From NCBI GenBank assembly GCA_030613055.1, contig JAUWMR010000004.1, positions 62,001-126,000 on the forward strand: a stretch of 64,000 nt of DNA, in the 5' to 3' direction. The DNA comes from Desulfobacteraceae bacterium. Its GTDB lineage: Bacteria; Desulfobacterota; DSM-4660; Desulfatiglandales; Desulfatiglandaceae. The notes beneath the pieces are model-generated. The model worked only from the letters and a program-made list of their open reading frames with translations, had not been told where the DNA came from and ran no database searches. This document shows, in pieces, positions 1 to 64,000 of the stretch. The translations under genes and the position numbers were made by a program. Position 1 is the stretch's first letter; the number at the start of each line of letters is the position of its first letter.

Positions 1-1109
1 TCCCTTCCAAAATTACAATGAAAAGGGAAAGCGCGCAGTTGTCTGCCTGGACCGGCATCATAACAATGTTTGGCCGGGTCAAAGCCCCTGATCTGATCAT
101 TTTTACTAAACAATTTCGAACAATGATCCGGGCCGGGGTACCAATGTTAACCATTTTGAAGGTACTGGAGGATCAATCCGAGAGGCCGATTCTGAAAAAG
201 ATTGCTGCTTCCTTGTCACAGGACATCAATGAGGGTGCAAGTCTTTATGATGCCTTTAGAAAGCATCCGAAAGTATTTAGTCCTTTATACTGCAGTATGT
301 TGGAGGCAGGTGAGGCCACCGGGGCTCTGCCAGATGTATTAGAGCGTTTGACATATATCATAGAGCACGAACACAAAATCAAGTCGGAGGTCAAAGCCGC
401 ACTTCAATACCCGATTATTGTACTTACCTTACTTTGCACCGCTTTTTTTGTCCTCTTGACCTTTGTCATCCCAAGATTCGCACACATATTTGATAAAAGC
501 GGGGTAGCGCTTCCCATTCCCACCAAAATATGTATTTTTCTATATCAATTTCTGGCCAATTATTGGCTCCTGATATTCGGATCTGTTATTGCAGGGGGAT
601 CGGTTTTACTTTATTATCTCAAGACAGAGCAGGGAAAATTTGTTCGGGACACTATTTTTTTGAATCTCCCCATAGTTGGTAAGCTTTTCAAAAAGGCTGC
701 AATGTCCCGCTTTGCCAGCATATTTGCCATACTGCAATCCAGCGGTGTGTCCATACTTGAATCTTTAACGATTCTGTCCGGAACCATTGGTAATACCGCG
801 ATCTCACGAGAATTTGGCCGGGTAAGTGAAGGCCTTGAGGAAGGTCGTGGCATTTCCGAACCCCTGAGATCTGCTAAATACTTTACACCCATCGTTGTAA
901 ACATGATTGCCATAGGCGAAGAATCCGGAAATCTTGCTGAAATGCTAAGCGACATTTCGGAGCATTATGATTCAGAGCTGGAATATGCCATGACAAAACT
1001 ATCAGAGTCCATAGGACCTATTTTGACGATTGGCCTGGCAGCCGTTGTGGGCTTTTTTGCACTTTCAATTTTTTTACCCATGTGGGATCTTACAAAGATG
1101 GTAAGGTAA
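1..1109 (+). CDS. pilC: Type IV pilus / type II secretion inner-membrane platform protein, 5' end outside window
   Basis: PilC/GspF-family polytopic inner-membrane platform that connects the pilus assembly ATPase to pilin polymerisation. The first ATG in the window is at 18, but the frame is open to base 3, and the residues before it (P-S-K-I-T) resemble the linker ahead of the first F domain in PilC proteins. About 50 N-terminal residues are also missing relative to the family, so the real start probably lies upstream. Counting from base 18, the first F domain starts near residue 28 (FTKQFRTMIRAG) and is followed by hydrophobic segments around 130-155 and 180-200. The second F domain starts near 230 and a C-terminal membrane segment ends the protein. 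The TAA stop lies inside the left terminal repeat of the next element. The downstream sigma54 activator and prepilin support a pilus role rather than secretion. Family assignment is firm; the exact system is inferred. Confidence 0.88.
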   Translation, partial: PSKITMKRESAQLSAWTGIITMFGRVKAPDLIIFTKQFRTMIRAGVPMLTILKVLEDQSERPILKKIAASLSQDINEGASLYDAFRKHPKVFSPLYCSMLEAGEATGALPDVLERLTYIIEHEHKIKSEVKAALQYPIIVLTLLCTAFFVLLTFVIPRFAHIFDKSGVALPIPTKICIFLYQFLANYWLLIFGSVIAGGSVLLYYLKTEQGKFVRDTIFLNLPIVGKLFKKAAMSRFASIFAILQSSGVSILESLTILSGTIGNTAISREFGRVSEGLEEGRGISEPLRSAKYFTPIVVNMIAIGEESGNLAEMLSDISEHYDSELEYAMTKLSESIGPILTIGLAAVVGFFALSIFLPMWDLTKMVR

Positions 1110-1372
1110 CCCTAACGTTGCAAAAGTCGAGGGTGCTGAAGATCCGCGGCGTCGAGGGTGAAGCCGTAGTATTTTACTGCGAACCCTTGACAACAAAGGA
1201 GATTCGGCGCCCTCGGCTTTCCCGAAGGGTAAACAACATGGTGATTTGACAGGCCTTGCTCGAATGCACATGCAGTGAATTCCTGCAAGCGGGGTGACAA
1301 CGGGACGAAACACTGTAGTTTAGGGGTTTTTAATAATGCTAACCATGTTGTTTATGCAACAGTAGGGGTAAC
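1106..1372 (+). repeat. MITE-like element with terminal inverted repeats and a folded 120-nt left half (copy 1)
   Basis: About 267 bp bounded by imperfect inverted ends: GTAACCCTAACGTTGCA at 1106-1122 and TGCAACAGTAGGGGTAAC at 1355-1372. A second inverted pair lies inside (AAACAACATGGT near 1232; ACCATGTTGTTT near 1341). Positions 1108-1227 match 63881-64000 at 111 of 120 bases with no gap. They fold into an outer stem of about 16 bp (1125-1140 with 1203-1218) enclosing a 9-bp arm (1151-1159 with 1183-1191) topped by a 6-bp hairpin. No convincing ORF is present. It fills the whole gap between pilC and the activator gene and includes the pilC stop. It could be a non-autonomous transposon, a structured RNA, or both. 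Confidence 0.75.
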
Positions 1373-1379
1373 TCTTGTA

Positions 1380-2699
1380 ATGAAGCATCGCAGATACATA
1401 ATCAGCATTTATATTTTCCTTCCCTTGATTTTTGCCGGGATCGCCCTGTTGACTACCCTTGTTTCTTACAACATTACTATTTATTGTTTAAAAAAGGGGC
1501 TAAATCCTGAATTGCATATGGTATTTTGGGCATTGGTGCTGGTATTCTTTTCAGCAATAACAGGCCTTCTGATTGTAAGATTTATTATTGATCCCATGGA
1601 GCGATTTATTAAAAAGACGAACAAACTTGGAGTGCTAACTAATGCTGCCACAGAACATGAACCTATGAAAAAAGATGAAATTACCCGCTACACCAAAATG
1701 TTTGCCAGGATTACCGATTTTTTAGGCCGGGTTGAGGCCCGGGAGTTATTTCCGGATATCGTTGGTCATAGTAAAATAATACGGGCAGTGTTTTACCAGA
1801 TCATGAAAGTTGCTCCTACAGATTCAACTATTCTAATCCACGGGGAGACTGGTACAGGAAAGGAACTTTTTGCAAAAAGCATCTATGCGCACAGCCTGCG
1901 TAAAGAAAAGCCTTTTGTAACAATTAATTGCGCGGCAATTCCGGAAGGGCTTCTGGAAAGCGAACTGTTTGGACATGAAAAGGGTGCTTTTACAGGAGCA
2001 AACGCGAAAAAATTAGGCAAGATCGAGATTGCTGATGGCGGAACGATTTTTATGGACGAAATAGGCGACATGCCTTTGACTATACAGGCCAAGGTGCTTC
2101 GAGTGATTCAAGAATCACAGTTTGAACGAGTTGGGGGAATCAATACAATCAAAGTGGATGTGCGGTTTATTGCGGCCACTAACAAGAACCTTTCCAGTAT
2201 GGTGGATACGGGAACATTTCGTGAGGACCTCTTTTTCCGTCTCAATGTCTTTTCGATCAACCTTCCGCCTTTGCGGAAGAGGAGGGAGGACATACCCCTG
2301 TTAGTCGATATATTTCTTAAGAAACTTGGAAAAGGCAAGGATGTCTCAGCGGACTGCCTGCAATTACTCACTGTCTATGATTGGCCGGGAAATATCCGTG
2401 AACTGGAGAATACTGTAGAGTCGGCATCTGTGCTGGCAAAAGATGTCATAGATGCTACGCATCTGCCGTCCAGCATAACGGAACACTGGAGAAATACAGG
2501 AGGAGACGAGGACCTGGAATTTGATGAAAACCGTAATCTGAATGATCGTATTAGGGAGTTTGAAAGAGGGATAATTATTCAGGCCCTCCTAAAGGCAGGC
2601 GGCGTTCAGGTAACTGCTGCCAGGTTATTGGGCATAAGCGAAAGAAGTTTTTGGCACCGGGTGAAAAAATTTGATATAGATGTTGATCAATTTAAGTAG
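1380..2699 (+). CDS. Membrane-anchored sigma54-dependent transcriptional activator
   Basis: Bacterial enhancer-binding protein that would remodel sigma54 RNA polymerase. I chose ATG 1380 (439 aa) because a hydrophobic N-terminus follows immediately; the longer frame from 1275 runs through the upstream repeat. Two membrane segments (about 8-30 and 46-70) and a HAMP-like linker replace the usual receiver domain. The AAA+ domain begins near residue 125, with Walker A GETGTGKE (155-162), the sigma54-contacting loop GAFTGA (202-207) and a Walker B-type MDEIGD. A Fis-type helix-turn-helix lies near the C-terminus (AARLLGISERSFWHRV). It sits between pilC and a prepilin preceded by a sigma54-type promoter, so it is a good candidate regulator of that pilin. 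It differs from PilR, which is cytoplasmic and works with the kinase PilS; here sensing and activation appear to be in one membrane protein. Confidence 0.9.
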   Translation: MKHRRYIISIYIFLPLIFAGIALLTTLVSYNITIYCLKKGLNPELHMVFWALVLVFFSAITGLLIVRFIIDPMERFIKKTNKLGVLTNAATEHEPMKKDEITRYTKMFARITDFLGRVEARELFPDIVGHSKIIRAVFYQIMKVAPTDSTILIHGETGTGKELFAKSIYAHSLRKEKPFVTINCAAIPEGLLESELFGHEKGAFTGANAKKLGKIEIADGGTIFMDEIGDMPLTIQAKVLRVIQESQFERVGGINTIKVDVRFIAATNKNLSSMVDTGTFREDLFFRLNVFSINLPPLRKRREDIPLLVDIFLKKLGKGKDVSADCLQLLTVYDWPGNIRELENTVESASVLAKDVIDATHLPSSITEHWRNTGGDEDLEFDENRNLNDRIREFERGIIIQALLKAGGVQVTAARLLGISERSFWHRVKKFDIDVDQFK

Positions 2700-2727
2700 T
2701 CCGTCAATTGATCCACGCAATAAAAAA

Positions 2728-2936
2728 TCCACCCCCATCGAAGATTCCGCTATGCGGGGGAGGACGTGGCCTTGATTTGCCCCTGGAAGGGGTTAAAGCG
2801 CTATGAAGAAAAAAGTGCCTAAAATGCCTAAAGTTTGAAGTGCCTAAAGTTGTGGTACGCCTTCGGCGTGCTATTTATAAAACAACGCCTCAAGGGTTTG
2901 CCCCTTTTGTCGGCTAATTGGTGTCATAGAGTATTT
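2728..2936 (+). repeat. P1 repeat, copy A (right arm missing)
   Basis: Left half and centre of the P1 family: a CCGCTATGCGG palindrome, AGGACGTGG, then GGTTAAAGCGCTATGAAG, the AAGTGCCTAAA left arm, the hairpin TACGCCTTCGGCGTG and the CAACGCCTCAAGGG / GCCCC block. Other copies are at 5419, 10414, 36568 and 56394, all in this orientation. The right arm (ACTTTAGGC..TTTAGGCAC), which would pair with the left arm, is absent. The rest of the 2700-3388 gap holds a 7-bp-period repeat, about 400 bp of AT-rich sequence and the pilin promoter. Confidence 0.85.
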
Positions 2937-2944
2937 GTTTTTTA

Positions 2945-2986
2945 TTCGATGTTGGACGTTCGATGTTCGATGTTCGACGTTCATCT
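2945..2986 (+). repeat. Degenerate heptamer tandem repeat (TTCGATG-like)
   Basis: Six consecutive 7-bp units read TTCGATG, TTGGACG, TTCGATG, TTCGATG, TTCGACG, TTCATCT. It is one of about eight intergenic loci in this window with the same period but different unit sequences. Confidence 0.75.
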
Positions 2987-3289
2987 TTAAAAAATGCAAC
3001 CTGTGAATGTTTGCAAAACAAGTTAGCGCTTATGCCTCCCCCCACAGATTAAAAGATCGTGCTAACCTATTCAACTTTCAAATAAAACAGATGCGCGCCA
3101 CAAAATACGTGGGTAAAGCTACAAATTTTGTTGATTGTTGGTGTGATTTATTTCACCATTATTAGTATGCGTTTTATGTCTTTATTTAAATTTCATTTTT
3201 TTATTGTTAATACATCTTATTGATTTTACAGCATAATCAATTATCAAATAACCTGATACTTATATTTTGGCCTTTTATAAGAAAGATTC

Positions 3290-3305
3290 TGGCATTATAT
3301 ATGCA
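3290..3305 (+). promoter_or_regulatory. Probable sigma54 (-24/-12) promoter of the prepilin gene
   Basis: TGGCAT-N7-TGCA has GG and GC at the exact sigma54 spacing (10 bases between them). The consensus is TGGCAC-N5-TTGC; the -24 element differs at one base and the -12 element has TGC. Transcription would start near 3316, giving a 5' leader of about 73 nt before the pilin ATG. A sigma54 activator gene ends 590 bp upstream. Confidence 0.6.
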
Positions 3306-3388
3306 TAGTAATGACATCAAAGAACATAAAAAAGGAACAAAATCAAAGCTACAGCAGTTAAGTTATAATAATCAAAGGAGGAATTGTC

Positions 3389-3844
3389 ATGAAGACAATC
3401 AAAAAAAATAAGAAGGAAGAAGGGTTTACACTGATTGAAATCATCGCTGTCATAATCATTATGGGAATTCTGGCAGCAGTAGCTGTGCCTAAGTTTTTCT
3501 CCATGCAGGAAGATGCAAAGATAGCGGCCCTAAACGGGGCCCTTTCAGAGGCAACTGCGAGATTCAATCATGCTTATGCCAAATATATCCTGGATGTAAA
3601 AACGGCGCCAACCGCGATAGTTGGCTATCTAAATATTGATAAGTACCTGGGTCTTCAGGCCGCAGGCACAGGAACCGATATTGGTGATTTTGTAGTAAAA
3701 TGGGAGAAAATTGCCGCTGATTCCACACTCAAAATAACTATTCTCTCAGTAACTGAAAAAGTAATCAGTGCTGTCGCTTTAGCGGCCATGGCTGAGGAAC
3801 ATAAAACAAAGGTTATAACTGGTATAACCTGGGGTACCTTATAA
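3389..3844 (+). CDS. Type IV prepilin with N-methylation signal
   Basis: A 151-aa prepilin. A 12-residue basic leader (MKTIKKNKKEEG) ends in the prepilin peptidase site G12/F13, followed by FTLIEIIAVIIIMGILA. The mature chain therefore has the conserved Glu at position 5 and the long hydrophobic helix that packs the fibre core. The C-terminal part is short (about 110 residues), without a clear cysteine pair. The start is supported by AAAGGAGGA at 3375-3383. A strong intrinsic terminator follows, so it appears monocistronic, as expected for an abundant major pilin. It could also be a pseudopilin of a type II system; the size and the pilC neighbour favour a pilus subunit. I give no symbol because pilA versus another pilin cannot be settled. 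Confidence 0.9.
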   Translation: MKTIKKNKKEEGFTLIEIIAVIIIMGILAAVAVPKFFSMQEDAKIAALNGALSEATARFNHAYAKYILDVKTAPTAIVGYLNIDKYLGLQAAGTGTDIGDFVVKWEKIAADSTLKITILSVTEKVISAVALAAMAEEHKTKVITGITWGTL

Positions 3845-3889
3845 AGGGAAAAAAGAGTCTTGCGGATCTTGTAAATGACTTTAACGAAA

Positions 3890-3926
3890 AAGAGCAGGTT
3901 AGCTGATGCCTAACCTGCTCTTTTTA
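3890..3926 (+). terminator. Intrinsic terminator after the prepilin gene
   Basis: A perfect 12-bp stem AGAGCAGGTTAG / CTAACCTGCTCT with a 7-base loop, followed by five or more T. Confidence 0.92.
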
Positions 3927-3936
3927 TTGAATTTCC

Positions 3937-3984
3937 TGGTCGGGACGCGGGGATTTGAACCCCGGGCCCCCTGAACCCCATTCA
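3937..3984 (-). pseudogene. 3' fragment of a tRNA-Pro gene (possible att-site remnant)
   Basis: On the minus strand this reads through a Pro-type anticodon loop (ATGGGGT, anticodon GGG), a variable region, a T arm GGGGTTCAAATCCCC, the 3' acceptor strand CGTCCCG and ACCA. The D arm and the 5' acceptor strand are absent; homology stops at the 5' side of the anticodon stem. A tRNA 3' half with CCA is the typical trace left when a tyrosine-recombinase element integrates into a tRNA gene or excises imperfectly. No intact tRNA-Pro or integrase is adjacent. Confidence 0.8.
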
Positions 3985-4039
3985 GAATTGTTATTTGTGT
4001 TTAAGGAGGGTACAATACCGACATGAGTGAGAGGATAAT

Positions 4040-4441
4040 ATGGAAGCCCATGAAAATGTAAATGTATTAGTGATAGAGAGCGACCCGGTAATTGCGGAAA
4101 AAATTGAAAGTTTTTTCAAAGAAAGTTCATACGCCCCCATCACAGTATCTCAAAAAGACGAAGCCATAAGAATCTTAAAGAAAAACAACTGCCAATTGGC
4201 TATAGTCGGCAACACGCGGGAAAACGATTCAGTATTTGAATCAATGAAGGATATTGTAATGACCTCTCCCATGACCTCCATGATCCTCATTACCGACCTG
4301 CCCCAAATGGAAGTGGATGAAAAAGCTGAAGGCTACGGAATTCTTGGTCACATAAACAGAAAGGTTCCGATAGATGTTCTGTTGTCGCATATAAAAAGCT
4401 TTGAAAACATCTTTAAAACGCTTGTGCCACCAAAGAGATGA
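4040..4441 (+). CDS. Receiver-like (degenerate response regulator) protein
   Basis: A 133-aa single-domain protein with the CheY-like pattern: beta1 VLVIESDP with an acidic pair, then NCQLAIVGNT at the strand that normally ends in the phosphoacceptor Asp, then MILITDLP, and HINRKVPIDVLLSHI at the usual Lys and alpha5 region. The phosphoacceptor Asp appears to be replaced by Gly or Asn, so phosphorylation at the normal place is unlikely. There is no output domain. GAGAGGA at 4029-4035 supports the start. It stands alone behind the tRNA fragment and pilin terminator. Partners are unknown; the domain call is moderate and the function is not assignable. Confidence 0.65.
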   Translation: MEAHENVNVLVIESDPVIAEKIESFFKESSYAPITVSQKDEAIRILKKNNCQLAIVGNTRENDSVFESMKDIVMTSPMTSMILITDLPQMEVDEKAEGYGILGHINRKVPIDVLLSHIKSFENIFKTLVPPKR

Positions 4442-4450
4442 TATAGGTCC

Positions 4451-4485
4451 TTCATAGTCAATCTTCAATCGTCAATGTTCACTGC
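4451..4485 (+). repeat. Degenerate heptamer tandem repeat (TCAATCT-like)
   Basis: Five 7-bp units: TTCATAG, TCAATCT, TCAATCG, TCAATGT, TCACTGC. It lies between the converging receiver-like and radical SAM genes. Confidence 0.6.
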
Positions 4486-4507
4486 AGGGTGCCCCCGGCC
4501 GAGCGAA

Positions 4508-5383
4508 TTATTGTGTCCCTACATAAACAGGCCGAAACAGGCTGTCATCTCTCTTCATGGCTTCATCAATGGCCTTTAACATTTCTTCCCTGTCATCCGG
4601 CAGCCTGCCATGTATATCCACATAATTTGTATAGTGGTCGCTGGTAATCTGGGATGTTACTTGCAGATTCTCTATGATATGCCTGGTTTCTTTCAGAACT
4701 TCATGGGGAGAAAGGACCTGAAACTGTCCTTTTTTTATCTGATGCAGTAAAAGCGTATTGATTTTAGGTAAAAATGTGCGCATACGGATAAAGTCCGGAT
4801 TGATTGCGCTCAGAACCCGGGCCGTTTCATCAGCGTGTTCTTTTGTCCTCTCTTTTCCTCCGATTCCTAATATCACGTATTCGCTCAGCTCGATGCCCGC
4901 CTCCCTGACCCAAACGCCTGCCTCTATCTGTTCAACCGAATCGGTTCCCTTCTTTATACGCCGCAGTATCTCATCATCCCCGCTCTCAAGTCCCACGTGT
5001 ATACGTGACAACCCGCTTTGTTTCAGTCTTATAAGATCCGACAATCCCTTCTGGTGAATATATTTAGATGACCCGTAAGTGGTTATCCTTTTTAGATGGG
5101 GAAAAATTGTGCATGCGTAAGAACAGATTCGTATCAGATCACCTGTGGGCATGGCAATGGTGTTTCCGGCCGGGAAAAAAAGGGTCCGGACTGCTGGACC
5201 GTAAACCCTTTTTGCATGGTCAAGATCCTCTTCAATTTCCCTGACCGGTCGCACCCTGAAAGGCGGACCTTTTTTATATACCATACAAAAGGTGCATTTA
5301 TTGTGAGGACAGCCAACAGTCGCCTGTATCAGGAGACTGTCCGCTTCACTGGGGGGGCGGTAAATAGGGCCTTCATAACGCAT
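4508..5383 (-). CDS. Radical SAM protein with CX4CX2C cluster motif
   Basis: A 291-aa radical SAM enzyme. The cluster cysteines are C25, C30 and C33 in GCPHNKCTFC, spaced CX4CX2C instead of the usual CX3CX2C. Downstream are the SAM-binding features HVGLESGDDEILRRIKKG and a family-typical GIGG turn (YVILGIGGKERT). There is no B12-binding or TRAM domain. The start is supported by GAGGAAG just upstream. It belongs to a group of short Elp3/MiaB-fold proteins common in anaerobes whose substrate is not known to me. It is divergent from the cytochrome-rnf operon across a P1 repeat, so no functional link is implied. Family is confident, reaction unknown. Confidence 0.85.
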   Translation of the reverse strand: MRYEGPIYRPPSEADSLLIQATVGCPHNKCTFCMVYKKGPPFRVRPVREIEEDLDHAKRVYGPAVRTLFFPAGNTIAMPTGDLIRICSYACTIFPHLKRITTYGSSKYIHQKGLSDLIRLKQSGLSRIHVGLESGDDEILRRIKKGTDSVEQIEAGVWVREAGIELSEYVILGIGGKERTKEHADETARVLSAINPDFIRMRTFLPKINTLLLHQIKKGQFQVLSPHEVLKETRHIIENLQVTSQITSDHYTNYVDIHGRLPDDREEMLKAIDEAMKRDDSLFRPVYVGTQ

Positions 5384-5418
5384 AATTGCTTCCTCTTCCT
5401 ATGATTACCACGTTTCCT

Positions 5419-5708
5419 TGCTTTGCCCCTGGAAGGGGTTAAAGCGCTATAAAGAAAAAAGTGCCTAAAATGCCTAAAGTTTAAAGTGCCTAAAGTTGTG
5501 GTACGCCTTCGGCGTGCTATTTAAAAAACAACGCCTCAGGGGTTTGCCCCCTTTTGTCGGCTAATTGGTATAATAGAGTAATTTTTTTTAAAAAATAGCA
5601 GAATTCATTAACTTTAGTCCCGCCGTGGCGGGATTTGGCACTTTAGATCACTTTAGGCACTTGTGTCCCGCTATGCGGGGAAGGACATGGTTTGAAAAAC
5701 GAAATAAA
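5419..5708 (+). repeat. P1 repeat, copy B
   Basis: A full P1 element: left arm with AAGTGCCTAAA and GCCTAAAG motifs near 5459-5495, central TACGCCTTCGGCGTG hairpin, GCAGAATTCATTAAC, a right arm of TTTAGGCAC motifs to about 5660, then GGACATGG and GAAATAAAG. The right arm carries an extra palindrome TCCCGCCGTGGCGGGA (5618-5633), where copy E reads GGCATTTTAGGCA. A second palindrome, TCCCGCTATGCGGGGA, is at 5666-5681. Confidence 0.88.
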
Positions 5709-5790
5709 GAATCTTAACAAATATTGCGAAAAAATGAAAATTTCTTCTCAAACCTATCTCGATTGGCCTGTAGATAAAATTTAAAACCTC

Positions 5791-5820
5791 TTGACAAAAA
5801 TCACTCGCCTCTCATATAAA
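5791..5820 (+). promoter_or_regulatory. Sigma70-type promoter of the cytochrome-rnf operon
   Basis: TTGACA (5791-5796), an 18-bp spacer, then TATAAA (5815-5820). Initiation near 5827 would leave a leader of about 98 nt, containing the TIR-like repeat at 5835, before the cytochrome start. Confidence 0.7.
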
Positions 5821-5834
5821 AAAGCGGAATGTGT

Positions 5835-5870
5835 AAACCCTATAGTTGCATAAATAACATGGCAAATTGG
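5835..5870 (+). repeat. Solo terminal-repeat-like sequence (AAACCCTA..GTTGCATAAA)
   Basis: AAACCCTATAGTTGCATAAA followed by TAACATGGCAAA matches 60821-60853 closely and resembles the inverted right end of the element at 1106-1372 and the sequence at 17640-17672 read on minus. It lies in the predicted 5' leader of the rnf operon. Confidence 0.6.
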
Positions 5871-5924
5871 CTTACCCATACATGAGTAGCCAACCCTTAC
5901 CCCCGTCAACTAAAGGAAACAAAA

Positions 5925-6299
5925 ATGGAAGTCAAAATAGAACAAATTATTGCATATGCTCTTGGAATCATACTCTTTGTTGTGGGAATTGTCTGTTACG
6001 CGGCCTTCCCGGTCGAGACACCGGAAGAGCCGATTAGAATCATGTTCAAGAGCACGGCAGGAAATATCCTTTTTGACCACAAGGTGCATGCAGGGGAAGC
6101 CGGATACGGTATCGGGTGCAGCGACTGTCATCACAATCTTGAAGATGAAGGGGACACACCACCGGCATGTGGAGAATGCCATGAGGTGGATGGCGAGGAT
6201 CCCATCAAAAGATCAGATGCATTTCATCAGAATTGCCAGGGTTGCCATGAAGATGAAGGTGCCGGGCCAGTGGAGTGCTCGGCGTGTCATGTGAGATAA
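5925..6299 (+). CDS. Membrane-anchored tetraheme c3-type cytochrome of the Rnf operon
   Basis: A 124-aa class III cytochrome c. An uncleaved-looking N-terminal helix (about residues 8-28) would anchor it to the inner membrane facing the periplasm. Four CXXCH haem sites are at about 65-69, 82-86, 104-108 and 118-122. Extra histidines near 52, 55, 70 and 101 can be the sixth ligands. It is the first gene of the rnf operon, 43 bp before rnfC, with AAAGGAA as ribosome site. By position it should pass electrons between RnfG/RnfD flavins and the periplasmic cytochrome pool, as proposed for Rnf complexes of sulfate reducers and analogous to the multihaem cytochrome of the Methanosarcina Rnf. The partner assignment is inference. 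Confidence 0.9.
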   Translation: MEVKIEQIIAYALGIILFVVGIVCYAAFPVETPEEPIRIMFKSTAGNILFDHKVHAGEAGYGIGCSDCHHNLEDEGDTPPACGECHEVDGEDPIKRSDAFHQNCQGCHEDEGAGPVECSACHVR

Positions 6300-6342
6300 T
6301 CAAGAAAGGTTATACCTTTTTTCTTATACACAGGAGGCAAAT

Positions 6343-7626
6343 ATGATAAAGAGACCGTTTTTCGGTCTGGGCACGCCCAGGTTGAAATATCCGGTAATTG
6401 ATATTGATATTGCGGACACGATTAGGGAAATACCTCTTCCTCAGAAGGTTACACTTCTGTTGTCCCCGGATATCAGAATCGAGGATCTGATCCTCAAGGC
6501 AGGAGATAGCGTCAAAACAGGACAAAAGCTGAAACTTTTAGATGATGGTAATGCCTATCTCATTTCAACAGTGACAGGTACCATAGCAGAAATTTCCGAA
6601 TATACCGGCTATCTGGGCCGGATTTATCCCGCGGTTTCTATTGACGCGGCCGGAGAGGATCAATGGGACGATGAATTCAATGAGACTGGTAAAACGCCTA
6701 ATCCTGAAAACGCCCTTGCATTCTTTAACTATCTTCCCGGCAATCCGGATTTCACAACCCTTTCAAGTGTTCAATCCGCGATAAATACCATTATCATAAA
6801 CGGGCTTGATAGTGATCTTTTAGTCACTACCAACCAGTTTGTTGTTAAAACCGAAACAGGGCGTTTAACAGAAGGTATCGAGTATCTAAAAAAGATAACC
6901 CGCGCGAGCAGGATATTCATTATTGTACCTCCTGATTCAGCCGCCTTAGCTGAAAAGACCGGCGTGCCGGTATATGCGGTTAATCCCGTGTATCCCAATA
7001 CCCTTCCTCAAATAATTATGAAAAACATTTCAGGTACGGAGGTGCTCCCCGGCAATAGCTGTGAAGACATGGGGGTCGGTTTTATCAATGCTGAAGCGGT
7101 TGTGTCCCTGACAATGGCCTTTTCAGAAGGGAAGATCCCTGTCGATAAAATACTGACGGTCATTAATAAGGATTATGTTCCTGAGACTGTCAGGGCCAGG
7201 ATTGGAACCCCTGTTAAAGATGTTTTCAAGGCCCTGGACATTGACACGGCACACGGAGACCAGATCATTTTTGGAGGTCCTATGACCGGCACCGCAGTTT
7301 ATTCAGAAGACATGCCGGTCTCACCCAATACGGACGCCGTCATGATCCAGGACAGTGCCCGGATTACATTAGGCTCTGACAACCAGTGTATTAACTGCGG
7401 AGAATGCGTAAGGGCCTGTCCTGCCGGGGTCCCGGTCAATATGTTGGTGCGATTACTGGAAAACGGCCTTTATGAAGAGGCCGCTGAACAATATGACCTG
7501 CTTTCATGTATAGAGTGCGGGCTTTGCAGCTATGTATGTATCGCGCGAATCCCGGTATTCCATTATATCATGCTTGGCAAGTACGAATTTGGCCGGGTAA
7601 AGAGTGCGGAGGAACCCAATGCCTAA
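6343..7626 (+). CDS. rnfC: Electron transport complex subunit RnfC
   Basis: A 427-aa peripheral subunit on the cytoplasmic face, expected to bind FMN/NADH and two [4Fe-4S] clusters. Near the C-terminus are two ferredoxin-type motifs, CINCGECVRACP and CIECGLCSYVC (last Cys followed by I-A-R-I-P), each followed by a Pro-containing stretch. The N-terminal part has the RnfC biotinyl-like fold signature (GDSVKTGQKL). Length fits the short RnfC type without the long C-terminal tail of E. coli. CAGGAGG precedes the start. Its end overlaps rnfD by 8 bases, which indicates translational coupling. Confidence 0.95.
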   Translation: MIKRPFFGLGTPRLKYPVIDIDIADTIREIPLPQKVTLLLSPDIRIEDLILKAGDSVKTGQKLKLLDDGNAYLISTVTGTIAEISEYTGYLGRIYPAVSIDAAGEDQWDDEFNETGKTPNPENALAFFNYLPGNPDFTTLSSVQSAINTIIINGLDSDLLVTTNQFVVKTETGRLTEGIEYLKKITRASRIFIIVPPDSAALAEKTGVPVYAVNPVYPNTLPQIIMKNISGTEVLPGNSCEDMGVGFINAEAVVSLTMAFSEGKIPVDKILTVINKDYVPETVRARIGTPVKDVFKALDIDTAHGDQIIFGGPMTGTAVYSEDMPVSPNTDAVMIQDSARITLGSDNQCINCGECVRACPAGVPVNMLVRLLENGLYEEAAEQYDLLSCIECGLCSYVCIARIPVFHYIMLGKYEFGRVKSAEEPNA

Positions 7627-8587
7627 TCAGAAGTTACTTGTAAGCTCCCATGCCCCTTACTGGCATAACGGGAGCAGCATATCGGGAAAAAACTATTCCA
7701 TAATGTTAGCAGCGCTCCCTGCTGTGGGAATGGGTATCTATCAATACGGCATGCCCGCCCTCGGGGTCCTTGCCTTTTCCGTGTCCTGCGCAATGATCTG
7801 GGAACTTATCATGAATCTCGTCATGAGACGCCCTGTCAGTATCGGCGACGGTAATGCCGCTGTTATCGGCCTTCTTTTTGGCATGCTCTTGCCCGCCACT
7901 ACGCCCTGGTGGATGGTATTGGTTGGGACCTTTATCGCCATTGTAGTGGGGAAACAGATATACGGCGGCATGGGTTGCAATCCCTTTAATCCCTCACTTG
8001 TGGGTATTGCCATAGTAATGCTCTCCTGGAAAAACTATCTAAATTTTAATGCCGCCCTTGTAAACTACGACCTCGGGTTTTATATGGTATACCCTCTTGC
8101 CGCAGTTAAGCACTTAGGGACATCGGCCCTTTCGAATTACAGTATCTCCGGACTGATTTTTGGCCAGCAGACAGGCGGTGTGGGAACGACTTTCGGGCTT
8201 GGTCTCATTATTGGGGGGCTTTATTTAATCCTACGCGGTCATATACGTTGGGAAATAAGCCTGTCCTTTCTTGTTGGTGTTTTTATGACCGCCTATTTGT
8301 TCAATATTGCCGATCCTGATAAATATGCGGGCCCCATGTTTCACATCTTCACCGGATACACTTTATTCGGGGCATTCTTCCTGCTCACCGAGGACTCGTC
8401 CTCCCCGGTCAACTTTATTCCGATGTTGATATACGGGGCAGCCGCCGGGTTCCTGACAGTTCTTATCCGTAATATAGGGGCTTTCGTGGATGGCGCTGTA
8501 TTTGCTATCTTGATGATGAATGTGGCCAATCCACTCTTAGACAAGATCAGGCCAAAAGCCTTTGGAAGGGGAATTGAGCATGCGTGA
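7619..8587 (+). CDS. rnfD: Electron transport complex subunit RnfD
   Basis: A polytopic inner-membrane subunit carrying a covalent FMN in most family members. I place the start at ATG 7619 (322 aa) because GAGGAA lies just upstream and the N-terminal SSHAPYWHNGSS matches the family. Several membrane segments are visible. The segment LLTEDSSSPVNF occupies the position of the flavinylation motif (D-x-x-T/S-S-P), with Ser in place of the usual Thr. Start and stop overlap rnfC and rnfG by 8 bases each. Confidence 0.94.
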   Translation: MPNQKLLVSSHAPYWHNGSSISGKNYSIMLAALPAVGMGIYQYGMPALGVLAFSVSCAMIWELIMNLVMRRPVSIGDGNAAVIGLLFGMLLPATTPWWMVLVGTFIAIVVGKQIYGGMGCNPFNPSLVGIAIVMLSWKNYLNFNAALVNYDLGFYMVYPLAAVKHLGTSALSNYSISGLIFGQQTGGVGTTFGLGLIIGGLYLILRGHIRWEISLSFLVGVFMTAYLFNIADPDKYAGPMFHIFTGYTLFGAFFLLTEDSSSPVNFIPMLIYGAAAGFLTVLIRNIGAFVDGAVFAILMMNVANPLLDKIRPKAFGRGIEHA

Positions 8588-9164
8588 AATGATAAGACTC
8601 TTCGTGGTTGTTCTTCTTTTTAGTTGTGTGTCAGGAGGACTGCTGGCAGTTGTTCGAAGCGGAACACAGGAACGAATTGAATACCAGCAACTCAAATTCG
8701 TCAAAGGGCCTACTATCAAGCAAATCATGGAGGGGTGTTCAAATGATCCTCTCATAGACCGTTTCAAAATTATTGATGGTGATAAGGAAAGAAGCTTTTT
8801 TGTGGGCGTGTTTGACGGCAAGAGAAACGTAGTTGCCTTTGAGTCGTTTGGCAAAGGATTTGGAGGAAAGATCGGCGTTATTGTTGCCGTCAACCTGGAA
8901 AACGATACAATTGTGGGAATCGGCGTTACAACGCACAGTGAGACACCCGGTCTGGGCTCAAGGGCAAAGAGCGAACCGGACCTCAGTTCCCAGTTCACGG
9001 GATTGTCCATCAATGAACCGTTTAAGGTAACGGCGGACGATGGAAAGATTGATTCAATCAGCGGCGCGACCATAACGTCACGCGGTGTATGCGGGGCAGT
9101 TGTTGTCTCGGCAGGTATCTACGCTCGACTGAAAACCAAAATCATGGAGAAGGTAAAAGCCTAA
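8580..9164 (+). CDS. rnfG: Electron transport complex subunit RnfG
   Basis: A 194-aa periplasmic FMN-binding subunit with one N-terminal membrane anchor (residues 5-22). The FMN_bind domain ends in SISGATITS, the covalent flavinylation motif, with the acceptor Thr in SGAT-I-T. THSETPGLGSRA is also typical. Start chosen at ATG 8580, overlapping rnfD, over the upstream in-frame ATG at 8562. Expected to exchange electrons with the c3 cytochrome at the head of the operon. Confidence 0.94.
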   Translation: MREMIRLFVVVLLFSCVSGGLLAVVRSGTQERIEYQQLKFVKGPTIKQIMEGCSNDPLIDRFKIIDGDKERSFFVGVFDGKRNVVAFESFGKGFGGKIGVIVAVNLENDTIVGIGVTTHSETPGLGSRAKSEPDLSSQFTGLSINEPFKVTADDGKIDSISGATITSRGVCGAVVVSAGIYARLKTKIMEKVKA

Positions 9165-9185
9165 AAAATCAGGAGATAATGGCAT

Positions 9186-9797
9186 ATGGCAAAGACCGTT
9201 GTTCAGGAATTTACTAAGGGACTGTGGGCTGAAATTCCCCCGTTCCGCCTTGTCCTTGGGCTGTGCCCGGTACTGGCTGTGACAAAGACCGTTGAAAACG
9301 GTGTCGGCATGGGCATTGCCACAACCTTTGTCCTGGTATGCTCCAATGTCCTCATATCACTGTTGAGGAGTACCATACCAAAGCAGGTAAGGATCGCCTG
9401 TTTCATCGTTGTAATAGCAACCTTCGTAACCGTAGTTGAACTGGTAATGCAGGCGTTTGCCTACCCCCTGTTCTTAAAGCTTGGGATCTTTATCCCCCTT
9501 ATTGTTGTAAACTGCATTGTGCTTGGTCGTGCAGAGGCGTTTGCCGCCAAAAATGGAGTTGTCGCCTCTTTTGCGGACGGTCTTGGTATCGGAATCGGAT
9601 TCACGCTTTCCTTAACCGCCCTTGCTATTTTCAGAGAGATCCTTGGAAGCGGGACCTTTACTATCCCGATTTCAAGCGTTTCTATTCCGGTTTTCGGCCC
9701 CGGCTTTGAGCCTTTCACCTTTATGGTGGAGGCTCCTGGTGCCTTTGTCTGCCTTGGGCTTATGTTATGTATTATGAATATGTTAGGTAAAAAATAG
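9186..9797 (+). CDS. rnfE: Electron transport complex subunit RnfE
   Basis: A 203-aa integral membrane subunit of the Rnf/Nqr type (RnfA/E, NqrD/E superfamily) with six predicted helices. Family features: FTKGLWAEIPPFRLVLGLCPVLAVT at the N-terminus (with the helix Cys), and IPLIVVNCIVLGRAEAFA, the conserved Asn-Cys shared with RnfA that holds an intramembrane iron-sulfur centre. AGGAG lies upstream. Spacing to rnfG is 21 bp and to rnfA 38 bp. Confidence 0.94.
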   Translation: MAKTVVQEFTKGLWAEIPPFRLVLGLCPVLAVTKTVENGVGMGIATTFVLVCSNVLISLLRSTIPKQVRIACFIVVIATFVTVVELVMQAFAYPLFLKLGIFIPLIVVNCIVLGRAEAFAAKNGVVASFADGLGIGIGFTLSLTALAIFREILGSGTFTIPISSVSIPVFGPGFEPFTFMVEAPGAFVCLGLMLCIMNMLGKK

Positions 9798-9835
9798 CGA
9801 TGATGGCTTTCATATAAGAACTTAGGAGTAAACAG

Positions 9836-10411
9836 ATGAGCGACTATATCTTACTTGTAGTAAGTTGCATCTTCGTCAATAACATCCTGTTGATGCAGTA
9901 TCTTGGAAACTGCCCTTTCTTAGGCGTATCCAAAAGGATGGAGACTGCCACCGGCATGGCCATGGCGGTTGTCTTTGTTCTGGTCTTAGCCGGGGCAATC
10001 ACCTGGATAGTAGATCACTATTTGCTTAAGCAATTCGGATTTGAATACTTGAGAACCTTAGCCTTTATATTAGTGATCGCGTCTCTCGTACAGTTTGTTG
10101 AATTGTTCCTTAGAAAAAGCATCCCTGCCCTCTATGCGGGGTTAGGGATATTCCTGCCCCTGATCACGACAAACTGCGCGGTCATGGGTGTATGTCTTAT
10201 AAACATCAAGGAAGAGTATACGTTTATTCAGGCATTGATCACATCTTTCAGTTACGCGGTCGGTTTTGGGTTGGCCCTTATCCTGTTTGCCGGAGTTCGT
10301 GAGCGAATCCTTCTCGCAAGGGTTCCAAAACCGCTTCAGGACACCTCGATCGGTCTTGTAGGGGCTGGAATGATGTCTCTCGCGTTCTTTGCCTTTAAGG
10401 GGATGGTGTAA
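9836..10411 (+). CDS. rnfA: Electron transport complex subunit RnfA
   Basis: A 191-aa integral membrane subunit, sister to RnfE in inverted topology. It shows NNILLMQYLGNCPFLGVSK and LPLITTNCAVMGVCL, each with the Cys expected to ligate the intramembrane [2Fe-2S] centre shared with RnfE. AGGAG at 9824 supports the start. After its stop the operon is interrupted by about 390 bp containing P1 copy C before rnfB. Confidence 0.95.
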   Translation: MSDYILLVVSCIFVNNILLMQYLGNCPFLGVSKRMETATGMAMAVVFVLVLAGAITWIVDHYLLKQFGFEYLRTLAFILVIASLVQFVELFLRKSIPALYAGLGIFLPLITTNCAVMGVCLINIKEEYTFIQALITSFSYAVGFGLALILFAGVRERILLARVPKPLQDTSIGLVGAGMMSLAFFAFKGMV

Positions 10412-10413
10412 AG

Positions 10414-10785
10414 AATCCACGCCCGGAGGACGTGGCTTTGATTCACCCCTGAAAGAGACTAAAGCGCTATGAAGAAAAAAGTGCCTAATCCCGCCTAGGC
10501 GGGACTAAAGTTTAAAGTGCCTAAAGTTGTGGTACGCCTTCGGCGTGCTATTTATAAAACAAAGACTCAGGAGTTTGCCCCCTTTTGCCGGCTAATTGGT
10601 GTCATAGAGTAATTTATTTAAAGTAGCAGAATTCATTAACTTTAGGCATTTTAGGCACTTTAGATCACTTTAGGCACTTGTGTCCCGCCTTGGCGGGATT
10701 AGGCACTCTTTGGGGTTTATCCAGGCAAAGCCGATAGATTCTGACCCTCGCATAGCGGGGCACGACATGGTTTTCAAAGATGCAA
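10414..10785 (+). repeat. P1 repeat, copy C, between rnfA and rnfB
   Basis: A complete P1 element in the rnfA-rnfB gap, on the operon's sense strand. The left arm carries the palindrome TCCCGCCTAGGCGGGA (10489-10504) inserted within the TGCCTAA..CTAAAG sequence of the other copies. The right side has TCCCGCCTTGGCGGGA (10683-10698) and CTCGCATAGCGGGG. As RNA the arms could fold into a very long hairpin, which might reduce rnfB expression relative to rnfA or protect mRNA ends. Confidence 0.88.
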
Positions 10786-10802
10786 TAAATAGGAGGCGCT
10801 AC

Positions 10803-12890
10803 ATGTTAGGTGGAATTTTAATAATGGGGACACTGGGTATTTTTGTGGGTGTAGGTCTGGCCCTGGCATCCAAGATATTCTATGTCTATGTAGACCCCAA
10901 GATTGAAGCCGTGGACGAGGCGCTGCCCGGAGCCAATTGCGGCGGTTGTGGATACCCCGGATGCAGCTCAAATGCAGCGGCTATCGTTGCAGGGGATGCC
11001 TTACCTTCTTCCTGTGTAGCAGGCGGCCCGGAAATAGCCGAAGAGATCGCAGGTATAATGGGCGTTAAATTAGAGGCCCGGGAGCCTGATATAGCAATAC
11101 CCGGATGCACATACGGTCTGCAGATCGCGGATGCCAGATATATCTATAACGGGATAAATGACTGCAGGGCCGCGGTCCTTTTAAGTGGCGGCTCCAAGGT
11201 TTGTCCCATTGGATGTCTGGGTTTGGGCACATGTGTACAGGCCTGCCCGTTTGACGCGCTTTCCATGGGCCCGGATAATCTGCCTGTGGTTGATCCTGAC
11301 CTTTGTACCGGATGCGGCACCTGCGAGCGCATATGCCCCAAACACATCATCACCCTGACATCCCATACCAGGCGCATTCAGGCCGAACATACAACGGATG
11401 AATGCACGGCCCCCTGCCAGCGGGCCTGTCCTGCAGGGATTGATATTCCCGCATATATTCACCAGATTGCAGAGGGTAACTACCTTGAGGCGGTTCGCAT
11501 CATAAAGGAAACAAACCCGTTTCCTGCCGTGTGCGGGAGGATATGCGTACACCCCTGTGAATATGAATGCCGCCGCAACCTGGTAGACGAACCAGTGGCG
11601 ATCAATCATCTCAAACGCTTTGCGTCCGACTATGAAAAGGCCTCAAAAGAGCGAGTTCATGTTCAAAGGGCACCTGAAACTGAGAAGCGTATTGCCGTTG
11701 TTGGTGGTGGCGCCGAAGGGTTGACCGCTGCCTACCTTTTAAACCGCCTGGGCCACGATCCAACGGTCTATGAGGCTACATCTCAATTAGGGGGCATACT
11801 TCGTATCGGGCTACCTGAAAACCGCCTTCCACGCGATGTTCTGGACTGGGAAATCAACGGCATCCTGGACGCCGGAGTTCAGGCAATAACAAATCAAAAA
11901 TTAGGTCAAAACATTACTGTTGATTCTTTTCTTAAAGATGGCTTCTCCGCTGTTTTTGTGGCAACAGGTGGTTGGGACAGCCAGCTCTCTGAACGCGGTC
12001 AGGATGAACCTTCTCGGGCCCTGCCCGGTGTTGAGCTCCTGATTGATTTTTTACTGGCCCGCCGGGCAGGTAAAGAATCCCCTGTCGGAAAGGATGTCAT
12101 GATCCTTGGGGGAGGAAAAACCGCCCTGAAGGCAGCCGGGATCTCTCTAAAGGAGGAATCAAAAAGCGTCTGCGTAGTCATTAGGACCTCCCGTGAGAAA
12201 TCACACTTCTCTGAAGAGGAAATAAAAACCGCTGAGGAGGAAGGTATTGTATTCTATTTTCAGAGCGCCGTGACACGAATGATAGGCCAGGGCGCCGACC
12301 TCACACACGTGGAAATCGCGCGCATCCAGAATTCGGACGAAAAGGAAGGCATCCTAAAAAAAGAACTTCTTCCTGTGGACGCGCTGCTTACAGGTTCAGG
12401 CCGCTTTCCCGAACTCATTTATGTCGTCCACAAAGAAGAGAGTGACGCGAATGAACAGGAGGAACTCGAACTCCCGGATCCCATCCCATGGGAGACCCTT
12501 TTCCCCTATCCCGGACCCTTTGCAGAGGAAGACATCGGAATCTTCCGGCCCGGTGAGGTGACGAGCGACTACAAGGCGGTCGTAGAAGCAATAGGGGCAG
12601 GCAGGCGGGCTGCCAGTTCGGTTCACCGCTTTTTGACCGGAGAACCCGTGGAGGCGCCTGCCAATATGATCCGCACCCATACCAAGGTCCTGAGCTTAAG
12701 CAAACTCGAACCGGTCGAGGAACTTCCCAGGCAGAAGATGCCCGAACTCTCCCAGGAAGAGCAGGTTGCCGATCCTTCAATGGAAATTGCATTGGGCTAT
12801 TCTGAGGAACAGGCCGTTACAGAAGCAAATCGTTGCCTTAAGTGCGGGCTTATTTGTTATCGCCGGGTTGAGGGACAGACGCTCCACTGA
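10803..12890 (+). CDS. rnfB: RnfB fused to an NfnB/GltD-like FAD-NAD(P) oxidoreductase
   Basis: ATG 10803 is preceded by AGGAGG, giving 695 aa; the longer frame starts inside P1. Residues 1-190 are RnfB: a membrane helix (3-25), the ANCGGCGYPGCSS cluster site with C46, C49, C54 and C71, then two ferredoxin motifs (C134/138/144/148 and C168/171/174/178). From about 195 to the end the protein is homologous to the glutamate synthase small subunit / NfnB: C201, C205, C209 and C244, C248, C252, C256 for iron-sulfur clusters, an FAD dinucleotide motif GGGAEG (about 301-306) and a second Rossmann motif ILGGGKTALKAA. It ends with an extra CLKCGLIC pair. The fusion suggests that ferredoxin entry into Rnf is directly joined to an NAD(P)-linked flavoprotein, possibly bifurcating; that role is inference. 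Its 3' end overlaps rseC tail to tail by 41 bp. Confidence 0.9.
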   Translation: MLGGILIMGTLGIFVGVGLALASKIFYVYVDPKIEAVDEALPGANCGGCGYPGCSSNAAAIVAGDALPSSCVAGGPEIAEEIAGIMGVKLEAREPDIAIPGCTYGLQIADARYIYNGINDCRAAVLLSGGSKVCPIGCLGLGTCVQACPFDALSMGPDNLPVVDPDLCTGCGTCERICPKHIITLTSHTRRIQAEHTTDECTAPCQRACPAGIDIPAYIHQIAEGNYLEAVRIIKETNPFPAVCGRICVHPCEYECRRNLVDEPVAINHLKRFASDYEKASKERVHVQRAPETEKRIAVVGGGAEGLTAAYLLNRLGHDPTVYEATSQLGGILRIGLPENRLPRDVLDWEINGILDAGVQAITNQKLGQNITVDSFLKDGFSAVFVATGGWDSQLSERGQDEPSRALPGVELLIDFLLARRAGKESPVGKDVMILGGGKTALKAAGISLKEESKSVCVVIRTSREKSHFSEEEIKTAEEEGIVFYFQSAVTRMIGQGADLTHVEIARIQNSDEKEGILKKELLPVDALLTGSGRFPELIYVVHKEESDANEQEELELPDPIPWETLFPYPGPFAEEDIGIFRPGEVTSDYKAVVEAIGAGRRAASSVHRFLTGEPVEAPANMIRTHTKVLSLSKLEPVEELPRQKMPELSQEEQVADPSMEIALGYSEEQAVTEANRCLKCGLICYRRVEGQTLH

Positions 12891-13317
12891 AAAGGATGCG
12901 CTTCATTTTTGGCCGGTATTTATCGCTGATCTTTTCGCCCCTGTCAAACCACTTCAGCACATAAAAAGTGATCCCCATGGCCAAACCACCGCCAACGATG
13001 GATGCCAAGGTGGATTGCACATGAAAAGTCCCTGCCAATTCTCCCCCCATAGATGCACCGGCTATAAGCGCTATTACCGGAAAAAAATAGACTAACAGGC
13101 ACAGCTTCAACAGGGAGCCTGCCGGCATACTGAGTTCAACTCGATCACCCACCTTAGCCTGAAGGTCATTGGCCACTTCAACTAATACTTCTTTACTGGA
13201 AGAAACAATCTGGCAATCACCCCGGGCATTACAGTGGGAACAGGCAGAACTTCTCTCAATCCGAACTACCGCCTTTTTTCTTGAGATCTCTTTGACAACA
13301 CCTTCTTCTTTGGGCAT
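12850..13317 (-). CDS. rseC: RseC/MucC-family membrane protein (SoxR-reducing system)
   Basis: A 155-aa protein with an N-terminal cysteine cluster (CSHCNARGDCQIV) followed by a small beta-rich segment (VGDRVELSMP). Two membrane helices (about 72-92 and 103-123) precede a charged C-terminal tail. This is the RseC family, known to work with Rnf/Rsx complexes in enterobacteria, where both keep SoxR reduced. Location directly against the rnf operon, convergent and overlapping rnfB by 41 bp, fits that association. GGGAG precedes the start. Confidence 0.88.
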   Translation of the reverse strand: MPKEEGVVKEISRKKAVVRIERSSACSHCNARGDCQIVSSSKEVLVEVANDLQAKVGDRVELSMPAGSLLKLCLLVYFFPVIALIAGASMGGELAGTFHVQSTLASIVGGGLAMGITFYVLKWFDRGEKISDKYRPKMKRILFSGASVPQPGDNK

Positions 13318-13340
13318 TTAAACTCCCTAATAAAATAAAG

Positions 13341-13368
13341 GCTTAAGGCGTAAGGCGTAAGGCAACCT
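13341..13368 (+). repeat. Degenerate heptamer tandem repeat (GCGTAAG-like)
   Basis: GCTTAAG, GCGTAAG, GCGTAAG, GCAACCT: 7-bp period, between rseC and the M24 peptidase gene. Confidence 0.6.
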
Positions 13369-13413
13369 AACATCTTTTATCTTTTACCTTATACCTTGTG
13401 CCTATGTTATTTT

Positions 13414-14658
13414 TCAAACCTCAAAAATCTCTTGCTCTAAGAGAGTAAGTATCTCGCAGCCATCCCTGGTAACAACCACAGTATTCTCAATCCCTGCCGA
13501 GCCCTCTCCCGGAAACACAATTTTTGGTTCCACGGCAAAGGTCATACCCTCCTCTAAGGAATATGACTGGCCCTGGGCCAGAAAAGGAAATTCGTTTAAT
13601 TCCAGACCTATGCCGTGACCAATAAAGCGGGTTTGAAGTCCCGGCGGCCCAAGGTAACTGTCCCCATAGCCCAACTTCTTTGCCAGCCGGAGGGTCATAT
13701 GGAATAAGGCTTCGCAATCTGCTCCGGGCCGGGTTTCCTCAAGCACGGTGTCATGTATTTCCTTGCAGGCATTATAGGCGTCAGTAAATTTCGCGGGCAT
13801 CTTGCCTATTGAAAACATACGCGTCTCGTCTGCCAGGTAGCCATGATAGCACGTTCCAAAGTCTACCAGGATCGGCTCATGGGCCTTCATTACCTTGAGA
13901 CTCGCACCAACCGGAAAGGCAGGTGAAAGCCCCAGGCCACCCATGGGAGAATCCGACTGGCTCACAATGCCGCCAGTATATCCGCTCAACACATGCCACG
14001 TGTATGCCTCGTAGTTGAGGGACCTGACCCTGATAAGCCCCTCGTGACCGAACACTTTTGCCGCGGTTTCCATGTGACCGGCGAACTCGATCTCGGTCAT
14101 GCCTTGTTTGAGGATCTTTCTTCCTTCCTCATATGCCTTCCTGCCGATGTCTCCAGCCACTCTTATGAGATCGATCTCAAAAGGGGATTTGATCTTGCGA
14201 ATATCCCGTATGATCGGGGAAGCGTCAATCAGGGTGGCATCCTTAAAGAGGTCCTGGTATTTGAAATAATCCCTTACCGGCAGGACATCTAACTCCAGGC
14301 CCAGGTTACGGGGCAGCATGCCCGAATGGTCCCGTATCAGGGAGGGCAGATCACGGATGGACCTTATCTTCACTATATCATCCAGCCTCGATTCCACCCT
14401 GGCACGCTCCACTTCCCTCCTGACCATCAATAGAGGCTTACCATCCAAGGACACGTAGAGCATACTATCCTGGGTAGTCCCGGAAAGATAGTAACAGTCC
14501 ATCTTCTGGACCACTAAGAAGGCATCTATCCCTTTTCCCTCCATAGCGGTCCTGAGCCGGGTCAGCCGGTTATCTAATTCCTCCCGTGGAATATATCTGA
14601 AACCCACGGATCTGCTCAACCCTTCCAGTTCCCCTCTCACCCACTCTTTGTAATTCAT
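13414..14658 (-). CDS. M24-family aminopeptidase (Xaa-Pro peptidase type)
   Basis: A 414-aa cytosolic metallopeptidase with a creatinase-like N-terminal domain (about 20-150) and a pita-bread M24 domain. All five metal ligands are visible: Asp in ILVDFG, Asp in LADETR, His in IGHGIGLE, Glu in FAVEPK and Glu in GIENTVVV. This favours an active two-metal enzyme over a non-catalytic paralogue. GGAG precedes the start. Substrate preference (Xaa-Pro or other) cannot be told from sequence. Confidence 0.88.
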   Translation of the reverse strand: MNYKEWVRGELEGLSRSVGFRYIPREELDNRLTRLRTAMEGKGIDAFLVVQKMDCYYLSGTTQDSMLYVSLDGKPLLMVRREVERARVESRLDDIVKIRSIRDLPSLIRDHSGMLPRNLGLELDVLPVRDYFKYQDLFKDATLIDASPIIRDIRKIKSPFEIDLIRVAGDIGRKAYEEGRKILKQGMTEIEFAGHMETAAKVFGHEGLIRVRSLNYEAYTWHVLSGYTGGIVSQSDSPMGGLGLSPAFPVGASLKVMKAHEPILVDFGTCYHGYLADETRMFSIGKMPAKFTDAYNACKEIHDTVLEETRPGADCEALFHMTLRLAKKLGYGDSYLGPPGLQTRFIGHGIGLELNEFPFLAQGQSYSLEEGMTFAVEPKIVFPGEGSAGIENTVVVTRDGCEILTLLEQEIFEV

Positions 14659-14713
14659 ACAATCTCCACGGATGATAATACTTCATCTAAATTAAATCCT
14701 CACTTCTCATTCC

Positions 14714-14755
14714 TTACTCGTCACTCGTCACTCGTCACTCGTCACTCCTTACTCC
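14714..14755 (+). repeat. Heptamer tandem repeat (TCACTCG)
   Basis: Six 7-bp units: TTACTCG, three perfect TCACTCG, TCACTCC, TTACTCC. It lies in the 100-bp gap between the SDR and peptidase genes. This is the least degenerate heptamer tract in the window. Confidence 0.85.
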
Positions 14756-14759
14756 TCCC

Positions 14760-15500
14760 TCACATCCCCCACCCACCTGATACAGGCAAGGCAGCGCCCG
14801 TTATATATGATGCATCGTCTGAGGCTAAAAACGCGATGACATTTGCCACCTCTTCCGGTTCAGCTATTCGGCCTAACGGAGTGTCCGCTATGATCTCATC
14901 TTTAAACCGTTGTGCCATAAAATTTTCTATTGTGGGAGTTCGGGTCAATCCAGGCAAAACCGCGTTTACGGTTATTCCGTCCTCACCGCATTCCCTTGCC
15001 ACCGATTTGGTTAACCCGATAATCCCGGCCTTGGCCGTTGAATAGGCTACTTCTCCTTTTCCCCCGACGATCCCGTAAATGGAACTGACATTAATAATCC
15101 TGCCCCACCCGGCAGACCTCATTGACGGAAGAAGCAACTGTATAAGAAATAAAGGCACAGTCAAATGGATTCCCAAAACTGCCTCAAATCCTTCCATGCT
15201 TATCTTTTCAGTTGTGCCAGGCCGGTCGAATCCGGCATTGTTAATAAGGATGTCAATCAGACCCTCGTCATTAACCTTTCCCACCTCTGATAGAAGTTTG
15301 TCCGTATCAGTCAAATCCATGGTGATGGCCGTAACCTCACCCCCCATTTTGGTTACCTTTTCAACCACTTGATCAAGTGTCTCAGCATTCTTATCCAGCA
15401 GAACCAGGTCCGCGCCCAGCGAGGCAAAGACCTCCGCGCAGGCCCGTCCAATCCCCTGCCCTGCCCCGGTTATCAAGACCTTATGACCTGTTAAACTCAT
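14760..15500 (-). CDS. Short-chain dehydrogenase/reductase (FabG-like)
   Basis: A 246-aa classical SDR. The nucleotide motif GAGQGIG is near residue 12, NNAG near 88, the catalytic Ser in NVSSIYG and the Tyr-x-x-x-Lys in YSTAK. The C-terminus PVSGGWGM is family-typical. It resembles 3-oxoacyl-ACP reductases, but the biosynthetic fabG of this genome is more likely the copy beside acpP. This copy probably acts on another hydroxyacyl or polyol substrate. GGGAG precedes the start. Confidence 0.85.
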   Translation of the reverse strand: MSLTGHKVLITGAGQGIGRACAEVFASLGADLVLLDKNAETLDQVVEKVTKMGGEVTAITMDLTDTDKLLSEVGKVNDEGLIDILINNAGFDRPGTTEKISMEGFEAVLGIHLTVPLFLIQLLLPSMRSAGWGRIINVSSIYGIVGGKGEVAYSTAKAGIIGLTKSVARECGEDGITVNAVLPGLTRTPTIENFMAQRFKDEIIADTPLGRIAEPEEVANVIAFLASDDASYITGAALPVSGGWGM

Positions 15501-15594
15501 TGAGTCTCCCTTCTGTTCCTTTCAGTTCTATTCTTTCATTAGAGCAATTCCCAAATCTCAACATAAATATCAAATACTTACTACACTAACGCCG

Positions 15595-15819
15595 CGCCCC
15601 CCATCTTGCAAAGCGTCAAGCGGGCTGGTAACGGCAGTAATGTCTTTTTCCATCACGCGGGTACTTTTTGGCCCCATTGAACTTCACGTATCGCACAATC
15701 CAGTCACAATACATCTGCTCGGTGAGCTAAGCGTAGTGTTGGTAACTCAGGACCTGCCTGACCTGATCCAGAAGCCTTAATTAGGGATCTGGTCTGAATT
15801 TTGGCTTGCTTATTTCCAT
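15595..15819 (-). pseudogene. Degenerate tyrosine recombinase (integron-integrase-like), N-terminal remnant
   Basis: Minus-strand reading from ATG 15819 gives MEISKPKFRPDP, stop, LRLLDQVRQVLSYQHYA, stop, LTEQMYCDWIVRYVKFNG, then AKKYPRD. A one-base frameshift then leads to MEKDITAVTSPLDAL. This matches the N-terminal core-binding domain of integron-type and related phage-type integrases, whose pattern is KPKFRP, LLDQVR-VL---HY---TEQ-Y--WI-RY--F-G---PR-M. The TSPLDAL tail resembles the extreme C-terminus of such enzymes, so a large internal deletion is likely. No catalytic R-H-R-Y region remains. The rest of the 15501-16015 gap is AT-rich and contains the promoter at 15950. Confidence 0.8.
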
Positions 15820-15949
15820 GCTATAGTGGTTTAATTACATAAAGTTGAAAAATCAAGGGCAAATTTTCCGGATTTGTCCATTAAATATTAAAATATATGG
15901 AATTATTTGCTGTGCTATAGGGGTAGTATCAAGCAATCTTTTCCATCTA

Positions 15950-15978
15950 TTGACAATGTTATGTTTTGGCAATATTTC
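15950..15978 (+). promoter_or_regulatory. Probable promoter of the toxin-antitoxin operon
   Basis: TTGACA (15950-15955), a 17-bp spacer, then TATTTC (15973-15978; a weak -10 match). It starts 66 bp upstream of the antitoxin ATG. Confidence 0.45.
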
Positions 15979-16015
15979 GAATGTAGTGGTATAGATAAAT
16001 AATTGAGGAATTACA

Positions 16016-16225
16016 ATGAGCTTAGAAGAAACCATTATTAAGGATTTTCAGGAATTGCCCCCTCCTGAACAGGCTGAGGCGCTGAACTTTATCGAGTATC
16101 TCAAGGCTAAGGCCTCAAAAAAAGAGAGGAAAAACTGGTCAACCTTTTCCTTGTCTTCTGCCATGCATGGAATAGAAGATGAAGAAACACCTTATTCGAT
16201 AGAAGATCTAAAGGAAGCATTCTGA
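16016..16225 (+). CDS. Small antitoxin-like protein partnered with a PemK/MazF toxin
   Basis: A 69-aa acidic protein. The first half (LEETIIKDFQELPPPEQAEALNFIEYLK) resembles the DUF2281-type small antitoxins found in front of PIN or MazF toxins; the second half (EDEETPYSIEDLKEAF) looks like a flexible toxin-neutralising tail. Its TGA overlaps the ATG of the next gene by one base (TGATG), an arrangement typical of toxin-antitoxin operons. GAGGAA lies 7 bp upstream. There is no obvious DNA-binding motif beyond the short N-terminal helices. Confidence 0.75.
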   Translation: MSLEETIIKDFQELPPPEQAEALNFIEYLKAKASKKERKNWSTFSLSSAMHGIEDEETPYSIEDLKEAF

Positions 16226-16572
16226 TGGTTTCCGAAGGTCAAGTTGTCCTGTTCAGGTTTCCCCAAACGGACCAAATAGAAGGAAAACTCCGTCCCGCCT
16301 TGGTGCTGCGTCAATTGCCTGGGCAATATGACGATTGGCTGATTTGTATGATATCTTCGCAAATTCACCATCATGTTCCTGATTTTGACGAAGTGATCAC
16401 CCCAAATGATTCTGATTTCAATAAGTCCGGCCTCAAATTGGCAAGCGTGATAAGAATCGGCAGACTCGCTGTTGTTGAGAGCGACATCTTTTTAGGTAAA
16501 TTGGGGGAAATTGATCCTCAACGGTTATCGAACATCAAACAAAAACTTTCCGGCTGGTTACAAGGTACGTGA
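16225..16572 (+). CDS. PemK/MazF-family mRNA interferase toxin
   Basis: A 115-aa protein with the MazF/PemK fold signature: GQVVLFRFP near the N-terminus, KLRPALVLRQLPG (the conserved R-P-A-(L/V)-V segment) and ICMISSQ. The end is LGKLGEIDPQRLSNIKQKL. These toxins cleave mRNA and are held inactive by the upstream gene product. It is translationally coupled to the antitoxin. The nearby integrase remnant suggests arrival with a mobile element. Confidence 0.85.
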   Translation: MVSEGQVVLFRFPQTDQIEGKLRPALVLRQLPGQYDDWLICMISSQIHHHVPDFDEVITPNDSDFNKSGLKLASVIRIGRLAVVESDIFLGKLGEIDPQRLSNIKQKLSGWLQGT

Positions 16573-16717
16573 GATGGTGATGGGAGATGCGGTCGGGCTA
16601 CGCTAACTATTTAGACCTATTAATGAAACATCGTAAAGACACCCTTATTTAAACAGCTTAAAAACACCTATTATTGGACCGATATTGATTAAACTTTAAA
16701 AACATAAGAGGCTTTTC

Positions 16718-17386
16718 ATGGCAGAAAAAATATTCATGCCACTAACTGATTATTGTAAACTTCCGGAAGCTGAAATGAAAAGACGGGCATCAGAATTTTA
16801 TGCGGAGATGATGCAGCGCCGTACTGTGCGAAACTTTTCAAATCAGCCAGTTGATCGCAGCATTATCGAAAATTGTCTGCGCGCCGCTTCCACAGCCCCA
16901 AGCGGCGCCAACCAACAGCCATGGAGTTTTATTGTTGTGTCTGACCACGCTGTTAAACGGCAAATTCGTGAAGCCGCTGAAAAAATCGAGAGGGACTTTT
17001 ACAGCAAAGAAGCTACTAAGAAATGGGTAAATGACCTTGAGCATTTAGGAACAGTTCCAAGCAAGCCATTTCTGGAAACTGCTCCCTGGCTGATAGCAAT
17101 TTTCTCTCAACTTTACCGCTATTCTGCTAACGGAGAAAAAAAGAAGCACTACTATGTATCAGAATCCGTAGGTATTGCCACCGGGATGCTCATTACGGGC
17201 TTGCACCATGCGGGCCTGGTTTCGCTAACCTACACGCCCAGTAGCATGAGATTCCTGAATAAGATACTATCAAGGCCGTCAAACGAAAAACCGTTTATGA
17301 TTCTTGTGGTCGGATATCCTTCAAAAGATGCGCTTGTGCCTTCAATACAGAAAAAATCACTGGAAGATATTGCTGAATTTATTTAG
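16718..17386 (+). CDS. Nitroreductase-family flavoprotein
   Basis: A 222-aa FMN-dependent oxidoreductase fold. The N-terminal FMN-binding signature [12 protein letters not shown] is followed by [14 protein letters not shown], both classic for the family, and [16 protein letters not shown] forms the central helix. [15 protein letters not shown] is the usual C-terminal flavin-contact region. The substrate is unknown; members include dehalogenases, nitroreductases and flavin-destroying BluB-like enzymes. AGAGG precedes the start. Monocistronic by spacing. Confidence 0.88.
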
Positions 17387-17630
17387 GATAAGGGAATGGT
17401 ACGTGTGTAATTCCAACAGGTTGAAGAAAAGGGGATAACTAATAGTACTTATGAAGGTTCACTAAAAAACCACATAACCCTTGCATGAAAACGAACAATC
17501 AAAGCCCTCCGTTGCGCTTCGGGCGTTGCTTGCCGGTTATGCATACGTTGAGACTTTTTACAGATTCATCATTGTTGAATTCGTTGACTAAATCAATAAT
17601 GAAAAGGACATACCGTGCTGGGTTTAAGGC

Positions 17631-17685
17631 AGGCCCTGCCGGAATAAACATTCTCGCAACAGTAGGGTTTATTTCAACAGGGCCT
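17631..17685 (+). repeat. Long hairpin containing a TIR-like sequence
   Basis: Stem AGGCCCTG / CAGGGCCT continued by GGAATAAAC / GTTTATTTC (17 pairs with one internal 2-base mismatch) and a 17-base loop. The loop and right arm read on minus (AAATAAACCCTACTGTTGC) match the terminal repeats at 1372 and 5835. The surrounding 325-bp gap (17387-17711) otherwise contains only a looser fold at 17474-17541 and no credible gene. Confidence 0.65.
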
Positions 17686-17711
17686 TATAATGGGTAATCC
17701 CTTAAGTAAGC

Positions 17712-19748
17712 TTATCTCCCAAAGGGAAGTTTCAGCAAACCTTTGACCGTGTCTTCCAACTTCTTCCCAACCGGTTTTGATTCCGTTTCCTGCGCGCCCC
17801 CACTCTGTCCGGGCAGGAGTTTTTTCAGGTCGGACGTCCCGGGGAGCTTATCGGTAAGACCCTTTACCATGCCCTTAAGATCGGGCCGGAACTTGGGAGA
17901 TGAAAAAGTGCCCGTTACCAGAACGGGGACCATTATCCCTGAACGTTCCTTTGCGTCTCCCTGTCCCTTTGTGGTAAATACTACTTTCGGCTCCACGCGG
18001 AAATCGAGCGTTTCCTTGACTAAGTGCGCATCACCTTTGGCCACCAGCCGTAAAAGAGGTGAACTCATGGTTGTATTGGGTGTATTCACCACGCCATTTG
18101 TGATAGTAAACGGCGCGTGAAGCTCGGAAAAATCCGTCCTGGGCTTTGTTCCTCCCGCCTTGGCCAGACCAAACTTGGCTTTCACGTTCCTGACCATTCC
18201 TGCAATATCAATTCCCACGATGGCCCCATCCGTGAAAAGCAGGTCTCCTTTACCATTCAAGGTCTTCTTGATCCTGTCCGGATCATCTCCACGCATACTA
18301 ATGGCTACCCTGGCCTTAACAGCCCCTTCCAGAAAATCCTTTTTCATAACATCTTTAATAAGCGGGCCTACCTGTATCCCCTTGGCCTGTAGTTCCAGGT
18401 TGCTTTTTGGAGTATCCTGCCGAACATCAAGAGTAGACTTAGCTGACATGTCTCCCTGGTAGAGTTTGAGGGTCAAGGGTTCTATATTAAAGAGGCCGTT
18501 TTTCCCAACCACTTTCAGATAGACATCCTGAATCCTGGCATTGTTGGCCTTGAGTTTCCCTACCCTAATTGTGCCGTCCAGGACGAGTTTTCGAAGCGGG
18601 GTGTAGTCTGTTTTTTTCTTCACCGCCGGGGTCTTGGCCTTTGCCGTCTCTTCGGCGGGCTTTTTCTCGCCCGGAGGAGGCAGATAGCGATCCAGATCTA
18701 TCTTATCAAGGTTTAAATCAAACATAATATTGGGTTTTGAAAACTCCTTAGCCTTGGCTGTAAACTTAAGCTTTGATTCGTCTAAATCCAGGATGCCACC
18801 AGATATCGATACACTGTTCAGGTCACCCTTCACGCCGGTCTTGAGCGCGACACGGGTCAATGCCTTGGCATCGGCCGTGTTTACAGGGAATTTCCGGCCC
18901 AAGGCCGCAACAAGCTTTCGCGGTGAAAAAGGGGCGACCTGCAAGGCCAGGTCAAACTTCAGTTTAGTGGCTGGATCCACGATTTTCCCCTTTAGAATAA
19001 TGTTTAATTGCTTCAGTGCGTTTACTGAAAGCTCAAGGGGGATGGTTCCCTTGCCAGGGTCTTTCCCCACAGGACCTATGTTTCCCTTCATAGACAGCGG
19101 TCGCCCGTCCACTAAGGCAGAAAACTCCATCTTTACGGGACGGTCAAACGAGACATCCTTAAGGCGAAATGTTATATCCGAGATTTCAACGCGCTCCCCC
19201 TTTGCGTGATCAATTAAGAGCACAGCCCCTTCTGTAATAGCGAATTTCCCAACGGCCAGGGACTTGATCGGGAGCCCACCACCTCCCCCAGACTCTGGTT
19301 TATCAGCCTTCTTATTACGATCCTTGGCAGGGGCTTCTTTCGCCGGTTTTCCAAGCCCCTCCCAGTTTCCCCGACCGGTCTTGCTTTTTATCAAGGCTAT
19401 CCTGGGGCCTTTTAATATAAATCGCTTGATCTGAATGTCCTTGGTGATGAGGGGGATAAGCTTCACCTTGACATCAAACGACTTCACCGAAACAAAATCC
19501 TTTTCTTTAAAACCGGGGGGATTCCCCATGTGAAGGTCAGAAAAGGCTATCCCGGCCCAGGGAAAAAGCGACAGCCGGAGTTCCCCGCCTATGGTGAATG
19601 GCCTGCCCACAGCCTCTGAAACCTTTTTTTCAATCTCGGGCTTGTATTTCTGAATATCCACAAACATCGGGACAATAAGGAGGGTTGCGATAACCAGTAT
19701 GACCACGACTCCTACCGCAATTGATATCCACTTAATCGCCTTTTTCAT
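17712..19748 (-). CDS. AsmA-family envelope protein
   Basis: A 678-aa protein with a single N-terminal membrane helix (about 7-30, AIKWISIAVGVVVILVIATLL) and a long periplasmic beta-rich part. The N-terminal AsmA signature (VGRPFTIGGELRLSLFPWAGIAFSD) and a C-terminal AsmA_2-type region (FTITNGVVNTPNTTMSSPLLRLVAKG) are clear. Low-complexity Lys/Pro/Ala linkers lie near 145-160 and 360-385. AsmA proteins are related to TamB/Vps13-like lipid carriers and influence outer-membrane lipid balance. GGAGG precedes the start. Followed on the same strand by genes for a DUF4197 protein and an OmpA lipoprotein, so an envelope neighbourhood. Confidence 0.88.
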   Translation of the reverse strand: MKKAIKWISIAVGVVVILVIATLLIVPMFVDIQKYKPEIEKKVSEAVGRPFTIGGELRLSLFPWAGIAFSDLHMGNPPGFKEKDFVSVKSFDVKVKLIPLITKDIQIKRFILKGPRIALIKSKTGRGNWEGLGKPAKEAPAKDRNKKADKPESGGGGGLPIKSLAVGKFAITEGAVLLIDHAKGERVEISDITFRLKDVSFDRPVKMEFSALVDGRPLSMKGNIGPVGKDPGKGTIPLELSVNALKQLNIILKGKIVDPATKLKFDLALQVAPFSPRKLVAALGRKFPVNTADAKALTRVALKTGVKGDLNSVSISGGILDLDESKLKFTAKAKEFSKPNIMFDLNLDKIDLDRYLPPPGEKKPAEETAKAKTPAVKKKTDYTPLRKLVLDGTIRVGKLKANNARIQDVYLKVVGKNGLFNIEPLTLKLYQGDMSAKSTLDVRQDTPKSNLELQAKGIQVGPLIKDVMKKDFLEGAVKARVAISMRGDDPDRIKKTLNGKGDLLFTDGAIVGIDIAGMVRNVKAKFGLAKAGGTKPRTDFSELHAPFTITNGVVNTPNTTMSSPLLRLVAKGDAHLVKETLDFRVEPKVVFTTKGQGDAKERSGIMVPVLVTGTFSSPKFRPDLKGMVKGLTDKLPGTSDLKKLLPGQSGGAQETESKPVGKKLEDTVKGLLKLPFGR

Positions 19749-19803
19749 AATTTACCTCCGTATAGCGCATAAGCCATGACATATGGTGTATCTTAAAATT
19801 CAT

Positions 19804-19831
19804 AAGCTGAAGGCTGATCGCTGATCGCCAA
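19804..19831 (+). repeat. Degenerate heptamer tandem repeat (CGCTGAT-like)
   Basis: AGCTGAA, GGCTGAT, CGCTGAT, CGCCAAA: 7-bp period, between the AsmA and DUF4197 genes. Confidence 0.55.
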
Positions 19832-19870
19832 AGGGCTTACTAATTGAGCTTCCGCTCAATTAGTATATTA

Positions 19871-20605
19871 CTATTGCTTGCTTCCAAATACTTGCTTTAG
19901 CAGATCGGTCACCCTCGCCGCAGGATCCTGTCTGATCTTGCGCTCTTCCTCGGCCAACATAAAGAAAAGTCCATCCAGGGCACCCTTGGTTACGTACTGG
20001 TCCAGATCAAAGCTGAGATTGCCTGCAAAGGGGATAGTTCGCACCTTAGCGTCTAATGCCTGATATGAGCGTGTAACTCCTACCTTGGACATAGTATCGT
20101 GTACGATAGGCTTGAAGGCCCCTGTCAGTCGATCCTGCGTCTTCTCTTTCAGATAAAGGGTTGCTTCATTGTCTCTCCCGTTCAGGATCTTACGTGCATC
20201 AGCGAAAGACATCTTTTTGATAGTATCCCAGAACAGGGCCTTGGCCTTGGGGGCCGCCTTTTCGGCGGCTTGATTCATGCTTAGTTCAAACGCGTCTACC
20301 TTTTCCCCGTATCCTACCCCCCTTAAAATTTTTTCAACTTTTTTAACCACACCCGGCAATGGAATCTTGATCTTGGGGTTTTTGTAATAGCCATGTACCT
20401 TGGATACCGTCTTAACTGCGTTACTCGTGCCTATCTCCAAAGCCTCTTTAAGCCCCTGGATGATCTTACCCTCTGAAAGCTCTTCTCCTCCCAAAAACTT
20501 CTTAGCACTTTTAAAAAAATCTGCGAAACCCGCTATAGCTATAGGAGTCTGAATAGAGAAAAAGGCAATCAGGAGCGCAATGATTATGATCCTGCGATTT
20601 TTCAT
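19871..20605 (-). CDS. DUF4197-family secreted protein
   Basis: A 244-aa exported protein. Residues 1-25 form a signal peptide (MKNRRIIIIALLIAFFSIQTP). The body matches the DUF4197 pattern: GLKEALEIGTSNAVK, YYKNPKIKIPLP, MNQAAEKAAPKAKALFWD, and a C-terminal LDQYVTKGALDGLFFMLAEEERKIRQDP. The family is widespread in Proteobacteria with no known function to me. GGGAGGAA precedes the start. It lies between the AsmA and OmpA/VWA genes on the same strand. Confidence 0.82.
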   Translation of the reverse strand: MKNRRIIIIALLIAFFSIQTPIAIAGFADFFKSAKKFLGGEELSEGKIIQGLKEALEIGTSNAVKTVSKVHGYYKNPKIKIPLPGVVKKVEKILRGVGYGEKVDAFELSMNQAAEKAAPKAKALFWDTIKKMSFADARKILNGRDNEATLYLKEKTQDRLTGAFKPIVHDTMSKVGVTRSYQALDAKVRTIPFAGNLSFDLDQYVTKGALDGLFFMLAEEERKIRQDPAARVTDLLKQVFGSKQ

Positions 20606-20739
20606 CGCGTTCCTCCCATATTTTCAGGAGATTTTGGTACTCTTGGTAAGCCAATCCCCTCCCCCGCCTCCTCCCATCGAGGGAGGAGAAATTCGGGAAA
20701 AATTAGAGCCGAAGGAGGGGATCTGTGGATAAAAAACAA

Positions 20740-21813
20740 CTACCTGATCGGACCCAGTTCAACTCTTCGGTTCTTGGCCATGCCTGAACGTGTGGTGTTG
20801 GGAGCTACCGGCCTTGAGAAATTGTATCCTATGTAGCTAAGGCTGCCGCGGCTGACACCCTTTTTCACCAGATATTCCAGGACTGCCTTGGCGCGGTTCT
20901 CGGAAAGTTCCTGATTGTACGCCTTTGGCGCGCGGTTATCCGTATGCCCCTGGATTTGCACCTTTACACCCGCCATTTTCTTTATTTGAGCGGCGGCTTC
21001 ATTCAAAACGGAATAATATTGGGACTTAATAATCGACTTGTCCGTATTAAACAGCACTGCAGGAAATTTAAGACTTAATATTTCACCGGCTTCAGCCAGA
21101 AATACTTTCTTCACAAAGCCTGCCATGTCTTTTCCGGAAGCAATTTTATCCGCTGTCACGGAAAATCCACAACCCCCGGCCTTGGCAACCTCCTCAAGCA
21201 GTTTTTTGCCCGAGGGACTATTTCCCACTAATATGGTGTATATACAAAGGTTGTCGCCGAATCGATTTTTCATATTGGCTGCCGCCCCAACAGGCGTATT
21301 GCTCATCTCCAACCCATCACTGACCACGATGACCGCCATATCCCCCTCAATCAGATTCAAATCATCACTGGCTGCATTAATGGCGCCATCTAAGGGGCTG
21401 CTTCCGCCGGCCCAATCAACGGATTTCACAGCACTTGAAAACCCTTTTTTTGTATATTTTTCAAGCCCATAAATAAGCTCTGTCTTCTTGCTGAAAGGAG
21501 TAAGATTTTGACCGAATTTCCTGAGCCCGGAAGTGAGTTCCAGGGCAGGGATGGTCTGATTCATGCGCAATAGTATTTCCCTGGCAGCATTCAACTTGGC
21601 CTTTCCATGGACCTCTTCCATTGAGGCTGAGGCATCCATGATAACCAGAAACGTATTCACCTTCTGGACATATTTGCCGCTTTGTATTTCAGGGTTCAGA
21701 TCATAAGAGCTAAACGCAGGTAGTGGTTTCTGGGCAGCCTGCTGGGCAGCACAACTGGCCATAAAAACACCGATCACCAAAAAAAACAAAACCTTCAGGT
21801 ACTTCTTTCCCAT
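20740..21813 (-). CDS. Lipoprotein with von Willebrand A and OmpA domains
   Basis: A 357-aa lipoprotein. A signal peptide ends in the lipobox M-A-S-C (Cys at about 21). A VWA domain (about 50-230) has an intact MIDAS start DASAS and the later SPLDGA and VSDG. An OmpA-like peptidoglycan-binding domain occupies the C-terminus (IQGHTDNR, ELSENRAKAV, and NRRVEL at the end). It should sit at the outer membrane, hold peptidoglycan non-covalently and display a metal-dependent binding module. AGGAGGAG precedes the start. Confidence 0.9.
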   Translation of the reverse strand: MGKKYLKVLFFLVIGVFMASCAAQQAAQKPLPAFSSYDLNPEIQSGKYVQKVNTFLVIMDASASMEEVHGKAKLNAAREILLRMNQTIPALELTSGLRKFGQNLTPFSKKTELIYGLEKYTKKGFSSAVKSVDWAGGSSPLDGAINAASDDLNLIEGDMAVIVVSDGLEMSNTPVGAAANMKNRFGDNLCIYTILVGNSPSGKKLLEEVAKAGGCGFSVTADKIASGKDMAGFVKKVFLAEAGEILSLKFPAVLFNTDKSIIKSQYYSVLNEAAAQIKKMAGVKVQIQGHTDNRAPKAYNQELSENRAKAVLEYLVKKGVSRGSLSYIGYNFSRPVAPNTTRSGMAKNRRVELGPIR

Positions 21814-22397
21814 AATTTCTCCTCCTCTTAAATAATTTGATTTTAAATAAACTACAACTACATTTTTTCATCCTTCATTTGCAAAACACATGAATATCGC
21901 ACTAAATACCATGTCTGCCTTTCGTATGGCTACAAAATTATTTCTTTTTTGGCCCTTTTTTAGACTTTTGTTTGGAAAAAGCATATCTTTTTTTTTATAT
22001 TGTTATATTTTACCTAATCACAACCCGGATTTCTTGATTCTGGCTCGTGAATTCTGACTCCTGAATAGTTGCGTTGTTATTTACCTGCTAACAATGCATT
22101 AGCTTCAAACCGATTTGGTAACCGTTTACCGGTTTAATCCGCCAAAGGCGGACAAGCCAGCCAGAGGCAGGCAGGGGTTTAATTCCCCGCAGCTTGCTGC
22201 GTTACATTTTCTGGTCTTGATACCTCGTAGCTTGTCGGAGCGTAACGGAGATCCCGCCTGAGCGGGGCTGCGAAGTAGTTCATTCGCTAATCTGCTGCAG
22301 GAGCGATTTTAACCGCGATACTGGACTTTATTGCCATTTGAGAATCGCGGATAAATCTGATCCCGCTGGTGACGATGAACGTTTACACGTTTAGATA
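21814..22397. other. 584-bp intergenic region with inverted repeats, no gene
   Basis: The 5' half is AT-rich (poly-T runs at 21940-22010) and may hold the divergent promoters. 22034-22068 is a period-7 tract (TTGATTC, TGGCTCG, TGAATTC, TGACTCC, TGAATAG). From 22110 to 22270 there are several small palindromes (AACCG..GGTT, CCGCCAAAGGCGG, CGCAGCTTGCTGCG, CCCGCCTGAGCGGG). CCGCGAT (22313) and ATCGCGG (22345) form a hairpin 50 bp before the kinase gene. No coding signal seen. Confidence 0.6.
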
Positions 22398-24071
22398 ATG
22401 GATAAAATAATAAAAAAATGCCTTCCCACATATGAAGTTGTCGAAAGCCTCGGCCAAGGTGTCTACGGGGGCGTCTATCGTATCAAAGATCAGCTCAAGG
22501 AGCGTGCTGTAAAAATTGTGCCGATTATTGTCGAGCGGTCTTTATCACATAAGACATCAACAGAACTTGATTTGAAGGTTTCTCAGGATTTCCATGCTGT
22601 TCGAGAATATTATGAGAAAATCAAAGGAGACGGCGTCATAGAAGTCTATGATTTTCATCTTGTTGACAGACACGTATCCGACCGGCAGGCCCGTGCCCAC
22701 CTTGTAATACTTATGGAATTATGCCCGGAAAACCTGCTGGACCATGTGATTGACAACCACCCGATTTCACTTCACCAGGCCAATGGATTGATGCAGGACC
22801 TGGCTTGCGTGCTCAAGCGGCTGTCCTTAAACAGCGAGGAATCCTTCCTGGTCACTGACCTTAAGCCGTCGAATCTGTTGCTGAATAACACGGGACATCT
22901 GGTCATTGGCGATCTTGGCGGTCTTAAACGGCTCAGCAGTGTCTCCACCACGGCAAACGCTCAATTTACGCTCAACTGGTCCGCACCCGAGTTTATTTTC
23001 AATGGCGCCCGCCTCGGAATACCTGCCGCAATCTATTCATACGGGCTTGTTTCCTATTTCATATGGGAGGGTCATCTGCCTTATGAAGATAACGATTTTA
23101 CGGAACGTATCATGTCTATTAAGGAGAACGGCATCCGTTTCAACCGTGCTGATATGCCGGAAGACATAAAACACCTCATCATGCACTGTATGGAATTTGC
23201 CCCTGAAAACAGGCCGAAGGACTTTGGCGAAATCCACAGAACTGTTCAACAATCGGATGCAAGCCTCAACGGGACATCGTTCGGCCAGGAACAGAAGGCC
23301 AGTGCAAAATCCGATCATCCTTCTTCCCAGCAATCCCGTATGGTCATTCAGCCTGCAGGACCGGAACCAGGTGAAACCTGGCAGGAAAATGGGAGCGGTA
23401 TTGTCTTTGTCTGGGTTCCAGGAGGGGGGTTCATAATTGGGTGTTTAGAGGCTGATAACATGAGGTACGAGAATGAAAAACCGGCCCATGAGGTTCATGT
23501 GGAGGGTTTCTGGATAGGTAAATATACGGTTACCCAGCGCCAGTGGAAAAGAGTGATGAACAATAACCCCTCTCATTTCAGGAAAGGCCCCGATTTCCCT
23601 GTCGAACAAGTTTCATGGCGCGATGCCATTGAATTTATTCGCAGGCTTTCAGCGTCTTGCAAGAACAGGTTTACATTCGGGCTTCCTATGGAGGCCCAGT
23701 GGGAATTTGCGGCCACAAGCGGAGGAAATTTTGAGAAATACGCGGGCGGGGATTATCCTGATGACCTGGCATGGTATAAAGACAACAGCGGTTTTTCCAC
23801 CCATCAGGTAGGAGAAAAGGCCCCGAACGGTCTTGGTATTTATGACATGAGCGGTAATGTCCTGGAATGGTGCCAGGATGTGTATCTGGAGGATGCCTAC
23901 AGGACAGATTACCTGTCAAATTCTGCATCCGGTAATAGCAGACTGAACAGAACAGGCAGGGGAGGAAGCTGGAGCCTTGATGCCAGCCGCTGCAGGTGCG
24001 CCGCGCGCCGTGGCTTCCCCCCAGGACTCCATTACTCAAACCTCGGCTTTCGCGTTATCCGCACACATTAA
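22398..24071 (+). CDS. Ser/Thr protein kinase fused to an FGE-sulfatase (SUMF1) domain
   Basis: A 557-aa cytosolic fusion. The N-terminal Hanks-type kinase (about 10-275) has a glycine loop GQGVYGGVY, Lys in RAVKIV, catalytic TDLKPSNLL (Asp and Asn present, HRD changed to V-T-D), metal-binding GDLGG in place of DFG, and SAPE. It probably remains active. After a polar linker (about 285-325) comes a formylglycine-generating-enzyme-type domain (330-555): WVPGGGFIIG, WIGKYTVTQRQW, PVEQVSWRDA, MEAQWEFAA, MSGNVLEWC, NLGFRVIR. Such domains often serve as ligand-binding modules rather than oxidases, and kinase-FGE fusions are known from other bacteria. No ribosome site is seen before the ATG. Confidence 0.88.
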   Translation: MDKIIKKCLPTYEVVESLGQGVYGGVYRIKDQLKERAVKIVPIIVERSLSHKTSTELDLKVSQDFHAVREYYEKIKGDGVIEVYDFHLVDRHVSDRQARAHLVILMELCPENLLDHVIDNHPISLHQANGLMQDLACVLKRLSLNSEESFLVTDLKPSNLLLNNTGHLVIGDLGGLKRLSSVSTTANAQFTLNWSAPEFIFNGARLGIPAAIYSYGLVSYFIWEGHLPYEDNDFTERIMSIKENGIRFNRADMPEDIKHLIMHCMEFAPENRPKDFGEIHRTVQQSDASLNGTSFGQEQKASAKSDHPSSQQSRMVIQPAGPEPGETWQENGSGIVFVWVPGGGFIIGCLEADNMRYENEKPAHEVHVEGFWIGKYTVTQRQWKRVMNNNPSHFRKGPDFPVEQVSWRDAIEFIRRLSASCKNRFTFGLPMEAQWEFAATSGGNFEKYAGGDYPDDLAWYKDNSGFSTHQVGEKAPNGLGIYDMSGNVLEWCQDVYLEDAYRTDYLSNSASGNSRLNRTGRGGSWSLDASRCRCAARRGFPPGLHYSNLGFRVIRTH

Positions 24072-24104
24072 ATGGTGGCAATCCCTCACACATGACCAAA
24101 ATAA

Positions 24105-24168
24105 GCAACCACGCCCATCGAAGATCCCGCTAAGCGGGGGAGGACGTGGGTTTAAAATCGAAATAAAA
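24105..24168 (+). repeat. P1-derived short element (ends only)
   Basis: CCACGCCCATCGAAGATCC, palindrome CCGCTAAGCGG, GGAGGACGTGG, then TTTAAAATCGAAATAA. This joins the left flank of P1 copies A and E directly to the right flank of copies B and E, with the whole arm-loop-arm part missing. It is either a deletion derivative or an unfilled target. Confidence 0.65.
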
Positions 24169-24192
24169 ATTATATGAATCTGGAGGACATAT

Positions 24193-24972
24193 ATGCCTTT
24201 TACAGAGATTAATGAGATACCGACATATTACGAAATTCACGGTGACGGTGGCAAAGGTGACACGATAGTGCTCCTCCACCACGGTTTCGGAAGCACCAAG
24301 ATGTGGAAGGAGATATTTCCGGGCCTTGTTGAAAGAGGATACAGGGTCATCATGTACGACAGGAGAGGATATGGGCAGTCCGCAAAAGGATCTGATTTTA
24401 AAAAATTCTATATAAGTGACAAATTTCGTCCCGAGAGTATAAAAGAACTGGCAACATTAAGAGAAATACTCCGTTTTGACTCTTTTCATATTATTGGCCA
24501 TTGCGAGGGGGGCGTCCTTGGAGTTGACTACGCAGTTAAATATTCTCAACAGGTTAAAACCGTTTCCATCTCGAGTACCCAGTGCTATAGTAAAATGACC
24601 ATGGCGGAATTCAACAGCTTGAAATTTCCAAAACCGCTTCAGGATCTTGACCCCGGGCTTAGAGAAAAAATGATAGACTGGCATGGAAAGGACGCTGAAT
24701 CATCTTACAATCTGTTTCGCACATATGGCGGAGCCTATGGAAAAGATATTTTTGACTTGAGAGATTTGTTGCCGTCAGTAACATGCCCAAGCCTTGTGCT
24801 GTACCCGGACAGGAGCTTTCTTTTTGATGTTGAGCAGGCTGTTTCTTTTTACCGTCACCTTCCAAAGGGAGAGCTTGCCGTAATTCCAAATTGCGGACAT
24901 AATACCTATGAATATCAACCGGAAGAATATCTCCGGATCGTTTTGAACTTTTTAGAAAGACATAAATCTTAA
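24193..24972 (+). CDS. Alpha/beta hydrolase with a cysteine at the nucleophile elbow
   Basis: A 259-aa single-domain hydrolase: oxyanion region LLHHGFGSTKMW, strand YDRRGYGQS, nucleophile elbow GHCEGG, acid residue in VLYPDRS and a late His in NCGHNTY. The nucleophile is Cys instead of Ser, as in dienelactone hydrolase, so an unusual substrate or altered reactivity is possible. GGAGG lies 9 bp upstream. Closely followed (26 bp) by a small coiled-coil membrane protein gene, so the two are probably one transcript. Confidence 0.85.
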   Translation: MPFTEINEIPTYYEIHGDGGKGDTIVLLHHGFGSTKMWKEIFPGLVERGYRVIMYDRRGYGQSAKGSDFKKFYISDKFRPESIKELATLREILRFDSFHIIGHCEGGVLGVDYAVKYSQQVKTVSISSTQCYSKMTMAEFNSLKFPKPLQDLDPGLREKMIDWHGKDAESSYNLFRTYGGAYGKDIFDLRDLLPSVTCPSLVLYPDRSFLFDVEQAVSFYRHLPKGELAVIPNCGHNTYEYQPEEYLRIVLNFLERHKS

Positions 24973-24998
24973 CATTTTTTTATAAGGGGGATGAAAAA

Positions 24999-25274
24999 AT
25001 GAAAGAGGAAAAGAAGATCGTCAAAGGAGGCTTCAGGGCGACTCTTGCTTTGATTATCTCTATTATTGCCCTTGTCCTGGCCATTGTTGCCTTTAATCGC
25101 ACCGGCAGTCAGGCCGATCTAAATGCCGAGATTAAAACCCTACAGTCAAAAATAAAAACCATTAAGGAAGAGACCTCCGAGCGTGTAAACAAGGCCATTC
25201 AGGAGACCGGAAAGGCACTTAAAAAAATCAACGCGGAAATCGAGAAGAGAGGAGCCGAAGCAGAAGCGAAATGA
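24999..25274 (+). CDS. Small membrane protein with coiled coil, unknown
   Basis: A 91-aa protein with a short charged N-terminus, one membrane helix (about 11-31, ATLALIISIIALVLAIVAF) and a strongly heptad-patterned charged tail (40-88) predicted as a coiled coil. I do not recognise a family. GGGGG precedes the start. Position after the hydrolase gene suggests cotranscription; a membrane-tethered oligomer is all that can be inferred. Confidence 0.7.
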   Translation: MKEEKKIVKGGFRATLALIISIIALVLAIVAFNRTGSQADLNAEIKTLQSKIKTIKEETSERVNKAIQETGKALKKINAEIEKRGAEAEAK

Positions 25275-25290
25275 CATATTCGATGAGTTC

Positions 25291-25452
25291 GACTTTTTAC
25301 AAGGCTGTAAAAGGTTGATGAAGCCGCAAAAAGGCGCAAAATTCGCAAAATTTTAAAATCGCATTTAACAAAATCAATAAGTTACAGACAGAGAAATTTC
25401 TTTAACTGACTTGTTACGAGGCTATCAAAGGTTGACGGCTTCGTAAGAAGTC
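25291..25452 (+). repeat. P3 palindromic element, copy 1
   Basis: Left end GACTTTTTAC (25291-25300) and right end GTAAGAAGTC (25443-25452) are inverted with one mismatch. The right part GACGGCTTCGTAAGAAGTC is the reverse complement (one change) of the right end of the element at 33390-33560. It fills most of the gap before the MFS gene. Confidence 0.65.
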
Positions 25453-25555
25453 CAAATTCATGTTTCTGCTGCCTATAACTAATTGAAATTACGACATAAA
25501 AATTCTACTTTTTGTGTATTTTGTGCCTTTTTTCGGCTATATCAAAGGAGAATAC

Positions 25556-26842
25556 ATGGACAAAAAATCCATAAACGCATGGTGCATGTATGACTGGGCA
25601 AACTCTGCCTTTGCCACGACCATCATGGCGGCGGTTTTCCCACCTTTTTACAGGGCTCTGGTAATAAAGGCCGGTCTGCCTGAAAACATTGCTACCGCTT
25701 ATTGGGGGTACACAACATCCATAGGATTGTTGGTAATTGCACTCATTGCCCCGGTACTGGGTGCCATCTCTGATTCCACGGGAGGAAAAAAACTGTATGT
25801 GGCATTTTTTGCCTGGATGGGTATCCTTTCCACGTCAGCCTTTATATTCATAGGCACGGATACCTGGATCTTCGCCTCAAGTCTGTTCATTCTTGGGAAC
25901 ATAGGATTTGCAGGGGCAAATGTTTTTTACGAATCCATGCTGCCGCATATAGCAAAAAAGAACGACATCGATCAGATTTCAACCAAAGGCTATGCACTTG
26001 GCTATGTTGGCGGCGGCATTTTGCTGGTAATCAACGTGCTGTGGATTACGAAACCTCATTTATTTGCCATGCCTCACACGGGTTTTGCCCTGCGCGCCTC
26101 ATTTTTCAGCGTGGCTGTCTGGTGGGCATTGTTCTCTATCCCTTTCTTCCGCCACGTGCCGGAGCCGCCATTTGTCAGAAAACCGGATTCAGCTCCCAAT
26201 CCTATCAAAGAGGGTTTTGCGCGTCTTTCGTCCACATTCAGTGAGATTAGACGCTACAAACAGTTGCTTATCTTTCTAATAGCCTTTTGGATTTACAACG
26301 ACGGTATCGGCACCATTATTAAAATGGCAACCGCCTACGGCGACGAAATCGGCATCAGGATGACTGATATGATCATCGCGCTGATAATCACCCAGTTCGT
26401 GGGCATACCCTTCTCCTTTCTGTTTGGCATGCTCGCAAAAAAATTGGGTGCAAAGCGCTGTGTTCTTCTGGCCTTAGGAGTATACTGTCTGATCAGCATA
26501 GCAGGGTTCTTCATGCAAACGGCACTCCATTTTTATATCCTGGCATTCATGGTGGGAATGGTTCAGGGAGGGAGCCAGGCCCTCAGCAGGTCACTTTACG
26601 GTGTCATGGTACCCAAACAAAGATCTGCTGAGTTCTTCGGCTTCTTTAGTACAAGTGCCAAGTTCGCAGGCATCTTTGGTCCTCTGATATTTGGCCTGGT
26701 CAGCCAGTTTACGGGTGGTAGCCGTATTAGTATTCTATCCGTGATTATCTTTTTCATTGCCGGCGGTGTGTTGCTCATGCGTGTGGACGTGGATGAGGGT
26801 ATTCGCACAGCGCACGCAGAAGAGGCGCTGACAGAAAAATAG
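25556..26842 (+). CDS. Major facilitator permease, UMF1/Atg22-like
   Basis: A 428-aa, 12-helix inner-membrane transporter. Start at ATG 25556 chosen for AAAGGAG upstream and the N-terminal WCMYDWANSAFATTIMAAVFP, the hallmark of the UMF1 family (relatives of yeast vacuolar Atg22). The central loop RHVPEPPFVRKPDSAPNP separates the halves, and LALGVYCLISIAGF and GGSQALSRSLYG lie in the second half. Family substrates are poorly known; amino acid efflux is the usual guess. It converges with murJ. Confidence 0.87.
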   Translation: MDKKSINAWCMYDWANSAFATTIMAAVFPPFYRALVIKAGLPENIATAYWGYTTSIGLLVIALIAPVLGAISDSTGGKKLYVAFFAWMGILSTSAFIFIGTDTWIFASSLFILGNIGFAGANVFYESMLPHIAKKNDIDQISTKGYALGYVGGGILLVINVLWITKPHLFAMPHTGFALRASFFSVAVWWALFSIPFFRHVPEPPFVRKPDSAPNPIKEGFARLSSTFSEIRRYKQLLIFLIAFWIYNDGIGTIIKMATAYGDEIGIRMTDMIIALIITQFVGIPFSFLFGMLAKKLGAKRCVLLALGVYCLISIAGFFMQTALHFYILAFMVGMVQGGSQALSRSLYGVMVPKQRSAEFFGFFSTSAKFAGIFGPLIFGLVSQFTGGSRISILSVIIFFIAGGVLLMRVDVDEGIRTAHAEEALTEK

Positions 26843-26880
26843 GCAAGGTAGCAGTTCACCGCAGATACGAGAGTACGCAG

Positions 26881-28491
26881 TCAGCGTTCTTTGCGTCTCT
26901 GCGGTGAACTATTACGAAAAAACATTTCCCCGACCGATGCCAATTCGCGACAACCCAAAATTCGGGCCATTGCAAAATAAACAATCATCCCTATCACGAT
27001 AAGCCCCGTAAGACTCATTATCATACCCCACAGACCGGCACCTGAATCCACTTTCAGCCACCAGGTATGGGAATAGTAAACCACCAAACCCATGACCGCC
27101 GCCGCAAAAGCAGATTTCAGAGCGGAAACCAGAACAGGTCTCAGATCACCTATGTAGATCTTTTTATTTAGGAAAAAAACCAGAAGACAAAACTGGAGTG
27201 AGGACGCCAGAGACAGGGCAAGGGCAAGACCCCCATGCTTTAATGGCGTCATAAATGCCAGGCTCAAGCTCAACGCAATGTTGGCAACCACTGACACAAC
27301 AGCCACTGTGACGGGCGTTTTTGTGTCCTGAAGCGCATAGAAGCCTGAAACCATCACCCTGATACCTGAAAAGGCCCATAAGCCCACAGCGTAAAAAACA
27401 AGAGCGTAGTTTGTCATCAGCGTGGAATAATTATTAAAGGCCCCCCTCTCAAGGAGCACCCGAATGATAGGCTCCCCAAGCACGACCAACCCCACCATGG
27501 AGGGCAAAATAATGAAAAAAACCAGGCGCAGGGCATGGCTCAGGGTTTCTCCAAACCGATCAAGGTCTTTTTTCGCTGCCTGCGTTGAAAGTGAAGGTAG
27601 CACTGCCGTGCTGATTGCAATTGCAAAAATACCCAAAGGGAACTGAACCAGACGATCAGCATAATAGAGCCAGGAAACGCTTCCTTCTGCGAGAAATGAG
27701 GCCAGAAGGGTTCCCGTAAATTGGTTGAGCTGGTATACGGCAGAGCCAAAAATCGCCGGAAGCATAAGAAGGCCGATCCTCTTCACGGCGGGATGGGCCG
27801 GCTTCCAGAGGGGGAACAGTTTGAGACCCTCTTTAAAAACCCACGGCAGTTGGAGACCAACCTGCAGGAAACCTCCGATCAAGACGCCCACAGCCACCCC
27901 AACAATAGGATCGGGAAGTCCTGGAGAAACCAGGTACGCAGCCCCTATAATACCAACGTTTAAAAAAATGGGAGCAGCGGCCGGCGCGGCGAAACGTCTT
28001 AATGAATTTAGGACCCCCATAAAAAAGGCCACAAGGCTGACGAAAAAAATGTAGGGAAAGGTAATACGAGTGAGCAACACAGTCAGATCGTACTTGATAC
28101 CGGAACCACCGAAACCAAATGCCTGTATTCTCACAATCCACGGAGAGAGAAGCACGCCGATAATCGTAATAATAACAAGAATTAGCGAAAGGAGGGTCAA
28201 CACTACCCTGGCAAGTTCAAACGCCTCCTTTTTACTTCTGGTTGTCAGATACTCGGTAAAAACAGGGATAAAGGCTATAGTAAGCGATCCCTCAGCAAAA
28301 AGGCGTCTGAGCAGGTTGGGAATTCGGAACGCCACAAAAAATGCATCCGCCGCCATGCCTGTCCCAAAAAAAAACGCCAGCACCATATCCCGAACAAGGC
28401 CTAATATACGGCTCAGAAAGGTGAAAAATCCTACAACACCGGCTGCCCGGTTGACATTTGTTTCCTCAGATATGGATAAATCCTTATGCAC
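26881..28491 (-). CDS. murJ: Lipid II flippase MurJ
   Basis: A 536-aa polytopic protein of the MviN/MOP family with 14 predicted helices, which moves lipid-linked peptidoglycan precursor across the inner membrane. Signatures: VGFFTFLSRILGLVRDMVLAFFFG, DAFFVAFRIPNLLRRLFAEGSLTIAFIPVF (essential Arg residues present), LASFLAEGSVSWLYYADRLVQFPLGIF. The start is GTG with AAGGA 6 bp upstream. Divergent from rpsT, the gene order seen in many deltaproteobacteria. Confidence 0.96.
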   Translation of the reverse strand: MHKDLSISEETNVNRAAGVVGFFTFLSRILGLVRDMVLAFFFGTGMAADAFFVAFRIPNLLRRLFAEGSLTIAFIPVFTEYLTTRSKKEAFELARVVLTLLSLILVIITIIGVLLSPWIVRIQAFGFGGSGIKYDLTVLLTRITFPYIFFVSLVAFFMGVLNSLRRFAAPAAAPIFLNVGIIGAAYLVSPGLPDPIVGVAVGVLIGGFLQVGLQLPWVFKEGLKLFPLWKPAHPAVKRIGLLMLPAIFGSAVYQLNQFTGTLLASFLAEGSVSWLYYADRLVQFPLGIFAIAISTAVLPSLSTQAAKKDLDRFGETLSHALRLVFFIILPSMVGLVVLGEPIIRVLLERGAFNNYSTLMTNYALVFYAVGLWAFSGIRVMVSGFYALQDTKTPVTVAVVSVVANIALSLSLAFMTPLKHGGLALALSLASSLQFCLLVFFLNKKIYIGDLRPVLVSALKSAFAAAVMGLVVYYSHTWWLKVDSGAGLWGMIMSLTGLIVIGMIVYFAMARILGCRELASVGEMFFRNSSPQRRKER

Positions 28492-28500
28492 AGAAAATCC

Positions 28501-28530
28501 TTGACTTAAAAAATTTATTTGTTGTATATT
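28501..28530 (+). promoter_or_regulatory. Promoter of rpsT
   Basis: TTGACT (28501-28506), an 18-bp spacer, then TATATT (28525-28530), in a very AT-rich stretch 37 bp before the rpsT start. Confidence 0.65.
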
Positions 28531-28566
28531 ATAATATTATCATTTCTATAGATCAGGAGTCTAAAA

Positions 28567-28845
28567 TTGGCAAATCATAAATCAGCCCTGAAAAGGGCCA
28601 GGCAAAACGAAATCAAAAGGATAAGAAATAAGAGTTATAAGACAAGGGCAAAAAAAGCCATAAAGGAAGTCAGAAATGCTGTGGCCGACGACTCTGCTGA
28701 TCTGGCGAAAGTGAGCTTGTCTAAGGCCGTTTCTATGATTCAAAAGAACGTTTCCAAAGGCGTAATACACAAAAATAAAGCCGCCCGAACTACTTCGCGC
28801 CTGGCACGTCATGTCAATCGATTATCTGACAAAACCGTATCGTAA
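28567..28845 (+). CDS. rpsT: 30S ribosomal protein S20
   Basis: A 92-aa basic protein that binds 16S rRNA. Clear S20 pattern: MANHKSALKRARQNEIKRIRNKSYKT and HKNKAARTTSRLARHVNRL. The initiation codon is TTG with AGGAG 9 bp upstream; TTG starts are common for rpsT and may matter for its autogenous control. Its own promoter and a following hairpin indicate a single-gene transcript. Confidence 0.97.
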   Translation: MANHKSALKRARQNEIKRIRNKSYKTRAKKAIKEVRNAVADDSADLAKVSLSKAVSMIQKNVSKGVIHKNKAARTTSRLARHVNRLSDKTVS

Positions 28846-28874
28846 CAGCTTAATTAATTGGGGTAATAGTTCAT

Positions 28875-28900
28875 GGATTCCCTCTCCTACACGGGAATCC
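28875..28900 (+). terminator. Hairpin between rpsT and holA (possible bidirectional terminator)
   Basis: GGATTCCC / GGGAATCC, an 8-bp perfect stem with a 10-base loop, between convergent genes. No T-run follows, so termination is uncertain. Confidence 0.45.
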
Positions 28901-28953
28901 GGAAAGTTAGTATGCCAGGCACTTACCCCGACTTATTGAGAGGATACGCCGTA

Positions 28954-29973
28954 TCAAACACATAGAGATAGAACCAGGTTTTCAAGAACAATATGTTCAT
29001 ATGCATCTGACTTGAGAAGGCCATCAGTATAATACAGCAGGTTCAGCGCACGTTCAAGGTCATCCGTATTCCAGTTTTTTGACTGCTTAACCAGTTTCTG
29101 TGCCACAAAAGGCTGCACCCGAAGCTTCCTGGCCACATCGGCCGAACGTCCTCCCACCTCCATTACTGACCTGGTTTGCCATAAAAGCCGTATCTGGCGA
29201 CTTAGCATGCCTAAAAATCCAAGGGACGCGCCTTTGCCTTCCTCTTCAAGAAACCTGTTCAGGACCAGTAGTGATTCCGCAGGTTGTTTGGCGGATATTT
29301 TGTCCATCAATTCAAAAATTGTATAAATACGGCTATGAATGGCAAGCTCCACAACCTCTTTTGCGCCAACAGTCGTGCCGCCATGGCGTACATATAGCTT
29401 TTCAAGTTCGGCGTATAGATCTATGAGCCTGTTCCCCACGATCTGACGGAGGTGTTCACAGGCCTCTGTTTCCATATTAAACCCAATACCCTTTGCCGTT
29501 TTTTTGATCCAGGGCACGACCTGATTGTCATATAACCTCTTGAAGTTGACCGCTCGACCGGAAGCCCTGATTTTATTGTAAAACTTCATCCTGAAATCAG
29601 GCTTGGATGATATGAATATCAGGCAGGTAGTCTCCACAGGATCGTCGAGATAGGGAAGAAACAGTTCAAGATCAGTGATCGAAAAATCCTCAGTCCTACG
29701 AACAATAATGAGCCTGTTTTTAGATATAAAGGGAAGTGAACGGGCCGTATCAAGGATATCGGCAACGTCGATCTTGCCGCCTCCCCCCCCCTTAGCAGCA
29801 TAAAATATGTGAAGATTAAAGTCTCTTGCCTCTCCGGTTAAACAGGTTTTTCGAATCCTGTTTAAGAGATTTTCCAGCCGGAATTCACTTGGTCCGTAGA
29901 AAAGATAAAATGGGTCTAATTGCTCCTTTTCGATTTGTTTCGAAATAAATTCTGGTGAGATATCACCGGCCAT
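28954..29973 (-). CDS. holA: DNA polymerase III delta subunit
   Basis: A 339-aa clamp-loader subunit that opens the beta ring. It has the HolA pattern: DPFYLFYGPSEFRLENLLNRI at the N-terminus, then SRNRLIIVRR-type (ISKNRLIIVRRTEDF), QIVGNRLIDLYAELEKLYVR and the C-terminal collar domain (LLYYTDGLLKSD, LENLVLSL). Its ATG overlaps the lptE stop by one base (TGATG), so the two are coupled, as in many Gram-negatives. Confidence 0.93.
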   Translation of the reverse strand: MAGDISPEFISKQIEKEQLDPFYLFYGPSEFRLENLLNRIRKTCLTGEARDFNLHIFYAAKGGGGGKIDVADILDTARSLPFISKNRLIIVRRTEDFSITDLELFLPYLDDPVETTCLIFISSKPDFRMKFYNKIRASGRAVNFKRLYDNQVVPWIKKTAKGIGFNMETEACEHLRQIVGNRLIDLYAELEKLYVRHGGTTVGAKEVVELAIHSRIYTIFELMDKISAKQPAESLLVLNRFLEEEGKGASLGFLGMLSRQIRLLWQTRSVMEVGGRSADVARKLRVQPFVAQKLVKQSKNWNTDDLERALNLLYYTDGLLKSDAYEHIVLENLVLSLCV

Positions 29974-30545
29974 CAGAACCTTTCGATTGTCTTAAGATAC
30001 AATCGCTTGGCTAAGCGCCGGGCCATTTCTTTAAGGGCCTGTCTTCTATAATAACGGGTAGACATGGGATCTGCGCTTACGACAAAGGTCGCCTTCTCTT
30101 CCATGTCCCTATCCTCCCAGATAACTTCTCCTGAACTCCCGTCTACAAGCCTGGCATCCAGCTTAATAATTAACCGCCGGCTATTGGTCACTTCATAGGT
30201 AATGATTTTATCTTCAACAGTTTCTTGCATAAGGTCATAACTCAAGGCCTCGGTTTTGATCTCATATATTTTTCCAGTCAAGATCGCCGATGCATCTTCC
30301 CTTGAAACTAATGGGAGCTTTATGTGACCTGCAAACTCCTTGCGAATAATCCTTGTAAACTCCCCTTCAAATCCCAGTGTTGAAGATGTGCTTTCAATCA
30401 AGGGGATGGCCAGGCTCCGATATTGCACAGTACTCGGATCGCCAGTCCTTTTAAAATGATAGCCACAACCCGCTACTGTGGAAAAGGATAACCATACGAG
30501 CAATAATGGAAAAAAGAAGTTATATAATTTTTTAAATAGGCTCAT
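29973..30545 (-). CDS. lptE: LPS-assembly lipoprotein LptE
   Basis: A 190-aa outer-membrane lipoprotein. The N-terminal signal (LYNFFFPLLLVWLSFSTVAGCGYHF) has the lipobox V-A-G-C followed by GYHF, the hallmark of LptE. The body has SLAIPLIESTSS and FTRIIRKEF and ends with ALKEMARRLAKRLYL. It would plug the LptD barrel and complete LPS transport. No good ribosome site is visible ahead of the ATG. Order leuS-lptE-holA is conserved in Proteobacteria. Confidence 0.9.
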   Translation of the reverse strand: MSLFKKLYNFFFPLLLVWLSFSTVAGCGYHFKRTGDPSTVQYRSLAIPLIESTSSTLGFEGEFTRIIRKEFAGHIKLPLVSREDASAILTGKIYEIKTEALSYDLMQETVEDKIITYEVTNSRRLIIKLDARLVDGSSGEVIWEDRDMEEKATFVVSADPMSTRYYRRQALKEMARRLAKRLYLKTIERF

Positions 30546-30622
30546 CTTGATTGATTATGTTCGCGTTAATCAGCAATTATGAATTCAAGGCATCCTGATA
30601 GATACGCCTTGAGCAAAAAATA

Positions 30623-30650
30623 GTCAACCGTCAATACTCGATTGTCAATT
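30623..30650 (+). repeat. Degenerate heptamer tandem repeat (GTCAATA-like)
   Basis: GTCAACC, GTCAATA, CTCGATT, GTCAATT: 7-bp period, just beside the P4 element. Confidence 0.5.
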
Positions 30651-30663
30651 TCCAGGATATTGA

Positions 30664-30768
30664 GTAGTGTCATGTCATCTAAGTAATGTCGTAAAAATGG
30701 CTGTCATTCCCGCGAAGGCGGGAATGACGAGTGCCTGATACAATATTTCACGCATGACATGACAGTAG
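30664..30768 (+). repeat. P4 MITE-like element with 4-bp flanking direct repeat
   Basis: Perfect 11-bp inverted ends TGTCATGTCAT (30668-30678) and ATGACATGACA (30754-30764), with GTAG directly outside both ends (30664-30667 and 30765-30768). The interior holds the long hairpin GTCATTCCCGCG / CGGGAATGAC. It lies between leuS and lptE. The structure is that of a tiny non-autonomous DNA transposon. Confidence 0.8.
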
Positions 30769-30779
30769 TTAAATACTGA

Positions 30780-33356
30780 TCAAACAACAATATTTACAAG
30801 CTTGTTTTTCACAACAATAACCTTTTTCACAGGCTTTCCGTTGATGAATCGCTGAATCCTTTCATCTGCCACGGCCCTTGACTCGAGTTCTTTCTCGCCG
30901 TCGGAAGCGGGAACTTCAATCCGGCTCCTTACTTTTCCGTTCACCTGGAGGACAACAAGTCTCTTTTCGGCTTCAAGGGCTTCCTCACGATGGGTCGGCC
31001 AGGATACCGTTAGGAGACTTCTTTCATGTCCGAGCATCTCCCACAGCTCCTCAGCAATATGGGGAACTACCGGTGAAAGAAGTACCACGGTAGCCTCTAT
31101 TGATTCACGAATCACAGACCATGCCGTATCATCCTTTTTCTCATTAATGTTAATGAACTGATTAATCTCATTGACAAGCTCCATGACCGCTGAAATGGCC
31201 GTATTAAAGTGAAAACGATTTTCAATGTCGTCTGTTACTTTTTTTATTGTTATGTGGGTTTTTCGATACAGTGCCTTCAAAGGGTCTGATAATGCCCTGT
31301 CGCCGCTGTAGGCTGAGACCTTTGTGAAGTCATCAAGGTGGTCAACTACAAGCCGCCAGACACGATTCAGAAACCGGTAGGAACCCTCCACACCCCGGTC
31401 GTTCCACTCAAGGTCTTTTTCGGGCGGCGAGGCAAACAGGCAGAACATACGTGCAGTGTCGGCACCATATCGTTCAATCAGGTCCTGAGGATCTACAACA
31501 TTCCTTTTGGATTTTGACATCTTGACCGTGCTGCCAGTAATAACTTCGGCCTGGCAGTGAACGCACCGGCCATCCTTGACCTCGTCAGGATAAAGATAGC
31601 CATGTTCACGACACTCCTGGGTCTCCTTGCATACCATACCCTGGGTCAACAGGTTGGTAAAAGGTTCGCTCACCTTGAGATGACCGAAGTCTCTAAGGAC
31701 CCTTGTATAGAAGCGGGAATAAAGCAAATGTAGGATCGCGTGCTCAATACCCCCTATGTACTGGTCAACAGGCATCCAGTAATCCACCTTTTTTGAATCA
31801 AGCGGCCCCTGATCATAGTCTGGGCAGGTATACCGGTCAAAATACCAGGAAGACTCCACAAATGTGTCCATGGTGTCCGTCTCGCGTCTGGCCTTTCCCT
31901 TGCATTTTGGGCATGTGGTTTCATAGAAAGATGCCTCAAACGGCAGGGGAGACCCCCCGTTTGGCCGCATATCCAGATCAAGTGGAAGAATAACAGGGAG
32001 GTCTTCCTCGGGAACAGGGACCGTACCACACTTCTCGCATATTATAACCGGTATTGGCGCTCCCCAATACCGCTGCCGCGAAATGCCCCAGTCCCTGATC
32101 CTGAAATTCACTGTTTTGTATCCCGCGCCTTTTGATTCCAAAAACTCGGCAATACTGTCTAACGCCTCAAGATTACGCTGGCCATTAAAAGGACCCGAGT
32201 TTATCAAGATTCCCTCATCCAAATATGCCTCGGTAATGGTCTCCTCACTGAGATCCCGATCCGGGGGTTTGATAACGACCCTGAGTTTTAAATTGTATTT
32301 CTTTGCAAACTCAAAGTCCCTCTGATCATGCGTTGGAACCGCCATAATGGCGCCTGTGCCGTAGTCAAAAAGGACGAAATTGGCCACAAAGATAGGAATC
32401 TTCTCTTCCGTAGCCGGATTGAGACAGTATCTTCCTGTAAAAATTCCCTCCTTGACTGTAAAGTCTGCCGTCCGCATATAGCTGTCCATTTTAAGAGTGC
32501 GGTCAATGAACTCGAGGACTTCCTTTTCCTGGGGCAATCCCTTGATCATTTCCTTAACCATAGGATGTTCCGGCGCAAAGCACAGAAAGGTAGCGCCAAA
32601 AACAGTATCCTGGCGTGTTGTGAAAACGTCTATAACCTCACCTGAATCAACAAGAGGGAATCGAATGATAGCGCCATAGCTCTTTCCGATCCAATTTTTC
32701 TGCATTGACAGCACCCTGTCCGGCCATCCAGGAAGCCTGTCGCAATACTCAAGGATCTCTTCAGCATAATCAGTTATCTTCAAGAACCAGCTGTCCATCT
32801 CTTTTATGGACACCTCCTGATCAGTATGACGCCAGCAGCAACCATTTTCTACTTGTTCATTAGCAAGAACACTCTGACATTTTTCACACCAGTTGACATG
32901 AGTTCTCTTCTTATAGGCAAGGCCTTTTTCATACATCTTCAGGAAAATCAATTGCTCCCACCGGTAGTACGCGGGATCACATGTGGCAAGTTCACGGTCC
33001 CAGTCATAACTGAAACCCATTCTCTTGAGCTGGACCTTCATGGCTTCTATATTATCATACGTCCACCGGGCCGGATGGGTGTTATTCTCTATAGCAGCAT
33101 TTTCCGCAGGCATTCCAAAGGCGTCCCATCCCATGGGGTGGAGAACATTTTTCCCACACATCCTCTTGTATCTCGCCACCACATCACCAATTGTGTAATT
33201 CCGCACATGACCTATATGGATCTTTCCTGAAGGATAGGGAAACATCTCTAACAGGTAGTATTTCTCTCTGGATGAATCTTCATGAGATTTGAATAATCCT
33301 CGATCTTCCCAATAAGCTATCCATTTTGCTTCTATTTTTTGAGGATTATATTTCAT
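30780..33356 (-). CDS. leuS: Leucyl-tRNA synthetase
   Basis: An 858-aa class I synthetase. The HIGH motif appears as [15 protein letters not shown] near residue 40 and KMSKS in [14 protein letters not shown] near 580. The editing domain has the T-rich [15 protein letters not shown], and the C-terminal [11 protein letters not shown] and KLVNIVV are typical. AAGGA precedes the start. Length and domain order match bacterial LeuRS. The first gene of a leuS-lptE-holA run. Confidence 0.97.
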
Positions 33357-33389
33357 ACTTTAATATTCCTTCCCAACCATATTTGATGA

Positions 33390-33560
33390 ACTCGTAAAAA
33401 GTCATTTAAACGCCTGGATACCCGCCTTCGCGGGTATGACGGCTATCATATCTGCTTGATATTAAATGCTTTATCGTCATTGCAAGCTCCCGCCCCTATG
33501 GGGCGGGAATAAACTACGGCGGGAATCCAGATAAACAAGAAAATTCGACTTTTTACGAAG
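33390..33560 (+). repeat. P3 palindromic element, copy 2
   Basis: Inverted ends ACTCGTAAAAAGTC (33390-33403) and GACTTTTTACGAAG (33547-33560), 12 matching pairs. The interior contains ACCCGCCTTCGCGGGT and TCCCGCCCCTATGGGGCGGGA hairpins. GGCGGGAATCCAG (from 33519) matches the region near 53660 in inverted form. It fills the nusB-leuS gap. Confidence 0.75.
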
Positions 33561-33570
33561 CCGTCATATT

Positions 33571-34014
33571 TTATATACCGGAAGGGCCAGCCTTTTCCAA
33601 CTTTCCCTGCTTCACAAGGCTATTGTAAATATTATCCAGCACACCATTAATAAAACGACCGGAATCATCATTTCCGAATTTCTTTCCTATTTCCAAGGCC
33701 TCGTCAATGGAGACCTTTGCAGGGATATCTTCCATAAACAGCATCTCGAAAACAGCAAGCCTTAGCATACATATATCTATGCAGGACATCCTTTCCAGCC
33801 GCCAGTTTTTCGAGGCCCGGCTAATCAATTCGTCCAGATCTGCCTTTTTTTCACAAACCCCCAAAACCAACTCTCTTGCAAAGTGCTTCGCTGACTGCCT
33901 TGAACTAAGGAGTTCACATATCAGATTAAACACACAATCGGGTTCATCACACGTAAACTCCAGATTAAAAAGGACCTGAACGGCCAGCTCTCGGGATTTT
34001 CGTCTTCTACCCAT
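33571..34014 (-). CDS. nusB: Transcription antitermination factor NusB
   Basis: A 147-aa all-helical protein that with NusE (S10) binds boxA RNA and drives rRNA antitermination. NusB features: RRKSRELAVQVLFNLEFT at the N-terminus, RMSCIDICMLRLAVFEMLF and IPAKVSIDEALEIGKKFGNDDSGRFINGVLD. AAGGAA precedes ATG. It follows ribH by 33 bp; the ribH-nusB pairing is very widely conserved. Confidence 0.96.
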   Translation of the reverse strand: MGRRRKSRELAVQVLFNLEFTCDEPDCVFNLICELLSSRQSAKHFARELVLGVCEKKADLDELISRASKNWRLERMSCIDICMLRLAVFEMLFMEDIPAKVSIDEALEIGKKFGNDDSGRFINGVLDNIYNSLVKQGKLEKAGPSGI

Positions 34015-34047
34015 TTCCTTTAAGAATATGAAGGTGCTTTAAATTAG

Positions 34048-34515
34048 CTATTTTAATTCCTTAAACAAGTTGGCCAGTTCTATAGCCGCCACGGCAGCCT
34101 CGTAACCCTTGTTTCCCGATTTGGAGCCTGCCCTCTCAATAGCCTGTTCCAGATTATCAGTTGTCAGAACACCGAAGGTAACAGGCACATTGCTGTCCAA
34201 GGCAACACTTGCGATCCCTTTGGAGACTTCCGCGGCAACATAATCGAAATGCGGGGTTGCTCCCCTGATGACCGCGCCAATGCATATCAAGGCGTCATAG
34301 CGACCACTCGCGGCCAGTCTTTTTGCTATAACAGGTATCTCAAACGCACCGGGAACCTTTACAACAACCACCTGTTTCTCAGTGGCCCCATGCCGTTTAA
34401 GGGCATCCATGGCCCCTTCCACAAGCCTGGAACAGATAAAGTCATTAAAACGGCTCACAATAATTGCGAACTCAAATCCTTCTGCCGATAATTTTCCTTC
34501 CACTGTCTCGGGCAT
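34048..34515 (-). CDS. ribH: 6,7-dimethyl-8-ribityllumazine synthase
   Basis: A 155-aa lumazine synthase that makes the penultimate riboflavin intermediate and forms 60-mers or decamers. I use ATG 34515, preceded by GGGGGAAAG, instead of the in-frame ATG at 34548. Motifs: [52 protein letters not shown] and FGVLTTDN with the catalytic His present. Lies between ribBA and nusB. Confidence 0.96.
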
Positions 34516-34631
34516 ATCTTTCCCCCTTTTTTTTAGTTCGGACCGCATGGTACGGAATTATAATTTGAAAGACTCGTAAAAAGTTAAAAACCCCTCTATC
34601 CTTACTCCCCTTCCACAAGGCCAATACTGTG

Positions 34632-34672
34632 TTTTGCTCTTTGAAAACAGTGCCGGGACATGGGATCACTCC
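34632..34672 (-). repeat. P2-related half element at the ribBA-ribH gap
   Basis: TTTTGCTCTTTGAAAACAG followed by TGCCGGGACATGGGATC matches 62852-62884 (GCGCTTTGAAAACAG, then CCGGGACATGGGGATC). Only one end is present. It runs into the ribBA stop codon region. Confidence 0.6.
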
Positions 34673-35874
34673 TCAATTATCTTCATCAAATGCCCCAATT
34701 TCTGACATTTGGTCAACAGATACCTGCGGTTTTCAGGTCTGGGCTCTATTTCTATAGGAACCCTTCCGGTTACCTGTAACCCATAACCTTCAAGACCGAT
34801 AATCTTCTTTGGATTATTAGTAATCAGCCGCATTTTTCGAATCCCCAGTGCAACCAGGATCTGTGCCCCTACTCCGTAATCTCTCAAATCCGCATCAAAA
34901 CCGAGCTCTTCATTAGCCTCTACCGTATCAAACCCCTTGTCCTGCAGGGAATAGGCCTTCAGTTTATTGGCCAGGCCAATACCCCTGCCCTCCTGCTGGA
35001 GATACAGGATTACCCCCAGGCCGTTCTCCTGGACCATGGTCATGGCCTTTTTGAGTTGTTCCCCGCAGTCACAACGATATGAAGCAAAGACATCGCCGGT
35101 AAGGCACTCGGAATGCACCCGTACCATAACTTCTTTTTCAGGATCTATCTCACCCTTGACCAGGGCCAGGTGCTCATAATCATCAATATCATTTACAAAG
35201 GCAATAGCCCTGAACTCCCCCTGTGGAGTGGGCAAAACCGTCTCCGCCGCCTTATGCACAAATGATTCGGTTACCATCCGGTAGGCAATGACGTCTGCCA
35301 CCGTAGCGATCTTGATGTCATGTTTTTCTGCAAATACCTCCAGATCAGGCATCCTGGCCATGGTGCCGTCATCCTTCATAATCTCACAGATTACTCCTGC
35401 AGGCTTTAACCCCGCAAGACGGGCTAAGTCAACAGAACCTTCGGTCTGACCGGTCCTGAACAAGACCCCTCCCCTCCTGGCTCTGAGTGGAAAAATATGT
35501 CCCGGTTGAATCAGATCTTCCGGTTTTGCGTCATCCGCCACCGCCGTCAATATGGTATGTGCCCTGTCGGCCGCCGATATCCCGGTTGTCACCCCAGATC
35601 TCGCTTCAATAGATGTCGTAAAGGCCGTCTTATATGGAGAACGATTATCGTAAACCATCGGAGCAAGTTTCAGCCGATCAACGATCCCGTGATTCAGGGC
35701 AAGGCAAATAAGGCCCCGGCCGTACTTTGCCATAAAATTGATGGCCTCCGGCGTGACCTTCTCGGCCGCAATGGTCAGGTCGCCTTCATTTTCCCTGTCC
35801 TCGTTATCCACGAGGATTATCATCTTTCCCTGTCTCAAATCATCTAAGACTTCTTCTATGGCTGCAACAGGCAT
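34666..35874 (-). CDS. ribBA: Bifunctional DHBP synthase / GTP cyclohydrolase II
   Basis: A 402-aa two-domain enzyme. The N-terminal RibB domain (about 1-200) makes dihydroxybutanone phosphate ([39 protein letters not shown]). The C-terminal RibA domain opens [27 protein letters not shown] gives the three zinc Cys, followed by [13 protein letters not shown] 35874 is used; it begins one base after the ribE TGA. The extended frame from TTG 35916 lies inside ribE. Both RibA active-site cysteines and the arginine are present. Confidence 0.95.
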
Positions 35875-35875
35875 A

Positions 35876-36538
35876 TCAATCACCAAATCCTTGCTTAATA
35901 AGCGTTTCAAGGTCAACCCCCGAACCAGTCTTTTCCGGCCGGGTTGATCTGTCCCTTAAAATAAACTTCTCTACATATTTTCCTATCAAATCCGTTTCAA
36001 TATTCACCGGATCCCCGATCACTTTTTTCAAAATAGTAGTATCAGCTCCGGTCAGGGGAATGACATTTATATCAATAAATCCTTTCCCGCAGCGATTAAC
36101 AGTCAAACTAATCCCGTCCACCGCAATTGAACCCTTTTCAATGGTATAATGTAAAAGCTCTTCGTTAATACCTATTCTGATCAGCCATGACCTCTGATCC
36201 GATTCCTTTTTCAGTATCTTGCCAATCCCATCCACATGGCCGGAAACAAGATGACCTCCCAGACGGTCAGTAAGACGCAGGGCCCGCTCCAAATTCACTT
36301 CGTCGCCCTGTCTTAATAAACCTAAGGTGCTCAGGGAAAGTGTCTCTTGTGAAACATCCATACTGAATGTCCCCCCAGACACCTCTGTCAGCGTCAGGCA
36401 GACGCCATCAACAGACATACTGTCGCCCACCTGACAGTCGGTCATCATAAAAAGAGGACCAATAGTCATCCTCACATCATTGTGAAGGCGCCGTATGGCC
36501 TTTATCTTACCGATACCTTCTATTAACCCGGTAAACAT
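35876..36538 (-). CDS. ribE: Riboflavin synthase
   Basis: A 220-aa two-lobed riboflavin synthase that dismutates lumazine. It starts with [12 protein letters not shown] and has a second-barrel repeat ([13 protein letters not shown]). [11 protein letters not shown] and [11 protein letters not shown] are the paired ligand-binding motifs. It is directly coupled to ribBA. Separated from ribD by 414 bp that contain P1 copy D. Confidence 0.96.
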
Positions 36539-36567
36539 GTGTGTTATCCCTTGATCGCTGTCTGTTG

Positions 36568-36968
36568 TCCATGGAAGAGGCTAAAGCACCATAAAGAAAA
36601 AAGTGCCTAAAATGCCTAAAGTTTAAAGTGCCTAAAGTTGTGGTACGCCTTCGGCGTGCTATTTTAAAAAACAACGCCTCAGGGGTTTGCCCCCTCTTGC
36701 TGGTTAATTGGACGTCTCGGAAATTGTATCCCGCCAAGGCGGGACTGGAATTATAGTAGTTCTTTGAGGCTTGGTCTTTTTGCCTCCAGCCTCTAACCTT
36801 AAGCCTCTAACATTATTTCAACCCATTATTCCAATATTCCTGTATTCCAATCCCGCTAAAGACGGGATCTTCGACTTTCCAATTGGGGCGGAGCCCCTAA
36901 GTTCTCTAAAATAGCAGAATACATTAACTTTAGGCATTTTAGGCACTTTAGATCACTTTAGGCACTTG
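36568..36968 (+). repeat. P1 repeat, copy D, between ribE and ribD and overlapping the ribD stop
   Basis: P1 element carrying about 190 bp of extra sequence between centre and right arm, itself holding two palindromes, TCCCGCCAAGGCGGGA (36729-36744) and TCCCGCTAAAGACGGGA (36851-36867). The right arm (TTTAGGCA repeats, 36931-36967) runs into ribD: read on minus, the last ribD codons K-C-L-K-stop are the repeat's AAGTGCCTAAAGTGA. It is on the strand opposite to the rib genes. Confidence 0.88.
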
Positions 36969-38080
36969 TAATCCGGATAACCCGTTATGAGAATATCCTC
37001 TCCAAACCGCCTGACCTTAAGGTCCTTGAGGATCAGGCACTCATCCATTTTTTCCGGCCCTGGACCAGCCATCATGGGAATACCGTCTCCTCCCCCAAAG
37101 ATCTTGGGGGCCTTGAAAACAAAGAACTTATCAATAAGTCTTTCCCTGAACATTGACCCGACGATTGATGCGCCCCCTTCCACAAGGAGACTGGTTACTG
37201 ACATCTTTCCCAGTATATCCATTAGGGCCGCCAAGTCAATCCTGCCTGCCTTAATCGGGCAGGAAATTGCTGCAACTCCTTTTTTCTGGAATTTTTTCAG
37301 TTCTTCTTCTCCAACATGAGGGCCTGTAGCAATCACGGTCCCGACAGGGTAATTTTGACTCAATATCCTGGCATTTAAGGGTGTTCTCAGATGGGTATCC
37401 ACTACAACCCGCAGGGGATCTTTACCCCGGCCGCGCACAAGACGCGTCGTAAGCAATGGATCGTCCGAAAGAACCGTTCCAATCCCCACCATCACCGCAT
37501 CCACTCGATCCCTCAAACGATGAACATACTGTCTCGACTCATCATTTGTAATCCACTTTGAGTGACCTGTTGCTGTGGCTGTCCACCCGTCCATTGTCAG
37601 CGCCGACTTGACCATAACAAATGGACGTCTCGAAATGACAAATTTCAAAAATGCTTCATTAAGCCTGAGGCATTCTGGTTCCATCACACCGGTCGTAACC
37701 AGCACCCCGTTAGCTTTTAGATACTCACAGCCACCGCCTTTAACGGTAGGATTAGGGTCCTTCATCCCAACAACTACTCGCTTTAGCCCGCTTTTCAAAA
37801 TAGCCTCTGTACAGGGCGGTGTTCTTCCGTGGTGGTTACACGGCTCTAATGTCACATATAAGGTATCTCCCTTTGCCCTTCCGCAGAGCTTTTTCAGGAC
37901 CTCTACCTCCGCGTGGGGTAAACCGGCCTTTTTGTGATAGCCTCTTGCAATGACGTGGCTGTCTCTTACAATCACCGCCCCCACTGCCGGATTTGGTGAA
38001 GTACGGCCCAGCCCTTTTCGCGCCTGGCGCAGGGCCTCCTTCATATGTTTGAGATCCATCTCTTGTGAGCGTACAACCAT
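36953..38080 (-). CDS. ribD: Bifunctional riboflavin deaminase/reductase RibD
   Basis: A 375-aa two-domain enzyme. The deaminase domain (about 8-150) has zinc ligands in LPHAEVEVL and PCNHHGRTPPC. The reductase domain follows (KSALTMDGWTATATGHSKWITNDESR, VVVDTHLRTPL, LLVEGGASIVGSM). The start at 38080 or at the in-frame ATG 38059 is undecided; neither has a strong ribosome site. The C-terminal residues are encoded by the end of a P1 repeat, so the native end may have been replaced, although length is normal. Confidence 0.94.
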   Translation of the reverse strand: MVVRSQEMDLKHMKEALRQARKGLGRTSPNPAVGAVIVRDSHVIARGYHKKAGLPHAEVEVLKKLCGRAKGDTLYVTLEPCNHHGRTPPCTEAILKSGLKRVVVGMKDPNPTVKGGGCEYLKANGVLVTTGVMEPECLRLNEAFLKFVISRRPFVMVKSALTMDGWTATATGHSKWITNDESRQYVHRLRDRVDAVMVGIGTVLSDDPLLTTRLVRGRGKDPLRVVVDTHLRTPLNARILSQNYPVGTVIATGPHVGEEELKKFQKKGVAAISCPIKAGRIDLAALMDILGKMSVTSLLVEGGASIVGSMFRERLIDKFFVFKAPKIFGGGDGIPMMAGPGPEKMDECLILKDLKVRRFGEDILITGYPDYKCLK

Positions 38081-38215
38081 CAGCGTACAGGGACCGTTTT
38101 TTTGATGAAAGGCTTAGATGTCGCCAGAGGAATGATTTTCTTGAAAATAGGACGCGGCATTTCCGATAGCTACATGAGGAGTTTGTTCAAGGTTATTAAA
38201 TGAATTCAAAAATTC

Positions 38216-38290
38216 GTAAAAGTTTAGCTCCTTGAAAAAATCGATCACGCATTATAAGACGGTCCTGTTTTCAAAGGGCTAAAGTGTTAC
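38216..38290 (+). repeat. P2 palindromic element, short form, copy 1
   Basis: 75 bp with inverted ends: GTAAAAGTTTAGCTCCTTGAAAA (38216-38238) and TTTTCAAAGGGCTAAAGTGTTAC (38268-38290). The middle reads ATCGATCACGCATTATAAGA, also found (as reverse complement) at 63124-63140. It lies in the ribD-nrdR gap (38081-38360), which holds nothing else recognisable. Confidence 0.8.
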
Positions 38291-38360
38291 AAAATGCAAG
38301 ACTAACAGGATCTACACGATTTCAGTTTCACGCGTTCTGCCGATCTTTGATTGATGACTG

Positions 38361-38846
38361 CTAATCGCTTGCTTGTTGCTTTCCCTCTTCCTTTTTTGAT
38401 TTGAGGATTTCTTCAAGCTCTGACATGAATTCGCTAATGTCCTTAAATTGCCTGTAAACCGAAGCAAATCTGACATATGCCACTTCGTCCCATTCTTTAA
38501 GCTTCTTAATAACCCTCTCGCCTACCTCTGAACTGTCAATCTCTTTCTTTCCCAGTTCTTGAAAATAAAACTCCAGGGAGTCCACAAACTCTTCAATCTG
38601 TGTCACGCTGATCGGCCGCTTCTGGCAGGCCTTACGAATCCCGGAAATAATTTTATCCCTGCTAAAGGGTTCCCGCCTGCTGTCTTTCTTGACAAGCATT
38701 GGCAGGACATCTTCAAGTTTCTCGTAAGTAGTAAATCTTCTGCCACATTCAATGCATTCACGCCGTCTTCTTATCATCCTGCCGTCTTTGCTCAAACGCG
38801 AATCAATCACCTTGTTATTTATTTTCGTACAGTATGGACATTTCAT
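38361..38846 (-). CDS. nrdR: Transcriptional repressor NrdR
   Basis: A 161-aa repressor of ribonucleotide reductase genes that senses ATP/dATP. The N-terminal zinc ribbon has MKCPYC and [10 protein letters not shown] flanking RRRRE, and the ATP-cone domain follows ([27 protein letters not shown]). The C-terminal extension is short. ATGA overlap with the dCMP deaminase gene upstream shows coupling of two dNTP-balance genes. Confidence 0.96.
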
Positions 38847-39289
38847 AGAACAAACCTCACCATTTTGATACCCGCTTCTGTTAACATATCATCAGCTAAA
38901 GGGTCATCATAACCCTCACCATAAACAATCTCCTTGATCCCCGCGTTGATAAGCATTTTGGAACATATTATACAGGGCCTGTTTGTGCAATAAAGAGTTG
39001 ATCCATCAACTGAGACACCATGATAAGCCGCCTGTATAATCGCATTCTGCTCTGCATGAAGCCCCCGGCAGAGTTCATGACGCTCCCCTGATGGGATTTT
39101 TAAAACCTCCCTGATACAGCCTGCCTCCTCACAGTGTCTGATGCCCGCTGGCGCTCCGTTATAACCCGTGGAAAGGATCCTTTTATCCTTTACTAAAACC
39201 GCGCCTACATGACGTCTCATACAGGTAGATCTCTTGGCCACCATTTTTGTTATTGTCATGAAATATTCGGACCAGGAAGGTCTGGGCAA
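38843..39289 (-). CDS. Deoxycytidylate deaminase
   Basis: A 148-aa dCMP deaminase, which supplies dUMP for thymidylate. Zinc site: His and Glu in [12 protein letters not shown] and the pair of Cys in [11 protein letters not shown], plus the second structural site near [14 protein letters not shown] start immediately follows the glyA TAA (TAATTG), which implies strong coupling. Order glyA-dCMP deaminase-nrdR is conserved in deltaproteobacteria. Confidence 0.93.
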
Positions 39290-40549
39290 TTAGGACTCCT
39301 CATCAAGATACTGGTAAATAGGAAAGCCGCGGCATAAATCGGAAACTGATTTTCGCGTATTCCTCAACACTTTATCGCTATTACGATTTTCCAACACATC
39401 ATTGATTAGTCCGGCTATTATTCTCATTTCCCGTTCCTTCATTCCCCTTGTGGTCAAGGCCGGGGTGCCCAATCTCAGACCGCTGGTTATCCTGGGTCCT
39501 TTTTTATCAAAAGGAATGGCATTTTTATTCACAATAATTCCAACCTTGCCTAAAGAGCTTTCAGCGTCCTTCCCTGTTATTCTTTTCCGCTTCAAATCAA
39601 TCAGAATCAGGTGATTATCGGTCCCCCCTGAAACCAGGTCAAATCCAAAACTGATAAGCTCATCTGCAAGTGCCTGCGCGTTGCTGAGCACCTGTTTCTG
39701 ATAATCGGAGAACTCCGGCCTTAAAGCTTCACCAAAAGCAACCGCTTTTGCCGCTATAATATGCATCAGCGGCCCCCCTTGTATGCCCGGGAAAACCCCT
39801 TTGTCAAGCTCTCTTCCATATTTCTTTCTGGAAAGGATTAATCCGCCTCTCGGGCCTCTAAGGGTCTTATGGGTTGTTGATGTGATGAAATCCGCCTCCC
39901 CGATGGGAGAGGGATGAAGTCCTGCCGCAACCAGACCGGCAATATGCGCAATGTCAGCCATAAGATAGGCGCCATTTTCTCGGGTGATCTCCCCGAATCG
40001 GCGGAAGTCAATAATCCTGGGATAGGCACTGGCGCCAGCGATAATCATCTTGGGTTTGTGTTTCCTTGCCAGATCTCTCAAACGATCATAATCTATTCTC
40101 TGGGATTTCGGATCCAGGCCGTAGGAGATAGACCTGAAAATCATCCCTGAAAAACTCACCGGACTGCCATGCGTCAGATGTCCGCCATGTGAAAGATCCA
40201 TCCCCATGATTAGGTCGCCGGGTTTTAAAAAGGCAAGGTAAACAGCCATATTGGCCTGAGATCCGGAGTGGGGTTGAACATTTGCGTATTTTGCTCCGAA
40301 TAGTCTCATTGCCCGGTCAACGGCCAGTCTCTCCACCTCGTCAACAAATTCACATCCACCATAATACCTCGCGCCCGGATACCCTTCCGCGTACTTGTTG
40401 GTCATTAGATTGGCCTGGGCCTCGATCACTGCGCGACCGGCATAGTTTTCAGAAGCGATCATGACAAGGGTTTGCCTTTCTCGATCAGTCTCTGCTTGAA
40501 TCGCCCTGTGTATTTCAGGATCCAGTCGTTGTAATCCTTTCTCCTCCAA
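39290..40549 (-). CDS. glyA: Serine hydroxymethyltransferase
   Basis: A 419-aa PLP enzyme that converts serine and THF to glycine and methylene-THF. The long frame to 40603 overlaps rpiB; I prefer TTG 40549, preceded by GAGGG, which gives the normal family length and an [10 protein letters not shown]-terminus. Motifs: [32 protein letters not shown], and the PLP lysine in [14 protein letters not shown]. The C-terminus continues in the usual [12 protein letters not shown]. Confidence 0.95.
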
Positions 40550-40559
40550 AATAAGTCCC

Positions 40560-40988
40560 TCAATCAATCTGATCCAACCGCAACCGATGCCGTCCCCCCT
40601 CAAACGGGGTATTCAGAAAAAGATCTACCATTTCAAGGGCAAGGCCCTGGCCTATAACACGTCCTCCCATGGCAAGGATATTTGCATCATTGTGCATCCG
40701 GCTCATCCGGACCGTATACAGGTTATGACAGAGTGCTGCCCGGATACCTTTGCGCCGGTTCGCCACGATGCTCATTCCTAAACCCGTCCCGCAGATTAAA
40801 ATTCCAAAATCGTATTCACCGCCGGCAACCGCCTCGGACAATTTATGCGCCACCACCGGATAATCAGAAGAATCCGTGCTAAACACTCCTATATCTTTGA
40901 CCGCAAATTCGGACCGGGTCACAAGATGAGACCTGCATGCCTCCTTCAGGTCAAAGCCCGCATGATCTGAACCTATTACGATATTCAC
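40560..40988 (-). CDS. rpiB: Ribose-5-phosphate isomerase B
   Basis: A 142-aa RpiB/LacAB-family isomerase that interconverts ribulose-5-P and ribose-5-[53 protein letters not shown] (catalytic Cys), and [17 protein letters not shown] are diagnostic. It sits between fabF and glyA on the same strand, as in many bacteria. Confidence 0.95.
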
Positions 40989-41020
40989 GACAAAACTCCT
41001 TTGCCATGTCCTTAAAGCTA

Positions 41021-42262
41021 TTACGGTTCAAATGCCTTGAAGATCAAACAGGCGTTAGTACCCCCAAAACCGAAAGAGTTTGACATGGCGGTCCTGACTT
41101 TTTCTTTTCTGGCTATATTGGGGACATAATCAAGATCGCATTCAGGATCAGGGCTATCATAGTTGATTGTGGGAGGGATGATGCCATGCTTGATCGTAAG
41201 TGACGAAAAAATCGCCTCTACACCTCCCGCGGCCCCTAATAGATGGCCAGTCATGGATTTGGTAGAACTAATGGCAAGCTTGTAGGCATGTTCCCCGAAC
41301 AGGCGTTTTATGGCCTTGTTTTCAGAAAGATCGTTCAGAGGCGTTGATGTCCCGTGTGCGTTGATATAGTCAAGTTCATCAGGCCTTAACCCCGCGTAGT
41401 CAAGCGCCATTTTCATACAGCTAATTGCGCCCTCTCCTTCAGGATCCGGGGCAGAAATATGATAGGCATCGCCCGATAATCCATAACCAACTATCTCCGA
41501 ATAGATTTCGGCTCCCCGATCGAGGGCATGTTCAAGTTCTTCGACAATCAGTATTCCCGCGCCTTCACTCATAACAAACCCATCACGATTAAGCTCAAAG
41601 GGGCGTGATGCCTTCTCAGGCTCATCATTTCTTGTGGAAAGAGCCCGCATGGAACAAAAGCCGCCAAGGGCCAGCGGTGTCAATACGGCCTCGGACCCTC
41701 CTGTGATCATGGCGTCTGAAATGCCCTCACGGATAAATCTGAATGATTCTCCCACTGCATGACAACTGGCTGCACAGGCAGTCTGGACTGAAAGATTCGG
41801 TCCCTTTGCTCCGAACTCTATTGCAATCTGCCCGGGGATCATGTTGGCAATAATGCCGGGAATAAAAAACGGGCTGATCCTGCTAGGGCCCTTTTTCATG
41901 ACGACCTTATGAACATTCTCAATCGTCGTCAGGCCGCCCAAGCCCGTACCGGTGAAACAGCCAATCCGGTGGCCGTTTTTTTCATTAATCTTCAGGCCGG
42001 AATCCTCGATAGCCATCCTCGCGGAGGCCATGGCATAATGGATGAAAACATCGAGGCGCCGGACCTTCCGTTTATCCAAAAAATCCTCTGCATTAAAATC
42101 CTTGACTTCACCGACAATCCGGGAAGAAAAATCAGAGGCGTCAAACTTAGTGACAGGACCAATCCCCGATGTACCGGAGCAGGCGGCCTTCCAGTTTACT
42201 TCAACACCAACACCCAGGGGACTGACCATGCCAACACCAGTAACTACTACCCTTCTGGTCAT
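41021..42262 (-). CDS. fabF: Beta-ketoacyl-ACP synthase II
   Basis: A 413-aa condensing enzyme for fatty acid elongation. ATG 42262 is preceded by AGGAG and gives the canonical MTRRVVVTGVGMVSPLG start. The catalytic triad is Cys in VQTACAASCHAV, His in NAHGTSTPLND and His in SMTGHLLGAAGG. The end NSFGFGGTNACLIF is typical. It follows acpP by about 100 bp. Confidence 0.96.
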   Translation of the reverse strand: MTRRVVVTGVGMVSPLGVGVEVNWKAACSGTSGIGPVTKFDASDFSSRIVGEVKDFNAEDFLDKRKVRRLDVFIHYAMASARMAIEDSGLKINEKNGHRIGCFTGTGLGGLTTIENVHKVVMKKGPSRISPFFIPGIIANMIPGQIAIEFGAKGPNLSVQTACAASCHAVGESFRFIREGISDAMITGGSEAVLTPLALGGFCSMRALSTRNDEPEKASRPFELNRDGFVMSEGAGILIVEELEHALDRGAEIYSEIVGYGLSGDAYHISAPDPEGEGAISCMKMALDYAGLRPDELDYINAHGTSTPLNDLSENKAIKRLFGEHAYKLAISSTKSMTGHLLGAAGGVEAIFSSLTIKHGIIPPTINYDSPDPECDLDYVPNIARKEKVRTAMSNSFGFGGTNACLIFKAFEP

Positions 42263-42364
42263 CTTACGGCTCCTTTTGCAGGCATATCTCCCTGTCCAAA
42301 AATTCGCCCGTTTCTCATATACGTCCATCCTTTAGACATTCTATTATGTATCCGTGCCGCCATT

Positions 42365-42604
42365 TCATTTTTCAATGGTCTTGTTAACATAATCAATGGC
42401 ATCCTGGACAGTTGCTATCTTTTCCGCATCTTCATCAGGGATAGAGATATCAAATTGCTCTTCCATCGCCATTATGAGTTCCACCTGATCTAAGGAATCA
42501 GCACCTAAATCATCCACAAACGAAGCCTCCGGAACAACATCCGCTTCATTCACGTCCAACTGTTCACAAATGATCTTTCTAACTTTTTCCTCGACAGCTG
42601 CCAT
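42365..42604 (-). CDS. acpP: Acyl carrier protein
   Basis: A 79-aa acidic carrier. The phosphopantetheine Ser is in [25 protein letters not shown] lies 10 bp upstream. The length and the [12 protein letters not shown] segment are standard. Located between fabG and fabF. Confidence 0.97.
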
Positions 42605-42674
42605 TTACCATTACCTCCTAAAATAAATTCATGTGATCTTTCTGTATTCTCTGCCTTTAAAAAATCCGCGAACC

Positions 42675-43424
42675 CTACATATACAAACCGCCGTTTACAT
42701 GAATAACCTGGCCTGTGACATAACTTGCAGCATCGGAGCAAAGCCAGTAAACCACATCTGCCACCTCTTCCGGCCTGCCCATCCTGCCTAACGGTATCTG
42801 CCGTAAAAACGTATCCTTTACTTTTTCCGAGAGCACGGCAGTCATATCTGTATCAACAAACCCGGGAGCAACGGCATTTACAGTAATCCCCCTCGCAGCG
42901 ACCTCCCTGGCCGTGGTCTTGGTAAAACCCATAATTCCTGCCTTGGAAGCGGAATAATTAACCTGCCCGGCATTTCCTGTCTGCCCAACAACGGATGATA
43001 TGCTTACGATGCGGCCGCCTCTCTGTTTGATCATCGCCCTGATAACCGCCCGCGTGCAATTAAAGACGCTTTTCAGGTTGACCCTGATAACGGTATCCCA
43101 GTCCTCCTCTTTCATCCTCATCAAAAGAGTATCCCTTGTTATTCCGGCATTATTCACTAAAACGTCAATTCTCCCAAACCGTGAAAGGATCTCCTTAAAC
43201 AAGACATCAACGGCCTCAAAGGAAGATACGTCAACTTTGTGGCTCTCTGCCTCAACACCCTTTTCAGATAAAGCATTTAATGTCCAGTCAGAATCAGTTT
43301 CATCAGGGTCATAATGTACGATAATAATTTTAGCAGACTCCCCTGCAAACTTGAAGGCGACCTGACGACCTATGCCTTTCGATCCTCCGGTGATCACCAC
43401 AATCCTTGAACCGGAACTGCTCAT
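42675..43424 (-). CDS. fabG: 3-oxoacyl-ACP reductase
   Basis: A 249-aa SDR that reduces 3-oxoacyl-ACP with NADPH. TGGSKGIGRQ, NNAGITRDTLLMRM, SISSVVGQTGNAGQVNYSASKAGIMG (Ser, Tyr, Lys) and the C-terminal TGQVIHVNGGLYM match FabG rather than generic SDRs. Placement beside acpP and fabF supports the biosynthetic role. A promoter lies just upstream. Confidence 0.94.
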   Translation of the reverse strand: MSSSGSRIVVITGGSKGIGRQVAFKFAGESAKIIIVHYDPDETDSDWTLNALSEKGVEAESHKVDVSSFEAVDVLFKEILSRFGRIDVLVNNAGITRDTLLMRMKEEDWDTVIRVNLKSVFNCTRAVIRAMIKQRGGRIVSISSVVGQTGNAGQVNYSASKAGIMGFTKTTAREVAARGITVNAVAPGFVDTDMTAVLSEKVKDTFLRQIPLGRMGRPEEVADVVYWLCSDAASYVTGQVIHVNGGLYM

Positions 43425-43459
43425 AATACCTGACCTCTATATTTGAATCTGACGGGCAA

Positions 43460-43488
43460 AATATCACTTTAAGCCAACAAGTTGACAA
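43460..43488 (-). promoter_or_regulatory. Probable promoter of fabG-acpP-fabF
   Basis: On the minus strand, TTGTCA (43488-43483), a 17-bp spacer, then GATATT (43465-43460). The start would fall near 43453, about 30 bases before the fabG ATG. Its presence separates fabG transcription from plsX. Confidence 0.5.
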
Positions 43489-43530
43489 GAGTTATATGCC
43501 ATCGGCCGGAGCGAAGTATAAAATTTTTTC

Positions 43531-43592
43531 ACTTTAGCGTTTTGGAAAAATCAATCATGGATTGTACTGTCCTATTTTCAAAGCGCTAAAGT
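43531..43592 (+). repeat. P2 palindromic element, short form, copy 2
   Basis: Inverted arms ACTTTAGCGTTTTGGAAAA (43531-43549) and TTTTCAAAGCGCTAAAGT (43575-43592), with ATCAATCATGGATTGTACTG between. It matches the element at 38216 in order and orientation. It lies where fabH and fabD usually stand between plsX and fabG. Confidence 0.75.
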
Positions 43593-43628
43593 TTTACTGT
43601 TTATTAAGAGCTTTGCCTGGAAAGAGGG

Positions 43629-44630
43629 CTAAACTAAGAAGTCTCTAAACGTGTTTAATTGCGCGGCCATTCTGTCCAGAACCTGGCTCCTTGCATATTG
43701 TTCCGCAAGTCTTATGGCATTCTTGATAGCCCTGTCCGAGGATCCCCCATGACAGATGATCCCTACACCGTTAATTCCCAGCAGTGGGGCTCCTCCGTAC
43801 TCTTCATAATCCAATTTCCTTTTATAGCTCTCAAAAGACCGACGACCGAGTAAAAGAGCGGCACGACCTGAGACGGAACCTGACAATTCGGTTTTTAACA
43901 GCTTGGTCGTGGCCTGTGCCATTCCTTCACTCAACTTAAGCGCAACATTTCCCACAAAACCGTCACAAACGATGATCTCCACCCCGCCCGTGAAAATGTC
44001 ACGTCCCTCCACATTGCCGACAAAGTTCAACCGGCTTTCATCAAATAATTCGCGCGCTAATCTGACCTGTTCATTGCCCTTACTGCCTTCCTCCCCGATA
44101 CTCAAGATGCCTATTTTGGGATTTTCCATCCCCAAACACGAACTGGCAAAGGCCTGGGCCATTACGCCAAATTGAAAGAGATGTGCTGGCCGGCAATCTA
44201 CATTGGCACCCACGTCTATCAATACTACATGACCTTTCTCACCTGGAAAGATGCTTGCTATTGCGGGCCTTTCCACACCCTCCATACGGCCTAAGGTCAG
44301 AATGCCCGCTGCCAGAGTAGCACCCGAATTGCCGGCACTCACTACCGCGTCAACTTTTCCCCTTTTTACGAGATCAAAAGCTACCCTTATGGAGCAGTCT
44401 TTTTTTTTTCTTACCGCCTTTAAGGGGGATTCGTCCATCCGCACCACCTGTTCACTGTGGTATACGGTGATATGATCCCCGGGGAAACGAGAGCCAAGCT
44501 GTTTTGTGACGACATCCCTGTCTCCAACCAGGGTTACATCAATCCCCAATTCGGAAGCCGCCTTAACTGCGCCCTGTACAACCATTTCCGGAGCATTATC
44601 CCCACCCATGGCGTCCACGGCTACATTCAT
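43629..44630 (-). CDS. plsX: Phosphate acyltransferase PlsX
   Basis: A 333-aa soluble enzyme that makes acyl-phosphate from acyl-ACP for phospholipid synthesis. Family motifs: VAVDAMGGDNAPE, AVVSAGNSGATLA, LIDVGANVDCRP, GIEEGSKGNE-type (SIGEEGSKGNE), VCDGFVGNVALKLSEG, and GGAPLLGINGVGIICHGGS. It begins two bases after the rpmF stop. Order DUF177-rpmF-plsX is conserved. Confidence 0.96.
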   Translation of the reverse strand: MNVAVDAMGGDNAPEMVVQGAVKAASELGIDVTLVGDRDVVTKQLGSRFPGDHITVYHSEQVVRMDESPLKAVRKKKDCSIRVAFDLVKRGKVDAVVSAGNSGATLAAGILTLGRMEGVERPAIASIFPGEKGHVVLIDVGANVDCRPAHLFQFGVMAQAFASSCLGMENPKIGILSIGEEGSKGNEQVRLARELFDESRLNFVGNVEGRDIFTGGVEIIVCDGFVGNVALKLSEGMAQATTKLLKTELSGSVSGRAALLLGRRSFESYKRKLDYEEYGGAPLLGINGVGIICHGGSSDRAIKNAIRLAEQYARSQVLDRMAAQLNTFRDFLV

Positions 44631-44631
44631 A

Positions 44632-44814
44632 TCAGCTCTCTTTTGTCTCGATTATAGTTTTTCCCTTGTAGGTTCCGCATTCGGAGCATACATGGTGGGG
44701 TAAAACCGGCTCATGACAATTCGGGCAAGTGGAGACCTTGGGCAACTTTATGCTATCATGAGATCGCCGTGTATTCTTCCTGGATTTCGATTTTTTCCTT
44801 TTTGGTACTGCCAT
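44632..44814 (-). CDS. rpmF: 50S ribosomal protein L32
   Basis: A 60-aa protein: AVPKRKKSKSRKNTRRSHD at the N-terminus and a full C-C-C-C zinc ribbon (CPNCHEP, HHVCSECGTYKG). AAAGGAG precedes ATG. L32 with all four cysteines is the zinc-replete form. Confidence 0.97.
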   Translation of the reverse strand: MAVPKRKKSKSRKNTRRSHDSIKLPKVSTCPNCHEPVLPHHVCSECGTYKGKTIIETKES

Positions 44815-44833
44815 GATATCAGTCTATTCTCCT

Positions 44834-45364
44834 TTAAAGTGTTATCAAATTCTTAAGTTTTGAAAAACCGGGGTGCCCACTCTCCTGCTGGCACTCACAT
44901 TTTTCTTTATTAAGGTTTGTTCCGCACATAGGGCACAGGCCCTGGCACTCTTCACTGCAAAAACATTTCATTGGCATTGAAAAATAAATTTGAGCCCTGA
45001 TAACTTCATCCAAATCAATTTCATCATCCTTGATGAAGTCGACCGACATATCCTCTTCTAATAATTCAAGCTCGTTTTTGCCAGTATCTGACTCTGTGCA
45101 GGTCAAAAACAAACTGAAATCTGACTCCAGATCGCTGTCATAGGGCTCAAGACACCTGCCACATCTAATCACGAGTCTTCCTGACAAACTACCTTTAAGC
45201 ACATACTTGTTCCCTGCCTTTGAAATATCTATACGGACAGTTAAAGGCGTAGAAAACCCGAGTATCTGATCATTTTTCTGACGACACTGCCACCAGTCCG
45301 GCTCAAGCGTAAATTCAAAATGGCGGGGAGCGCGTAAAATGGTTCTCAGGTCAATGATCATCAC
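44834..45364 (-). CDS. DUF177/YceD-family protein
   Basis: A 176-aa protein of the YceD (DUF177) family, always next to rpmF and linked to 23S rRNA processing in some bacteria. Pattern: RCGRCLEPYDSDLESDFSLFL in the middle and a C-terminal cysteine cluster (CFCSEECQGLCPMCGTNLN, CECQ). The metal-binding-looking tail is typical of deltaproteobacterial members. First gene of the rpmF-plsX run. Confidence 0.9.
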   Translation of the reverse strand: MMIIDLRTILRAPRHFEFTLEPDWWQCRQKNDQILGFSTPLTVRIDISKAGNKYVLKGSLSGRLVIRCGRCLEPYDSDLESDFSLFLTCTESDTGKNELELLEEDMSVDFIKDDEIDLDEVIRAQIYFSMPMKCFCSEECQGLCPMCGTNLNKEKCECQQESGHPGFSKLKNLITL

Positions 45365-45477
45365 TATTATACCTTATTAAAGAGCAATTCAAGCTGATTA
45401 TGCTAAGATAAACATAAACTTTTGAGTATATAAGAAGCTCGTCTTTTGTCAAGAAAATTAATTTTCAATAACATTTC

Positions 45478-45505
45478 TTGATTTTTCTCATAATCCTGCT
45501 ATATT
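45478..45505 (+). promoter_or_regulatory. Probable promoter of radC
   Basis: TTGATT (45478-45483), a 16-bp spacer, then TATATT (45500-45505); predicted start near 45512. Confidence 0.45.
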
Positions 45506-45556
45506 TTGCGCCCTTAAATTTTTATGTCAATAATTTTTTACGGATTATTACCGAGC

Positions 45557-46297
45557 ATGGATAAAGAAACCTGGCGGAAAAAAGGAAAAGGTCACAGGGA
45601 GAGGTTACGTCAGAAGTTTTTGGACGGCGGCCTTGAAAGATTTTCTGACGAGGAAATGGTAGAATTTCTGCTCACATTGGGTACGCCCAGGGGCGATCTT
45701 AAATCTTCGGCCCGCGAGGCGTTAAAAGCCTTTGGTAGTCTTTCAGGCGTTTTATCGGCTCCGCTTAAAGAACTAACAAAAATTAAGGGGATTGGCCCTA
45801 AAAATGCACTATATCTTAAATTGGTTCATCAGGTTGCAGGAAGATACTTGAAAGACAGGGCAGAGGGAAAAGCCTTTTTCGGATCATCACAGGCTGTGTT
45901 TGATCATCTGTTTCATTCAATGCGTGACCTAAAAAGGGAAATCTTTAAGGTCCTTTTTCTAAACCGCAAAAATGAATTGATTTATGATCAGGACGTTTTT
46001 TTCGGGACCCTAACAGGAAGTGCCGTTTATCCACGTGAAATCATGTCACTCGCACTTGAACACAAAGCCGCAGGGCTTGTATTCGTGCATAACCATCCTT
46101 CGGGCGACCCGAATCCCTCTGCCGAGGACAAGCGGCTTACGAGAGATCTCATCTGGGCGGCGAAGCTCCTTGCGATTCAAGTCCTTGATCATATCATCAT
46201 AGGGCATAACGCATATTACAGCTTTGCAGATCAAGGTCTCATTAAACGTTTCCAGACCGAATATGAACAGCGCCTTAACACTGCCATAAATCCTTGA
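45557..46297 (+). CDS. radC: RadC/JAB-family protein
   Basis: A 246-aa protein from ATG 45557; the in-frame ATG at 45524 would add 11 residues but lies almost at the predicted transcript start. The N-terminus HRERLRQKFLDGGLERFSDEEMVEFLL and a helix-hairpin-helix (LKELTKIKGIGPKNAL) precede a JAMM metallo-domain with E..HNHPSGDPNPSAED. RadC proteins were named for repair but their activity is unresolved. The gene reads into the promoter of tRNA-Leu. Confidence 0.9.
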   Translation: MDKETWRKKGKGHRERLRQKFLDGGLERFSDEEMVEFLLTLGTPRGDLKSSAREALKAFGSLSGVLSAPLKELTKIKGIGPKNALYLKLVHQVAGRYLKDRAEGKAFFGSSQAVFDHLFHSMRDLKREIFKVLFLNRKNELIYDQDVFFGTLTGSAVYPREIMSLALEHKAAGLVFVHNHPSGDPNPSAEDKRLTRDLIWAAKLLAIQVLDHIIIGHNAYYSFADQGLIKRFQTEYEQRLNTAINP

Positions 46298-46322
46298 CAC
46301 ATCCACTACCCGTCTATATAAG
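46294..46322 (+). promoter_or_regulatory. Promoter upstream of tRNA-Leu
   Basis: TTGACA (46294-46299), a 17-bp spacer, then TATAAG (46317-46322). The -35 box overlaps the radC stop codon. It could also serve the tig-clpP-clpX-lon genes, since no clear terminator follows the tRNA. Confidence 0.65.
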
Positions 46323-46413
46323 CTAAAACCTGGAATTAATGTCAGTTTTTGCACTTCAGAATCAACGCCCACAGAACATGGATTTCAAAGCTGAAATAAT
46401 TGATTCCGTTTCC

Positions 46414-46498
46414 GCGAGAGTGGCGGAACTGGAAGACGCGCTGGACTTAGGATCCAGTGGAGCAATCCGTAGGGGTTCGAGTCCCCTCTCTCGCACCA
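46414..46498 (+). tRNA. tRNA-Leu (anticodon TAG)
   Basis: A complete cloverleaf of 85 nt with acceptor GCGAGAG / CTCTCGC, D arm, anticodon arm CTGGA-CTTAGGA-TCCAG, a long class II variable arm, T arm GGGGTTCGAGTCCCC and encoded ACCA. Confidence 0.96.
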
Positions 46499-46704
46499 TT
46501 AAACATCAGCGATTTTTTTAAGATCTTGAAATCTCAAAAATCATTGTTATTTTTTCAAGGTTTTGTACTCATGCACCTTGAAAGCCCCCTGATCCGGATA
46601 TCCTGGCGAATAGACCGCATTTTGGAGTAAAGTTTTACAGAAAACACCCGATGAAACAGATAGGTTACTGTGCAAAAACGATAACCGAATAAGGACACCC
46701 TAAT

Positions 46705-48042
46705 ATGAAAACCAGCCTGGAAGACATCAGTTCTGTTAAGAAAAAGCTCTCAATTGAAATTGAGCCCAAAGAAGTCGATAAAAAACTAAATGATGCCTAC
46801 AGGGAATTGGGGAAAAAGGCCAAAATACCCGGATTCAGGCCTGGGAAAATACCCAGAAAAATACTCGAGGCCCATTTTAGCCCTCAGGTAACGGATGATG
46901 TCTCAAGAAATCTGATCAACGAAACCCTGCCCACTGCATTACAAGAAGCAGGGACCTTTCCGTTAGGCGCGCCTGTACTCGAAAAGGAGATTCTAAAACA
47001 GGGCCAGAGTTTCAAGTATTCCGCAGTTATGGAGGTACGCCCTGAATTCGAACTGAAGGATTACCTTGGTCTTGAAGTAGAAAAGGAAGAGCTTTCAATC
47101 TCTGAAGAAGACATCGAAAAACAGCTTGATCAAATCAGGGAAGCGAATGGAAAGCTGACTTCTATTACTGAGGACCGGCCCGTACAAAAAGATGATTTCG
47201 TTGTGATCGACTATGAAGGGTTCGAGGAAGGAAAACCTCTGGGTGGTATCAAATCGCCAAACTTTCTCCTGAAAGTTGGGAGCCACGAGTTCCATCCCGT
47301 GTTCGAGCAGGCATTACTTGGCCTTAAAAAAGACGACAAAACAGAAGTTAACGTCGCATTCGAAGACAATTACCACCATTCAAAGCTGGCCGGTAAGAGC
47401 GTGACGTTTAAGGTCAGGATACTTGACATCAAGGAGATGATACTGCCAGAGTTGAACGATGAGTTTGCTCAGAACCTCGGGGCTGATATTAAAGACCTTG
47501 CAGATTTGAAAAAAAAGGTAACCGAATCCGTTACCGCCAGAGAGGAAAAGAGAATCGAGAGTGAATTGAAACAGGAGATCCTAAAAAAAATAGCTGACAG
47601 TGTTGATTTCGAACTACCGCAGACACTCGTCGAGACCGAGATTGAATATGCTGTTGAGAATGTAAGGCAAAATCTCATAAGGAGCGGCTCAAACCTTGAA
47701 AAGGCTGGGCTTACCGAGGAAATACTCAGAAAGGAATTTGCGTCCGCCTCGGAAAAGCGTGTAAAAAATCTTTTAATTTTGGGTGAAATAGCCAAAAAAA
47801 AGGAAATAGACATAAATGAAGAGGATATCACTAATGCCTTTGAGAAAATGTCAGCAACCACGGGACAGGATGCAGAAACTCTAAAAAAATACTATGAGGT
47901 GGAAAATCTCCTGACACCTCTTAAAGAAAGGCTGCTTGAGGAAAAAACATTGAAATATCTTGTTGAGAATGCTAAAATTACAAAAGTGGAAAAAGGGACG
48001 CAAAAACAGAAAAAACTAAAATCAAAAAAGGAGAATAAATAG
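46705..48042 (+). CDS. tig: Trigger factor
   Basis: A 445-aa ribosome-bound chaperone and peptidyl-prolyl isomerase. The N-terminal ribosome-docking signature is [10 protein letters not shown] (about 44-53), the FKBP-type PPIase domain spans about 150-235 ([23 protein letters not shown]-type), and a long helical C-terminal domain follows. Lys-rich tail ([16 protein letters not shown]). First gene of tig-clpP-clpX-lon, 5 bp before clpP. Confidence 0.96.
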
Positions 48043-48047
48043 ATACC

Positions 48048-48653
48048 ATGTTGATACCAATGGTTATTGAACATTCAAGCCGCGGTGAGCGGGCATACGA
48101 TATTTACTCCCGGCTCCTAAAAGAACGGATCATCTTCGTGGGGGAGCCGATAGAAGATAGCATGGCCAATACCGTCATCGCACAAATGCTTTTTTTGGAA
48201 TCCGAGGACCCTGATAAAGATATTAACCTCTATCTCAATTCTCCGGGCGGTGTCACCACCTCAGGCCTGGCCATTTACGACACCATGCAATACATCAAAC
48301 CGGATATATCCACCATCTGCGTGGGCCAGACCGCCAGCATGGCGGCTCTGCTCCTTGCCTCAGGGGCCAAAAACAAGCGGCATGCCCTTCCCCACTCAAG
48401 GATCATGATTCATCAACCCTTAGGAGGTATGCAGGGCCAGGCCACGGACATAGACATTCATGCTAAGGAAATTCTGAGGACCCGCGAAACGCTTAACCAT
48501 ATACTGGCTAAGCATACCGGCCAGGATATTGAAAAAATCAAAGAAGATACTGAGCGTGATTATTTCATGAGCAGTGAGGAAGCAAAAGCATACGGCATTG
48601 TTGACAAAATTATCACCAAAAGAGAAATAAAAGAGCAAATATCAAACAAATAA
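48048..48653 (+). CDS. clpP: ATP-dependent Clp protease proteolytic subunit
   Basis: A 201-aa serine protease that forms tetradecameric chambers. Catalytic Ser in [14 protein letters not shown], His in [12 protein letters not shown], and Asp in [12 protein letters not shown]. The start [24 protein letters not shown] is canonical. AAAGGAG precedes it, overlapping the tig end. Works with ClpX encoded 20 bp downstream. Confidence 0.97.
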
Positions 48654-48673
48654 AAAGGTAGGTAATAAATACC

Positions 48674-49924
48674 ATGGCCAAAAACAATGAATCTCACGAC
48701 GATCTACTGTGTTCATTCTGTGGCAAAAGCCAGGATGAGGTCAAAAAGCTTATCGCAGGGCCGGCCGTATACATCTGCGATGAATGCATTCAATTATGCA
48801 ATGAGATCATAGCCGAAGAATATAGTCAGGAAGGTGATGAAGAATCGGCTGATAAATTGCCAAAGCCTGTAGAGATAAAAGAGAATCTGGATCAGTATGT
48901 GATTGAACAGGAAAAGCCGAAAAAAGTCCTTTCCGTAGCGGTTCACAACCACTACAAACGGATTAACACAAAGATTGATATGGAAGGGGTTGAGATCCAG
49001 AAAAGCAACATCCTGCTGATCGGACCCACAGGGTCTGGCAAGACCCTTCTGGCTCAGACCCTGGCCAAGATCCTGAAGGTCCCCTTCACGATCGCTGATG
49101 CCACCACCCTGACAGAAGCCGGATATGTGGGCGAAGATGTGGAAAACATTATACTGAATCTTGTTCAGATGGCCGACTATGATGTGGAAGCGGCATGTAA
49201 AGGTATCGTATATATAGACGAAATAGATAAAATAGCCCGGAAACTTGACAGCCCCTCAATTACGCGTGATGTGTCCGGCGAGGGCGTCCAGCAGGCCCTC
49301 CTTAAAATTATTGAAGGAACCATGGCAAGCATACCGCCCAAAGGTGGCAGAAAACATCCCCAGCAGGACTTCGTAAAGGTTGACACGAGCAACATCCTTT
49401 TCATTTGCGGTGGCACCTTTAACGGCCTGGACAAGATAATTCAAAACCGGATTGGAAGTAAATCCATGGGTTTTGAGGCTGAAATCCACGGCAAAGGGGA
49501 AATTGATGTCAACGAAATCATGCCCCTTGTCCAACCCGAAGACATGATAAAATTCGGCCTGATACCTGAATTCATAGGCAGAATCCCCATAATCGTCAAC
49601 CTGAGAGAGTTAAGCATGGACGCTCTTGTAAGGATACTTACGGAGCCAAAAAACGCCCTCATCAAGCAGTACAAAAAACTGTTTGAACTGGAAAACGTTG
49701 AGCTCAAATTCATGGATAAGGCCCTTGTAGCAGTTGCCCGCGATGCCATAGAGCGAAAATCCGGTGCAAGGGGCCTGAGAGCTATCCTGGAATCAGTCAT
49801 GCTGGATATCATGTATGATATCCCAACTGCCGTCAATATCCGGGAATGTGTAATCAGCGAAGAGGTCATTACAAAAGGTGAAGCGGCCTTAATAATTTAT
49901 GAAAATCAGATAGAATACGCCTGA
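48674..49924 (+). CDS. clpX: ATP-dependent unfoldase ClpX
   Basis: A 416-aa AAA+ unfoldase. The N-terminal zinc-binding domain has CSFCGKSQ and CDECIQLC. Walker A GPTGSGKT, Walker [19 protein letters not shown] pore region, sensor LFICGGTF and the ClpP-contacting IGF-type loop region ([13 protein letters not shown]) are present. Typical length. 4 bp before lon. Confidence 0.97.
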
Positions 49925-49928
49925 AAAC

Positions 49929-52385
49929 ATGTTCAACAAAAATAAAAAGGACCCGCAGGTTTTTATTATGGAAGAAAAAAATTATTACCCCTTGCTTCCT
50001 TTGAGGGATGTGGTGATTTTTCCCAATGTAGTAGTGCCCCTGTTCGTGGGACGGGGTAAGTCCATAAAAGCACTTGAGTATGCCATGAGCCATAAGAAGG
50101 AAATTTTCCTGTCAGCGCAAAAAGATGCCAAGCTTGATGATCCTTCTCCGAATGATATCTATCATTTTGGCACGCTAAGTACGGTCCTCCAGCTCCTCAA
50201 GTTGCCCGATGGAACAGTCAAGGCCTTAATTGAAGGCAAAGAAAGGGGTAAGATAGAAAACATTCTGGACAAACAAGCGTTTTTCATGGTCGCGGTTTCT
50301 AAATTCCATCCCAGGTATGAAATCAATCTTGAAACAAGGGCATTGATGCGAACCATCAACGCCAGTTTTAAAGAATACGCTAAATTGAATACAAAAATCG
50401 GCCAGGAAATCGTCTCTGCAGTAACCTCCATCCAGAACCCGGTTTCTCTATGCGACACCATTGCCGGCCATCTGCCCCTGAAAGTCCACGACAAACAAGA
50501 GCTTCTGGAAATCGAGGATCTTAACTGCCGGCTGGAAAAGCTTTTTGAAAACCTCGGCAATGAGAATGACATACTTCGCCTGGAACGGCGTCTCAAAACC
50601 CGGGTCAAAAAGCAAATGGAAAAGACCCAGAAGGACTATTACTTAAACGAACAGATGCGCGCCATACAAAAGGAGATGGGCTCCAAGGACGATTTCAAGG
50701 CAGAACTCGACGAATTGGAAAAAAAGATCAAACGGAAAAGGTTATCCAAGGAGGCCTTCACACGTGTGAATCAGGAATTCAAAAAGCTGAAAATGATGTC
50801 TCCTATGTCTGCGGAAGCTGCCGTGGTACGCAACTACATAGACTGGATTATATCTCTTCCGTGGTTTGAAAAAACAAAAGATAAAACGGATATCGCCAAA
50901 GCTGAGGCCATCCTTGATGAAGATCACTATGGCCTTGCGAAACCAAAAGAAAGGATCATTGAATATTTAGCTGTCCAACATCTGACAAAAAAAATAAAAG
51001 GCCCCATCCTTTGTCTTGTAGGTCCGCCAGGCGTCGGTAAGACATCGCTTGCCAAGTCAGTTGCCAGGGCGACCGGAAGAAATTTTATCCGTGTTTCACT
51101 TGGTGGGGTCAGGGATGAAGCCGAAATCAGGGGGCACAGGAGAACCTATATCGGTGCCATGCCGGGCAAGATTATCCAGTTTATAAAGAAATCAAAATCA
51201 AACAACCCTGTCTTTTGTCTGGATGAAGTTGACAAAATGAGCACCGATTTCCGTGGTGATCCGTCCGCGGCCCTGCTTGAAGTGCTTGATCCGGAGCAGA
51301 ATTTTGCTTTTAACGATCATTATTTGGACCTGGACTATGATCTCTCTAATATTCTTTTTATTACCACGGCAAATAATTTACATGGCATCCCTATACCCCT
51401 CCAGGACAGGATGGAAATTATCCGGTTGCCCGGCTACACAGAACTTGAAAAGCTAAACATTGCAAAGCAGTTTCTTGTAAAGAAACAGATAGAACAAAAT
51501 GGCCTTAAGCAGGAAAATATCTCCTTCACGGACAAAGCTATTCTGACCATCATCAGACTTTACACAAAAGAAGCAGGTGTGAGGAATCTTGAACGTGAGA
51601 TTTCTTCCATCTGCCGAAAAGTCGCAAGAGAAGTTGTAAGACGTGGAAAAGACTCAAAAATATCTGTCAAGGCCCATTCTATCCACAAATACCTCGGGAT
51701 TTCGAAGTACCGCTATGGCCGTACACAAGAAAAAAACACTATCGGTGTGACCACAGGGCTTGCGTGGACCGATTTCGGCGGCGAACTCCTTCAAACAGAG
51801 GCCACCATTATGCCCGGTAAAGGTAATCTGGTCCTTACAGGAAAACTTGGAGAGGTTATGCAGGAATCGGCCCAGGCTGCCTTAAGTTACGTCCGGTCAA
51901 GGGCGCGGCAATTGAACATCCCGGAAAACTTTTATGAGAAGACTGACATCCATATTCATGTACCCGAGGGGGCTATTCCAAAGGACGGGCCTTCTGCCGG
52001 CATTACCCTTGCCACATCCATTGTTTCGGCCCTGACAAGAAAGCCTGTCAACCGCGATATTGCCATGACGGGTGAAATAACCTTGAGGGGAAGAATCCTG
52101 CCCATCGGAGGGCTTAAGGAAAAGATCTTAGCCGCCCACAGGGGGAATGTGAGCAAGGTGCTCATACCTTTTGAAAACAAAAAAGATATAGAGGAAATAC
52201 CTAAAAAGATTCTTAAAAAAGTAGAGCTAATCCTTGTGGAGAATATGGATGAAGTCCTTAAGAAAACACTTGTCCTGAAGGAGGGTGAAAAACTCTTTGC
52301 TCCGAAACAGGAATTCGAACCCTTTTGGCTTAAAGAACCGGCTGAAACAGAAAAGACACCCACATCCGGAGTAACGGCACACTAA
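49929..52385 (+). CDS. lon: ATP-dependent protease La
   Basis: An 818-aa LonA protease: N-terminal substrate domain ([24 protein letters not shown]), AAA+ module with [13 protein letters not shown] and FCLDEVDKM, and Ser-Lys protease domain with catalytic Ser in PKDGPSAG and Lys in [14 protein letters not shown] second in-frame ATG at 49968 would also give a normal N-terminus; neither has a strong ribosome site. Last gene of the cluster; a C-terminal extension of about 30 residues is variable in the family. Confidence 0.97.
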
Positions 52386-52400
52386 GCAATCCATATTATC

Positions 52401-52429
52401 TTGACAAGGTAGACCAAACCTGTTAGGAA
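52401..52429 (+). promoter_or_regulatory. Possible promoter of tRNA-Val
   Basis: TTGACA (52401-52406), 17-bp spacer, TAGGAA (52424-52429, weak). Transcription would begin a few bases before the mature tRNA. Confidence 0.4.
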
Positions 52430-52445
52430 ATTCGGTCTTTGCATC

Positions 52446-52520
52446 GGGCGGATAGCTCAGTGGGAGAGCGTCGGCCTTACAAGCCGAGGGTCGCAGGTTC
52501 AAATCCTGTTCCGCCCACCA
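52446..52520 (+). tRNA. tRNA-Val (anticodon TAC)
   Basis: 75 nt, acceptor GGGCGGA / TCCGCCC, anticodon arm TCGGC-CTTACAA-GCCGA, T arm GCAGGTTCAAATCCTGT, and encoded ACCA. First of the tRNA run behind lon. Confidence 0.96.
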
Positions 52521-52594
52521 GAAATGGCTTATCGCTATTTACAAATGGCCAACGGCTATTGGCTAATAGCTAAATGTAAAACCAAAGGTTTTTG

Positions 52595-52705
52595 GGGGAC
52601 GTAGTTCAGTTTTGGTTAGAACGTCCCGTCAGACATGACGGGAAGGTCGCCAGGTGAACTCCTCTCAAGCACCCGCTTTTCATAAGCGGGAAAAACATAA
52701 TTTAC
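52595..52705 (+). pseudogene. tRNA-Asp-like tandem unit 1 (degenerate)
   Basis: Its first 29 bases (GGGGACG, TAGTTCAG, TTTTGGTTAGAACG) are identical to the genuine tRNA-Asp at 52929. The anticodon arm is replaced by the 20-base hairpin TCCCGTCAGACATGACGGGA, the T arm is unrecognisable and the 3' acceptor strand and CCA are missing. It ends with the hairpin CCCGCTTTTCATAAGCGGG followed by AAAAA. It cannot form a working tRNA-Asp. Confidence 0.85.
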
Positions 52706-52817
52706 GGGGACGTAGTTCAGTTTTGGTTAGAACGTCCCGCATCTCAATGCGGGAAGGTCACAGAAACGAGTCCTTTCGCAAAAAGTGGTATTTACAGAGT
52801 TATAAATTTACATACAC
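52706..52817 (+). pseudogene. tRNA-Asp-like tandem unit 2 (degenerate)
   Basis: The same 29-base 5' half, then the hairpin TCCCGCATCTCAATGCGGGA in place of the anticodon arm. The remainder (AAGGTCACAGAAACGAG onward) diverges from units 1 and 3 and lacks the terminal hairpin. No 3' acceptor strand. Confidence 0.82.
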
Positions 52818-52928
52818 GGGGACGTAGTTCAGTTTTGGTTAGAACGTCCCGCATCTCAATGCGGGAAGGTCGCCAAGGGAACTCCTCTCAAGCATCCGCT
52901 TTTCATAAGCGGGAAAAACATAATTTAC
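52818..52928 (+). pseudogene. tRNA-Asp-like tandem unit 3 (degenerate)
   Basis: Same 5' half, anticodon-arm hairpin identical to unit 2, and 3' part almost identical to unit 1 (CTCCTCTCAAGCA, hairpin TCCGCTTTTCATAAGCGGG, AAAAACATAATTTAC). Period to the neighbours is 111-112 bp. Confidence 0.83.
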
Positions 52929-53007
52929 GGGGACGTAGTTCAGTTTTGGTTAGAACGCCGGCCTGTCACGCCGGAGGTCGCGAGTTCGAGTCTCGTCGTC
53001 CCCGCCA
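52929..53007 (+). tRNA. tRNA-Asp (anticodon GTC)
   Basis: 79 nt, acceptor GGGGACG / CGTCCCC, D arm with a slightly long loop, anticodon arm CCGGC-CTGTCAC-GCCGG, T arm GCGAGTTCGAGTCTCGT, discriminator G and encoded CCA. It is the only complete member of the array and has its own terminator. Confidence 0.95.
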
Positions 53008-53018
53008 TAAGAATCCTG

Positions 53019-53053
53019 AGGCTTGTCGTTTTACATAAGTGACAGGCCTTTTT
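53019..53053 (+). terminator. Intrinsic terminator after tRNA-Asp
   Basis: AGGCTTGTC / GACAGGCCT 9-bp stem (one wobble), followed by TTTTT. It ends only 6 bp before the GIY-YIG start codon. Confidence 0.85.
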
Positions 53054-53058
53054 CATTC

Positions 53059-53316
53059 ATGACTTATTACGTGTACATAATCGAAAGCCTCAAAGACGGA
53101 AGCTATTACGTTGGATCCACTCAGGATCTTGATTCTCGCCTTGAGCGTCACAACCAGGGCCGATCACAATACACGAAACCGAAGAGGCCTTGGAAATTGG
53201 TATACTCTGAGGAACACCCCGATCGATCGAGTGCAGTAAATCGAGAAAATCAAATTAAAAAACACAAAAGCAAAGAATACATTGAATCCCTTGTTGAATG
53301 TTCCCGTCACATTTGA
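53059..53316 (+). CDS. Small GIY-YIG endonuclease-family protein
   Basis: An 85-aa single-domain GIY-YIG protein of the YhbQ/UPF0213 type. The signature is YYVYIIESLKDGSYYVGSTQDLDSRLERHNQGRS, followed by TKPKRPWKLVYSEE and REnQIKKHKSKEYIESL. Catalytic Arg and Glu candidates are present. No ribosome site precedes the ATG, since a terminator occupies the space; a TTG at 53023 would extend it by 12 residues. The last codons (C-S-R-H-I-stop) are read from a TCCCGTCACATTTGACGGGA hairpin that belongs to a tRNA-Asp-like remnant. Family members include stand-alone proteins of unknown role; homing-type activity is possible here because of the flanking tRNA copies. Confidence 0.85.
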   Translation: MTYYVYIIESLKDGSYYVGSTQDLDSRLERHNQGRSQYTKPKRPWKLVYSEEHPDRSSAVNRENQIKKHKSKEYIESLVECSRHI

Positions 53317-53394
53317 CGGGAAAGGTCGCCCCGCTTACACCGCGCAGCGGGACCTTCAGCGAGTTCCCCGCCTGTGGCGGGATCGTCCCCGCCA
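53300..53394 (+). pseudogene. tRNA-Asp-like remnant (3' part) with inserted hairpins
   Basis: After the anticodon-type hairpin at 53302-53321 comes AAAGGTCGCC, a second palindrome (CCCGCTTACACCGCGCAGCGGG), GCGAGTT, a third palindrome (CCCCGCCTGTGGCGGGA) where the T loop should be, then TCGTCCCC-G-CCA. The 3' acceptor strand, discriminator and CCA are those of tRNA-Asp. The 5' half is replaced by the end of the GIY-YIG gene. Confidence 0.78.
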
Positions 53395-53402
53395 GCAAAC
53401 AC

Positions 53403-53437
53403 AAGGGTTTCAGCATTTTGTTGAAACCCTTTTTTTA
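53403..53437 (+). terminator. Intrinsic terminator after the tRNA-Asp-like remnant
   Basis: AAGGGTTTCA / TGAAACCCTT perfect 10-bp stem, 9-base loop, then a run of seven T. Confidence 0.92.
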
Positions 53438-53599
53438 TGTCTTGTTAATTTTTCCAACCCTATTTCCAACCTTTTCCTCTGATAAACCATGCAGCCATTT
53501 TAACCTTTACATACATTAAATTAAATTCATCTTTTTCACGTATCTTGATCAAGGCTCAGACACCTCATGTGGTCGCACCGATAGAGGAATCCTATGCAA

Positions 53600-53740
53600 G
53601 TCAAGAGCCGCCTCTCCCGCGAAGGCGGGAGTCCATAATTGTTTGATTTTCCTGGATTCCCGCCGTAGTTTATCCCGCACTTGATGCGGGGCGGGAATGA
53701 CGAAAACGGGTCATATCTGACTTTTTGCGAGTTCATCAAT
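53600..53740 (+). repeat. Palindrome-rich region with a P3 end
   Basis: TCCCGCGAAGGCGGGA near 53617, then TGGATTCCCGCCGTAGTTTATCCCGC (inverse of 33499-33524), TCCCGCACTTGATGCGGGGCGGGA, and the end GACTTTTTGCGAGTTCATCA, the inverse of the left end of the P3 element at 33384. The opposite end is not recognisable. The rest of the 53438-53856 gap shows no gene. Confidence 0.6.
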
Positions 53741-53856
53741 TTTGATTGACAGATTACGAATGTCCCACTTGACCCTCATATAATTTGATTGATTCGAGCC
53801 TAAAACCTGTTAATTTTTAAACTTGACTTTTAAAATATCCATGATATATTTAAACC

Positions 53857-55017
53857 ATGTTTGAACGATGGCTCGAGTTACCCTCCTATAGAAGTTATCT
53901 CATTGTCGGCCCCCGTCGTTCCGGTAAAACCACGCTGCTGAAGCATCGTTACCCGGAATGGCCATACGCTACGCTGGATGACCTGGATTATCTTGATTGG
54001 GCCAAACGAGATGCAAAGGGCTTAATCACCCATCTCGGCAAAAAGGCAATCATAGATGAAATTCAACGCCTACCGATGCTCACGGTGGCCGTAAAATACG
54101 CTGTAGACAACGAAAAGGCCCGTTTTATAATGACCGGTTCGAGTACACTCGGTCTCTTGGACGCCGCAGCCGATTCCCTGGCAGGGCGAATAGACATTGT
54201 ATCACTGCCCACCGCATGCTGGGGTGAAGAATTGGGCGATCCCACTCATTCCATTCTGCATGACCAAGCTACCCCGCCTCAAATCAAGGAGGCCAACCGC
54301 AACTTCGCGGGAGCTATGACCTACGGCCAATTTCCGGAAGTGCTTCTTCAGGAAAAAGATGGCGACAAACATGAAGTGATAGTGAATTACCGCAATACGT
54401 ATTTCACACGAGATCTGATGCAGCTGTCCAACATTGAGAACCTGGACGGTCTTCTGGCGGTATTGCAACATCTGGCCCGATCTCTGGGCTCGCATCTTGA
54501 AGTGTCTAACTTCGCACGGGAGGCCGGCATCAGTCACCCCACTACCAAAAAATATCTTAATGCCCTGCACCAGGCTCAGCTGACTTTCAAACTCTACGGC
54601 TACCAGTTCGGCCCTGCAAAACGCTATATCAAGGCTGTCAAAACATATTTTGTTGACAACGGTATTATCCTTAGCCTGAATACCGGCGCCAGCGCCGGAC
54701 AACTTCTTGAAAATTTCGTTCTGGCGGAGTTTGAAAAACGCAGAAAACTCGGAATGATCCGGACAGATCAGTTCTATTATTACAAAAGTGCCGGCGGACG
54801 CGAAATCGACTTGGTTTTTGAAGAGGACAATACGGTCTATGCCATTGAAATCAAATCGACCCGAAGACCGGCACCCCGGGATTTACACAATTTAGCACAA
54901 TTCAGTGACCGCTTAAACCGCCCGGTACGGCGATATCTTATCTACCAGGGAGAAGAATACCGCACAATAGACAATGTCCATCTGCTTCCCGTTGCAGCAT
55001 TGTTCAGAGGCAAATAG
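53857..55017 (+). CDS. AAA+ ATPase with DUF4143 domain
   Basis: A 386-aa protein: P-loop GPRRSGKTTLL at about 19-29, Walker B-like KAIIDEIQRLP, sensor FIMTGSSTL, and the C-terminal DUF4143 part ending in a restriction-nuclease-like strand (YKSAGGREIDLVFEEDNTVYAIEIKSTRR). The D..E-x-K pattern suggests a possible PD-(D/E)XK-type fold. This family is common, mobile and of unknown function, sometimes linked to toxin-antitoxin-like systems. No partner gene is next to it. The AT-rich upstream region holds no strong ribosome site. Confidence 0.85.
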   Translation: MFERWLELPSYRSYLIVGPRRSGKTTLLKHRYPEWPYATLDDLDYLDWAKRDAKGLITHLGKKAIIDEIQRLPMLTVAVKYAVDNEKARFIMTGSSTLGLLDAAADSLAGRIDIVSLPTACWGEELGDPTHSILHDQATPPQIKEANRNFAGAMTYGQFPEVLLQEKDGDKHEVIVNYRNTYFTRDLMQLSNIENLDGLLAVLQHLARSLGSHLEVSNFAREAGISHPTTKKYLNALHQAQLTFKLYGYQFGPAKRYIKAVKTYFVDNGIILSLNTGASAGQLLENFVLAEFEKRRKLGMIRTDQFYYYKSAGGREIDLVFEEDNTVYAIEIKSTRRPAPRDLHNLAQFSDRLNRPVRRYLIYQGEEYRTIDNVHLLPVAALFRGK

Positions 55018-55150
55018 AAAACGGTTCCGGGCTCTAATAATGCATGTAGTGGGGTTCATCATTTTGCCCTTTCTCTTTTGCTTTTCTCAAGGTTTCTCCG
55101 CCATGAGATAACGAAAATACTCAGAATATCATACCTAAGACCGGAACCAT

Positions 55151-56341
55151 TTACGTCCGGTAATTTGCGTTAATTGTGATATACTCGTGTGTGAGATCAC
55201 ATGTTACAATGCGGTCTTCATATTCCCCCTGGTTGAGGTCAATAGTGAGCGTAAATTCCTTTTCGGCCATAATTTTGGCCGCATTTTTTTCGGCTTCAGC
55301 ACCTTTTCCCAATCCCCCTGCAACGATCTGGACATCATCAACCCAGATATCCACACTTTCCTCATGCATGACAATATCAGCCCTGCCGAGGGCAGCCATG
55401 ACCCTTCCCCAGTTCGGATCCTGGCCGTAAAACGCCGTTTTCACCAGACTGGAATTTGCCACTGTCCTTGCAGCATTAATGGCATCTGACGGATTACGTG
55501 CGCCCTTGATCTTGACAGGAATCAGCTTTGTAGCGCCCTCCCCGTCTTCCACCATCATGCGTGCCAGCTCTCCCATGACATGGCGCAGACCATTTTCAAA
55601 ACCTTTTAAGTCTGATTCCGACAAAACGCTGTTTCCCGCCATGCCATTTGCCATGACCAAGACCATGTCATTTGTACTTGTATCCCCGTCTACGGTGATC
55701 CGGTTAAACGTTGTTTCAACCGAGGAAAGCAGGACCCTTTTCAGATCTTGCGAGTCGATCCGGATGTCGGTCATGGCAAAACTGAGCATAGTAGCCATAT
55801 TTGGCATGATCATACCCGCCCCTTTGGAAATGCCGACGATCCTGTAGGATTGCCCTCCGGCCCGGCTATCATAACGGCTGACCTTATGAAATGAATCGGT
55901 TGTCATAATTGCCCGGGCCGCACGATGTATGCCTTCCCGGGACAGCCCCCCCACGAGGCCCGGAACAGCCCCCAAAATCAGGTCCATGTTCAACGGGAGA
56001 CCGATAACACCGGTGGAAGCAACTAAGACCTCATTAGATCTAATACCCAGTTCCCCCGCCACTATTTCAGCGGTTCGACTCGCGTCATCCAGCCCTGTTC
56101 TTCCTGTGCACGCATTCGCATTTCCCGCATTAGCAATAATCGCCCTTGCCTTTCCGTTTTGAATGTGTTTGTGGCTGATAATAACCGGGGCAGCCTTCAC
56201 TTTGTTGGTAGTGAACACACCCGCGGCCGCCGCTTCTTTTTCAGAAAAGATCAGCGCCATATCCAGGTCGTTTTCATTTTTAAATCCCGCTGCTACAGCA
56301 GATGCCTTAAAGCCTTTAACTAAATACTCATTCTCATTCAT
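55151..56341 (-). CDS. argJ: Arginine biosynthesis bifunctional protein ArgJ
   Basis: A 396-aa ornithine acetyltransferase/N-acetylglutamate synthase, which cycles acetyl groups in arginine synthesis. It is made as a precursor that self-cleaves before the Thr in EDGEGATKLIPV. Other motifs: GVFTTNKVKAAPV, NAGNANACTG, VASTGVIGLPLNM, MATMLSFAMTDI, DPNWGRVMAALGRAD, and the terminus EYITINANYRT. Separated from secA by P1 copy E. Confidence 0.95.
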   Translation of the reverse strand: MNENEYLVKGFKASAVAAGFKNENDLDMALIFSEKEAAAAGVFTTNKVKAAPVIISHKHIQNGKARAIIANAGNANACTGRTGLDDASRTAEIVAGELGIRSNEVLVASTGVIGLPLNMDLILGAVPGLVGGLSREGIHRAARAIMTTDSFHKVSRYDSRAGGQSYRIVGISKGAGMIMPNMATMLSFAMTDIRIDSQDLKRVLLSSVETTFNRITVDGDTSTNDMVLVMANGMAGNSVLSESDLKGFENGLRHVMGELARMMVEDGEGATKLIPVKIKGARNPSDAINAARTVANSSLVKTAFYGQDPNWGRVMAALGRADIVMHEESVDIWVDDVQIVAGGLGKGAEAEKNAAKIMAEKEFTLTIDLNQGEYEDRIVTCDLTHEYITINANYRT

Positions 56342-56393
56342 TGCATATCCATTAATATCTCAACCACTCATCCATTCTTCCAACAATCCAGTA

Positions 56394-56731
56394 AAGCATC
56401 CCCGCCCAAAGGACGTGGCCTTGATTTGCCCTTGGAAGGGGTTAAAGCGCTATGAAAAAAAGTGCCTAAAATGCCTAAAGTTTGAAGTGCCTAAAGTTGT
56501 GGTACGCCTTCGGCGTGCTATTCATAAAACAACGCCTCAAGGGTTTGCCCCCCTTTGTCGGCTAATTGGTGTCATAGAGTAATTTTTTTTTAAAATAGCA
56601 GAATTCATTAACTTTAGGCATTTTAGGCACTTTAGATCACTTTAGGCACTTGTCCCGCCTTGGCGGTATTAAAGGCAGAGTCGATTGGCTCTGACCATGC
56701 CCAAAGTACATGGTTTTAAAATCGAAATAAC
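56394..56731 (+). repeat. P1 repeat, copy E
   Basis: Full element: AAGGACGTGGCC, GGTTAAAGCGCTATG, left arm AAGTGCCTAAAATGCC, hairpin TACGCCTTCGGCGTG, AGCAGAATTCATTAAC, uninterrupted right arm TTTAGGCATTTTAGGCAC, a TCCCGCCTTGGCGG palindrome, then ACATGGTTTTAAAATCG. The best copy for defining the uninvaded arms. Confidence 0.88.
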
Positions 56732-56741
56732 CAGTACCTAA

Positions 56742-56776
56742 TCGACAATATTCAATCTTCAATCTTCAATCGCTAA
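56742..56776 (+). repeat. Degenerate heptamer tandem repeat (TCTTCAA-like)
   Basis: TCGACAA, TATTCAA, TCTTCAA, TCTTCAA, TCGCTAA: 7-bp period, just before the secA stop. Confidence 0.7.
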
Positions 56777-56781
56777 TCCCA

Positions 56782-59643
56782 TCATTTATTGGCCCCGCAA
56801 CATTTCTTATACTTCTTGCCGCTGCCGCACGGGCAGGGATCGTTTCTGCCTATCTTTTTGCCCTTACGCCGTACAGTTGCAGGACTGTCCCCATCACCCC
56901 CGTGGCTCAGATGTAATTTCTTTTGCTTCTTTCCGGGCATTTCCTGAGGACTTTCCCTCATCAGATGCAGGCGAAAGATCATGCTCACCGTCTCTTCTCT
57001 AATCCTGTCCGTGAGTTCTTCAAAGAGAGTAAATCCCTCCTTCTTATACTCCCTGAGCGGATCGAGTTGTCCGTAACCCCGAAGACCGATACCTTCCTTC
57101 ATATGATCCATATCCTGAAGATGGTCAACCCATTGATTGTCAATTATCTGCAGGATAATCAATCGCTCAAGTTGTTCCAGGTCTTCCTTGCCGAACAATT
57201 TTTCCTTCTCATGGTAAGCGGATATGGCCTGCTCATTTATCAAATCATTCAGGGCCTCCACATTCAGGCTATCAAAAGCCTCTTCGCCCATATCATCCGG
57301 TCCGATCTTTGGGTAGAAACCGAAAAGCCGGACAAGACTGTCTTTCAGCCCATGAATATTCCAGTCTTCCGGATACTCACTGGGATCTATATAGTTCTCA
57401 ACAAGGGCTCCTACCTTATTATATATCATGTCTTTTATGATCTCTTCTATTTCATGGCCGTGCAAGATATCTTTTCTAAGCGTATAGATAATCTTCCTGT
57501 GCTGGTTCATTACATCATCATATTCGAGCAGATGTTTCCTGATATCAAAATTGTGGGCTTCCACTTTCTTCTGGGCACTTTCGATGCCACGGGAGATCAA
57601 GTTATGCTCGATAGGTTCGCCCTCTTCCATGCCAAGACGCTCCATAATAGAAGATATCCTTTCGGAGCCAAATATCCTGAGCAAGTCGTCTTCAAGGGAG
57701 AGATAGAAACGAGAAGAGCCGGGATCGCCCTGCCTTCCTGAGCGCCCTCTGAGCTGGTTGTCGACACGGCGACTCTCATGCCTTTCTGTACCCAGTATAT
57801 GAAGACCTCCCAATTCTATCACGCCACCGCCAAGGACAATATCTGTTCCCCTTCCAGCCATATTCGTTGAAATAGTAACTGTTTTTGCCTGTCCGGCCTG
57901 GGTGATTATTTCCGCTTCCTTCTGGTGGTGCTTTGCATTCAGAACGGAATGAGGAATTCCGGCCCTTTTCAGCATCTTGCTCAGCATTTCCGATTTCTCA
58001 ATTGAAATGGTGCCCACCAGGACAGGCTGCCCCTTATCAGAGAGTTCTTTGATTTCCTCGACCACCGCTATAAACTTTTCTCTTTCAGTCTTATAAATGG
58101 CATCAGGATAATTTGTGCGGATCATCTCTTCATTTGTGGGAATGACCACAACATCCAGTTTATAGATATTGTTGAATTCCGCCGCCTCGGTATCCGCTGT
58201 CCCTGTCATCCCGGCAAGCTTCTCATACATTCTGAAAAAATTCTGAAAGGTAACTGTGGCAAGGGTCTGGTTCTCTCCCGCTACCCTCACTCCTTCCTTG
58301 GCCTCCACGGCCTGGTGCAACCCATCACTCCACCGCCGGCCAGGCATCATCCTCCCCGTGAACTCATCAACAATCATTATCTGCTCATCCTTTATCACAT
58401 AATGGACATCCTTTTCAAAAAGCCAGTATGCCTTGATAAGCTGCTGGGTAGCATGAAGGAGATCTGAGCTTCTCATGTAGCTGGACTCAATGTCCTTTAA
58501 GCGTTCATCTTTCTCTTCCTCACCCAGCTTGTCATCTTCTTTTATCAGGTGGCTCTCCTCATCCAGGTCAGGAAGGACAAAGTCACCCAGCCCGCTTCCC
58601 GAAAGCAGCTCGATACCTTTCTCCGTAAGCTCCACGGAATTGCCTCGCTCATCAATGGTGCAATACAGAATTTGATCCAGTTCAGGAAGCAGTTTCTGGG
58701 CGCTCAGCATATTCTCGGTCTTTTCAATCTGTTTTTTTAAGGCCTGATTATGCGCTAAGATATCTAAAAAAACCGGGTTTTTGGGGTCCCCTCTTTTCAC
58801 CTGAACCAGCGTTTCAATGGTACTGTCTTCCAAATCACCGCTTTCAAGTCTATCGCGTACCTTTTTTGTTAGGGAGCGGATGATCGAATCCTGCTTTTTC
58901 CTTAAATTAATTACAACAGGCTTGACCTCCATATAGACCTTGTTTCCGCTGTGTTCAACCGGCCCGCTAATTATCAAAGGGGTCCGTGCTTCATCAATTA
59001 AAATACTGTCAACCTCATCCACAATAGCATAATGAAAATCCCTCTGGACAAAGTCCTCGAGCTCAAATTTCATGTTATCGCGAAGGTAATCGAAGCCGAA
59101 CTCATTGTTGGTTCCATAAGTGATATCGCAATTATAGGCGCTCTTACGTTCCTCATCATCCATGCCGTGTACAATCACACCGACAGTAAGACCCAAGGCA
59201 TTGTAAATCCCCCCCATCCATTCAGCATCCCTCCTGGCCAGGTAATCGTTTACCGTAACTAAGTGTGTGCCACGACCGGTCAGGGCATTAAGATAAAGTG
59301 GGAGTGTTGCGGCCAAGGTTTTGCCTTCGCCGGTCTTCATTTCAGCGATCTTTCCCCAGTGAAGAACGATACCACCGACCAACTGGACATCAAAGTGTCG
59401 CATGCCCAGCACCCTAACGGACACTTCCCTGACAAGCGCAAATGCCTCTGGGAGGAGCTCGTCTAAGGACTCTCCTTTTGACAACCTTTCCTTGAATTCA
59501 GGCGTCTTTGCGCGAAGTTCATCATCTGAAAGGGCCTGAAAATCCGGCTCTAACCGGTTGATCTCGTCAACCAGCGGTGCCATTCGCTTCAGTTCACGTT
59601 CATTGCTGCTCCCAAAAATCCCTTTTATAATTTTTCCAAACAT
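56782..59643 (-). CDS. secA: Preprotein translocase ATPase SecA
   Basis: A 953-aa motor that drives proteins through SecYEG. Walker [12 protein letters not shown] near 106, DEVD-type [10 protein letters not shown], preprotein-binding and helical scaffold regions, motif [19 protein letters not shown], and the C-terminal SEC-C zinc tail [19 protein letters not shown]. Somewhat long because of an insertion around 250-400 typical of deltaproteobacterial SecA. Follows the M23 peptidase gene on the same strand. Confidence 0.97.
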
Positions 59644-59750
59644 AATTCCCTGCCAGATTTTAATTTGTCATAATTATATTGATTATTTCGAGTGCCAAAA
59701 TTTGAGCATGAAACTGAGATCGCGCACAAGGAGGCGTTCTTCAAAGGTCG

Positions 59751-60656
59751 TTAATTGAGGATATAACGGAGGGGATTAACAGCCACCCTGTTCAGATGCA
59801 CCTCATAGTGCAGGTGTGGCCCGGTAGATCGACCTGTATTTCCAACCAGGGCAATTGTCTCACCCCGTTTAATATACTGGCCTTTTTTTACAAGCGACTT
59901 GTTTAAGTGTGCGTACTTGGTCATAAGACCATAGCCATGATTGATGGTTAACACTTTGCCATACCCGTGGTCCCTGCCTACAAATGATACAATCCCGCCT
60001 GCCGGTGCAACAATTGATGCGTTGATCCTCGCGGATATGTCTATTCCCTTGTGGAATTCCTTTTGGCCAGTAAATGGAGAGATACGATATCCGAAACGAG
60101 AACTCATCCATCCCTTTGTCGGCCATATTGAAGGTGTAGAGGCAAGAAGCACCTTTTGGCTTTCGAGGAACTTATGCAGTTCGGCTTTGTCCTGCTCACC
60201 AAGAGCTATTTCATTTTCGAGATTATCCAGGGAATGATGCATCAAACGGACCACTTCCCTGTGAGTCTTGCCCATCGTATGTTTGGAGTCCAAAAGAATC
60301 GGATCCGATCCTCCAACCCCGAATTGCCCGTTATCTTCACTCGTTTCAAGGTTAACCATAACCTTCAACTTCCGGTCAAATTCCTTCAACTCACACATTT
60401 TTTGCGTAATCTTATCGATCCGCTGGGCCAAATGTATAAACTGCTTCTTCTGCTGATCCCTCTCCGTCTTCAACTGGGTCAACTCAGGCATATTGGTCTT
60501 CATGTCGCAGTAATCCCGTATAACCCAGAAAAGAGAAGCAATAGAAAAAAAAGAAAAAAAGGCAAGGAAAACAAGGAGAAACTGAGGTATCCTGAATTGT
60601 CTTACACTATTTTTGCCGTCAGAAATAAATAATATATTGATTCTTTTACAGGTCAA
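59751..60656 (-). CDS. M23 (LytM-type) peptidase, membrane anchored
   Basis: A 301-aa periplasmic protein with one N-terminal helix (about 25-48), a coiled-coil region (55-180) and a C-terminal M23 domain. Zinc/catalytic residues: His and Asp in FHKGIDIS, His in TKYAHLNK and the HLHYE motif. It either trims peptidoglycan or, like EnvC, acts as an amidase regulator; intact ligands favour a real peptidase. The start is TTG, as no suitable ATG lies earlier. The secA neighbour is common in this phylum. Confidence 0.9.
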   Translation of the reverse strand: MTCKRINILFISDGKNSVRQFRIPQFLLVFLAFFSFFSIASLFWVIRDYCDMKTNMPELTQLKTERDQQKKQFIHLAQRIDKITQKMCELKEFDRKLKVMVNLETSEDNGQFGVGGSDPILLDSKHTMGKTHREVVRLMHHSLDNLENEIALGEQDKAELHKFLESQKVLLASTPSIWPTKGWMSSRFGYRISPFTGQKEFHKGIDISARINASIVAPAGGIVSFVGRDHGYGKVLTINHGYGLMTKYAHLNKSLVKKGQYIKRGETIALVGNTGRSTGPHLHYEVHLNRVAVNPLRYILN

Positions 60657-60820
60657 CTCAAACGCTCTCTTTGATAAAAAACCGGATTAAGGATGGGCCA
60701 ATTAATATATATTATTTTATTACCAAACCCGTTATTGAAATGTCAAGCTACTTTACTGCGTAAAATTCATATTTTGTTTATAAAATATCCCGAATACTGG
60801 CCATTACATATTGACCAGCT

Positions 60821-60853
60821 AAACCCTATCGTTACATAAATAAAATGGCAAAG
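60821..60853 (+). repeat. Solo terminal-repeat-like sequence, second copy
   Basis: AAACCCTATCGTTACATAAA followed by TAAAATGGCAAA, differing in only a few bases from 5835-5867. It lies in the 303-bp AT-rich gap 60657-60959 between the M23 and uvrC genes, which contains no gene. Confidence 0.6.
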
Positions 60854-60959
60854 TGAACGTATCATTTTAAAGCTTTTAGTATATACTTAATTATAACTAT
60901 GTTATAGTTTATATAAATAAAATAGCACTGTCAAGCTTTTTTTTGGCAAATATTAGATT

Positions 60960-62828
60960 TTAACCGGACTCTATTCGTCTCGCTTCTCGAACCTCCATCC
61001 CCTTTGCAATTCGAAAATATTGGAAGATATTCCGGGCCAGAGGACGATTGATTCCCGGCACGCGCGCCAGATCATCCAAACTGGCCCTGGAGATGCCATT
61101 GATGTCCTTGAAATGTCCAAGCAGAAGCTTTCTCCGCTTTTTACTGATGCCCCGGATAACATCCAGTTCCGACGCTGTCATGTCTTTTGCCCTCAATTTT
61201 CGATGGTATGATACGGCCCTTCTATGTGCCTCATCCCTGATCCTCATCATGAGAAGCAGCGCGGGATGGTCAGGCCTGATCGCCACACGATTTTTTCTAC
61301 CAGGGATATATATCTTATCGTATTTCTCCTGCCTGTTCTCATCCGGCTTGGCTATGGCTATCACTTCAGGGGCATGCGACCCCGCCTGTCTGTCAAGAAC
61401 TCTTTTTGTTGCAATTAGATGCCCTTTGCCCCCGTCTACCAAGAAGAGATCAGGCAACTCACCTTTTGTTAGACGTCTGGAAATAATCTCGGCCATCATA
61501 CCATAGTCATCAATTCCTTTAACCCCTTTTATCCTGTAATTGCGATATGCTGCCCTGTGAGGCAGGCCGTCGACAAACGAAACGACAGTTCCGACCGCTT
61601 CATTTCCTTTAAGATTGGAAATGTCAAGACCTTCAATGACCCGGGGTTCCCTTATCAGTTTTAGAACCGCCTGAACGGTTTTCATTAGATCTTCCCTCTG
61701 AAACCCCGATCGGCCTAAAAAGAAATTTTCCGCATTTGCCACTGCCATTTTCACCAGTTTATGCTTCTTCCCTTTTTGTGGCCTATGAATCACGACCCTT
61801 TTTCCTGCCAGATCGCAAATCCTTGCCGTAATGGCAGAATGATCATCAATCGGCTCGGAAACAAGGATCTCTTTTGGTACAAATGCCTCGGACGGATAGT
61901 ATTGCTTCAAAAAGGCCTCCATGACTTCAGAGGCTGAGCCTCCCGGGTTTTTAAAACTGTAATTTCGGTTGCCGATCACGCAACCGCTGCGAACGAAAAG
62001 TATGACGACCTGGTACAGGTCGTCCATTTGCGCAAGCCCTATAATATCCTGATCCTCCAATCGCCCTGAAACCACATTTTGGCGCTCCACAGTTTTTTCA
62101 ATAGCCATGATCTGATCCCTTATCCCTGCAGCCATCTCAAAATTCAGACTGCCTGACGCCTCGGCCATATCGCTTTTCAATCGTCTGATCAACTCCCGAT
62201 TGCGCCCTTCTAAGAACAACTTCACCTGACGTACAACTTCCCTGTACTTTGATACTGAGACATCGTTGGTGCAAGGGCCGAAGCACCGGCCCATCTGATA
62301 ATTCAGACAGGGCCTCTGGCGTTTAGGCAAGCCCCTGCTTTTGCATTTTCTGAGCCTGAAAACCCGGTCAATCACCTTAAGTGTACTGCGTACCGAATGG
62401 GCAGATGAAAAAGGACCAAAATAAAGTGCACCATCTTTCTTGATTCTCCGGACAATCCTAAGACGGGGATATGGCTCTTTTAAGTCGAATTTAAGACAGG
62501 GATATTGCTTGTCATCCCTGAGGACGACATTGTAACGGGGCATACTTTTATTAATGAGATTGCGCTCAAGAATGAATGCCTCTTTTTCGGTAGTAGTAAT
62601 AATAAAATCAAGATCAGAGGCCTTTCTCATCATCAGGATCGTTTTTTTAGGTGCATGAGCAGGGAGATTGAAATAGGACAAAACCCTTTTTTTAAGGCTC
62701 TTGGCCTTGCCCACATAAATCGTCCGCCCGGAACGGTCTTTAAAAAGATAGACTCCGGGGCTATCCGGCAGGGCACGGAGCAACCTCCCGGGCTCCAGAT
62801 CACATTGAACGTTAATGGGCTTAGTCAT
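60960..62828 (-). CDS. uvrC: Excinuclease ABC subunit C
   Basis: A 622-aa nuclease that makes both incisions in nucleotide excision repair. The N-terminal GIY-YIG domain (LPDSPGVYLFKDRSGRTIYVGKAKSLKKR), UVR motif, RNase H-like C-terminal nuclease (LDISNLKGNEAVGTVVSF and LPDLFLVDGGKGHL) and tandem HhH motifs are complete. Cys cluster CKSRGLPKRQRPCLNYQMGRCFGPC is typical. It was probably coupled to the gnat gene before a P2 element inserted between them. Confidence 0.96.
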   Translation of the reverse strand: MTKPINVQCDLEPGRLLRALPDSPGVYLFKDRSGRTIYVGKAKSLKKRVLSYFNLPAHAPKKTILMMRKASDLDFIITTTEKEAFILERNLINKSMPRYNVVLRDDKQYPCLKFDLKEPYPRLRIVRRIKKDGALYFGPFSSAHSVRSTLKVIDRVFRLRKCKSRGLPKRQRPCLNYQMGRCFGPCTNDVSVSKYREVVRQVKLFLEGRNRELIRRLKSDMAEASGSLNFEMAAGIRDQIMAIEKTVERQNVVSGRLEDQDIIGLAQMDDLYQVVILFVRSGCVIGNRNYSFKNPGGSASEVMEAFLKQYYPSEAFVPKEILVSEPIDDHSAITARICDLAGKRVVIHRPQKGKKHKLVKMAVANAENFFLGRSGFQREDLMKTVQAVLKLIREPRVIEGLDISNLKGNEAVGTVVSFVDGLPHRAAYRNYRIKGVKGIDDYGMMAEIISRRLTKGELPDLFLVDGGKGHLIATKRVLDRQAGSHAPEVIAIAKPDENRQEKYDKIYIPGRKNRVAIRPDHPALLLMMRIRDEAHRRAVSYHRKLRAKDMTASELDVIRGISKKRRKLLLGHFKDINGISRASLDDLARVPGINRPLARNIFQYFRIAKGMEVREARRIESG

Positions 62829-62843
62829 ATTAAAATCGTCTTA

Positions 62844-63159
62844 ATAGTTTAGCGCTTTGAAAACAGAACCGGGACATGGGGATCTCTTTTTTTAAAGCCG
62901 CATCACAAATTCACCTAATGCCAGCAACACGCCCCCAGGGCTTTGACCATGGGCTCGGAGAAGGCAGTGATGGCGGCCTTAATCATGAAGATTTCTACAT
63001 GGGGCTGTCCGTTGCTTGAATTTCAGGGCCTAACTGCCGTGCCATGTAATGATGTAAGCATATGCGGCTTTTAAAAAAGAGATCCCCATGTCCTGCCCGC
63101 AGTACGGCAGGCGGGCCTTACAATGTGTGATCGATTTTTTCAAAGAGGTGAAATGTTAC
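62844..63159 (-). repeat. P2 element, long form, inserted between gnat and uvrC with an 11-bp direct repeat
   Basis: Flanked by perfect direct repeats AAATCGTCTTA (62833-62843 and 63160-63170). Outer ends AGTTTAGCGCTTTGAAAA (62846-62863) and TTTTTTCAAAGAGGTGAAATGTTAC are the P2 arms. Nested inside is a second inverted repeat of about 32 bp, 62871-62903 with 63062-63093 (GGACATGGGGATCTC / GAGATCCCCATGTCC), around 158 bp of unmatched sequence without a clear ORF. Removing the element and one repeat leaves the gnat stop 12 bp before the uvrC ATG. Confidence 0.85.
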
Positions 63160-63167
63160 AAATCGTC

Positions 63168-63743
63168 TTATTTATGGGGAAGACGTTTTATCATAATAAC
63201 GAGATTAAAGGGCCTTCCATCCCTGGCTAAGACATAATTATTAAGGACCGCCTCTTCAACAAAATCAAGCTTCCTGGCACCGTCTATGATAGACCTGTCC
63301 CTCTCCTGGACCAGGCGCATAACGAGGATCTTCAATCCAATTGCCATGGCAAGATTGACAAGATCGAGAAGCATCCAGGTGCCCAAACGCTTGTCGCGAA
63401 AGCCGGGATCAACAGAAATCCTTATCTTTCCGATATGGCTCTTTGCGCCGTAATTCTTAATCATAAGAGCCGCGTTTGCAATAATACGTCCTGTTAGCTC
63501 CGCGACAATTGAAAGCACCCTGTTCTGATCCAGATCCTTGACCCAGTCGTCAATCAACACCGGGTCGGTTACATCGTGGTTTAAAAACCATAACTCATCC
63601 CCGGAAAAACGTTCGAACATCTCGAATAAGGCCATTTCATCCCCGGCCTTAAGCGGTCTTAATGTGACACCGGTTCCGTCCTTTAGGATGATCTCTTTTG
63701 GATAACCCTTGAACACTTCTTCAATGCTCCCGTTGCGTTCCAT
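63168..63743 (-). CDS. GNAT-family N-acetyltransferase
   Basis: A 191-aa acetyltransferase: an N-terminal TLRPLKAGDEMALFEMFERF, core strand IRISVDPGFRDKRLGTWMLLDLVNLA with the acetyl-CoA loop R-D-K-R-L-G-T, and LDFVEEAVLNNYV near the C-terminus. The acceptor is unknown. GAGAGGAG precedes ATG. Its TAA lies in the direct repeat that flanks the P2 insertion. Confidence 0.88.
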   Translation of the reverse strand: MERNGSIEEVFKGYPKEIILKDGTGVTLRPLKAGDEMALFEMFERFSGDELWFLNHDVTDPVLIDDWVKDLDQNRVLSIVAELTGRIIANAALMIKNYGAKSHIGKIRISVDPGFRDKRLGTWMLLDLVNLAMAIGLKILVMRLVQERDRSIIDGARKLDFVEEAVLNNYVLARDGRPFNLVIMIKRLPHK

Positions 63744-63880
63744 CTTTAATTGCTCCTCTCCGCTCCCTGGAGAACAATACTACCCCTGAAATTATTGTAC
63801 CATGTATTCTTTCTTGTTATAGAGTTGCGTAAAGATAAGGTAAATGATAGTCATAGGCACAGTCAAGATCCTTGTCAATA

Positions 63881-64000
63881 AACCCTAACGTTGCAAAAGT
63901 CGAGGGTGCTGCAGATCAGCGGCGTCAAGGGTGAAGCCATAGTACTCTATTGCGAACCCTTGACAACAAAGGAGATGCGGTGCCCTCGGCTTTCCCGAAG
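63881..64000 (+). repeat. Folded element, copy 2 (cut by the window end)
   Basis: 111 of 120 bases match 1108-1227 with no gap. Outer stem 63898-63913 with 63976-63991; inner stem 63924-63932 with 63956-63964. The left terminal repeat AAACCCTAACGTTGCA is present; the right half lies beyond the window. The 63744-63880 stretch before it shows no gene. Confidence 0.8.

Follow-up and report, generated by a model that had tools for sequence, protein, structure and literature searches.

A tRNA-Asp repeat array that probably marks the left edge of a small GIY-YIG cassette within a bacterial tRNA-Asp gene

Integrative elements that insert in a tRNA gene bring tRNA sequence with them and so preserve a working tRNA, and group I introns may carry a homing endonuclease. 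SegB, a nuclease of the GIY-YIG type, was reportedly the subject of an earlier study (Brok-Volchanskaya, 2008). In the portion of PMC13096335 used here, SegB of phages T4 and T6 is a free-standing GIY-YIG homing endonuclease of tRNA gene clusters, its breaks fall within phage tRNA genes at the motif RAWTSGAAC, and its nuclease activity is required for tandem amplification of the tRNA locus. Group I introns occur in tRNA anticodon loops (PMC3984707), and REP/REPIN sequences with their RAYT enzymes tie short palindromes to the gene of a mobility-type enzyme, a tyrosine transposase (PMC2817692, PMC3116915). We analyzed a 64,000-nucleotide stretch of DNA from a Desulfobacteraceae bacterium (the window) that holds a tandem array of tRNA-Asp-like units. 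Among known systems, SegB comes closest. We propose that the array is probably the left border of a small, homing-type GIY-YIG cassette inserted in the host tRNA-Asp gene.

As in the SegB system, a GIY-YIG gene lies beside tRNAs; SegB breaks tRNA genes, and its locus is amplified in tandem by recombination. SegB, however, is a phage gene, whereas the gene in the window is chromosomal and encodes a predicted nuclease of 85 aa, and the same portion of PMC13096335 contains neither split host tRNA halves around an intact copy nor palindromes in place of tRNA arms. Compared with integrative elements, the present insertion breaks the gene at its anticodon arm and encloses a whole tRNA, and there is no integrase ORF between the halves, where the GIY-YIG gene is the only ORF of at least 80 aa; an integrase-type tRNA element was rejected because the element has no integrase gene. 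A break near the anticodon is shared with group I introns, but here an intact tRNA copy takes the place of splicing, and a search of the window for an intron core or other RNA family gave no Rfam match except tRNA; a group I intron was rejected because the insert contains no intron RNA core. The likeness to REP/RAYT extends to one GIY-YIG clade bracketed by inverted REP-like repeats (see below), but the gene associated with the palindromes encodes a GIY-YIG protein and not a tyrosine (Y1) transposase, and the palindromes lie inside split tRNA genes.

The tRNA-Asp 5' part, an identical 28 nt (29 nt with the following G), opens each of the three left units and the intact tRNA-Asp of Table 1, at successive spacings of 111, 112 and 111; a search of both strands found no further copy in the window. 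As the first-pass annotation had described, the three 111-112 bp units have the anticodon arm exactly swapped for a 20-nt TCCCG..CGGGA palindrome and have lost the T arm and 3' acceptor strand, and units 1 and 3 close with a further hairpin and an A-run. The replaced arm measures 17 nt, and units 1 and 3 share 92% identity over 140 nt. AGGTC stands directly 3' of the palindrome in every unit, followed by divergent sequence. ARAGORN and Rfam call a tRNA in only one of the four copies, the last. The resident tRNA-Val gene upstream is the conserved anchor of the locus and is the same neighbour in most relatives.

Table 1. Features of the tRNA-Asp locus, in window coordinates
Feature	Position	Strand	Description
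tRNA-Val (TAC)	52446..52520	+	resident gene upstream of the insertion; ARAGORN, Rfam
Left unit 1	52595..52705	+	tRNA-Asp 5' part, hairpin 52624-52643, AGGTCGC, tail with second hairpin
Left unit 2	52706..52817	+	same tRNA-Asp 5' part, hairpin 52735-52754, different tail
Left unit 3	52818..52928	+	same tRNA-Asp 5' part, hairpin 52847-52866, unit-1-like tail
Intact tRNA-Asp (GTC)	52929..53007	+	ARAGORN, Rfam
Terminator-like hairpin	53018..53054	+	between tRNA-Asp and nuclease gene; read from sequence; also in other cassettes
GIY-YIG nuclease ORF, 85 aa	53059..53316	+	PF01541 match, catalytic-motif residues kept
Right remnant	53301..53394	+	hairpin 53302-53321, AGGTCGC, two further hairpins, tRNA-Asp 3' end
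Host flank	53395..53480	+	terminator 53398-53436 (inverted repeat I2) and sequence once downstream of plain tRNA-Asp

The first-pass annotation spanned the GIY-YIG ORF and the right-hand half, but described neither. The ORF matched PF01541 with 74.4 bits (cut-off 22.6; E = 9e-21), and the motif residues Y, Y-x-G, Arg and Glu are present and nearly invariant across 27 aligned relatives. Two solved UPF0213-like structures, 1zg2 (BH0048) and 1ywl (EF2693), matched the protein over almost its full length (E = 1e-11); these small GIY-YIG proteins have the same domain and size, and we found no role tied to tRNA splitting described for the UPF0213 family. The stop codon falls within the right-hand hairpin of the remnant, and in several other genomes the end of the right-hand ORF likewise lies within the border hairpin. 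This hairpin is of the same type as those of the left units, and the remnant ends in TCGTCCCCGCCA (53383-53394), which equals the 3' end of tRNA-Asp, the host 3' half. Its downstream flank equals that of plain tRNA-Asp genes in relatives; it matches the plain flank of L017 at z ~6, and it matches the right flank of L011 at z ~18.

An empty and an occupied allele at one site, as expected of a homing element, were found in L021 and L009, the single clean pair within one genus (by the labels of the search tool). The plain locus L021 has tRNA-Val, a 9-nt spacer, tRNA-Asp and a terminator. Its upstream spacer is shared with L009, with one base different (CCACCTTAGCAC / CCACCTTAGTAC), and in L009 precedes the left unit, while the L021 terminator and the sequence after it recur behind the last right half of L009 (76 identities, 8 mismatches, 5 gaps; z ~28-33). 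The flank after the intact inner tRNA-Asp of L009 differs from the plain flank of L021. Across all pairs tested, plain flanks reached z>4 with right-half flanks in 26% and with intact-tRNA flanks in 2%, and the intact-tRNA flanks all match one another, partly because they include the start of the GIY-YIG gene. As the flanks of the plain gene recur outside the left unit and the right remnant, the host tRNA-Asp gene was split: the left units and right remnant are its two halves, broken at the anticodon arm. To the left lie the 5' half and the upstream flank, to the right the 3' half and the terminator. The occupied allele bears hairpins at both borders, yet holds an intact tRNA-Asp inside, and the insert consists of this tRNA, the terminator-like hairpin and the GIY-YIG gene, so that an intact tRNA gene remains. 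We infer that the intact tRNA-Asp in the window is likewise part of the cassette, because its downstream flank matches those of other cassette tRNAs and not those of plain tRNA-Asp genes. At both borders, a TCCCG..CGGGA palindrome takes the place of the anticodon arm.

When the locus was used as query against 61 genomes of the same family and order, a recurring design emerged. tRNA-Val comes first, then between one and four left units, each made up of a 5' half, a hairpin, AGGTC and a tail; these are followed by the intact tRNA-Asp, the GIY-YIG gene, and finally a hairpin with the tRNA-Asp 3' half. In most cassettes the GIY-YIG gene starts 49-67 nt past tRNA-Asp. The plain tRNA-Val/tRNA-Asp pair, which the first-pass annotation had named as part of the counter-evidence to be sought in close relatives, was indeed all that some of them had, but others carry the same array. 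The 26 tRNA-Asp loci with complete context, whose class counts are not prevalences because they were picked by hairpin pattern and similarity to the window, comprised five with left unit, right half and GIY-YIG, five with right half and GIY-YIG, six left only, four right only, two with left unit and GIY-YIG, one with GIY-YIG only and three with none; the window falls in the left-and-GIY-YIG class because extra hairpins interrupt its right half. A strict pattern, GTTAGAACGTCCCG-N-CGGGAAGGTC, matched 53 stretches of the genome collection from several phyla, which by record titles include Desulfobacterales, other Deltaproteobacteria, Ignavibacteria, Neomarinimicrobiota, Nitrospirota, Zixibacteria, Calditrichota, Bacteroidetes, Methylomirabilota, Deferribacteres and Falkowbacteria; the arrangement occurs in mirror forms, left and right. 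Nearly all of these records are metagenome-assembled, but CP070787, CP070742, CP070673 and CP053447 are labelled chromosomes, which argues against an assembly artefact. In a phylum-wide sample, 4 of 297 genomes matched the strict pattern. A phage vehicle was rejected, as the core pattern had no match in viral contigs and the best phage GIY-YIG relative (46.7% identity) had no annotated tRNA within 1.5 kb; on plasmids, all GIY-YIG relatives were distant (<60% identity).

The design recurs at tRNA-Asp in several phyla and in variant form at tRNA-Asn, Val, Leu, Pro and His. Among 63 single-domain GIY-YIG hits in 41 genomes, nine had a tRNA ending at most 100 nt upstream on the same strand, against a chance expectation that we estimate, from some 12 tRNAs per Mb, at well under one. 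Beside tRNA-Asn, Val, Leu and Pro, the GIY-YIG gene has a tRNA 5' part on its left, a 3' part on its right, or both; tRNA-His cases are L055 and L068. L171 again shows exact replacement of the anticodon arm, here in tRNA-Pro, and in tRNA-Asn remnants hairpins stand for parts of the D, anticodon and T arms.

Individual loci vary this arrangement. In the same genome, outside the window, L131 (G000:C18:77700-81400) has tRNA-Asn with two tandem GIY-YIG ORFs and bears left units with TCCCG hairpins as well as right remnants. L116 and L128 mirror the order at tRNA-Asn, with a hairpin-bearing 5' half, a GIY-YIG gene and a complete tRNA-Asn, and in L128 the 5' half and GIY-YIG gene are doubled in tandem. 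In L167 and L172 the GIY-YIG gene comes after tRNA-Val and tRNA-Leu, and all that follows it of a second tRNA is the 3' end, starting at the T loop, with another hairpin type ahead of it (CTTGTGCGCCTTAGGCGCA-TTCGA). On the reverse strand of L010, at about 1390-1485, a tRNA-Val copy has TCCCG hairpins for both anticodon and T arms, and L053 has, upstream of tRNA-Asp, a tRNA-Val copy that likewise bears TCCCG hairpins where arms should be.

The GIY-YIG protein tree, built on only 70 columns and with many deeper forks unresolved, placed 24 rows from several phyla in a tRNA-Asp clade (support 98/85). The tRNA-Asn genes (94/95) and the Val/Pro/Leu genes (100/100) each formed a group, the REP-flanked genes formed a clade apart (100/99), and some tRNA-Asp rows lay outside the main tRNA-Asp clade. 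For the most part, GIY-YIG subclades match the target tRNA. The members of the REP-flanked clade (L120, L121, L123, L130, L133, L139, L140, L144 in the window's own genome (G000:C19), L146 and L157) are in most cases bracketed by inverted REP-like palindromes, like a REP element with its own enzyme: GTCATTCCCGCG..CGGGAATCCAG lies some 20-50 nt ahead of the start, and in several of them CTGGATTCC..GGAATGAC lies at the stop codon or a few bases from it.

Palindromes of the TCCCG..CGGGA type number 11 in the window against 0.25 expected after shuffling, four of them within the 700-bp stretch of this locus. In 65 distinct hairpins the stem extends 2.4 pairs on average beyond TCCCG/CGGGA (null 0.61) and covaries, with several pair types per position, which indicates that the palindrome is kept as a palindrome, at the DNA or RNA level. 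In L014, the loops of the copies are reverse-complementary to each other. The window also holds dispersed short repeats of a 9-base unit (ACTTTAGGC / AAAGTGCCT) at 5458-5497, 10639-10679, 36600-36639, 36927-36967 and 56611-56651.

The presence of such palindromes dispersed in the genome, together with the hairpins in the D and T arms of tRNA-Asn remnants and the doubly replaced tRNA-Val copy of L010, would also fit an independent REP-like palindrome that inserts in tRNA stem-loops, the GIY-YIG cassette being a later guest of the damaged copies. We consider this unlikely. Palindromes flank the gene on both sides at 5 of 63 GIY-YIG loci but at none of 1336 control positions, so palindromes and GIY-YIG genes are not independent; left and right hairpins are also more alike within a locus than between loci (mean distance 0.25 versus 0.50, from few independent loci, with duplicate loci included and one truncated left unit counted as right).

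We give still less credence to the view that the units are ordinary dead copies produced by tandem duplication of tRNA-Asp, with no mobile element involved. Their regular spacing, the near identity of units 1 and 3 and the existence of left-only loci agree with it, but several phyla share the exact replacement by a hairpin, a split gene is what the right half and the flanks of the empty site show, and in many loci a nuclease gene lies between the tRNA and the right half. The first-pass suggestion of dead copies came close, in that the units are tRNA-Asp 5' halves lacking the parts that function requires. Its other proposal, recent duplication or constraint on the 5' half, was correct in part. 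In 21 of 31 units (two of the 31 being tRNA-Val copies) the 5' half is identical to that of the resident tRNA in its own genome, whereas in comparisons with other loci the figure is 4%; this is consistent with halves that derive from the host and that recombination keeps alike.

That the units are kept as functional small RNAs or decoys for tRNA processing, as also suggested at first, seems the least credible reading. In its favour, folding is stronger than in shuffled sequence for units 1 and 3 (z = -5.0 and -4.3), the hairpin stem covaries and the resident tRNA and the 5' half remain identical, but unit 2 folds unremarkably (z = -1.5), host origin and recombination already predict the 5' identity, plain relatives lack the units, the array is an insertion border by the empty/occupied pair, and the post-hairpin tails of 34 left units, folded against simple base shuffles, had no consistent pairing and no general signal (median z -0.01). 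Only the hairpin is conserved over these homologous units, so a dedicated small RNA is not supported. Pairing of GGGACGT with ACGTCCC, raised in the first-pass annotation, is possible, but in units 1 and 3 the fold predicted to have the lowest energy uses the CCC of ACGTCCC for the hairpin.

In the cassette model that we favour, the nuclease would cut tRNA genes at or near an arm, and recombination would copy the cassette in, or multiply the border units in tandem. The palindrome would be left at the break or carried to it, and could protect the tRNA half from cutting or keep it from working as a tRNA gene. In this model, the three left units would be amplified scars with no dedicated RNA function, and deletion between repeated halves would explain left-only and right-only loci, which may be the expected leftovers of recombination between such halves. 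Sequence comparison establishes the architecture; the nuclease activity, the mobility of the cassette and the origin of the hairpins are inferences. Several points weigh against the model: the nuclease ought to attack the intact inner tRNA-Asp as well, the model offers no ready mechanism for the exact replacement of an arm by a palindrome, and not every relative carries the pattern (4 of 297 genomes in the phylum-wide sample). The left units may also have arisen by another route, such as plain tandem duplication, given the six of 26 loci that are left-only, with no right half or GIY-YIG gene.

GTTCSAWTY, the reverse complement of the SegB motif as given in the cited portion of PMC13096335, reads like a T-loop consensus, and several right remnants have a second hairpin at the place of the T loop; by analogy, the two may be linked. 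As a guess, a nuclease acting on hairpin DNA, that is, on tRNA arms and REP palindromes, would fit both contexts in which these genes occur. We raise only tentatively, as a doubtful extension, that small GIY-YIG nucleases constitute a system for spreading palindromes of the TCCCG..CGGGA type, with one clade REP-bracketed and others aimed at particular tRNA genes, in which they leave palindromes where stem-loops had been.

We found no description of this element in the literature searched, which mostly excluded subscription papers and preprints. Its parts are of known kinds; what appears new is chromosomal GIY-YIG cassettes that split tRNA genes and enclose an intact copy, tRNA arms being replaced by hairpins. 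This reading would give tRNA-like repeat arrays a concrete origin, as the edges of a cassette whose nuclease disrupts an essential tRNA gene and which itself supplies a working copy, and tRNA halves and small GIY-YIG ORFs beside tRNAs would best be annotated together. It would carry the SegB idea, that GIY-YIG enzymes act on tRNA genes, beyond phages to the chromosomes of bacteria in several phyla, and it points to clades of nucleases that have each specialised on a tRNA. A further suggestion is a candidate enzyme for the spread of short palindromes in genomes: if true, palindrome-spreading GIY-YIG proteins would be a RAYT-independent mover of short palindromes that rewrites tRNA loci across phyla.

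Follow-up and report, generated by a model that had tools for sequence, protein, structure and literature searches.

Hairpin-ended inserts with a tRNA and a small GIY-YIG gene in bacterial tRNA genes: a candidate mobile element

We observed that a small GIY-YIG gene of a Desulfobacteraceae bacterium lies, together with an intact tRNA-Asp gene, between tRNA-Asp halves in which a hairpin stands in place of the anticodon arm. At many other loci the arm is replaced just as exactly, the accompanying tRNA is of the matching isotype, and the residues taken to be catalytic in the nuclease are intact; one site is found with the insert present, decayed and absent. Such inserts beside many tRNA genes in distant phyla have the look of a mobile element of a kind not yet described. 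Probably, though by no means certainly, they are small hairpin-directed elements that end in hairpins, replace the anticodon arm of a tRNA gene, and bring along a tRNA of the same isotype and a GIY-YIG nuclease. Among the titles and abstract openings of the open-access literature, we found neither a bacterial tRNA-linked GIY-YIG element nor a link between GIY-YIG proteins and REPs.

The tRNA-Asp locus of the window

The window is the whole stretch of DNA analysed, 64,000 nucleotides in length. It contains three 5'-half remnants of tRNA-Asp, one intact gene and one 3'-half remnant, with the GIY-YIG gene before the 3' half. The order at the locus is lon - tRNA-Val - [5' half - hairpin - stub/spacer] three times - intact tRNA-Asp - terminator - GIY-YIG - hairpin - 3' half - terminator, and synteny shows lon-tRNA-Val-tRNA-Asp to be its conserved context. 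The features are listed below.

52446..52520, + strand: tRNA-Val(tac), upstream neighbour (ARAGORN; synteny)
52595..52623, + strand: tRNA-Asp 5' half (positions 1-26), outermost copy (sequence)
52624..52643, + strand: left terminal hairpin TCCCGTCAGACATGACGGGA, in the place of the anticodon arm (86% match to 53302-53321)
52644..52705, + strand: AGGTCGC stub and spacer, first array unit (sequence; repeat search)
52706..52734, + strand: tRNA-Asp 5' half, second copy (sequence; repeat search)
52735..52754, + strand: hairpin TCCCGCATCTCAATGCGGGA, in the place of the anticodon arm (palindrome scan; sequence)
52818..52846, + strand: tRNA-Asp 5' half, third copy (sequence; repeat search)
52847..52866, + strand: hairpin TCCCGCATCTCAATGCGGGA, identical to that at 52735..52754 (palindrome scan; sequence)
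52929..53007, + strand: intact tRNA-Asp(gtc) (ARAGORN; Rfam RF00005, 69.7 bits)
53008..53058, + strand: cassette-type terminator (AGGCTTGTC..GACAGGCC, T run) (sequence; compared with empty-site terminators)
53059..53316, + strand: GIY-YIG gene, 85 aa, ATG at 53059, TGA ending at 53316 (ORF, Pfam, AlphaFold model)
53302..53321, + strand: right terminal hairpin TCCCGTCACATTTGACGGGA, containing the GIY-YIG stop codon (palindrome scan; sequence)
53322..53394, + strand: tRNA-Asp 3'-half remnant AAGGTCGC...TCGTCCCCGCCA, with CCA end (sequence; repeat search)
53395..53440, + strand: resident-type terminator (AAGGGTTTCAG..CTGAAACCC-like, T run) (best match is an empty-site terminator, L078)

The original prediction had placed the start of the GIY-YIG frame 51 bp after the intact tRNA-Asp, behind its terminator, and its end inside a hairpin of a tRNA-Asp 3' remnant that keeps its CCA and a terminator. 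Both points held (52929-53007 against an ATG at 53059; stop codon within 53302-53321), and the 51 bp contain a terminator-like hairpin (GGCTTGTC..GACAGGCC and a T run). The same prediction took the 5' half of this remnant to be missing, which proved wrong: of the three 5'-half copies (52595, 52706, 52818), the first is this half.

In all tRNA-Asp remnants of the window the anticodon arm is swapped for a TCCCG...CGGGA hairpin. The last base of each 5' half is the one preceding the arm (GGTTAGAACG), the hairpins all begin there, and the variable loop (AGGTC or AAGGTC) comes directly after each of them. As these borders coincide, each hairpin is a stand-in for an anticodon arm. The two outermost hairpins (52624 and 53302) share the arm TCCCGTCA/TGACGGGA and match at 86%; the inner pair has the arm TCCCGCAT/ATGCGGGA, and its members are identical to each other. 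From the match of the outermost pair, the insert can be described as running from the 5' half of the resident tRNA through a first hairpin, the intact tRNA with its terminator and the GIY-YIG gene to a second hairpin and the 3' half of the resident tRNA. By analogy with the pair of relatives described below, the outermost 5' half is read as that of the resident tRNA-Asp; the remnant at 53322..53394 is read as its 3' half, and the intact gene as a replacement tRNA brought by the insert. The T arm of the 3'-half remnant is also broken by two GC hairpins (53330-53351 and 53367-53381). A DNA query spanning the intact tRNA-Asp found two places in the whole assembly, both at this locus; since it matched nowhere else, the intact copy looks like the sole tRNA-Asp gene of the assembly, which is 95.6% complete.

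The window has 12 palindromes of the form TCCCGN3-12CGGGA, whereas 100 shuffled versions averaged 0.65 and never exceeded 4. The tRNA-Asp locus accounts for four of the 12; the others lie at 5618, 10489, 10683, 30708, 33488, 36729, 36851 and 53615. The Rfam scan of the window returned only three tRNAs at gathering scores, and no match to a group I intron RNA family. Tandem tRNA duplications might have caught a GIY-YIG gene between them, the outer copies then being pseudogenised by common palindromic repeats. The array units of about 111 bp (repeat search) do look like slippage copies, and tRNA repeats and REP-like palindromes are common in the source genome (408 palindromes, where the reversed pattern gives 146). 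The exact replacement of the arm is what such a neutral history fails to account for, and we judge it improbable.

The 85-aa protein is a bare GIY-YIG core (PF01541, E 6.1e-21). Its Pfam matches are to GIY-YIG and T5orf172 only, with no HUH tyrosine transposase domain, and no DNA-binding domain was found beyond the core. Y6, Y17, G19, R27, H31, A59, E63 and K67 do not vary across an alignment of 29 relatives; Y6, Y17, R27, H31 and E63, which we take to be the catalytic residues, are all intact in the window copy. An AlphaFold model (mean pLDDT 88.9) has as its nearest fold the UPF0213 protein BH0048 (PDB 1zg2, Foldseek E 3.0e-05), which is also the closest by sequence (phmmer 2.8e-12). Next come Slx1 (PDB 7cq2 and 6seh, whose titles mention branched and 5'-flap DNA), sharing the GIY-YIG fold, and then, weakly, the I-TevI catalytic domain. 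Slx1 is a eukaryotic repair enzyme, larger than the window protein and solved with Slx4.

The lon site in related genomes

Loci at lon were taken from 31 genomes and from 16 further or repeated entries, and 40 were examined. Thirty contain an intact tRNA-Asp, and the remaining ten end before it. A GIY-YIG match is present at 10 of the 30, two of which (L230, L232) are cut by a contig end and one of which (L240) is a 22-residue stub. Among the 20 others, L068 breaks off at an apparent GIY-YIG start. L092, a lon locus with no GIY-YIG gene, keeps a D arm and hairpin as a footprint; L241, with no GIY-YIG match, comprises 112 bp only. At the lon locus L075, the cassette lies 9 kb off, behind an integrase island.

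The clearest evidence for a tRNA-splitting insert is a comparison within one genus (g2), in which the lon-tRNA-Val-tRNA-Asp site is empty in genome G055, holds two tandem cassettes in G001, and is decayed in G054, where a 22-residue GIY-YIG stub remains. The flanks of G055 and G001 correspond (272 of 300 bases identical on the left, 56 of the first 60 on the right), and between them G055 has one tRNA-Asp where G001 has 866 bp. These 866 bp start with a 5' half and a hairpin, go on with the intact tRNA, a terminator, the GIY-YIG gene, a further hairpin and the second cassette, and finish with a hairpin and a 3' half; the two cassettes are identical. The original prediction, which had proposed a tRNA-Asp and GIY-YIG cassette within a tRNA-Asp gene and had asked for occupied and empty sites to be compared, was thus largely right, as one site exists in syntenic empty, occupied and decayed states. 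Its further suggestion that the tRNA had been partly restored did not stand: the resident tRNA is split in halves, and the complete replacement tRNA is in the insert.

These three states at one conserved site, and the tandem duplication of the cassette at locus L083, would also be expected of a free-standing homing endonuclease of the SegB kind. It would make a double-strand break in tRNA genes and spread by homologous recombination, with the hairpins as passive bystanders and later landings in redundant tRNA copies. SegB of phages T4 and T6 is the closest functional precedent: it is a GIY-YIG enzyme encoded next to tRNA genes that cuts within tRNA genes, the 3' end of its gene shares microhomology with a tRNA 5' end, and the tRNA and nuclease unit is amplified in tandem (PMC13096335, PMC2988022). 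It differs in being phage-borne, whereas the window type consists of 85-aa core proteins on the chromosomes of many phyla; hairpin-substituted tRNA halves and a replacement tRNA are absent from the passages on SegB that were consulted. The motif of SegB is given as RAWTSGAAC (PMC13096335). By our comparison its reverse complement, GTTCSAWTY, reads as the T-loop consensus, and it is notable that T-arm hairpins in remnants (L172, L176) interrupt this very stretch.

In classical homing, the insertion destroys the target. A recognition site inside the tRNA would here persist, since a full-length intact tRNA stays beside the gene. In addition, passive landing predicts neither the exact replacement of the arm nor matching hairpins at both ends, and the protein consists of the catalytic core alone. 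On its own, classical homing leaves the hairpins unexplained, and we regard a SegB-like origin as rather unlikely.

Integrative elements use tRNA genes as attachment sites and bring in tRNA sequence by which a functional tRNA is re-formed. Genome G003 contains such a case (G003:C2:424500-436500, L228): a prophage-like island of 9 kb that encodes a tyrosine integrase (PF00589, E = 8.5e-32) sits in tRNA-Asp and has shifted the GIY-YIG cassette away from lon. The remnants could then be left from integrase-driven islands, which also duplicate tRNA 3' ends. The G003 junction, however, lies in the anticodon loop (CTGTCAC) and not at the arm base, and no hairpin is left there, which marks a separate event. 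Both in the window and at L083, the cassettes hold a GIY-YIG gene as the only gene between the tRNA halves, with no recombinase, and both ends are hairpins in the place of the anticodon arm. An integrase origin thus appears very improbable.

Two other lines of argument were set aside. Displaced cassettes with a tRNA-Asp 3' half that starts in the anticodon loop, and with no 5' half (L011, L014, L098, L108), were not used as proof of GIY-YIG movement, because the gap in G003 (L098) is the tyrosine integrase island; in the L011 genome, no tRNA-Asp and no lon were found in the 20-kb stretch examined. Terminator families were considered as proof of the cassette borders and gave only 7 of 13 in an automated test (one exception, L104, runs on into a second tandem unit), and the G055/G001 pair was used instead.

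GIY-YIG genes beside tRNAs in other bacteria

We scanned 84,980 species genomes by protein similarity alone, which gave 43 loci. Relatives that are never near tRNAs would have spoken against the original prediction; in fact 26 of the 43 have a tRNA within 150 bp of the GIY-YIG gene (ARAGORN), or 22 of the 33 with enough flank. At the other 17, no tRNA was seen within 150 bp (10 of the 43 loci hold little flank). The density of tRNAs around GIY-YIG genes was 2.46 per kb within 150 bp, against none in 45.3 kb at a distance of 800-1500 bp.

The scan loci, the paralogues from 14 genomes and the loci from 85 class genomes together gave 135 distinct GIY-YIG genes. A tRNA lies within 150 bp of 62 of these, and it is on the same strand in 62 of 62. 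Several phyla and several tRNA isotypes are represented among the tRNA-linked genes. The record titles of the loci name Desulfobacterota, Nitrospirota, Bacteroidota isolates (Eudoraea, Pseudozobellia, Draconibacterium), Chloroflexi, Cloacimonas and CPR bacteria. Distant relatives (<60% identity) occur in 19 phage and 6 plasmid records, and two plasmid loci were inspected. The raw counts of tRNA proximity and of cognate halves include ARAGORN misreadings such as SeC (L028) and Thr (L032), which we reject as real tRNAs; they are hairpin-substituted remnants. The neutral history considered above is already strained by this recurrence of one layout across many isotypes and phyla, always on one strand.

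Two layouts were seen. The gene either follows the intact tRNA, or lies between a 5' half with its hairpin and the intact tRNA, the latter order being found at L024, L025, L050 and others. The last GIY-YIG codons are often encoded in tRNA or hairpin sequence, and the gene is always on the strand of the replacement tRNA. The source genome itself has two tandem GIY-YIG genes after tRNA-Asn (G000:C18:79214-79822; L002, L005), with hairpin-substituted tRNA-Asn remnants on both sides.

We then compared each gene's tRNA with the flank across the gene, counting a cognate half when it outscored all 300 shuffles; two loci were dropped for short flanks, and a locus with tRNAs on both sides was counted twice. 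A cognate half was present in 47/65 cases overall: 34 of 46 where the tRNA precedes the gene and 13 of 19 where it follows. Random tRNA halves gave 4 of 60 at GIY-YIG genes without a near tRNA. No significant half was seen in 12 of the 46 and 6 of the 19. The cognate half outscored all other isotypes in 36/59, and direct repeats between the two gene flanks exceeded all 50 distant controls in 46/56. Inverted repeats flanking the tRNA-linked genes did so against all distant controls at only 5 of 60.

A hairpin abuts the cognate half in 30 of 64 entries, and its edge is the exact arm base in 11 of 18 on the 3' side and 14 of 23 on the 5' side. Under a strict test by exact short matches, a hairpin-capped half was found at 21 of 61 loci, against none (left) and two (right) with scrambled halves. 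Only five of these strict-test loci are two-sided, and many tRNA-linked loci have a single hairpin-capped half. In the two-sided loci, the left and right hairpins match at 6.8 of 8 arm bases, against 4.56 when re-paired; with five loci and 44 possible re-pairings, this means that no re-pairing was as good.

A host function or toxin-antitoxin role was also weighed, in which the protein would be an anticodon nuclease acting on tRNA and the hairpin-substituted tRNAs a decoy or antitoxin RNA. The matched isotype and the retention of tRNA-like remnants would suit it, as would the 0.9-Mb Levybacteria genome G095, where we noted 17 PF01541 GIY-YIG domains on contigs C2, C6, C7, C9, C10 and C11, many of them in genes adjoining different tRNAs (Ser, Val, His, Gln, Asn, Pro and others). 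Genes and remnants decay, however, with stops inside several copies, and the gene is absent in near relatives, and we find this role scarcely credible.

Hairpin types, UPF0213-type genes and a possible mechanism

The type of hairpin varies by genome: TCCCG..CGGGA in Desulfobacterota, TCCGTCAGCTGACGGA in Draconibacterium and TCCGATGGACATCGGA in Uhrbacteria. In Levybacteria the hairpins differ from tRNA to tRNA, which we counted against the reading as an element. The Draconibacterium type (TCCGTNAGCTNACGGA) has 19 copies in that genome, 6 in G089 and none in 12 other genomes. Its dispersed copies often cap other hairpins of terminator-like appearance (such as ATGCCA[H]TGGCATTTTTT and AAGCCA[H]TGGCTTTTTTT). 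Of 18 dispersed copies in Draconibacterium and a second genome, 8 sit on an outer stem of at least 5 bp, where re-pairing the flanks gave an expectation of 0.65 (p <= 0.0005). The TCCCG palindromes of the source genome gave no such enrichment over 23 sites (1.11 vs 1.29, p = 0.77).

TCCCGAGTACTCGGGA has 8 copies in a Saprospiraceae genome (G099), and every one lies in a remnant of tRNA-Asp (in the anticodon or T arm) or of tRNA-Pro; L263 and L264 look like overlapping ends of two contigs and may represent a single site. This restriction to tRNA arms is a further point against the neutral history. A GIY-YIG gene within the 23S rRNA gene was also noted in the source genome (G000:C81, 603-863, reverse strand; L003). 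This gene sits on the tip of a roughly 18-bp inverted repeat, and Rfam aligns 23S rRNA across it.

The number of palindromes and of GIY-YIG genes per genome correlated weakly (Spearman 0.25, p = 0.02, n = 85, kinship uncorrected), and three palindrome-rich genomes of one genus had no GIY-YIG match at E 1e-8. The correlation, being weak, was not used as support. The test is blunt, because the E 1e-8 cut-off drops the UPF0213 paralogue of the source genome.

This paralogue (G000:C19:87535-87825; L006, L196) and the loci L197-L226 are GIY-YIG genes of UPF0213 type, with CGTC-type REP palindromes in inverted orientation on either side. The set comprises 30 loci in 85 genomes and one Rhizobium plasmid locus; for the plasmid element an empty site was sought and none was found, and L227, a plasmid locus, gave no match to the UPF0213 query. 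The inverted repeat between the flanks exceeded all 24 distant controls in 23 of the 29 loci with enough flank. The typical layout is CGTCATTCCCGCG..CGGGAATCCAG - gene - CTGGATTCCCGC..GCGGGAATGACG, and GTCAT upstream with ATGAC downstream was found at 17 of 31 loci; further out the pair occurred at 1 of 31, and in the reverse orientation at 2 of 31.

These flanking repeats resemble the CGTC-type REPs of PMC3733652, and the layout appears REPtron-like, but with a GIY-YIG enzyme. There, GTAG REPs go with RAYT transposases, and for CGTC REPs the authors found no dedicated transposase in 2013 (PMC3733652). The likeness lies in short dispersed hairpins and in genes flanked by inverted copies; the difference is that RAYT is an HUH tyrosine transposase (PMC3733652), whereas here the enzyme is a GIY-YIG nuclease, one branch of which uses tRNA arms.

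In a tree built on 86 columns, in which many forks are open, none of the 59 tRNA-linked rows belongs to the 33-row UPF0213-like fork, and among these 59 the tRNA isotype switches at least 27 times. Inverted repeats were also noted around other GIY-YIG genes. Another clade (L116, L119, L187, L193-L195) is flanked by ACCCTGTTAAATA...TATTTAACAGGGT repeats, the 3' one within the gene end, and the genes at L040, L041, L044, L134 and L144 lie between inverted copies of CCCTGAGCCTGTCGAAGGG-type repeats.

We propose that the hairpin-directed element would land in a tRNA gene and that its terminal hairpins would take the place of the anticodon stem-loop, so that the resident tRNA would survive only as two non-functional halves, one at each end of the insert. 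Between the hairpins it would carry a complete tRNA of the same isotype and the single-domain GIY-YIG gene, on either side of that tRNA. The nuclease may be structure-specific, like its fold relative Slx1, and may cut hairpins extruded from single-stranded or cruciform DNA, of which tRNA arms would be natural targets. The break could be resolved by joining or copying hairpin-ended element DNA, which would exchange hairpin for hairpin; we infer both that the nuclease causes this exchange and the direction of transfer. Units would later stack in tandem or lose the gene, giving arrays of half-tRNA and hairpin.

It is possible, and we put it forward tentatively, that small GIY-YIG proteins in general are mobilisers that swap hairpins. 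The UPF0213 branch would act on CGTC REPs and the other branch on tRNA arms, disrupting essential tRNA genes and supplying a spare tRNA, while related hairpins would have reached terminator loops, palindromes and a 23S rRNA helix.

If these readings are right, the GIY-YIG proteins would be a candidate enzyme for CGTC REPs, which have lacked a known mobiliser (PMC3733652). Arrays of half-tRNAs and widespread palindromes would also be explained. The element would survive entry into an essential single-copy tRNA gene by means of its spare tRNA, and would represent a new type of mobile element that chooses its targets by the shape of DNA hairpins.

Follow-up and report, generated by a model that had tools for sequence, protein, structure and literature searches.

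The fold of a core of about 100 nt, carried inside a small transposable element, has been maintained in many bacterial lineages through compensating mutations, and two copies of this element lie at the ends of the window, the 64,000-nucleotide stretch of DNA analysed here. The reading that we favour, at a probability of roughly 0.5, is that the element is a ~257-bp MITE moved in trans by IS1380 transposases, whose core, selected on one strand, acts most likely as an RNA on behalf of the element. As far as could be found, this large family was previously undescribed.

The element and its copies

The two 120-nt stretches singled out by the earlier note (1108-1227 and 63881-64000) do align without gaps and with nine differing sites, and the case is stronger than first stated, both being the left parts of 258-bp elements with inverted repeats and perfect 4-bp target duplications (Table 1). 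The right half of copy 2, which was to be sought in the flanking sequence, completes the element 140 bp past the end of the window, at G000:C12:126140, with 93% identity over 260 bp. The idea of a mobile element with terminal inverted repeats was thus borne out by the repeats and duplications themselves. Copy 1 lies directly behind a type II secretion F (T2SSF) gene, the stop codon of which falls inside its left target duplication, and is followed by a sigma-54 activator gene. Three tRNA genes are recognised by Rfam elsewhere in the window, at 46414-46495, 52446-52517 and 52929-53004.

Table 1. Parts of the two MITE copies and related ends in the window (TSD, target duplication)
Feature	Position	Strand	Basis or remark
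Left TSD of copy 1, GTAA	1106..1109	.	identical to 1368-1371
Copy 1, entire 258-bp MITE	1110..1367	+	sequence, inverted repeats, TSD
Left inverted-repeat tip CCCTAACGTTGCA	1110..1122	+	same as IS1380-type IS ends of relatives
Folded core: P1 18 bp, tandem GA, P1b 3 bp, internal loop, P2 9 bp, apex	1123..1220	+	covariation, 112 sequences
Apical motif GAAGCYGTAGTAnnnTACYGCGA	1160..1182	+	conservation line
Mini-hairpin CCCGAAGGG; loop inverted to TTC in some copies	1221..1229	+	
Inner left arm	1230..1243	+	complementary to 1341-1354; register exactly continuous with tip
Inner right arm	1341..1354	+	pairs with inner left arm
Right inverted-repeat tip TGCAACAGTAGGG	1355..1367	+	
Right TSD of copy 1, GTAA	1368..1371	.	
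Solitary right-type end CCCTATAGTTGCATAAATAACATGG, remnant of MITE family	5838..5870	+	
Possible additional solitary end	60824..60839	+	1 mismatch to pattern
Left TSD of copy 2, TAAA	63879..63882	.	TAAA also after right end beyond window (L003)
Copy 2, left part of 258-bp MITE	63883..64000	+	140 bp more beyond window
Folded core, copy 2	63896..63993	+	

BLAST with the element gave 48 matches in the host genome (4.26 Mb in 97 contigs), which also has 42 left-type and 55 right-type end patterns; a reversed-pattern control gave no match. With its 258 bp, terminal inverted repeats, dispersed copies and lack of a transposase gene, the element has the features of a MITE. Perfect 4-bp target duplications flank all eight intact-core copies that have both ends in this genome (among them L002, L004, L007 and L010, whose sequences show them to be intact), but 3 of the 10 in which the core is damaged or replaced (p=0.004); the integrity of duplication and core may both merely track age. 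Since short core-less copies with perfect target duplications exist (81 bp, 121 bp), the core is not strictly needed for movement. One locus, L048 1501-1621 (G000:C49:20066-20186), is a 121-bp near-perfect palindrome consisting of two left ends only, with the target duplication TTTA. A small palindrome, TCCCGCCnnGGCGGGA (also AGATCCCGTCTCAGCGGGGAGATCT), substitutes parts of the core in L031, L037, L039, L042, L046, L048 and L059 of G000, and the same palindromes occur elsewhere in the window, at 5618, 10489, 10683 and 36729.

The core keeps its place, behind base 13 of the left repeat, across end families, which comprise CCCTAACGTTGCA, CCCTGTTGTTGCA, CCTGAATTTTGCA, CCTAAAATCTGCA, CCTAATTGAGCG, CCCAAATTATGCA, CCTGGATTATTCA and others, and it is retained under at least seven different end sequences; other end families have 5-bp target duplications. 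Element length is mostly 253-260 bp, some Aminicenantes copies being shorter. The four-way junction is flush in 50 of 56 full elements, having all four closing pairs and no unpaired bases, and the register of the inner arms is correct only at shift 0 (53 of the 56, against at most 1).

Fold, covariation and strand preference

Folded without guidance, the RNA of copy 1 adopts the full architecture at minimum energy (z = -7.9; as DNA, z = -5.2). In order, this consists of an outer tip stem, the 18-bp P1, a tandem G.A, the 3-bp P1b, an internal loop, the 9-bp P2 and a GAA/GA loop, and then of the apex (GC-Y.Y-GUAG), the mini-hairpin (CCC-NNN-GGG) and an inner stem in which the inner arms pair with each other.

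Among 25 aligned cores, 18 of the 36 pairs have changed on both sides, with 60 cells against 15 +/- 4 after shuffling, and none of 500 shuffles scored as high on any of five measures. The counts avoid structure-fitted alignments, and the reference structure comes from one member. A wider set comprised 112 cores from Desulfobacterota, Aminicenantes and Acidobacteriota (mean identity 70%, minimum 42%). Under a tree-preserving null, in our own implementation and not the published R-scape, four pairs reached E < 0.05, all of them compatible with the fold, the number being held down by the strong relatedness among the sequences. The 15 top-scoring column pairs in this set all belong to the fold, counting P1b and the Y.Y mismatch, which stood outside the structure put to test and yet came out among the top pairs. 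Indeed, the P1b pair 25-80 appears as CG in 62 cores, GC in 23, AT in 12 and TA in 8, and the Y.Y pair 46-59 as CT in 59, TC in 36, TT in 13 and CC in none. The unpaired parts of the core, namely the internal loops, the tandem G.A (present in 90 and 88 of the 112 cores) and the apex, are conserved too. The earlier note had made its proposal depend on significant covariation in a wider alignment, and this is present in both the 25- and the 112-core sets, on one structure, as in a structured RNA family.

When the nine differences between the window copies are placed on the structure that the wide alignment supports, two sets of partners are fully compensated and no main-stem pair is broken. The double change at positions 32 (A>C) and 97 (T>G), which turns A-T into C-G, had been noticed before, as had the replacement of G.T by A-T at position 47. 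Position 59 had been thought to break a pair; its G>A change meets a C>T change at position 70, its partner, converting G-C into A-T. Hence, of the two changes to wobble proposed at positions 70 and 101, that at 101 (G-C>G.T) stands, and position 70 stays Watson-Crick. Similarly, of the two sites assigned to the apical loop, 65 is unpaired and 67 is paired (G.T>G-C), and site 38, formerly placed in a junction, makes a C-G into an A.G within a weak 3-bp helix.

A marked asymmetry separates the two strands. Within core pairs, G.T outnumbers A.C by 417 to 84, about 5:1 (28 vs 8 when counted by pairs), which implies that one strand is selected to fold. RNA folding is better on the G.T-rich strand in 109 of the 112 cores, and covariance-model scores on the reverse strand are ~30-40 bits, against ~130 bits. 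Beyond the core, G.T exceeds A.C by little (17:8 for the inner arms, 25:13 for the tips). The arms therefore resemble plain inverted repeats, and selection as a single strand falls on the core. Covariation and strand asymmetry together uphold the initial view that the element is selected as RNA or as a single-strand DNA hairpin, and they suggest that the folded strand, in one form or the other, does a job for the transposon.

Link to IS1380 transposases and distribution

The ends of the MITE match those of insertion sequences (IS) with IS1380 transposases (L291, L293, L297, L298), the proteins of which match NF033539 at E=8e-60 to 8e-98. In relatives, ends of the type CCCTAACGTTGCATAAA flank or adjoin IS1380-family transposase genes, a full-length 458-aa copy being present in G083 (L291) and partial ones in G019, G020 and G074. 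In a second IS1380 subgroup (L297, L298) the ends are CCTAAAAnnTGCA, and another set of MITEs, with 5-bp duplications, matches them; two IS1380 subgroups thus correspond to two MITE end families, one with CCCTAACGTTGCA and a 4-bp duplication, the other with CCTAAA..TGCA and a 5-bp duplication. From these sequence matches, the ~257-bp non-autonomous family would appear to move with IS1380-type transposases.

No core was found within IS1380 ends, and the sole core near 30 transposase loci belongs to a MITE beside an IS. The possibility that the core is the leader of an autonomous IS was discarded, since the ends are plain both in the full-length IS of G083 and at the other IS1380 transposase loci. 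The earlier note had named a match to an ordinary IS as an outcome that would speak against it. Such a match exists for the 13-18-bp ends, which are those of IS1380; it does not extend to the folded core, which those IS lack and which they therefore do not explain. A Pfam search of the host genome for a transposase gave no match, the reason being that the IS is a collapsed repeat of which three contig ends keep no more than the last 30 codons. These three contig ends of G000 lie 136 bp inside an IS1380-type element (C31:29409-29544, C45:59098-59233 and C46:47481-47616), the body of which the assembly lacks, as a collapse of this kind would lead one to expect.

The model finds matches in 30 of the 85 genomes from the class and in 32 of the 395 from the phylum, a patchy distribution with up to 53 matches per genome, the number in Desulfogranum marinum DSM 2058, and 40-50 copies in some organisms. 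Clear members that share this architecture, at 70-88 bits, occur in Aminicenantes and on one Acidobacteriota contig. BLAST against phages and plasmids gave no match, the exact pattern was absent from viral sequences, and a looser viral pattern gave 26 matches, one of which passed the model. A viral contig (L426:1591-1715, IMGVR_UViG_3300006467_000135) carries P1, the AAGGC/AACGCAG loops and the apex at 41 bits; this fold lies between minus-strand genes, is followed by TTTTTCTTTA and is without IS1380-type ends. Rumen Clostridia MAGs (L178, L211, L222, L262, L268, L272, L285 and others) contain multicopy long hairpins, sometimes in tandem, with the apex GAAGCTGTAGTAAnCTACTGCGA, situated near gene 3' ends and in most cases antisense to the next gene downstream (16 vs 4). 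These hairpins were not accepted as members, since they have the apex alone in common and score ~40 bits or less, and their homology is uncertain. Cyanobacterial pattern hits (L172, L220) were likewise set aside, as they have no model match and look like chance in TPR-type coding sequence. An Rfam scan of the element returned nothing at the gathering threshold, and relaxed scans nothing above E=0.1, in keeping with the earlier remark that the element belongs to no named family; nothing like the folded core was found in the open-access papers searched.

Readings of the core and known systems

In the favoured reading, IS1380-family transposases would move the ~257-bp MITE in trans, and the ~100-nt core that splits its left inverted repeat behind base 13 would not be IS-derived. 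Read-through transcription from outside would most likely make the core RNA, an internal promoter being unlikely with only 13 bp of the element upstream of the core. A conserved cellular factor, rather than the fast-changing transposase, might recognise the irregular hairpin and its non-canonical loops, and this recognition may help the element to move or persist. A partner other than the transposase is indicated because the conserved part is not read by the transposase and has survived changes of transposase type; the core is better conserved, across several phyla and end families, than the ends that the transposase reads. The preference for RNA is based on the tolerance of G.U, the tandem G.A, the mismatch that occurs as C.U or U.U but not as C.C, and loops that are conserved, among them an apical loop of UAAY type. 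Against it count the lack of room for a promoter ahead of the core and the random orientation of the copies, by which many must be untranscribed in the folding direction.

The main rival is a DNA hairpin, which we hold to be rather unlikely, although sequence alone would hardly separate the two. The core and the CCC-NNN-GGG hairpin would be looped out of a single strand at the replication fork, or as a cruciform, bringing the tip (13 bp) and the inner arm together and rebuilding the uninterrupted repeat that the transposase needs, which would tie movement to replication. This would account for the constant point at which the left repeat is split in all families, for the fact that removal of the core restores the exact sequence of the right end and of the IS (GTTGCA joined to TAAAC), for the flush closing pairs and the single correct register of the inner arms, and for the short versions in which another hairpin replaces the core; moreover, it requires neither promoter nor orientation. 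However, the conserved loops and apex are left unexplained, since a plain palindrome would suffice, no leading/lagging bias of the copies was seen (in a comparison for which the GC skew is too weak to be a good one), and IS1380-type transposition is cut-and-paste from double-stranded DNA.

The remaining explanations are far less probable. That the core has no function, its arms correcting each other by template switching during replication, is already disfavoured and has a small chance at best: loop inversions (CCCGAAGGG to CCCTTCGGG) and small palindromes swapped into the hairpin show that events of this kind do take place here, but such a process would also erase G.T pairs and strand preference, whereas the excess of G.T and the same wobble positions persist, and so do the conserved unpaired elements. 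A shade less probable is a host cis-regulatory RNA (terminator, attenuator or stabiliser) like NEMIS or ERIC. All 106 copies examined are indeed intergenic, and one phage contig as well as rumen Clostridia have similar hairpins beside T-runs; yet orientation to both neighbours is random (39 vs 49, 36 vs 30), which together with the intergenic position makes host gene control unlikely, no T-run follows the core in the MITE, and copy 1 has no terminator-like site. Least probable is a separate mobile hairpin repeatedly inserted into IS1380-type ends, as core-less versions (L075) and core-like folds outside MITEs could suggest, because the core always takes the same position and left end without border duplication, and total length stays at ~256 bp while the preceding bases differ (TGCA, GAGCG, TTCA). 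One old insertion of the core would fit better than repeated ones.

A broader proposal, tentative and below even odds, is that the core is a transposon-encoded structured RNA of a new class (or an aptamer of single-stranded DNA), needed by a DDE-type MITE for its own mobilisation via a conserved host factor, kept through exchange of transposase partners and also found outside transposons (the phage contig and the rumen Clostridia hairpins). The structure is now testable, with three helices, a tandem G.A, a C.U mismatch, a fixed apex and a four-way junction.

MITEs are usually regarded as mere substrates of a transposase, with an interior that can drift freely, and a conserved inner core points to a second partner in DNA transposition or element survival. 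HEARO/omega RNA and the ends of IS200/IS605, to which the element had initially been likened, share with it a structured nucleic acid linked to a transposon. Nevertheless, IS200/IS605 ends have no inverted repeats and make no target duplication, whereas the MITE has terminal inverted repeats, 4-5-bp duplications and DDE-type ends, and the likeness to HEARO/omega RNA found no Rfam match; neither comparison holds. The IS1380-family IS (NF033539), of which ISEcp1 is the best-known relative, resemble the MITE in terminal sequences (CCCTAACGTTGCATAAA; CCTAAAAnnTGCA) and short duplication, but the MITE has no transposase gene and its left repeat is split by the core. MITEAba12 (PMC6382973) is similar in its near-constant length and in terminal repeats matching a resident IS, and differs in its 113 bp, 9-bp duplication and conservation mainly in the terminal repeats. 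QMITE1 and QMITE2 of Coxiella (PMC5896051) are, in the text searched, MITEs able to give small RNAs, confined to one species and presented there without compensatory evidence. Among bacterial MITEs with RNA-level folds, Correia/NEMIS, ERIC, RUP and CIR (reviewed in PMC2229807) are also small, multicopy and intergenic, with inverted repeats and a strong predicted fold. These fold mainly end-to-end or in two arms, whereas the present MITE has an internal three-helix core with non-canonical pairs, which shows covariation over many genera under end sequences that vary.
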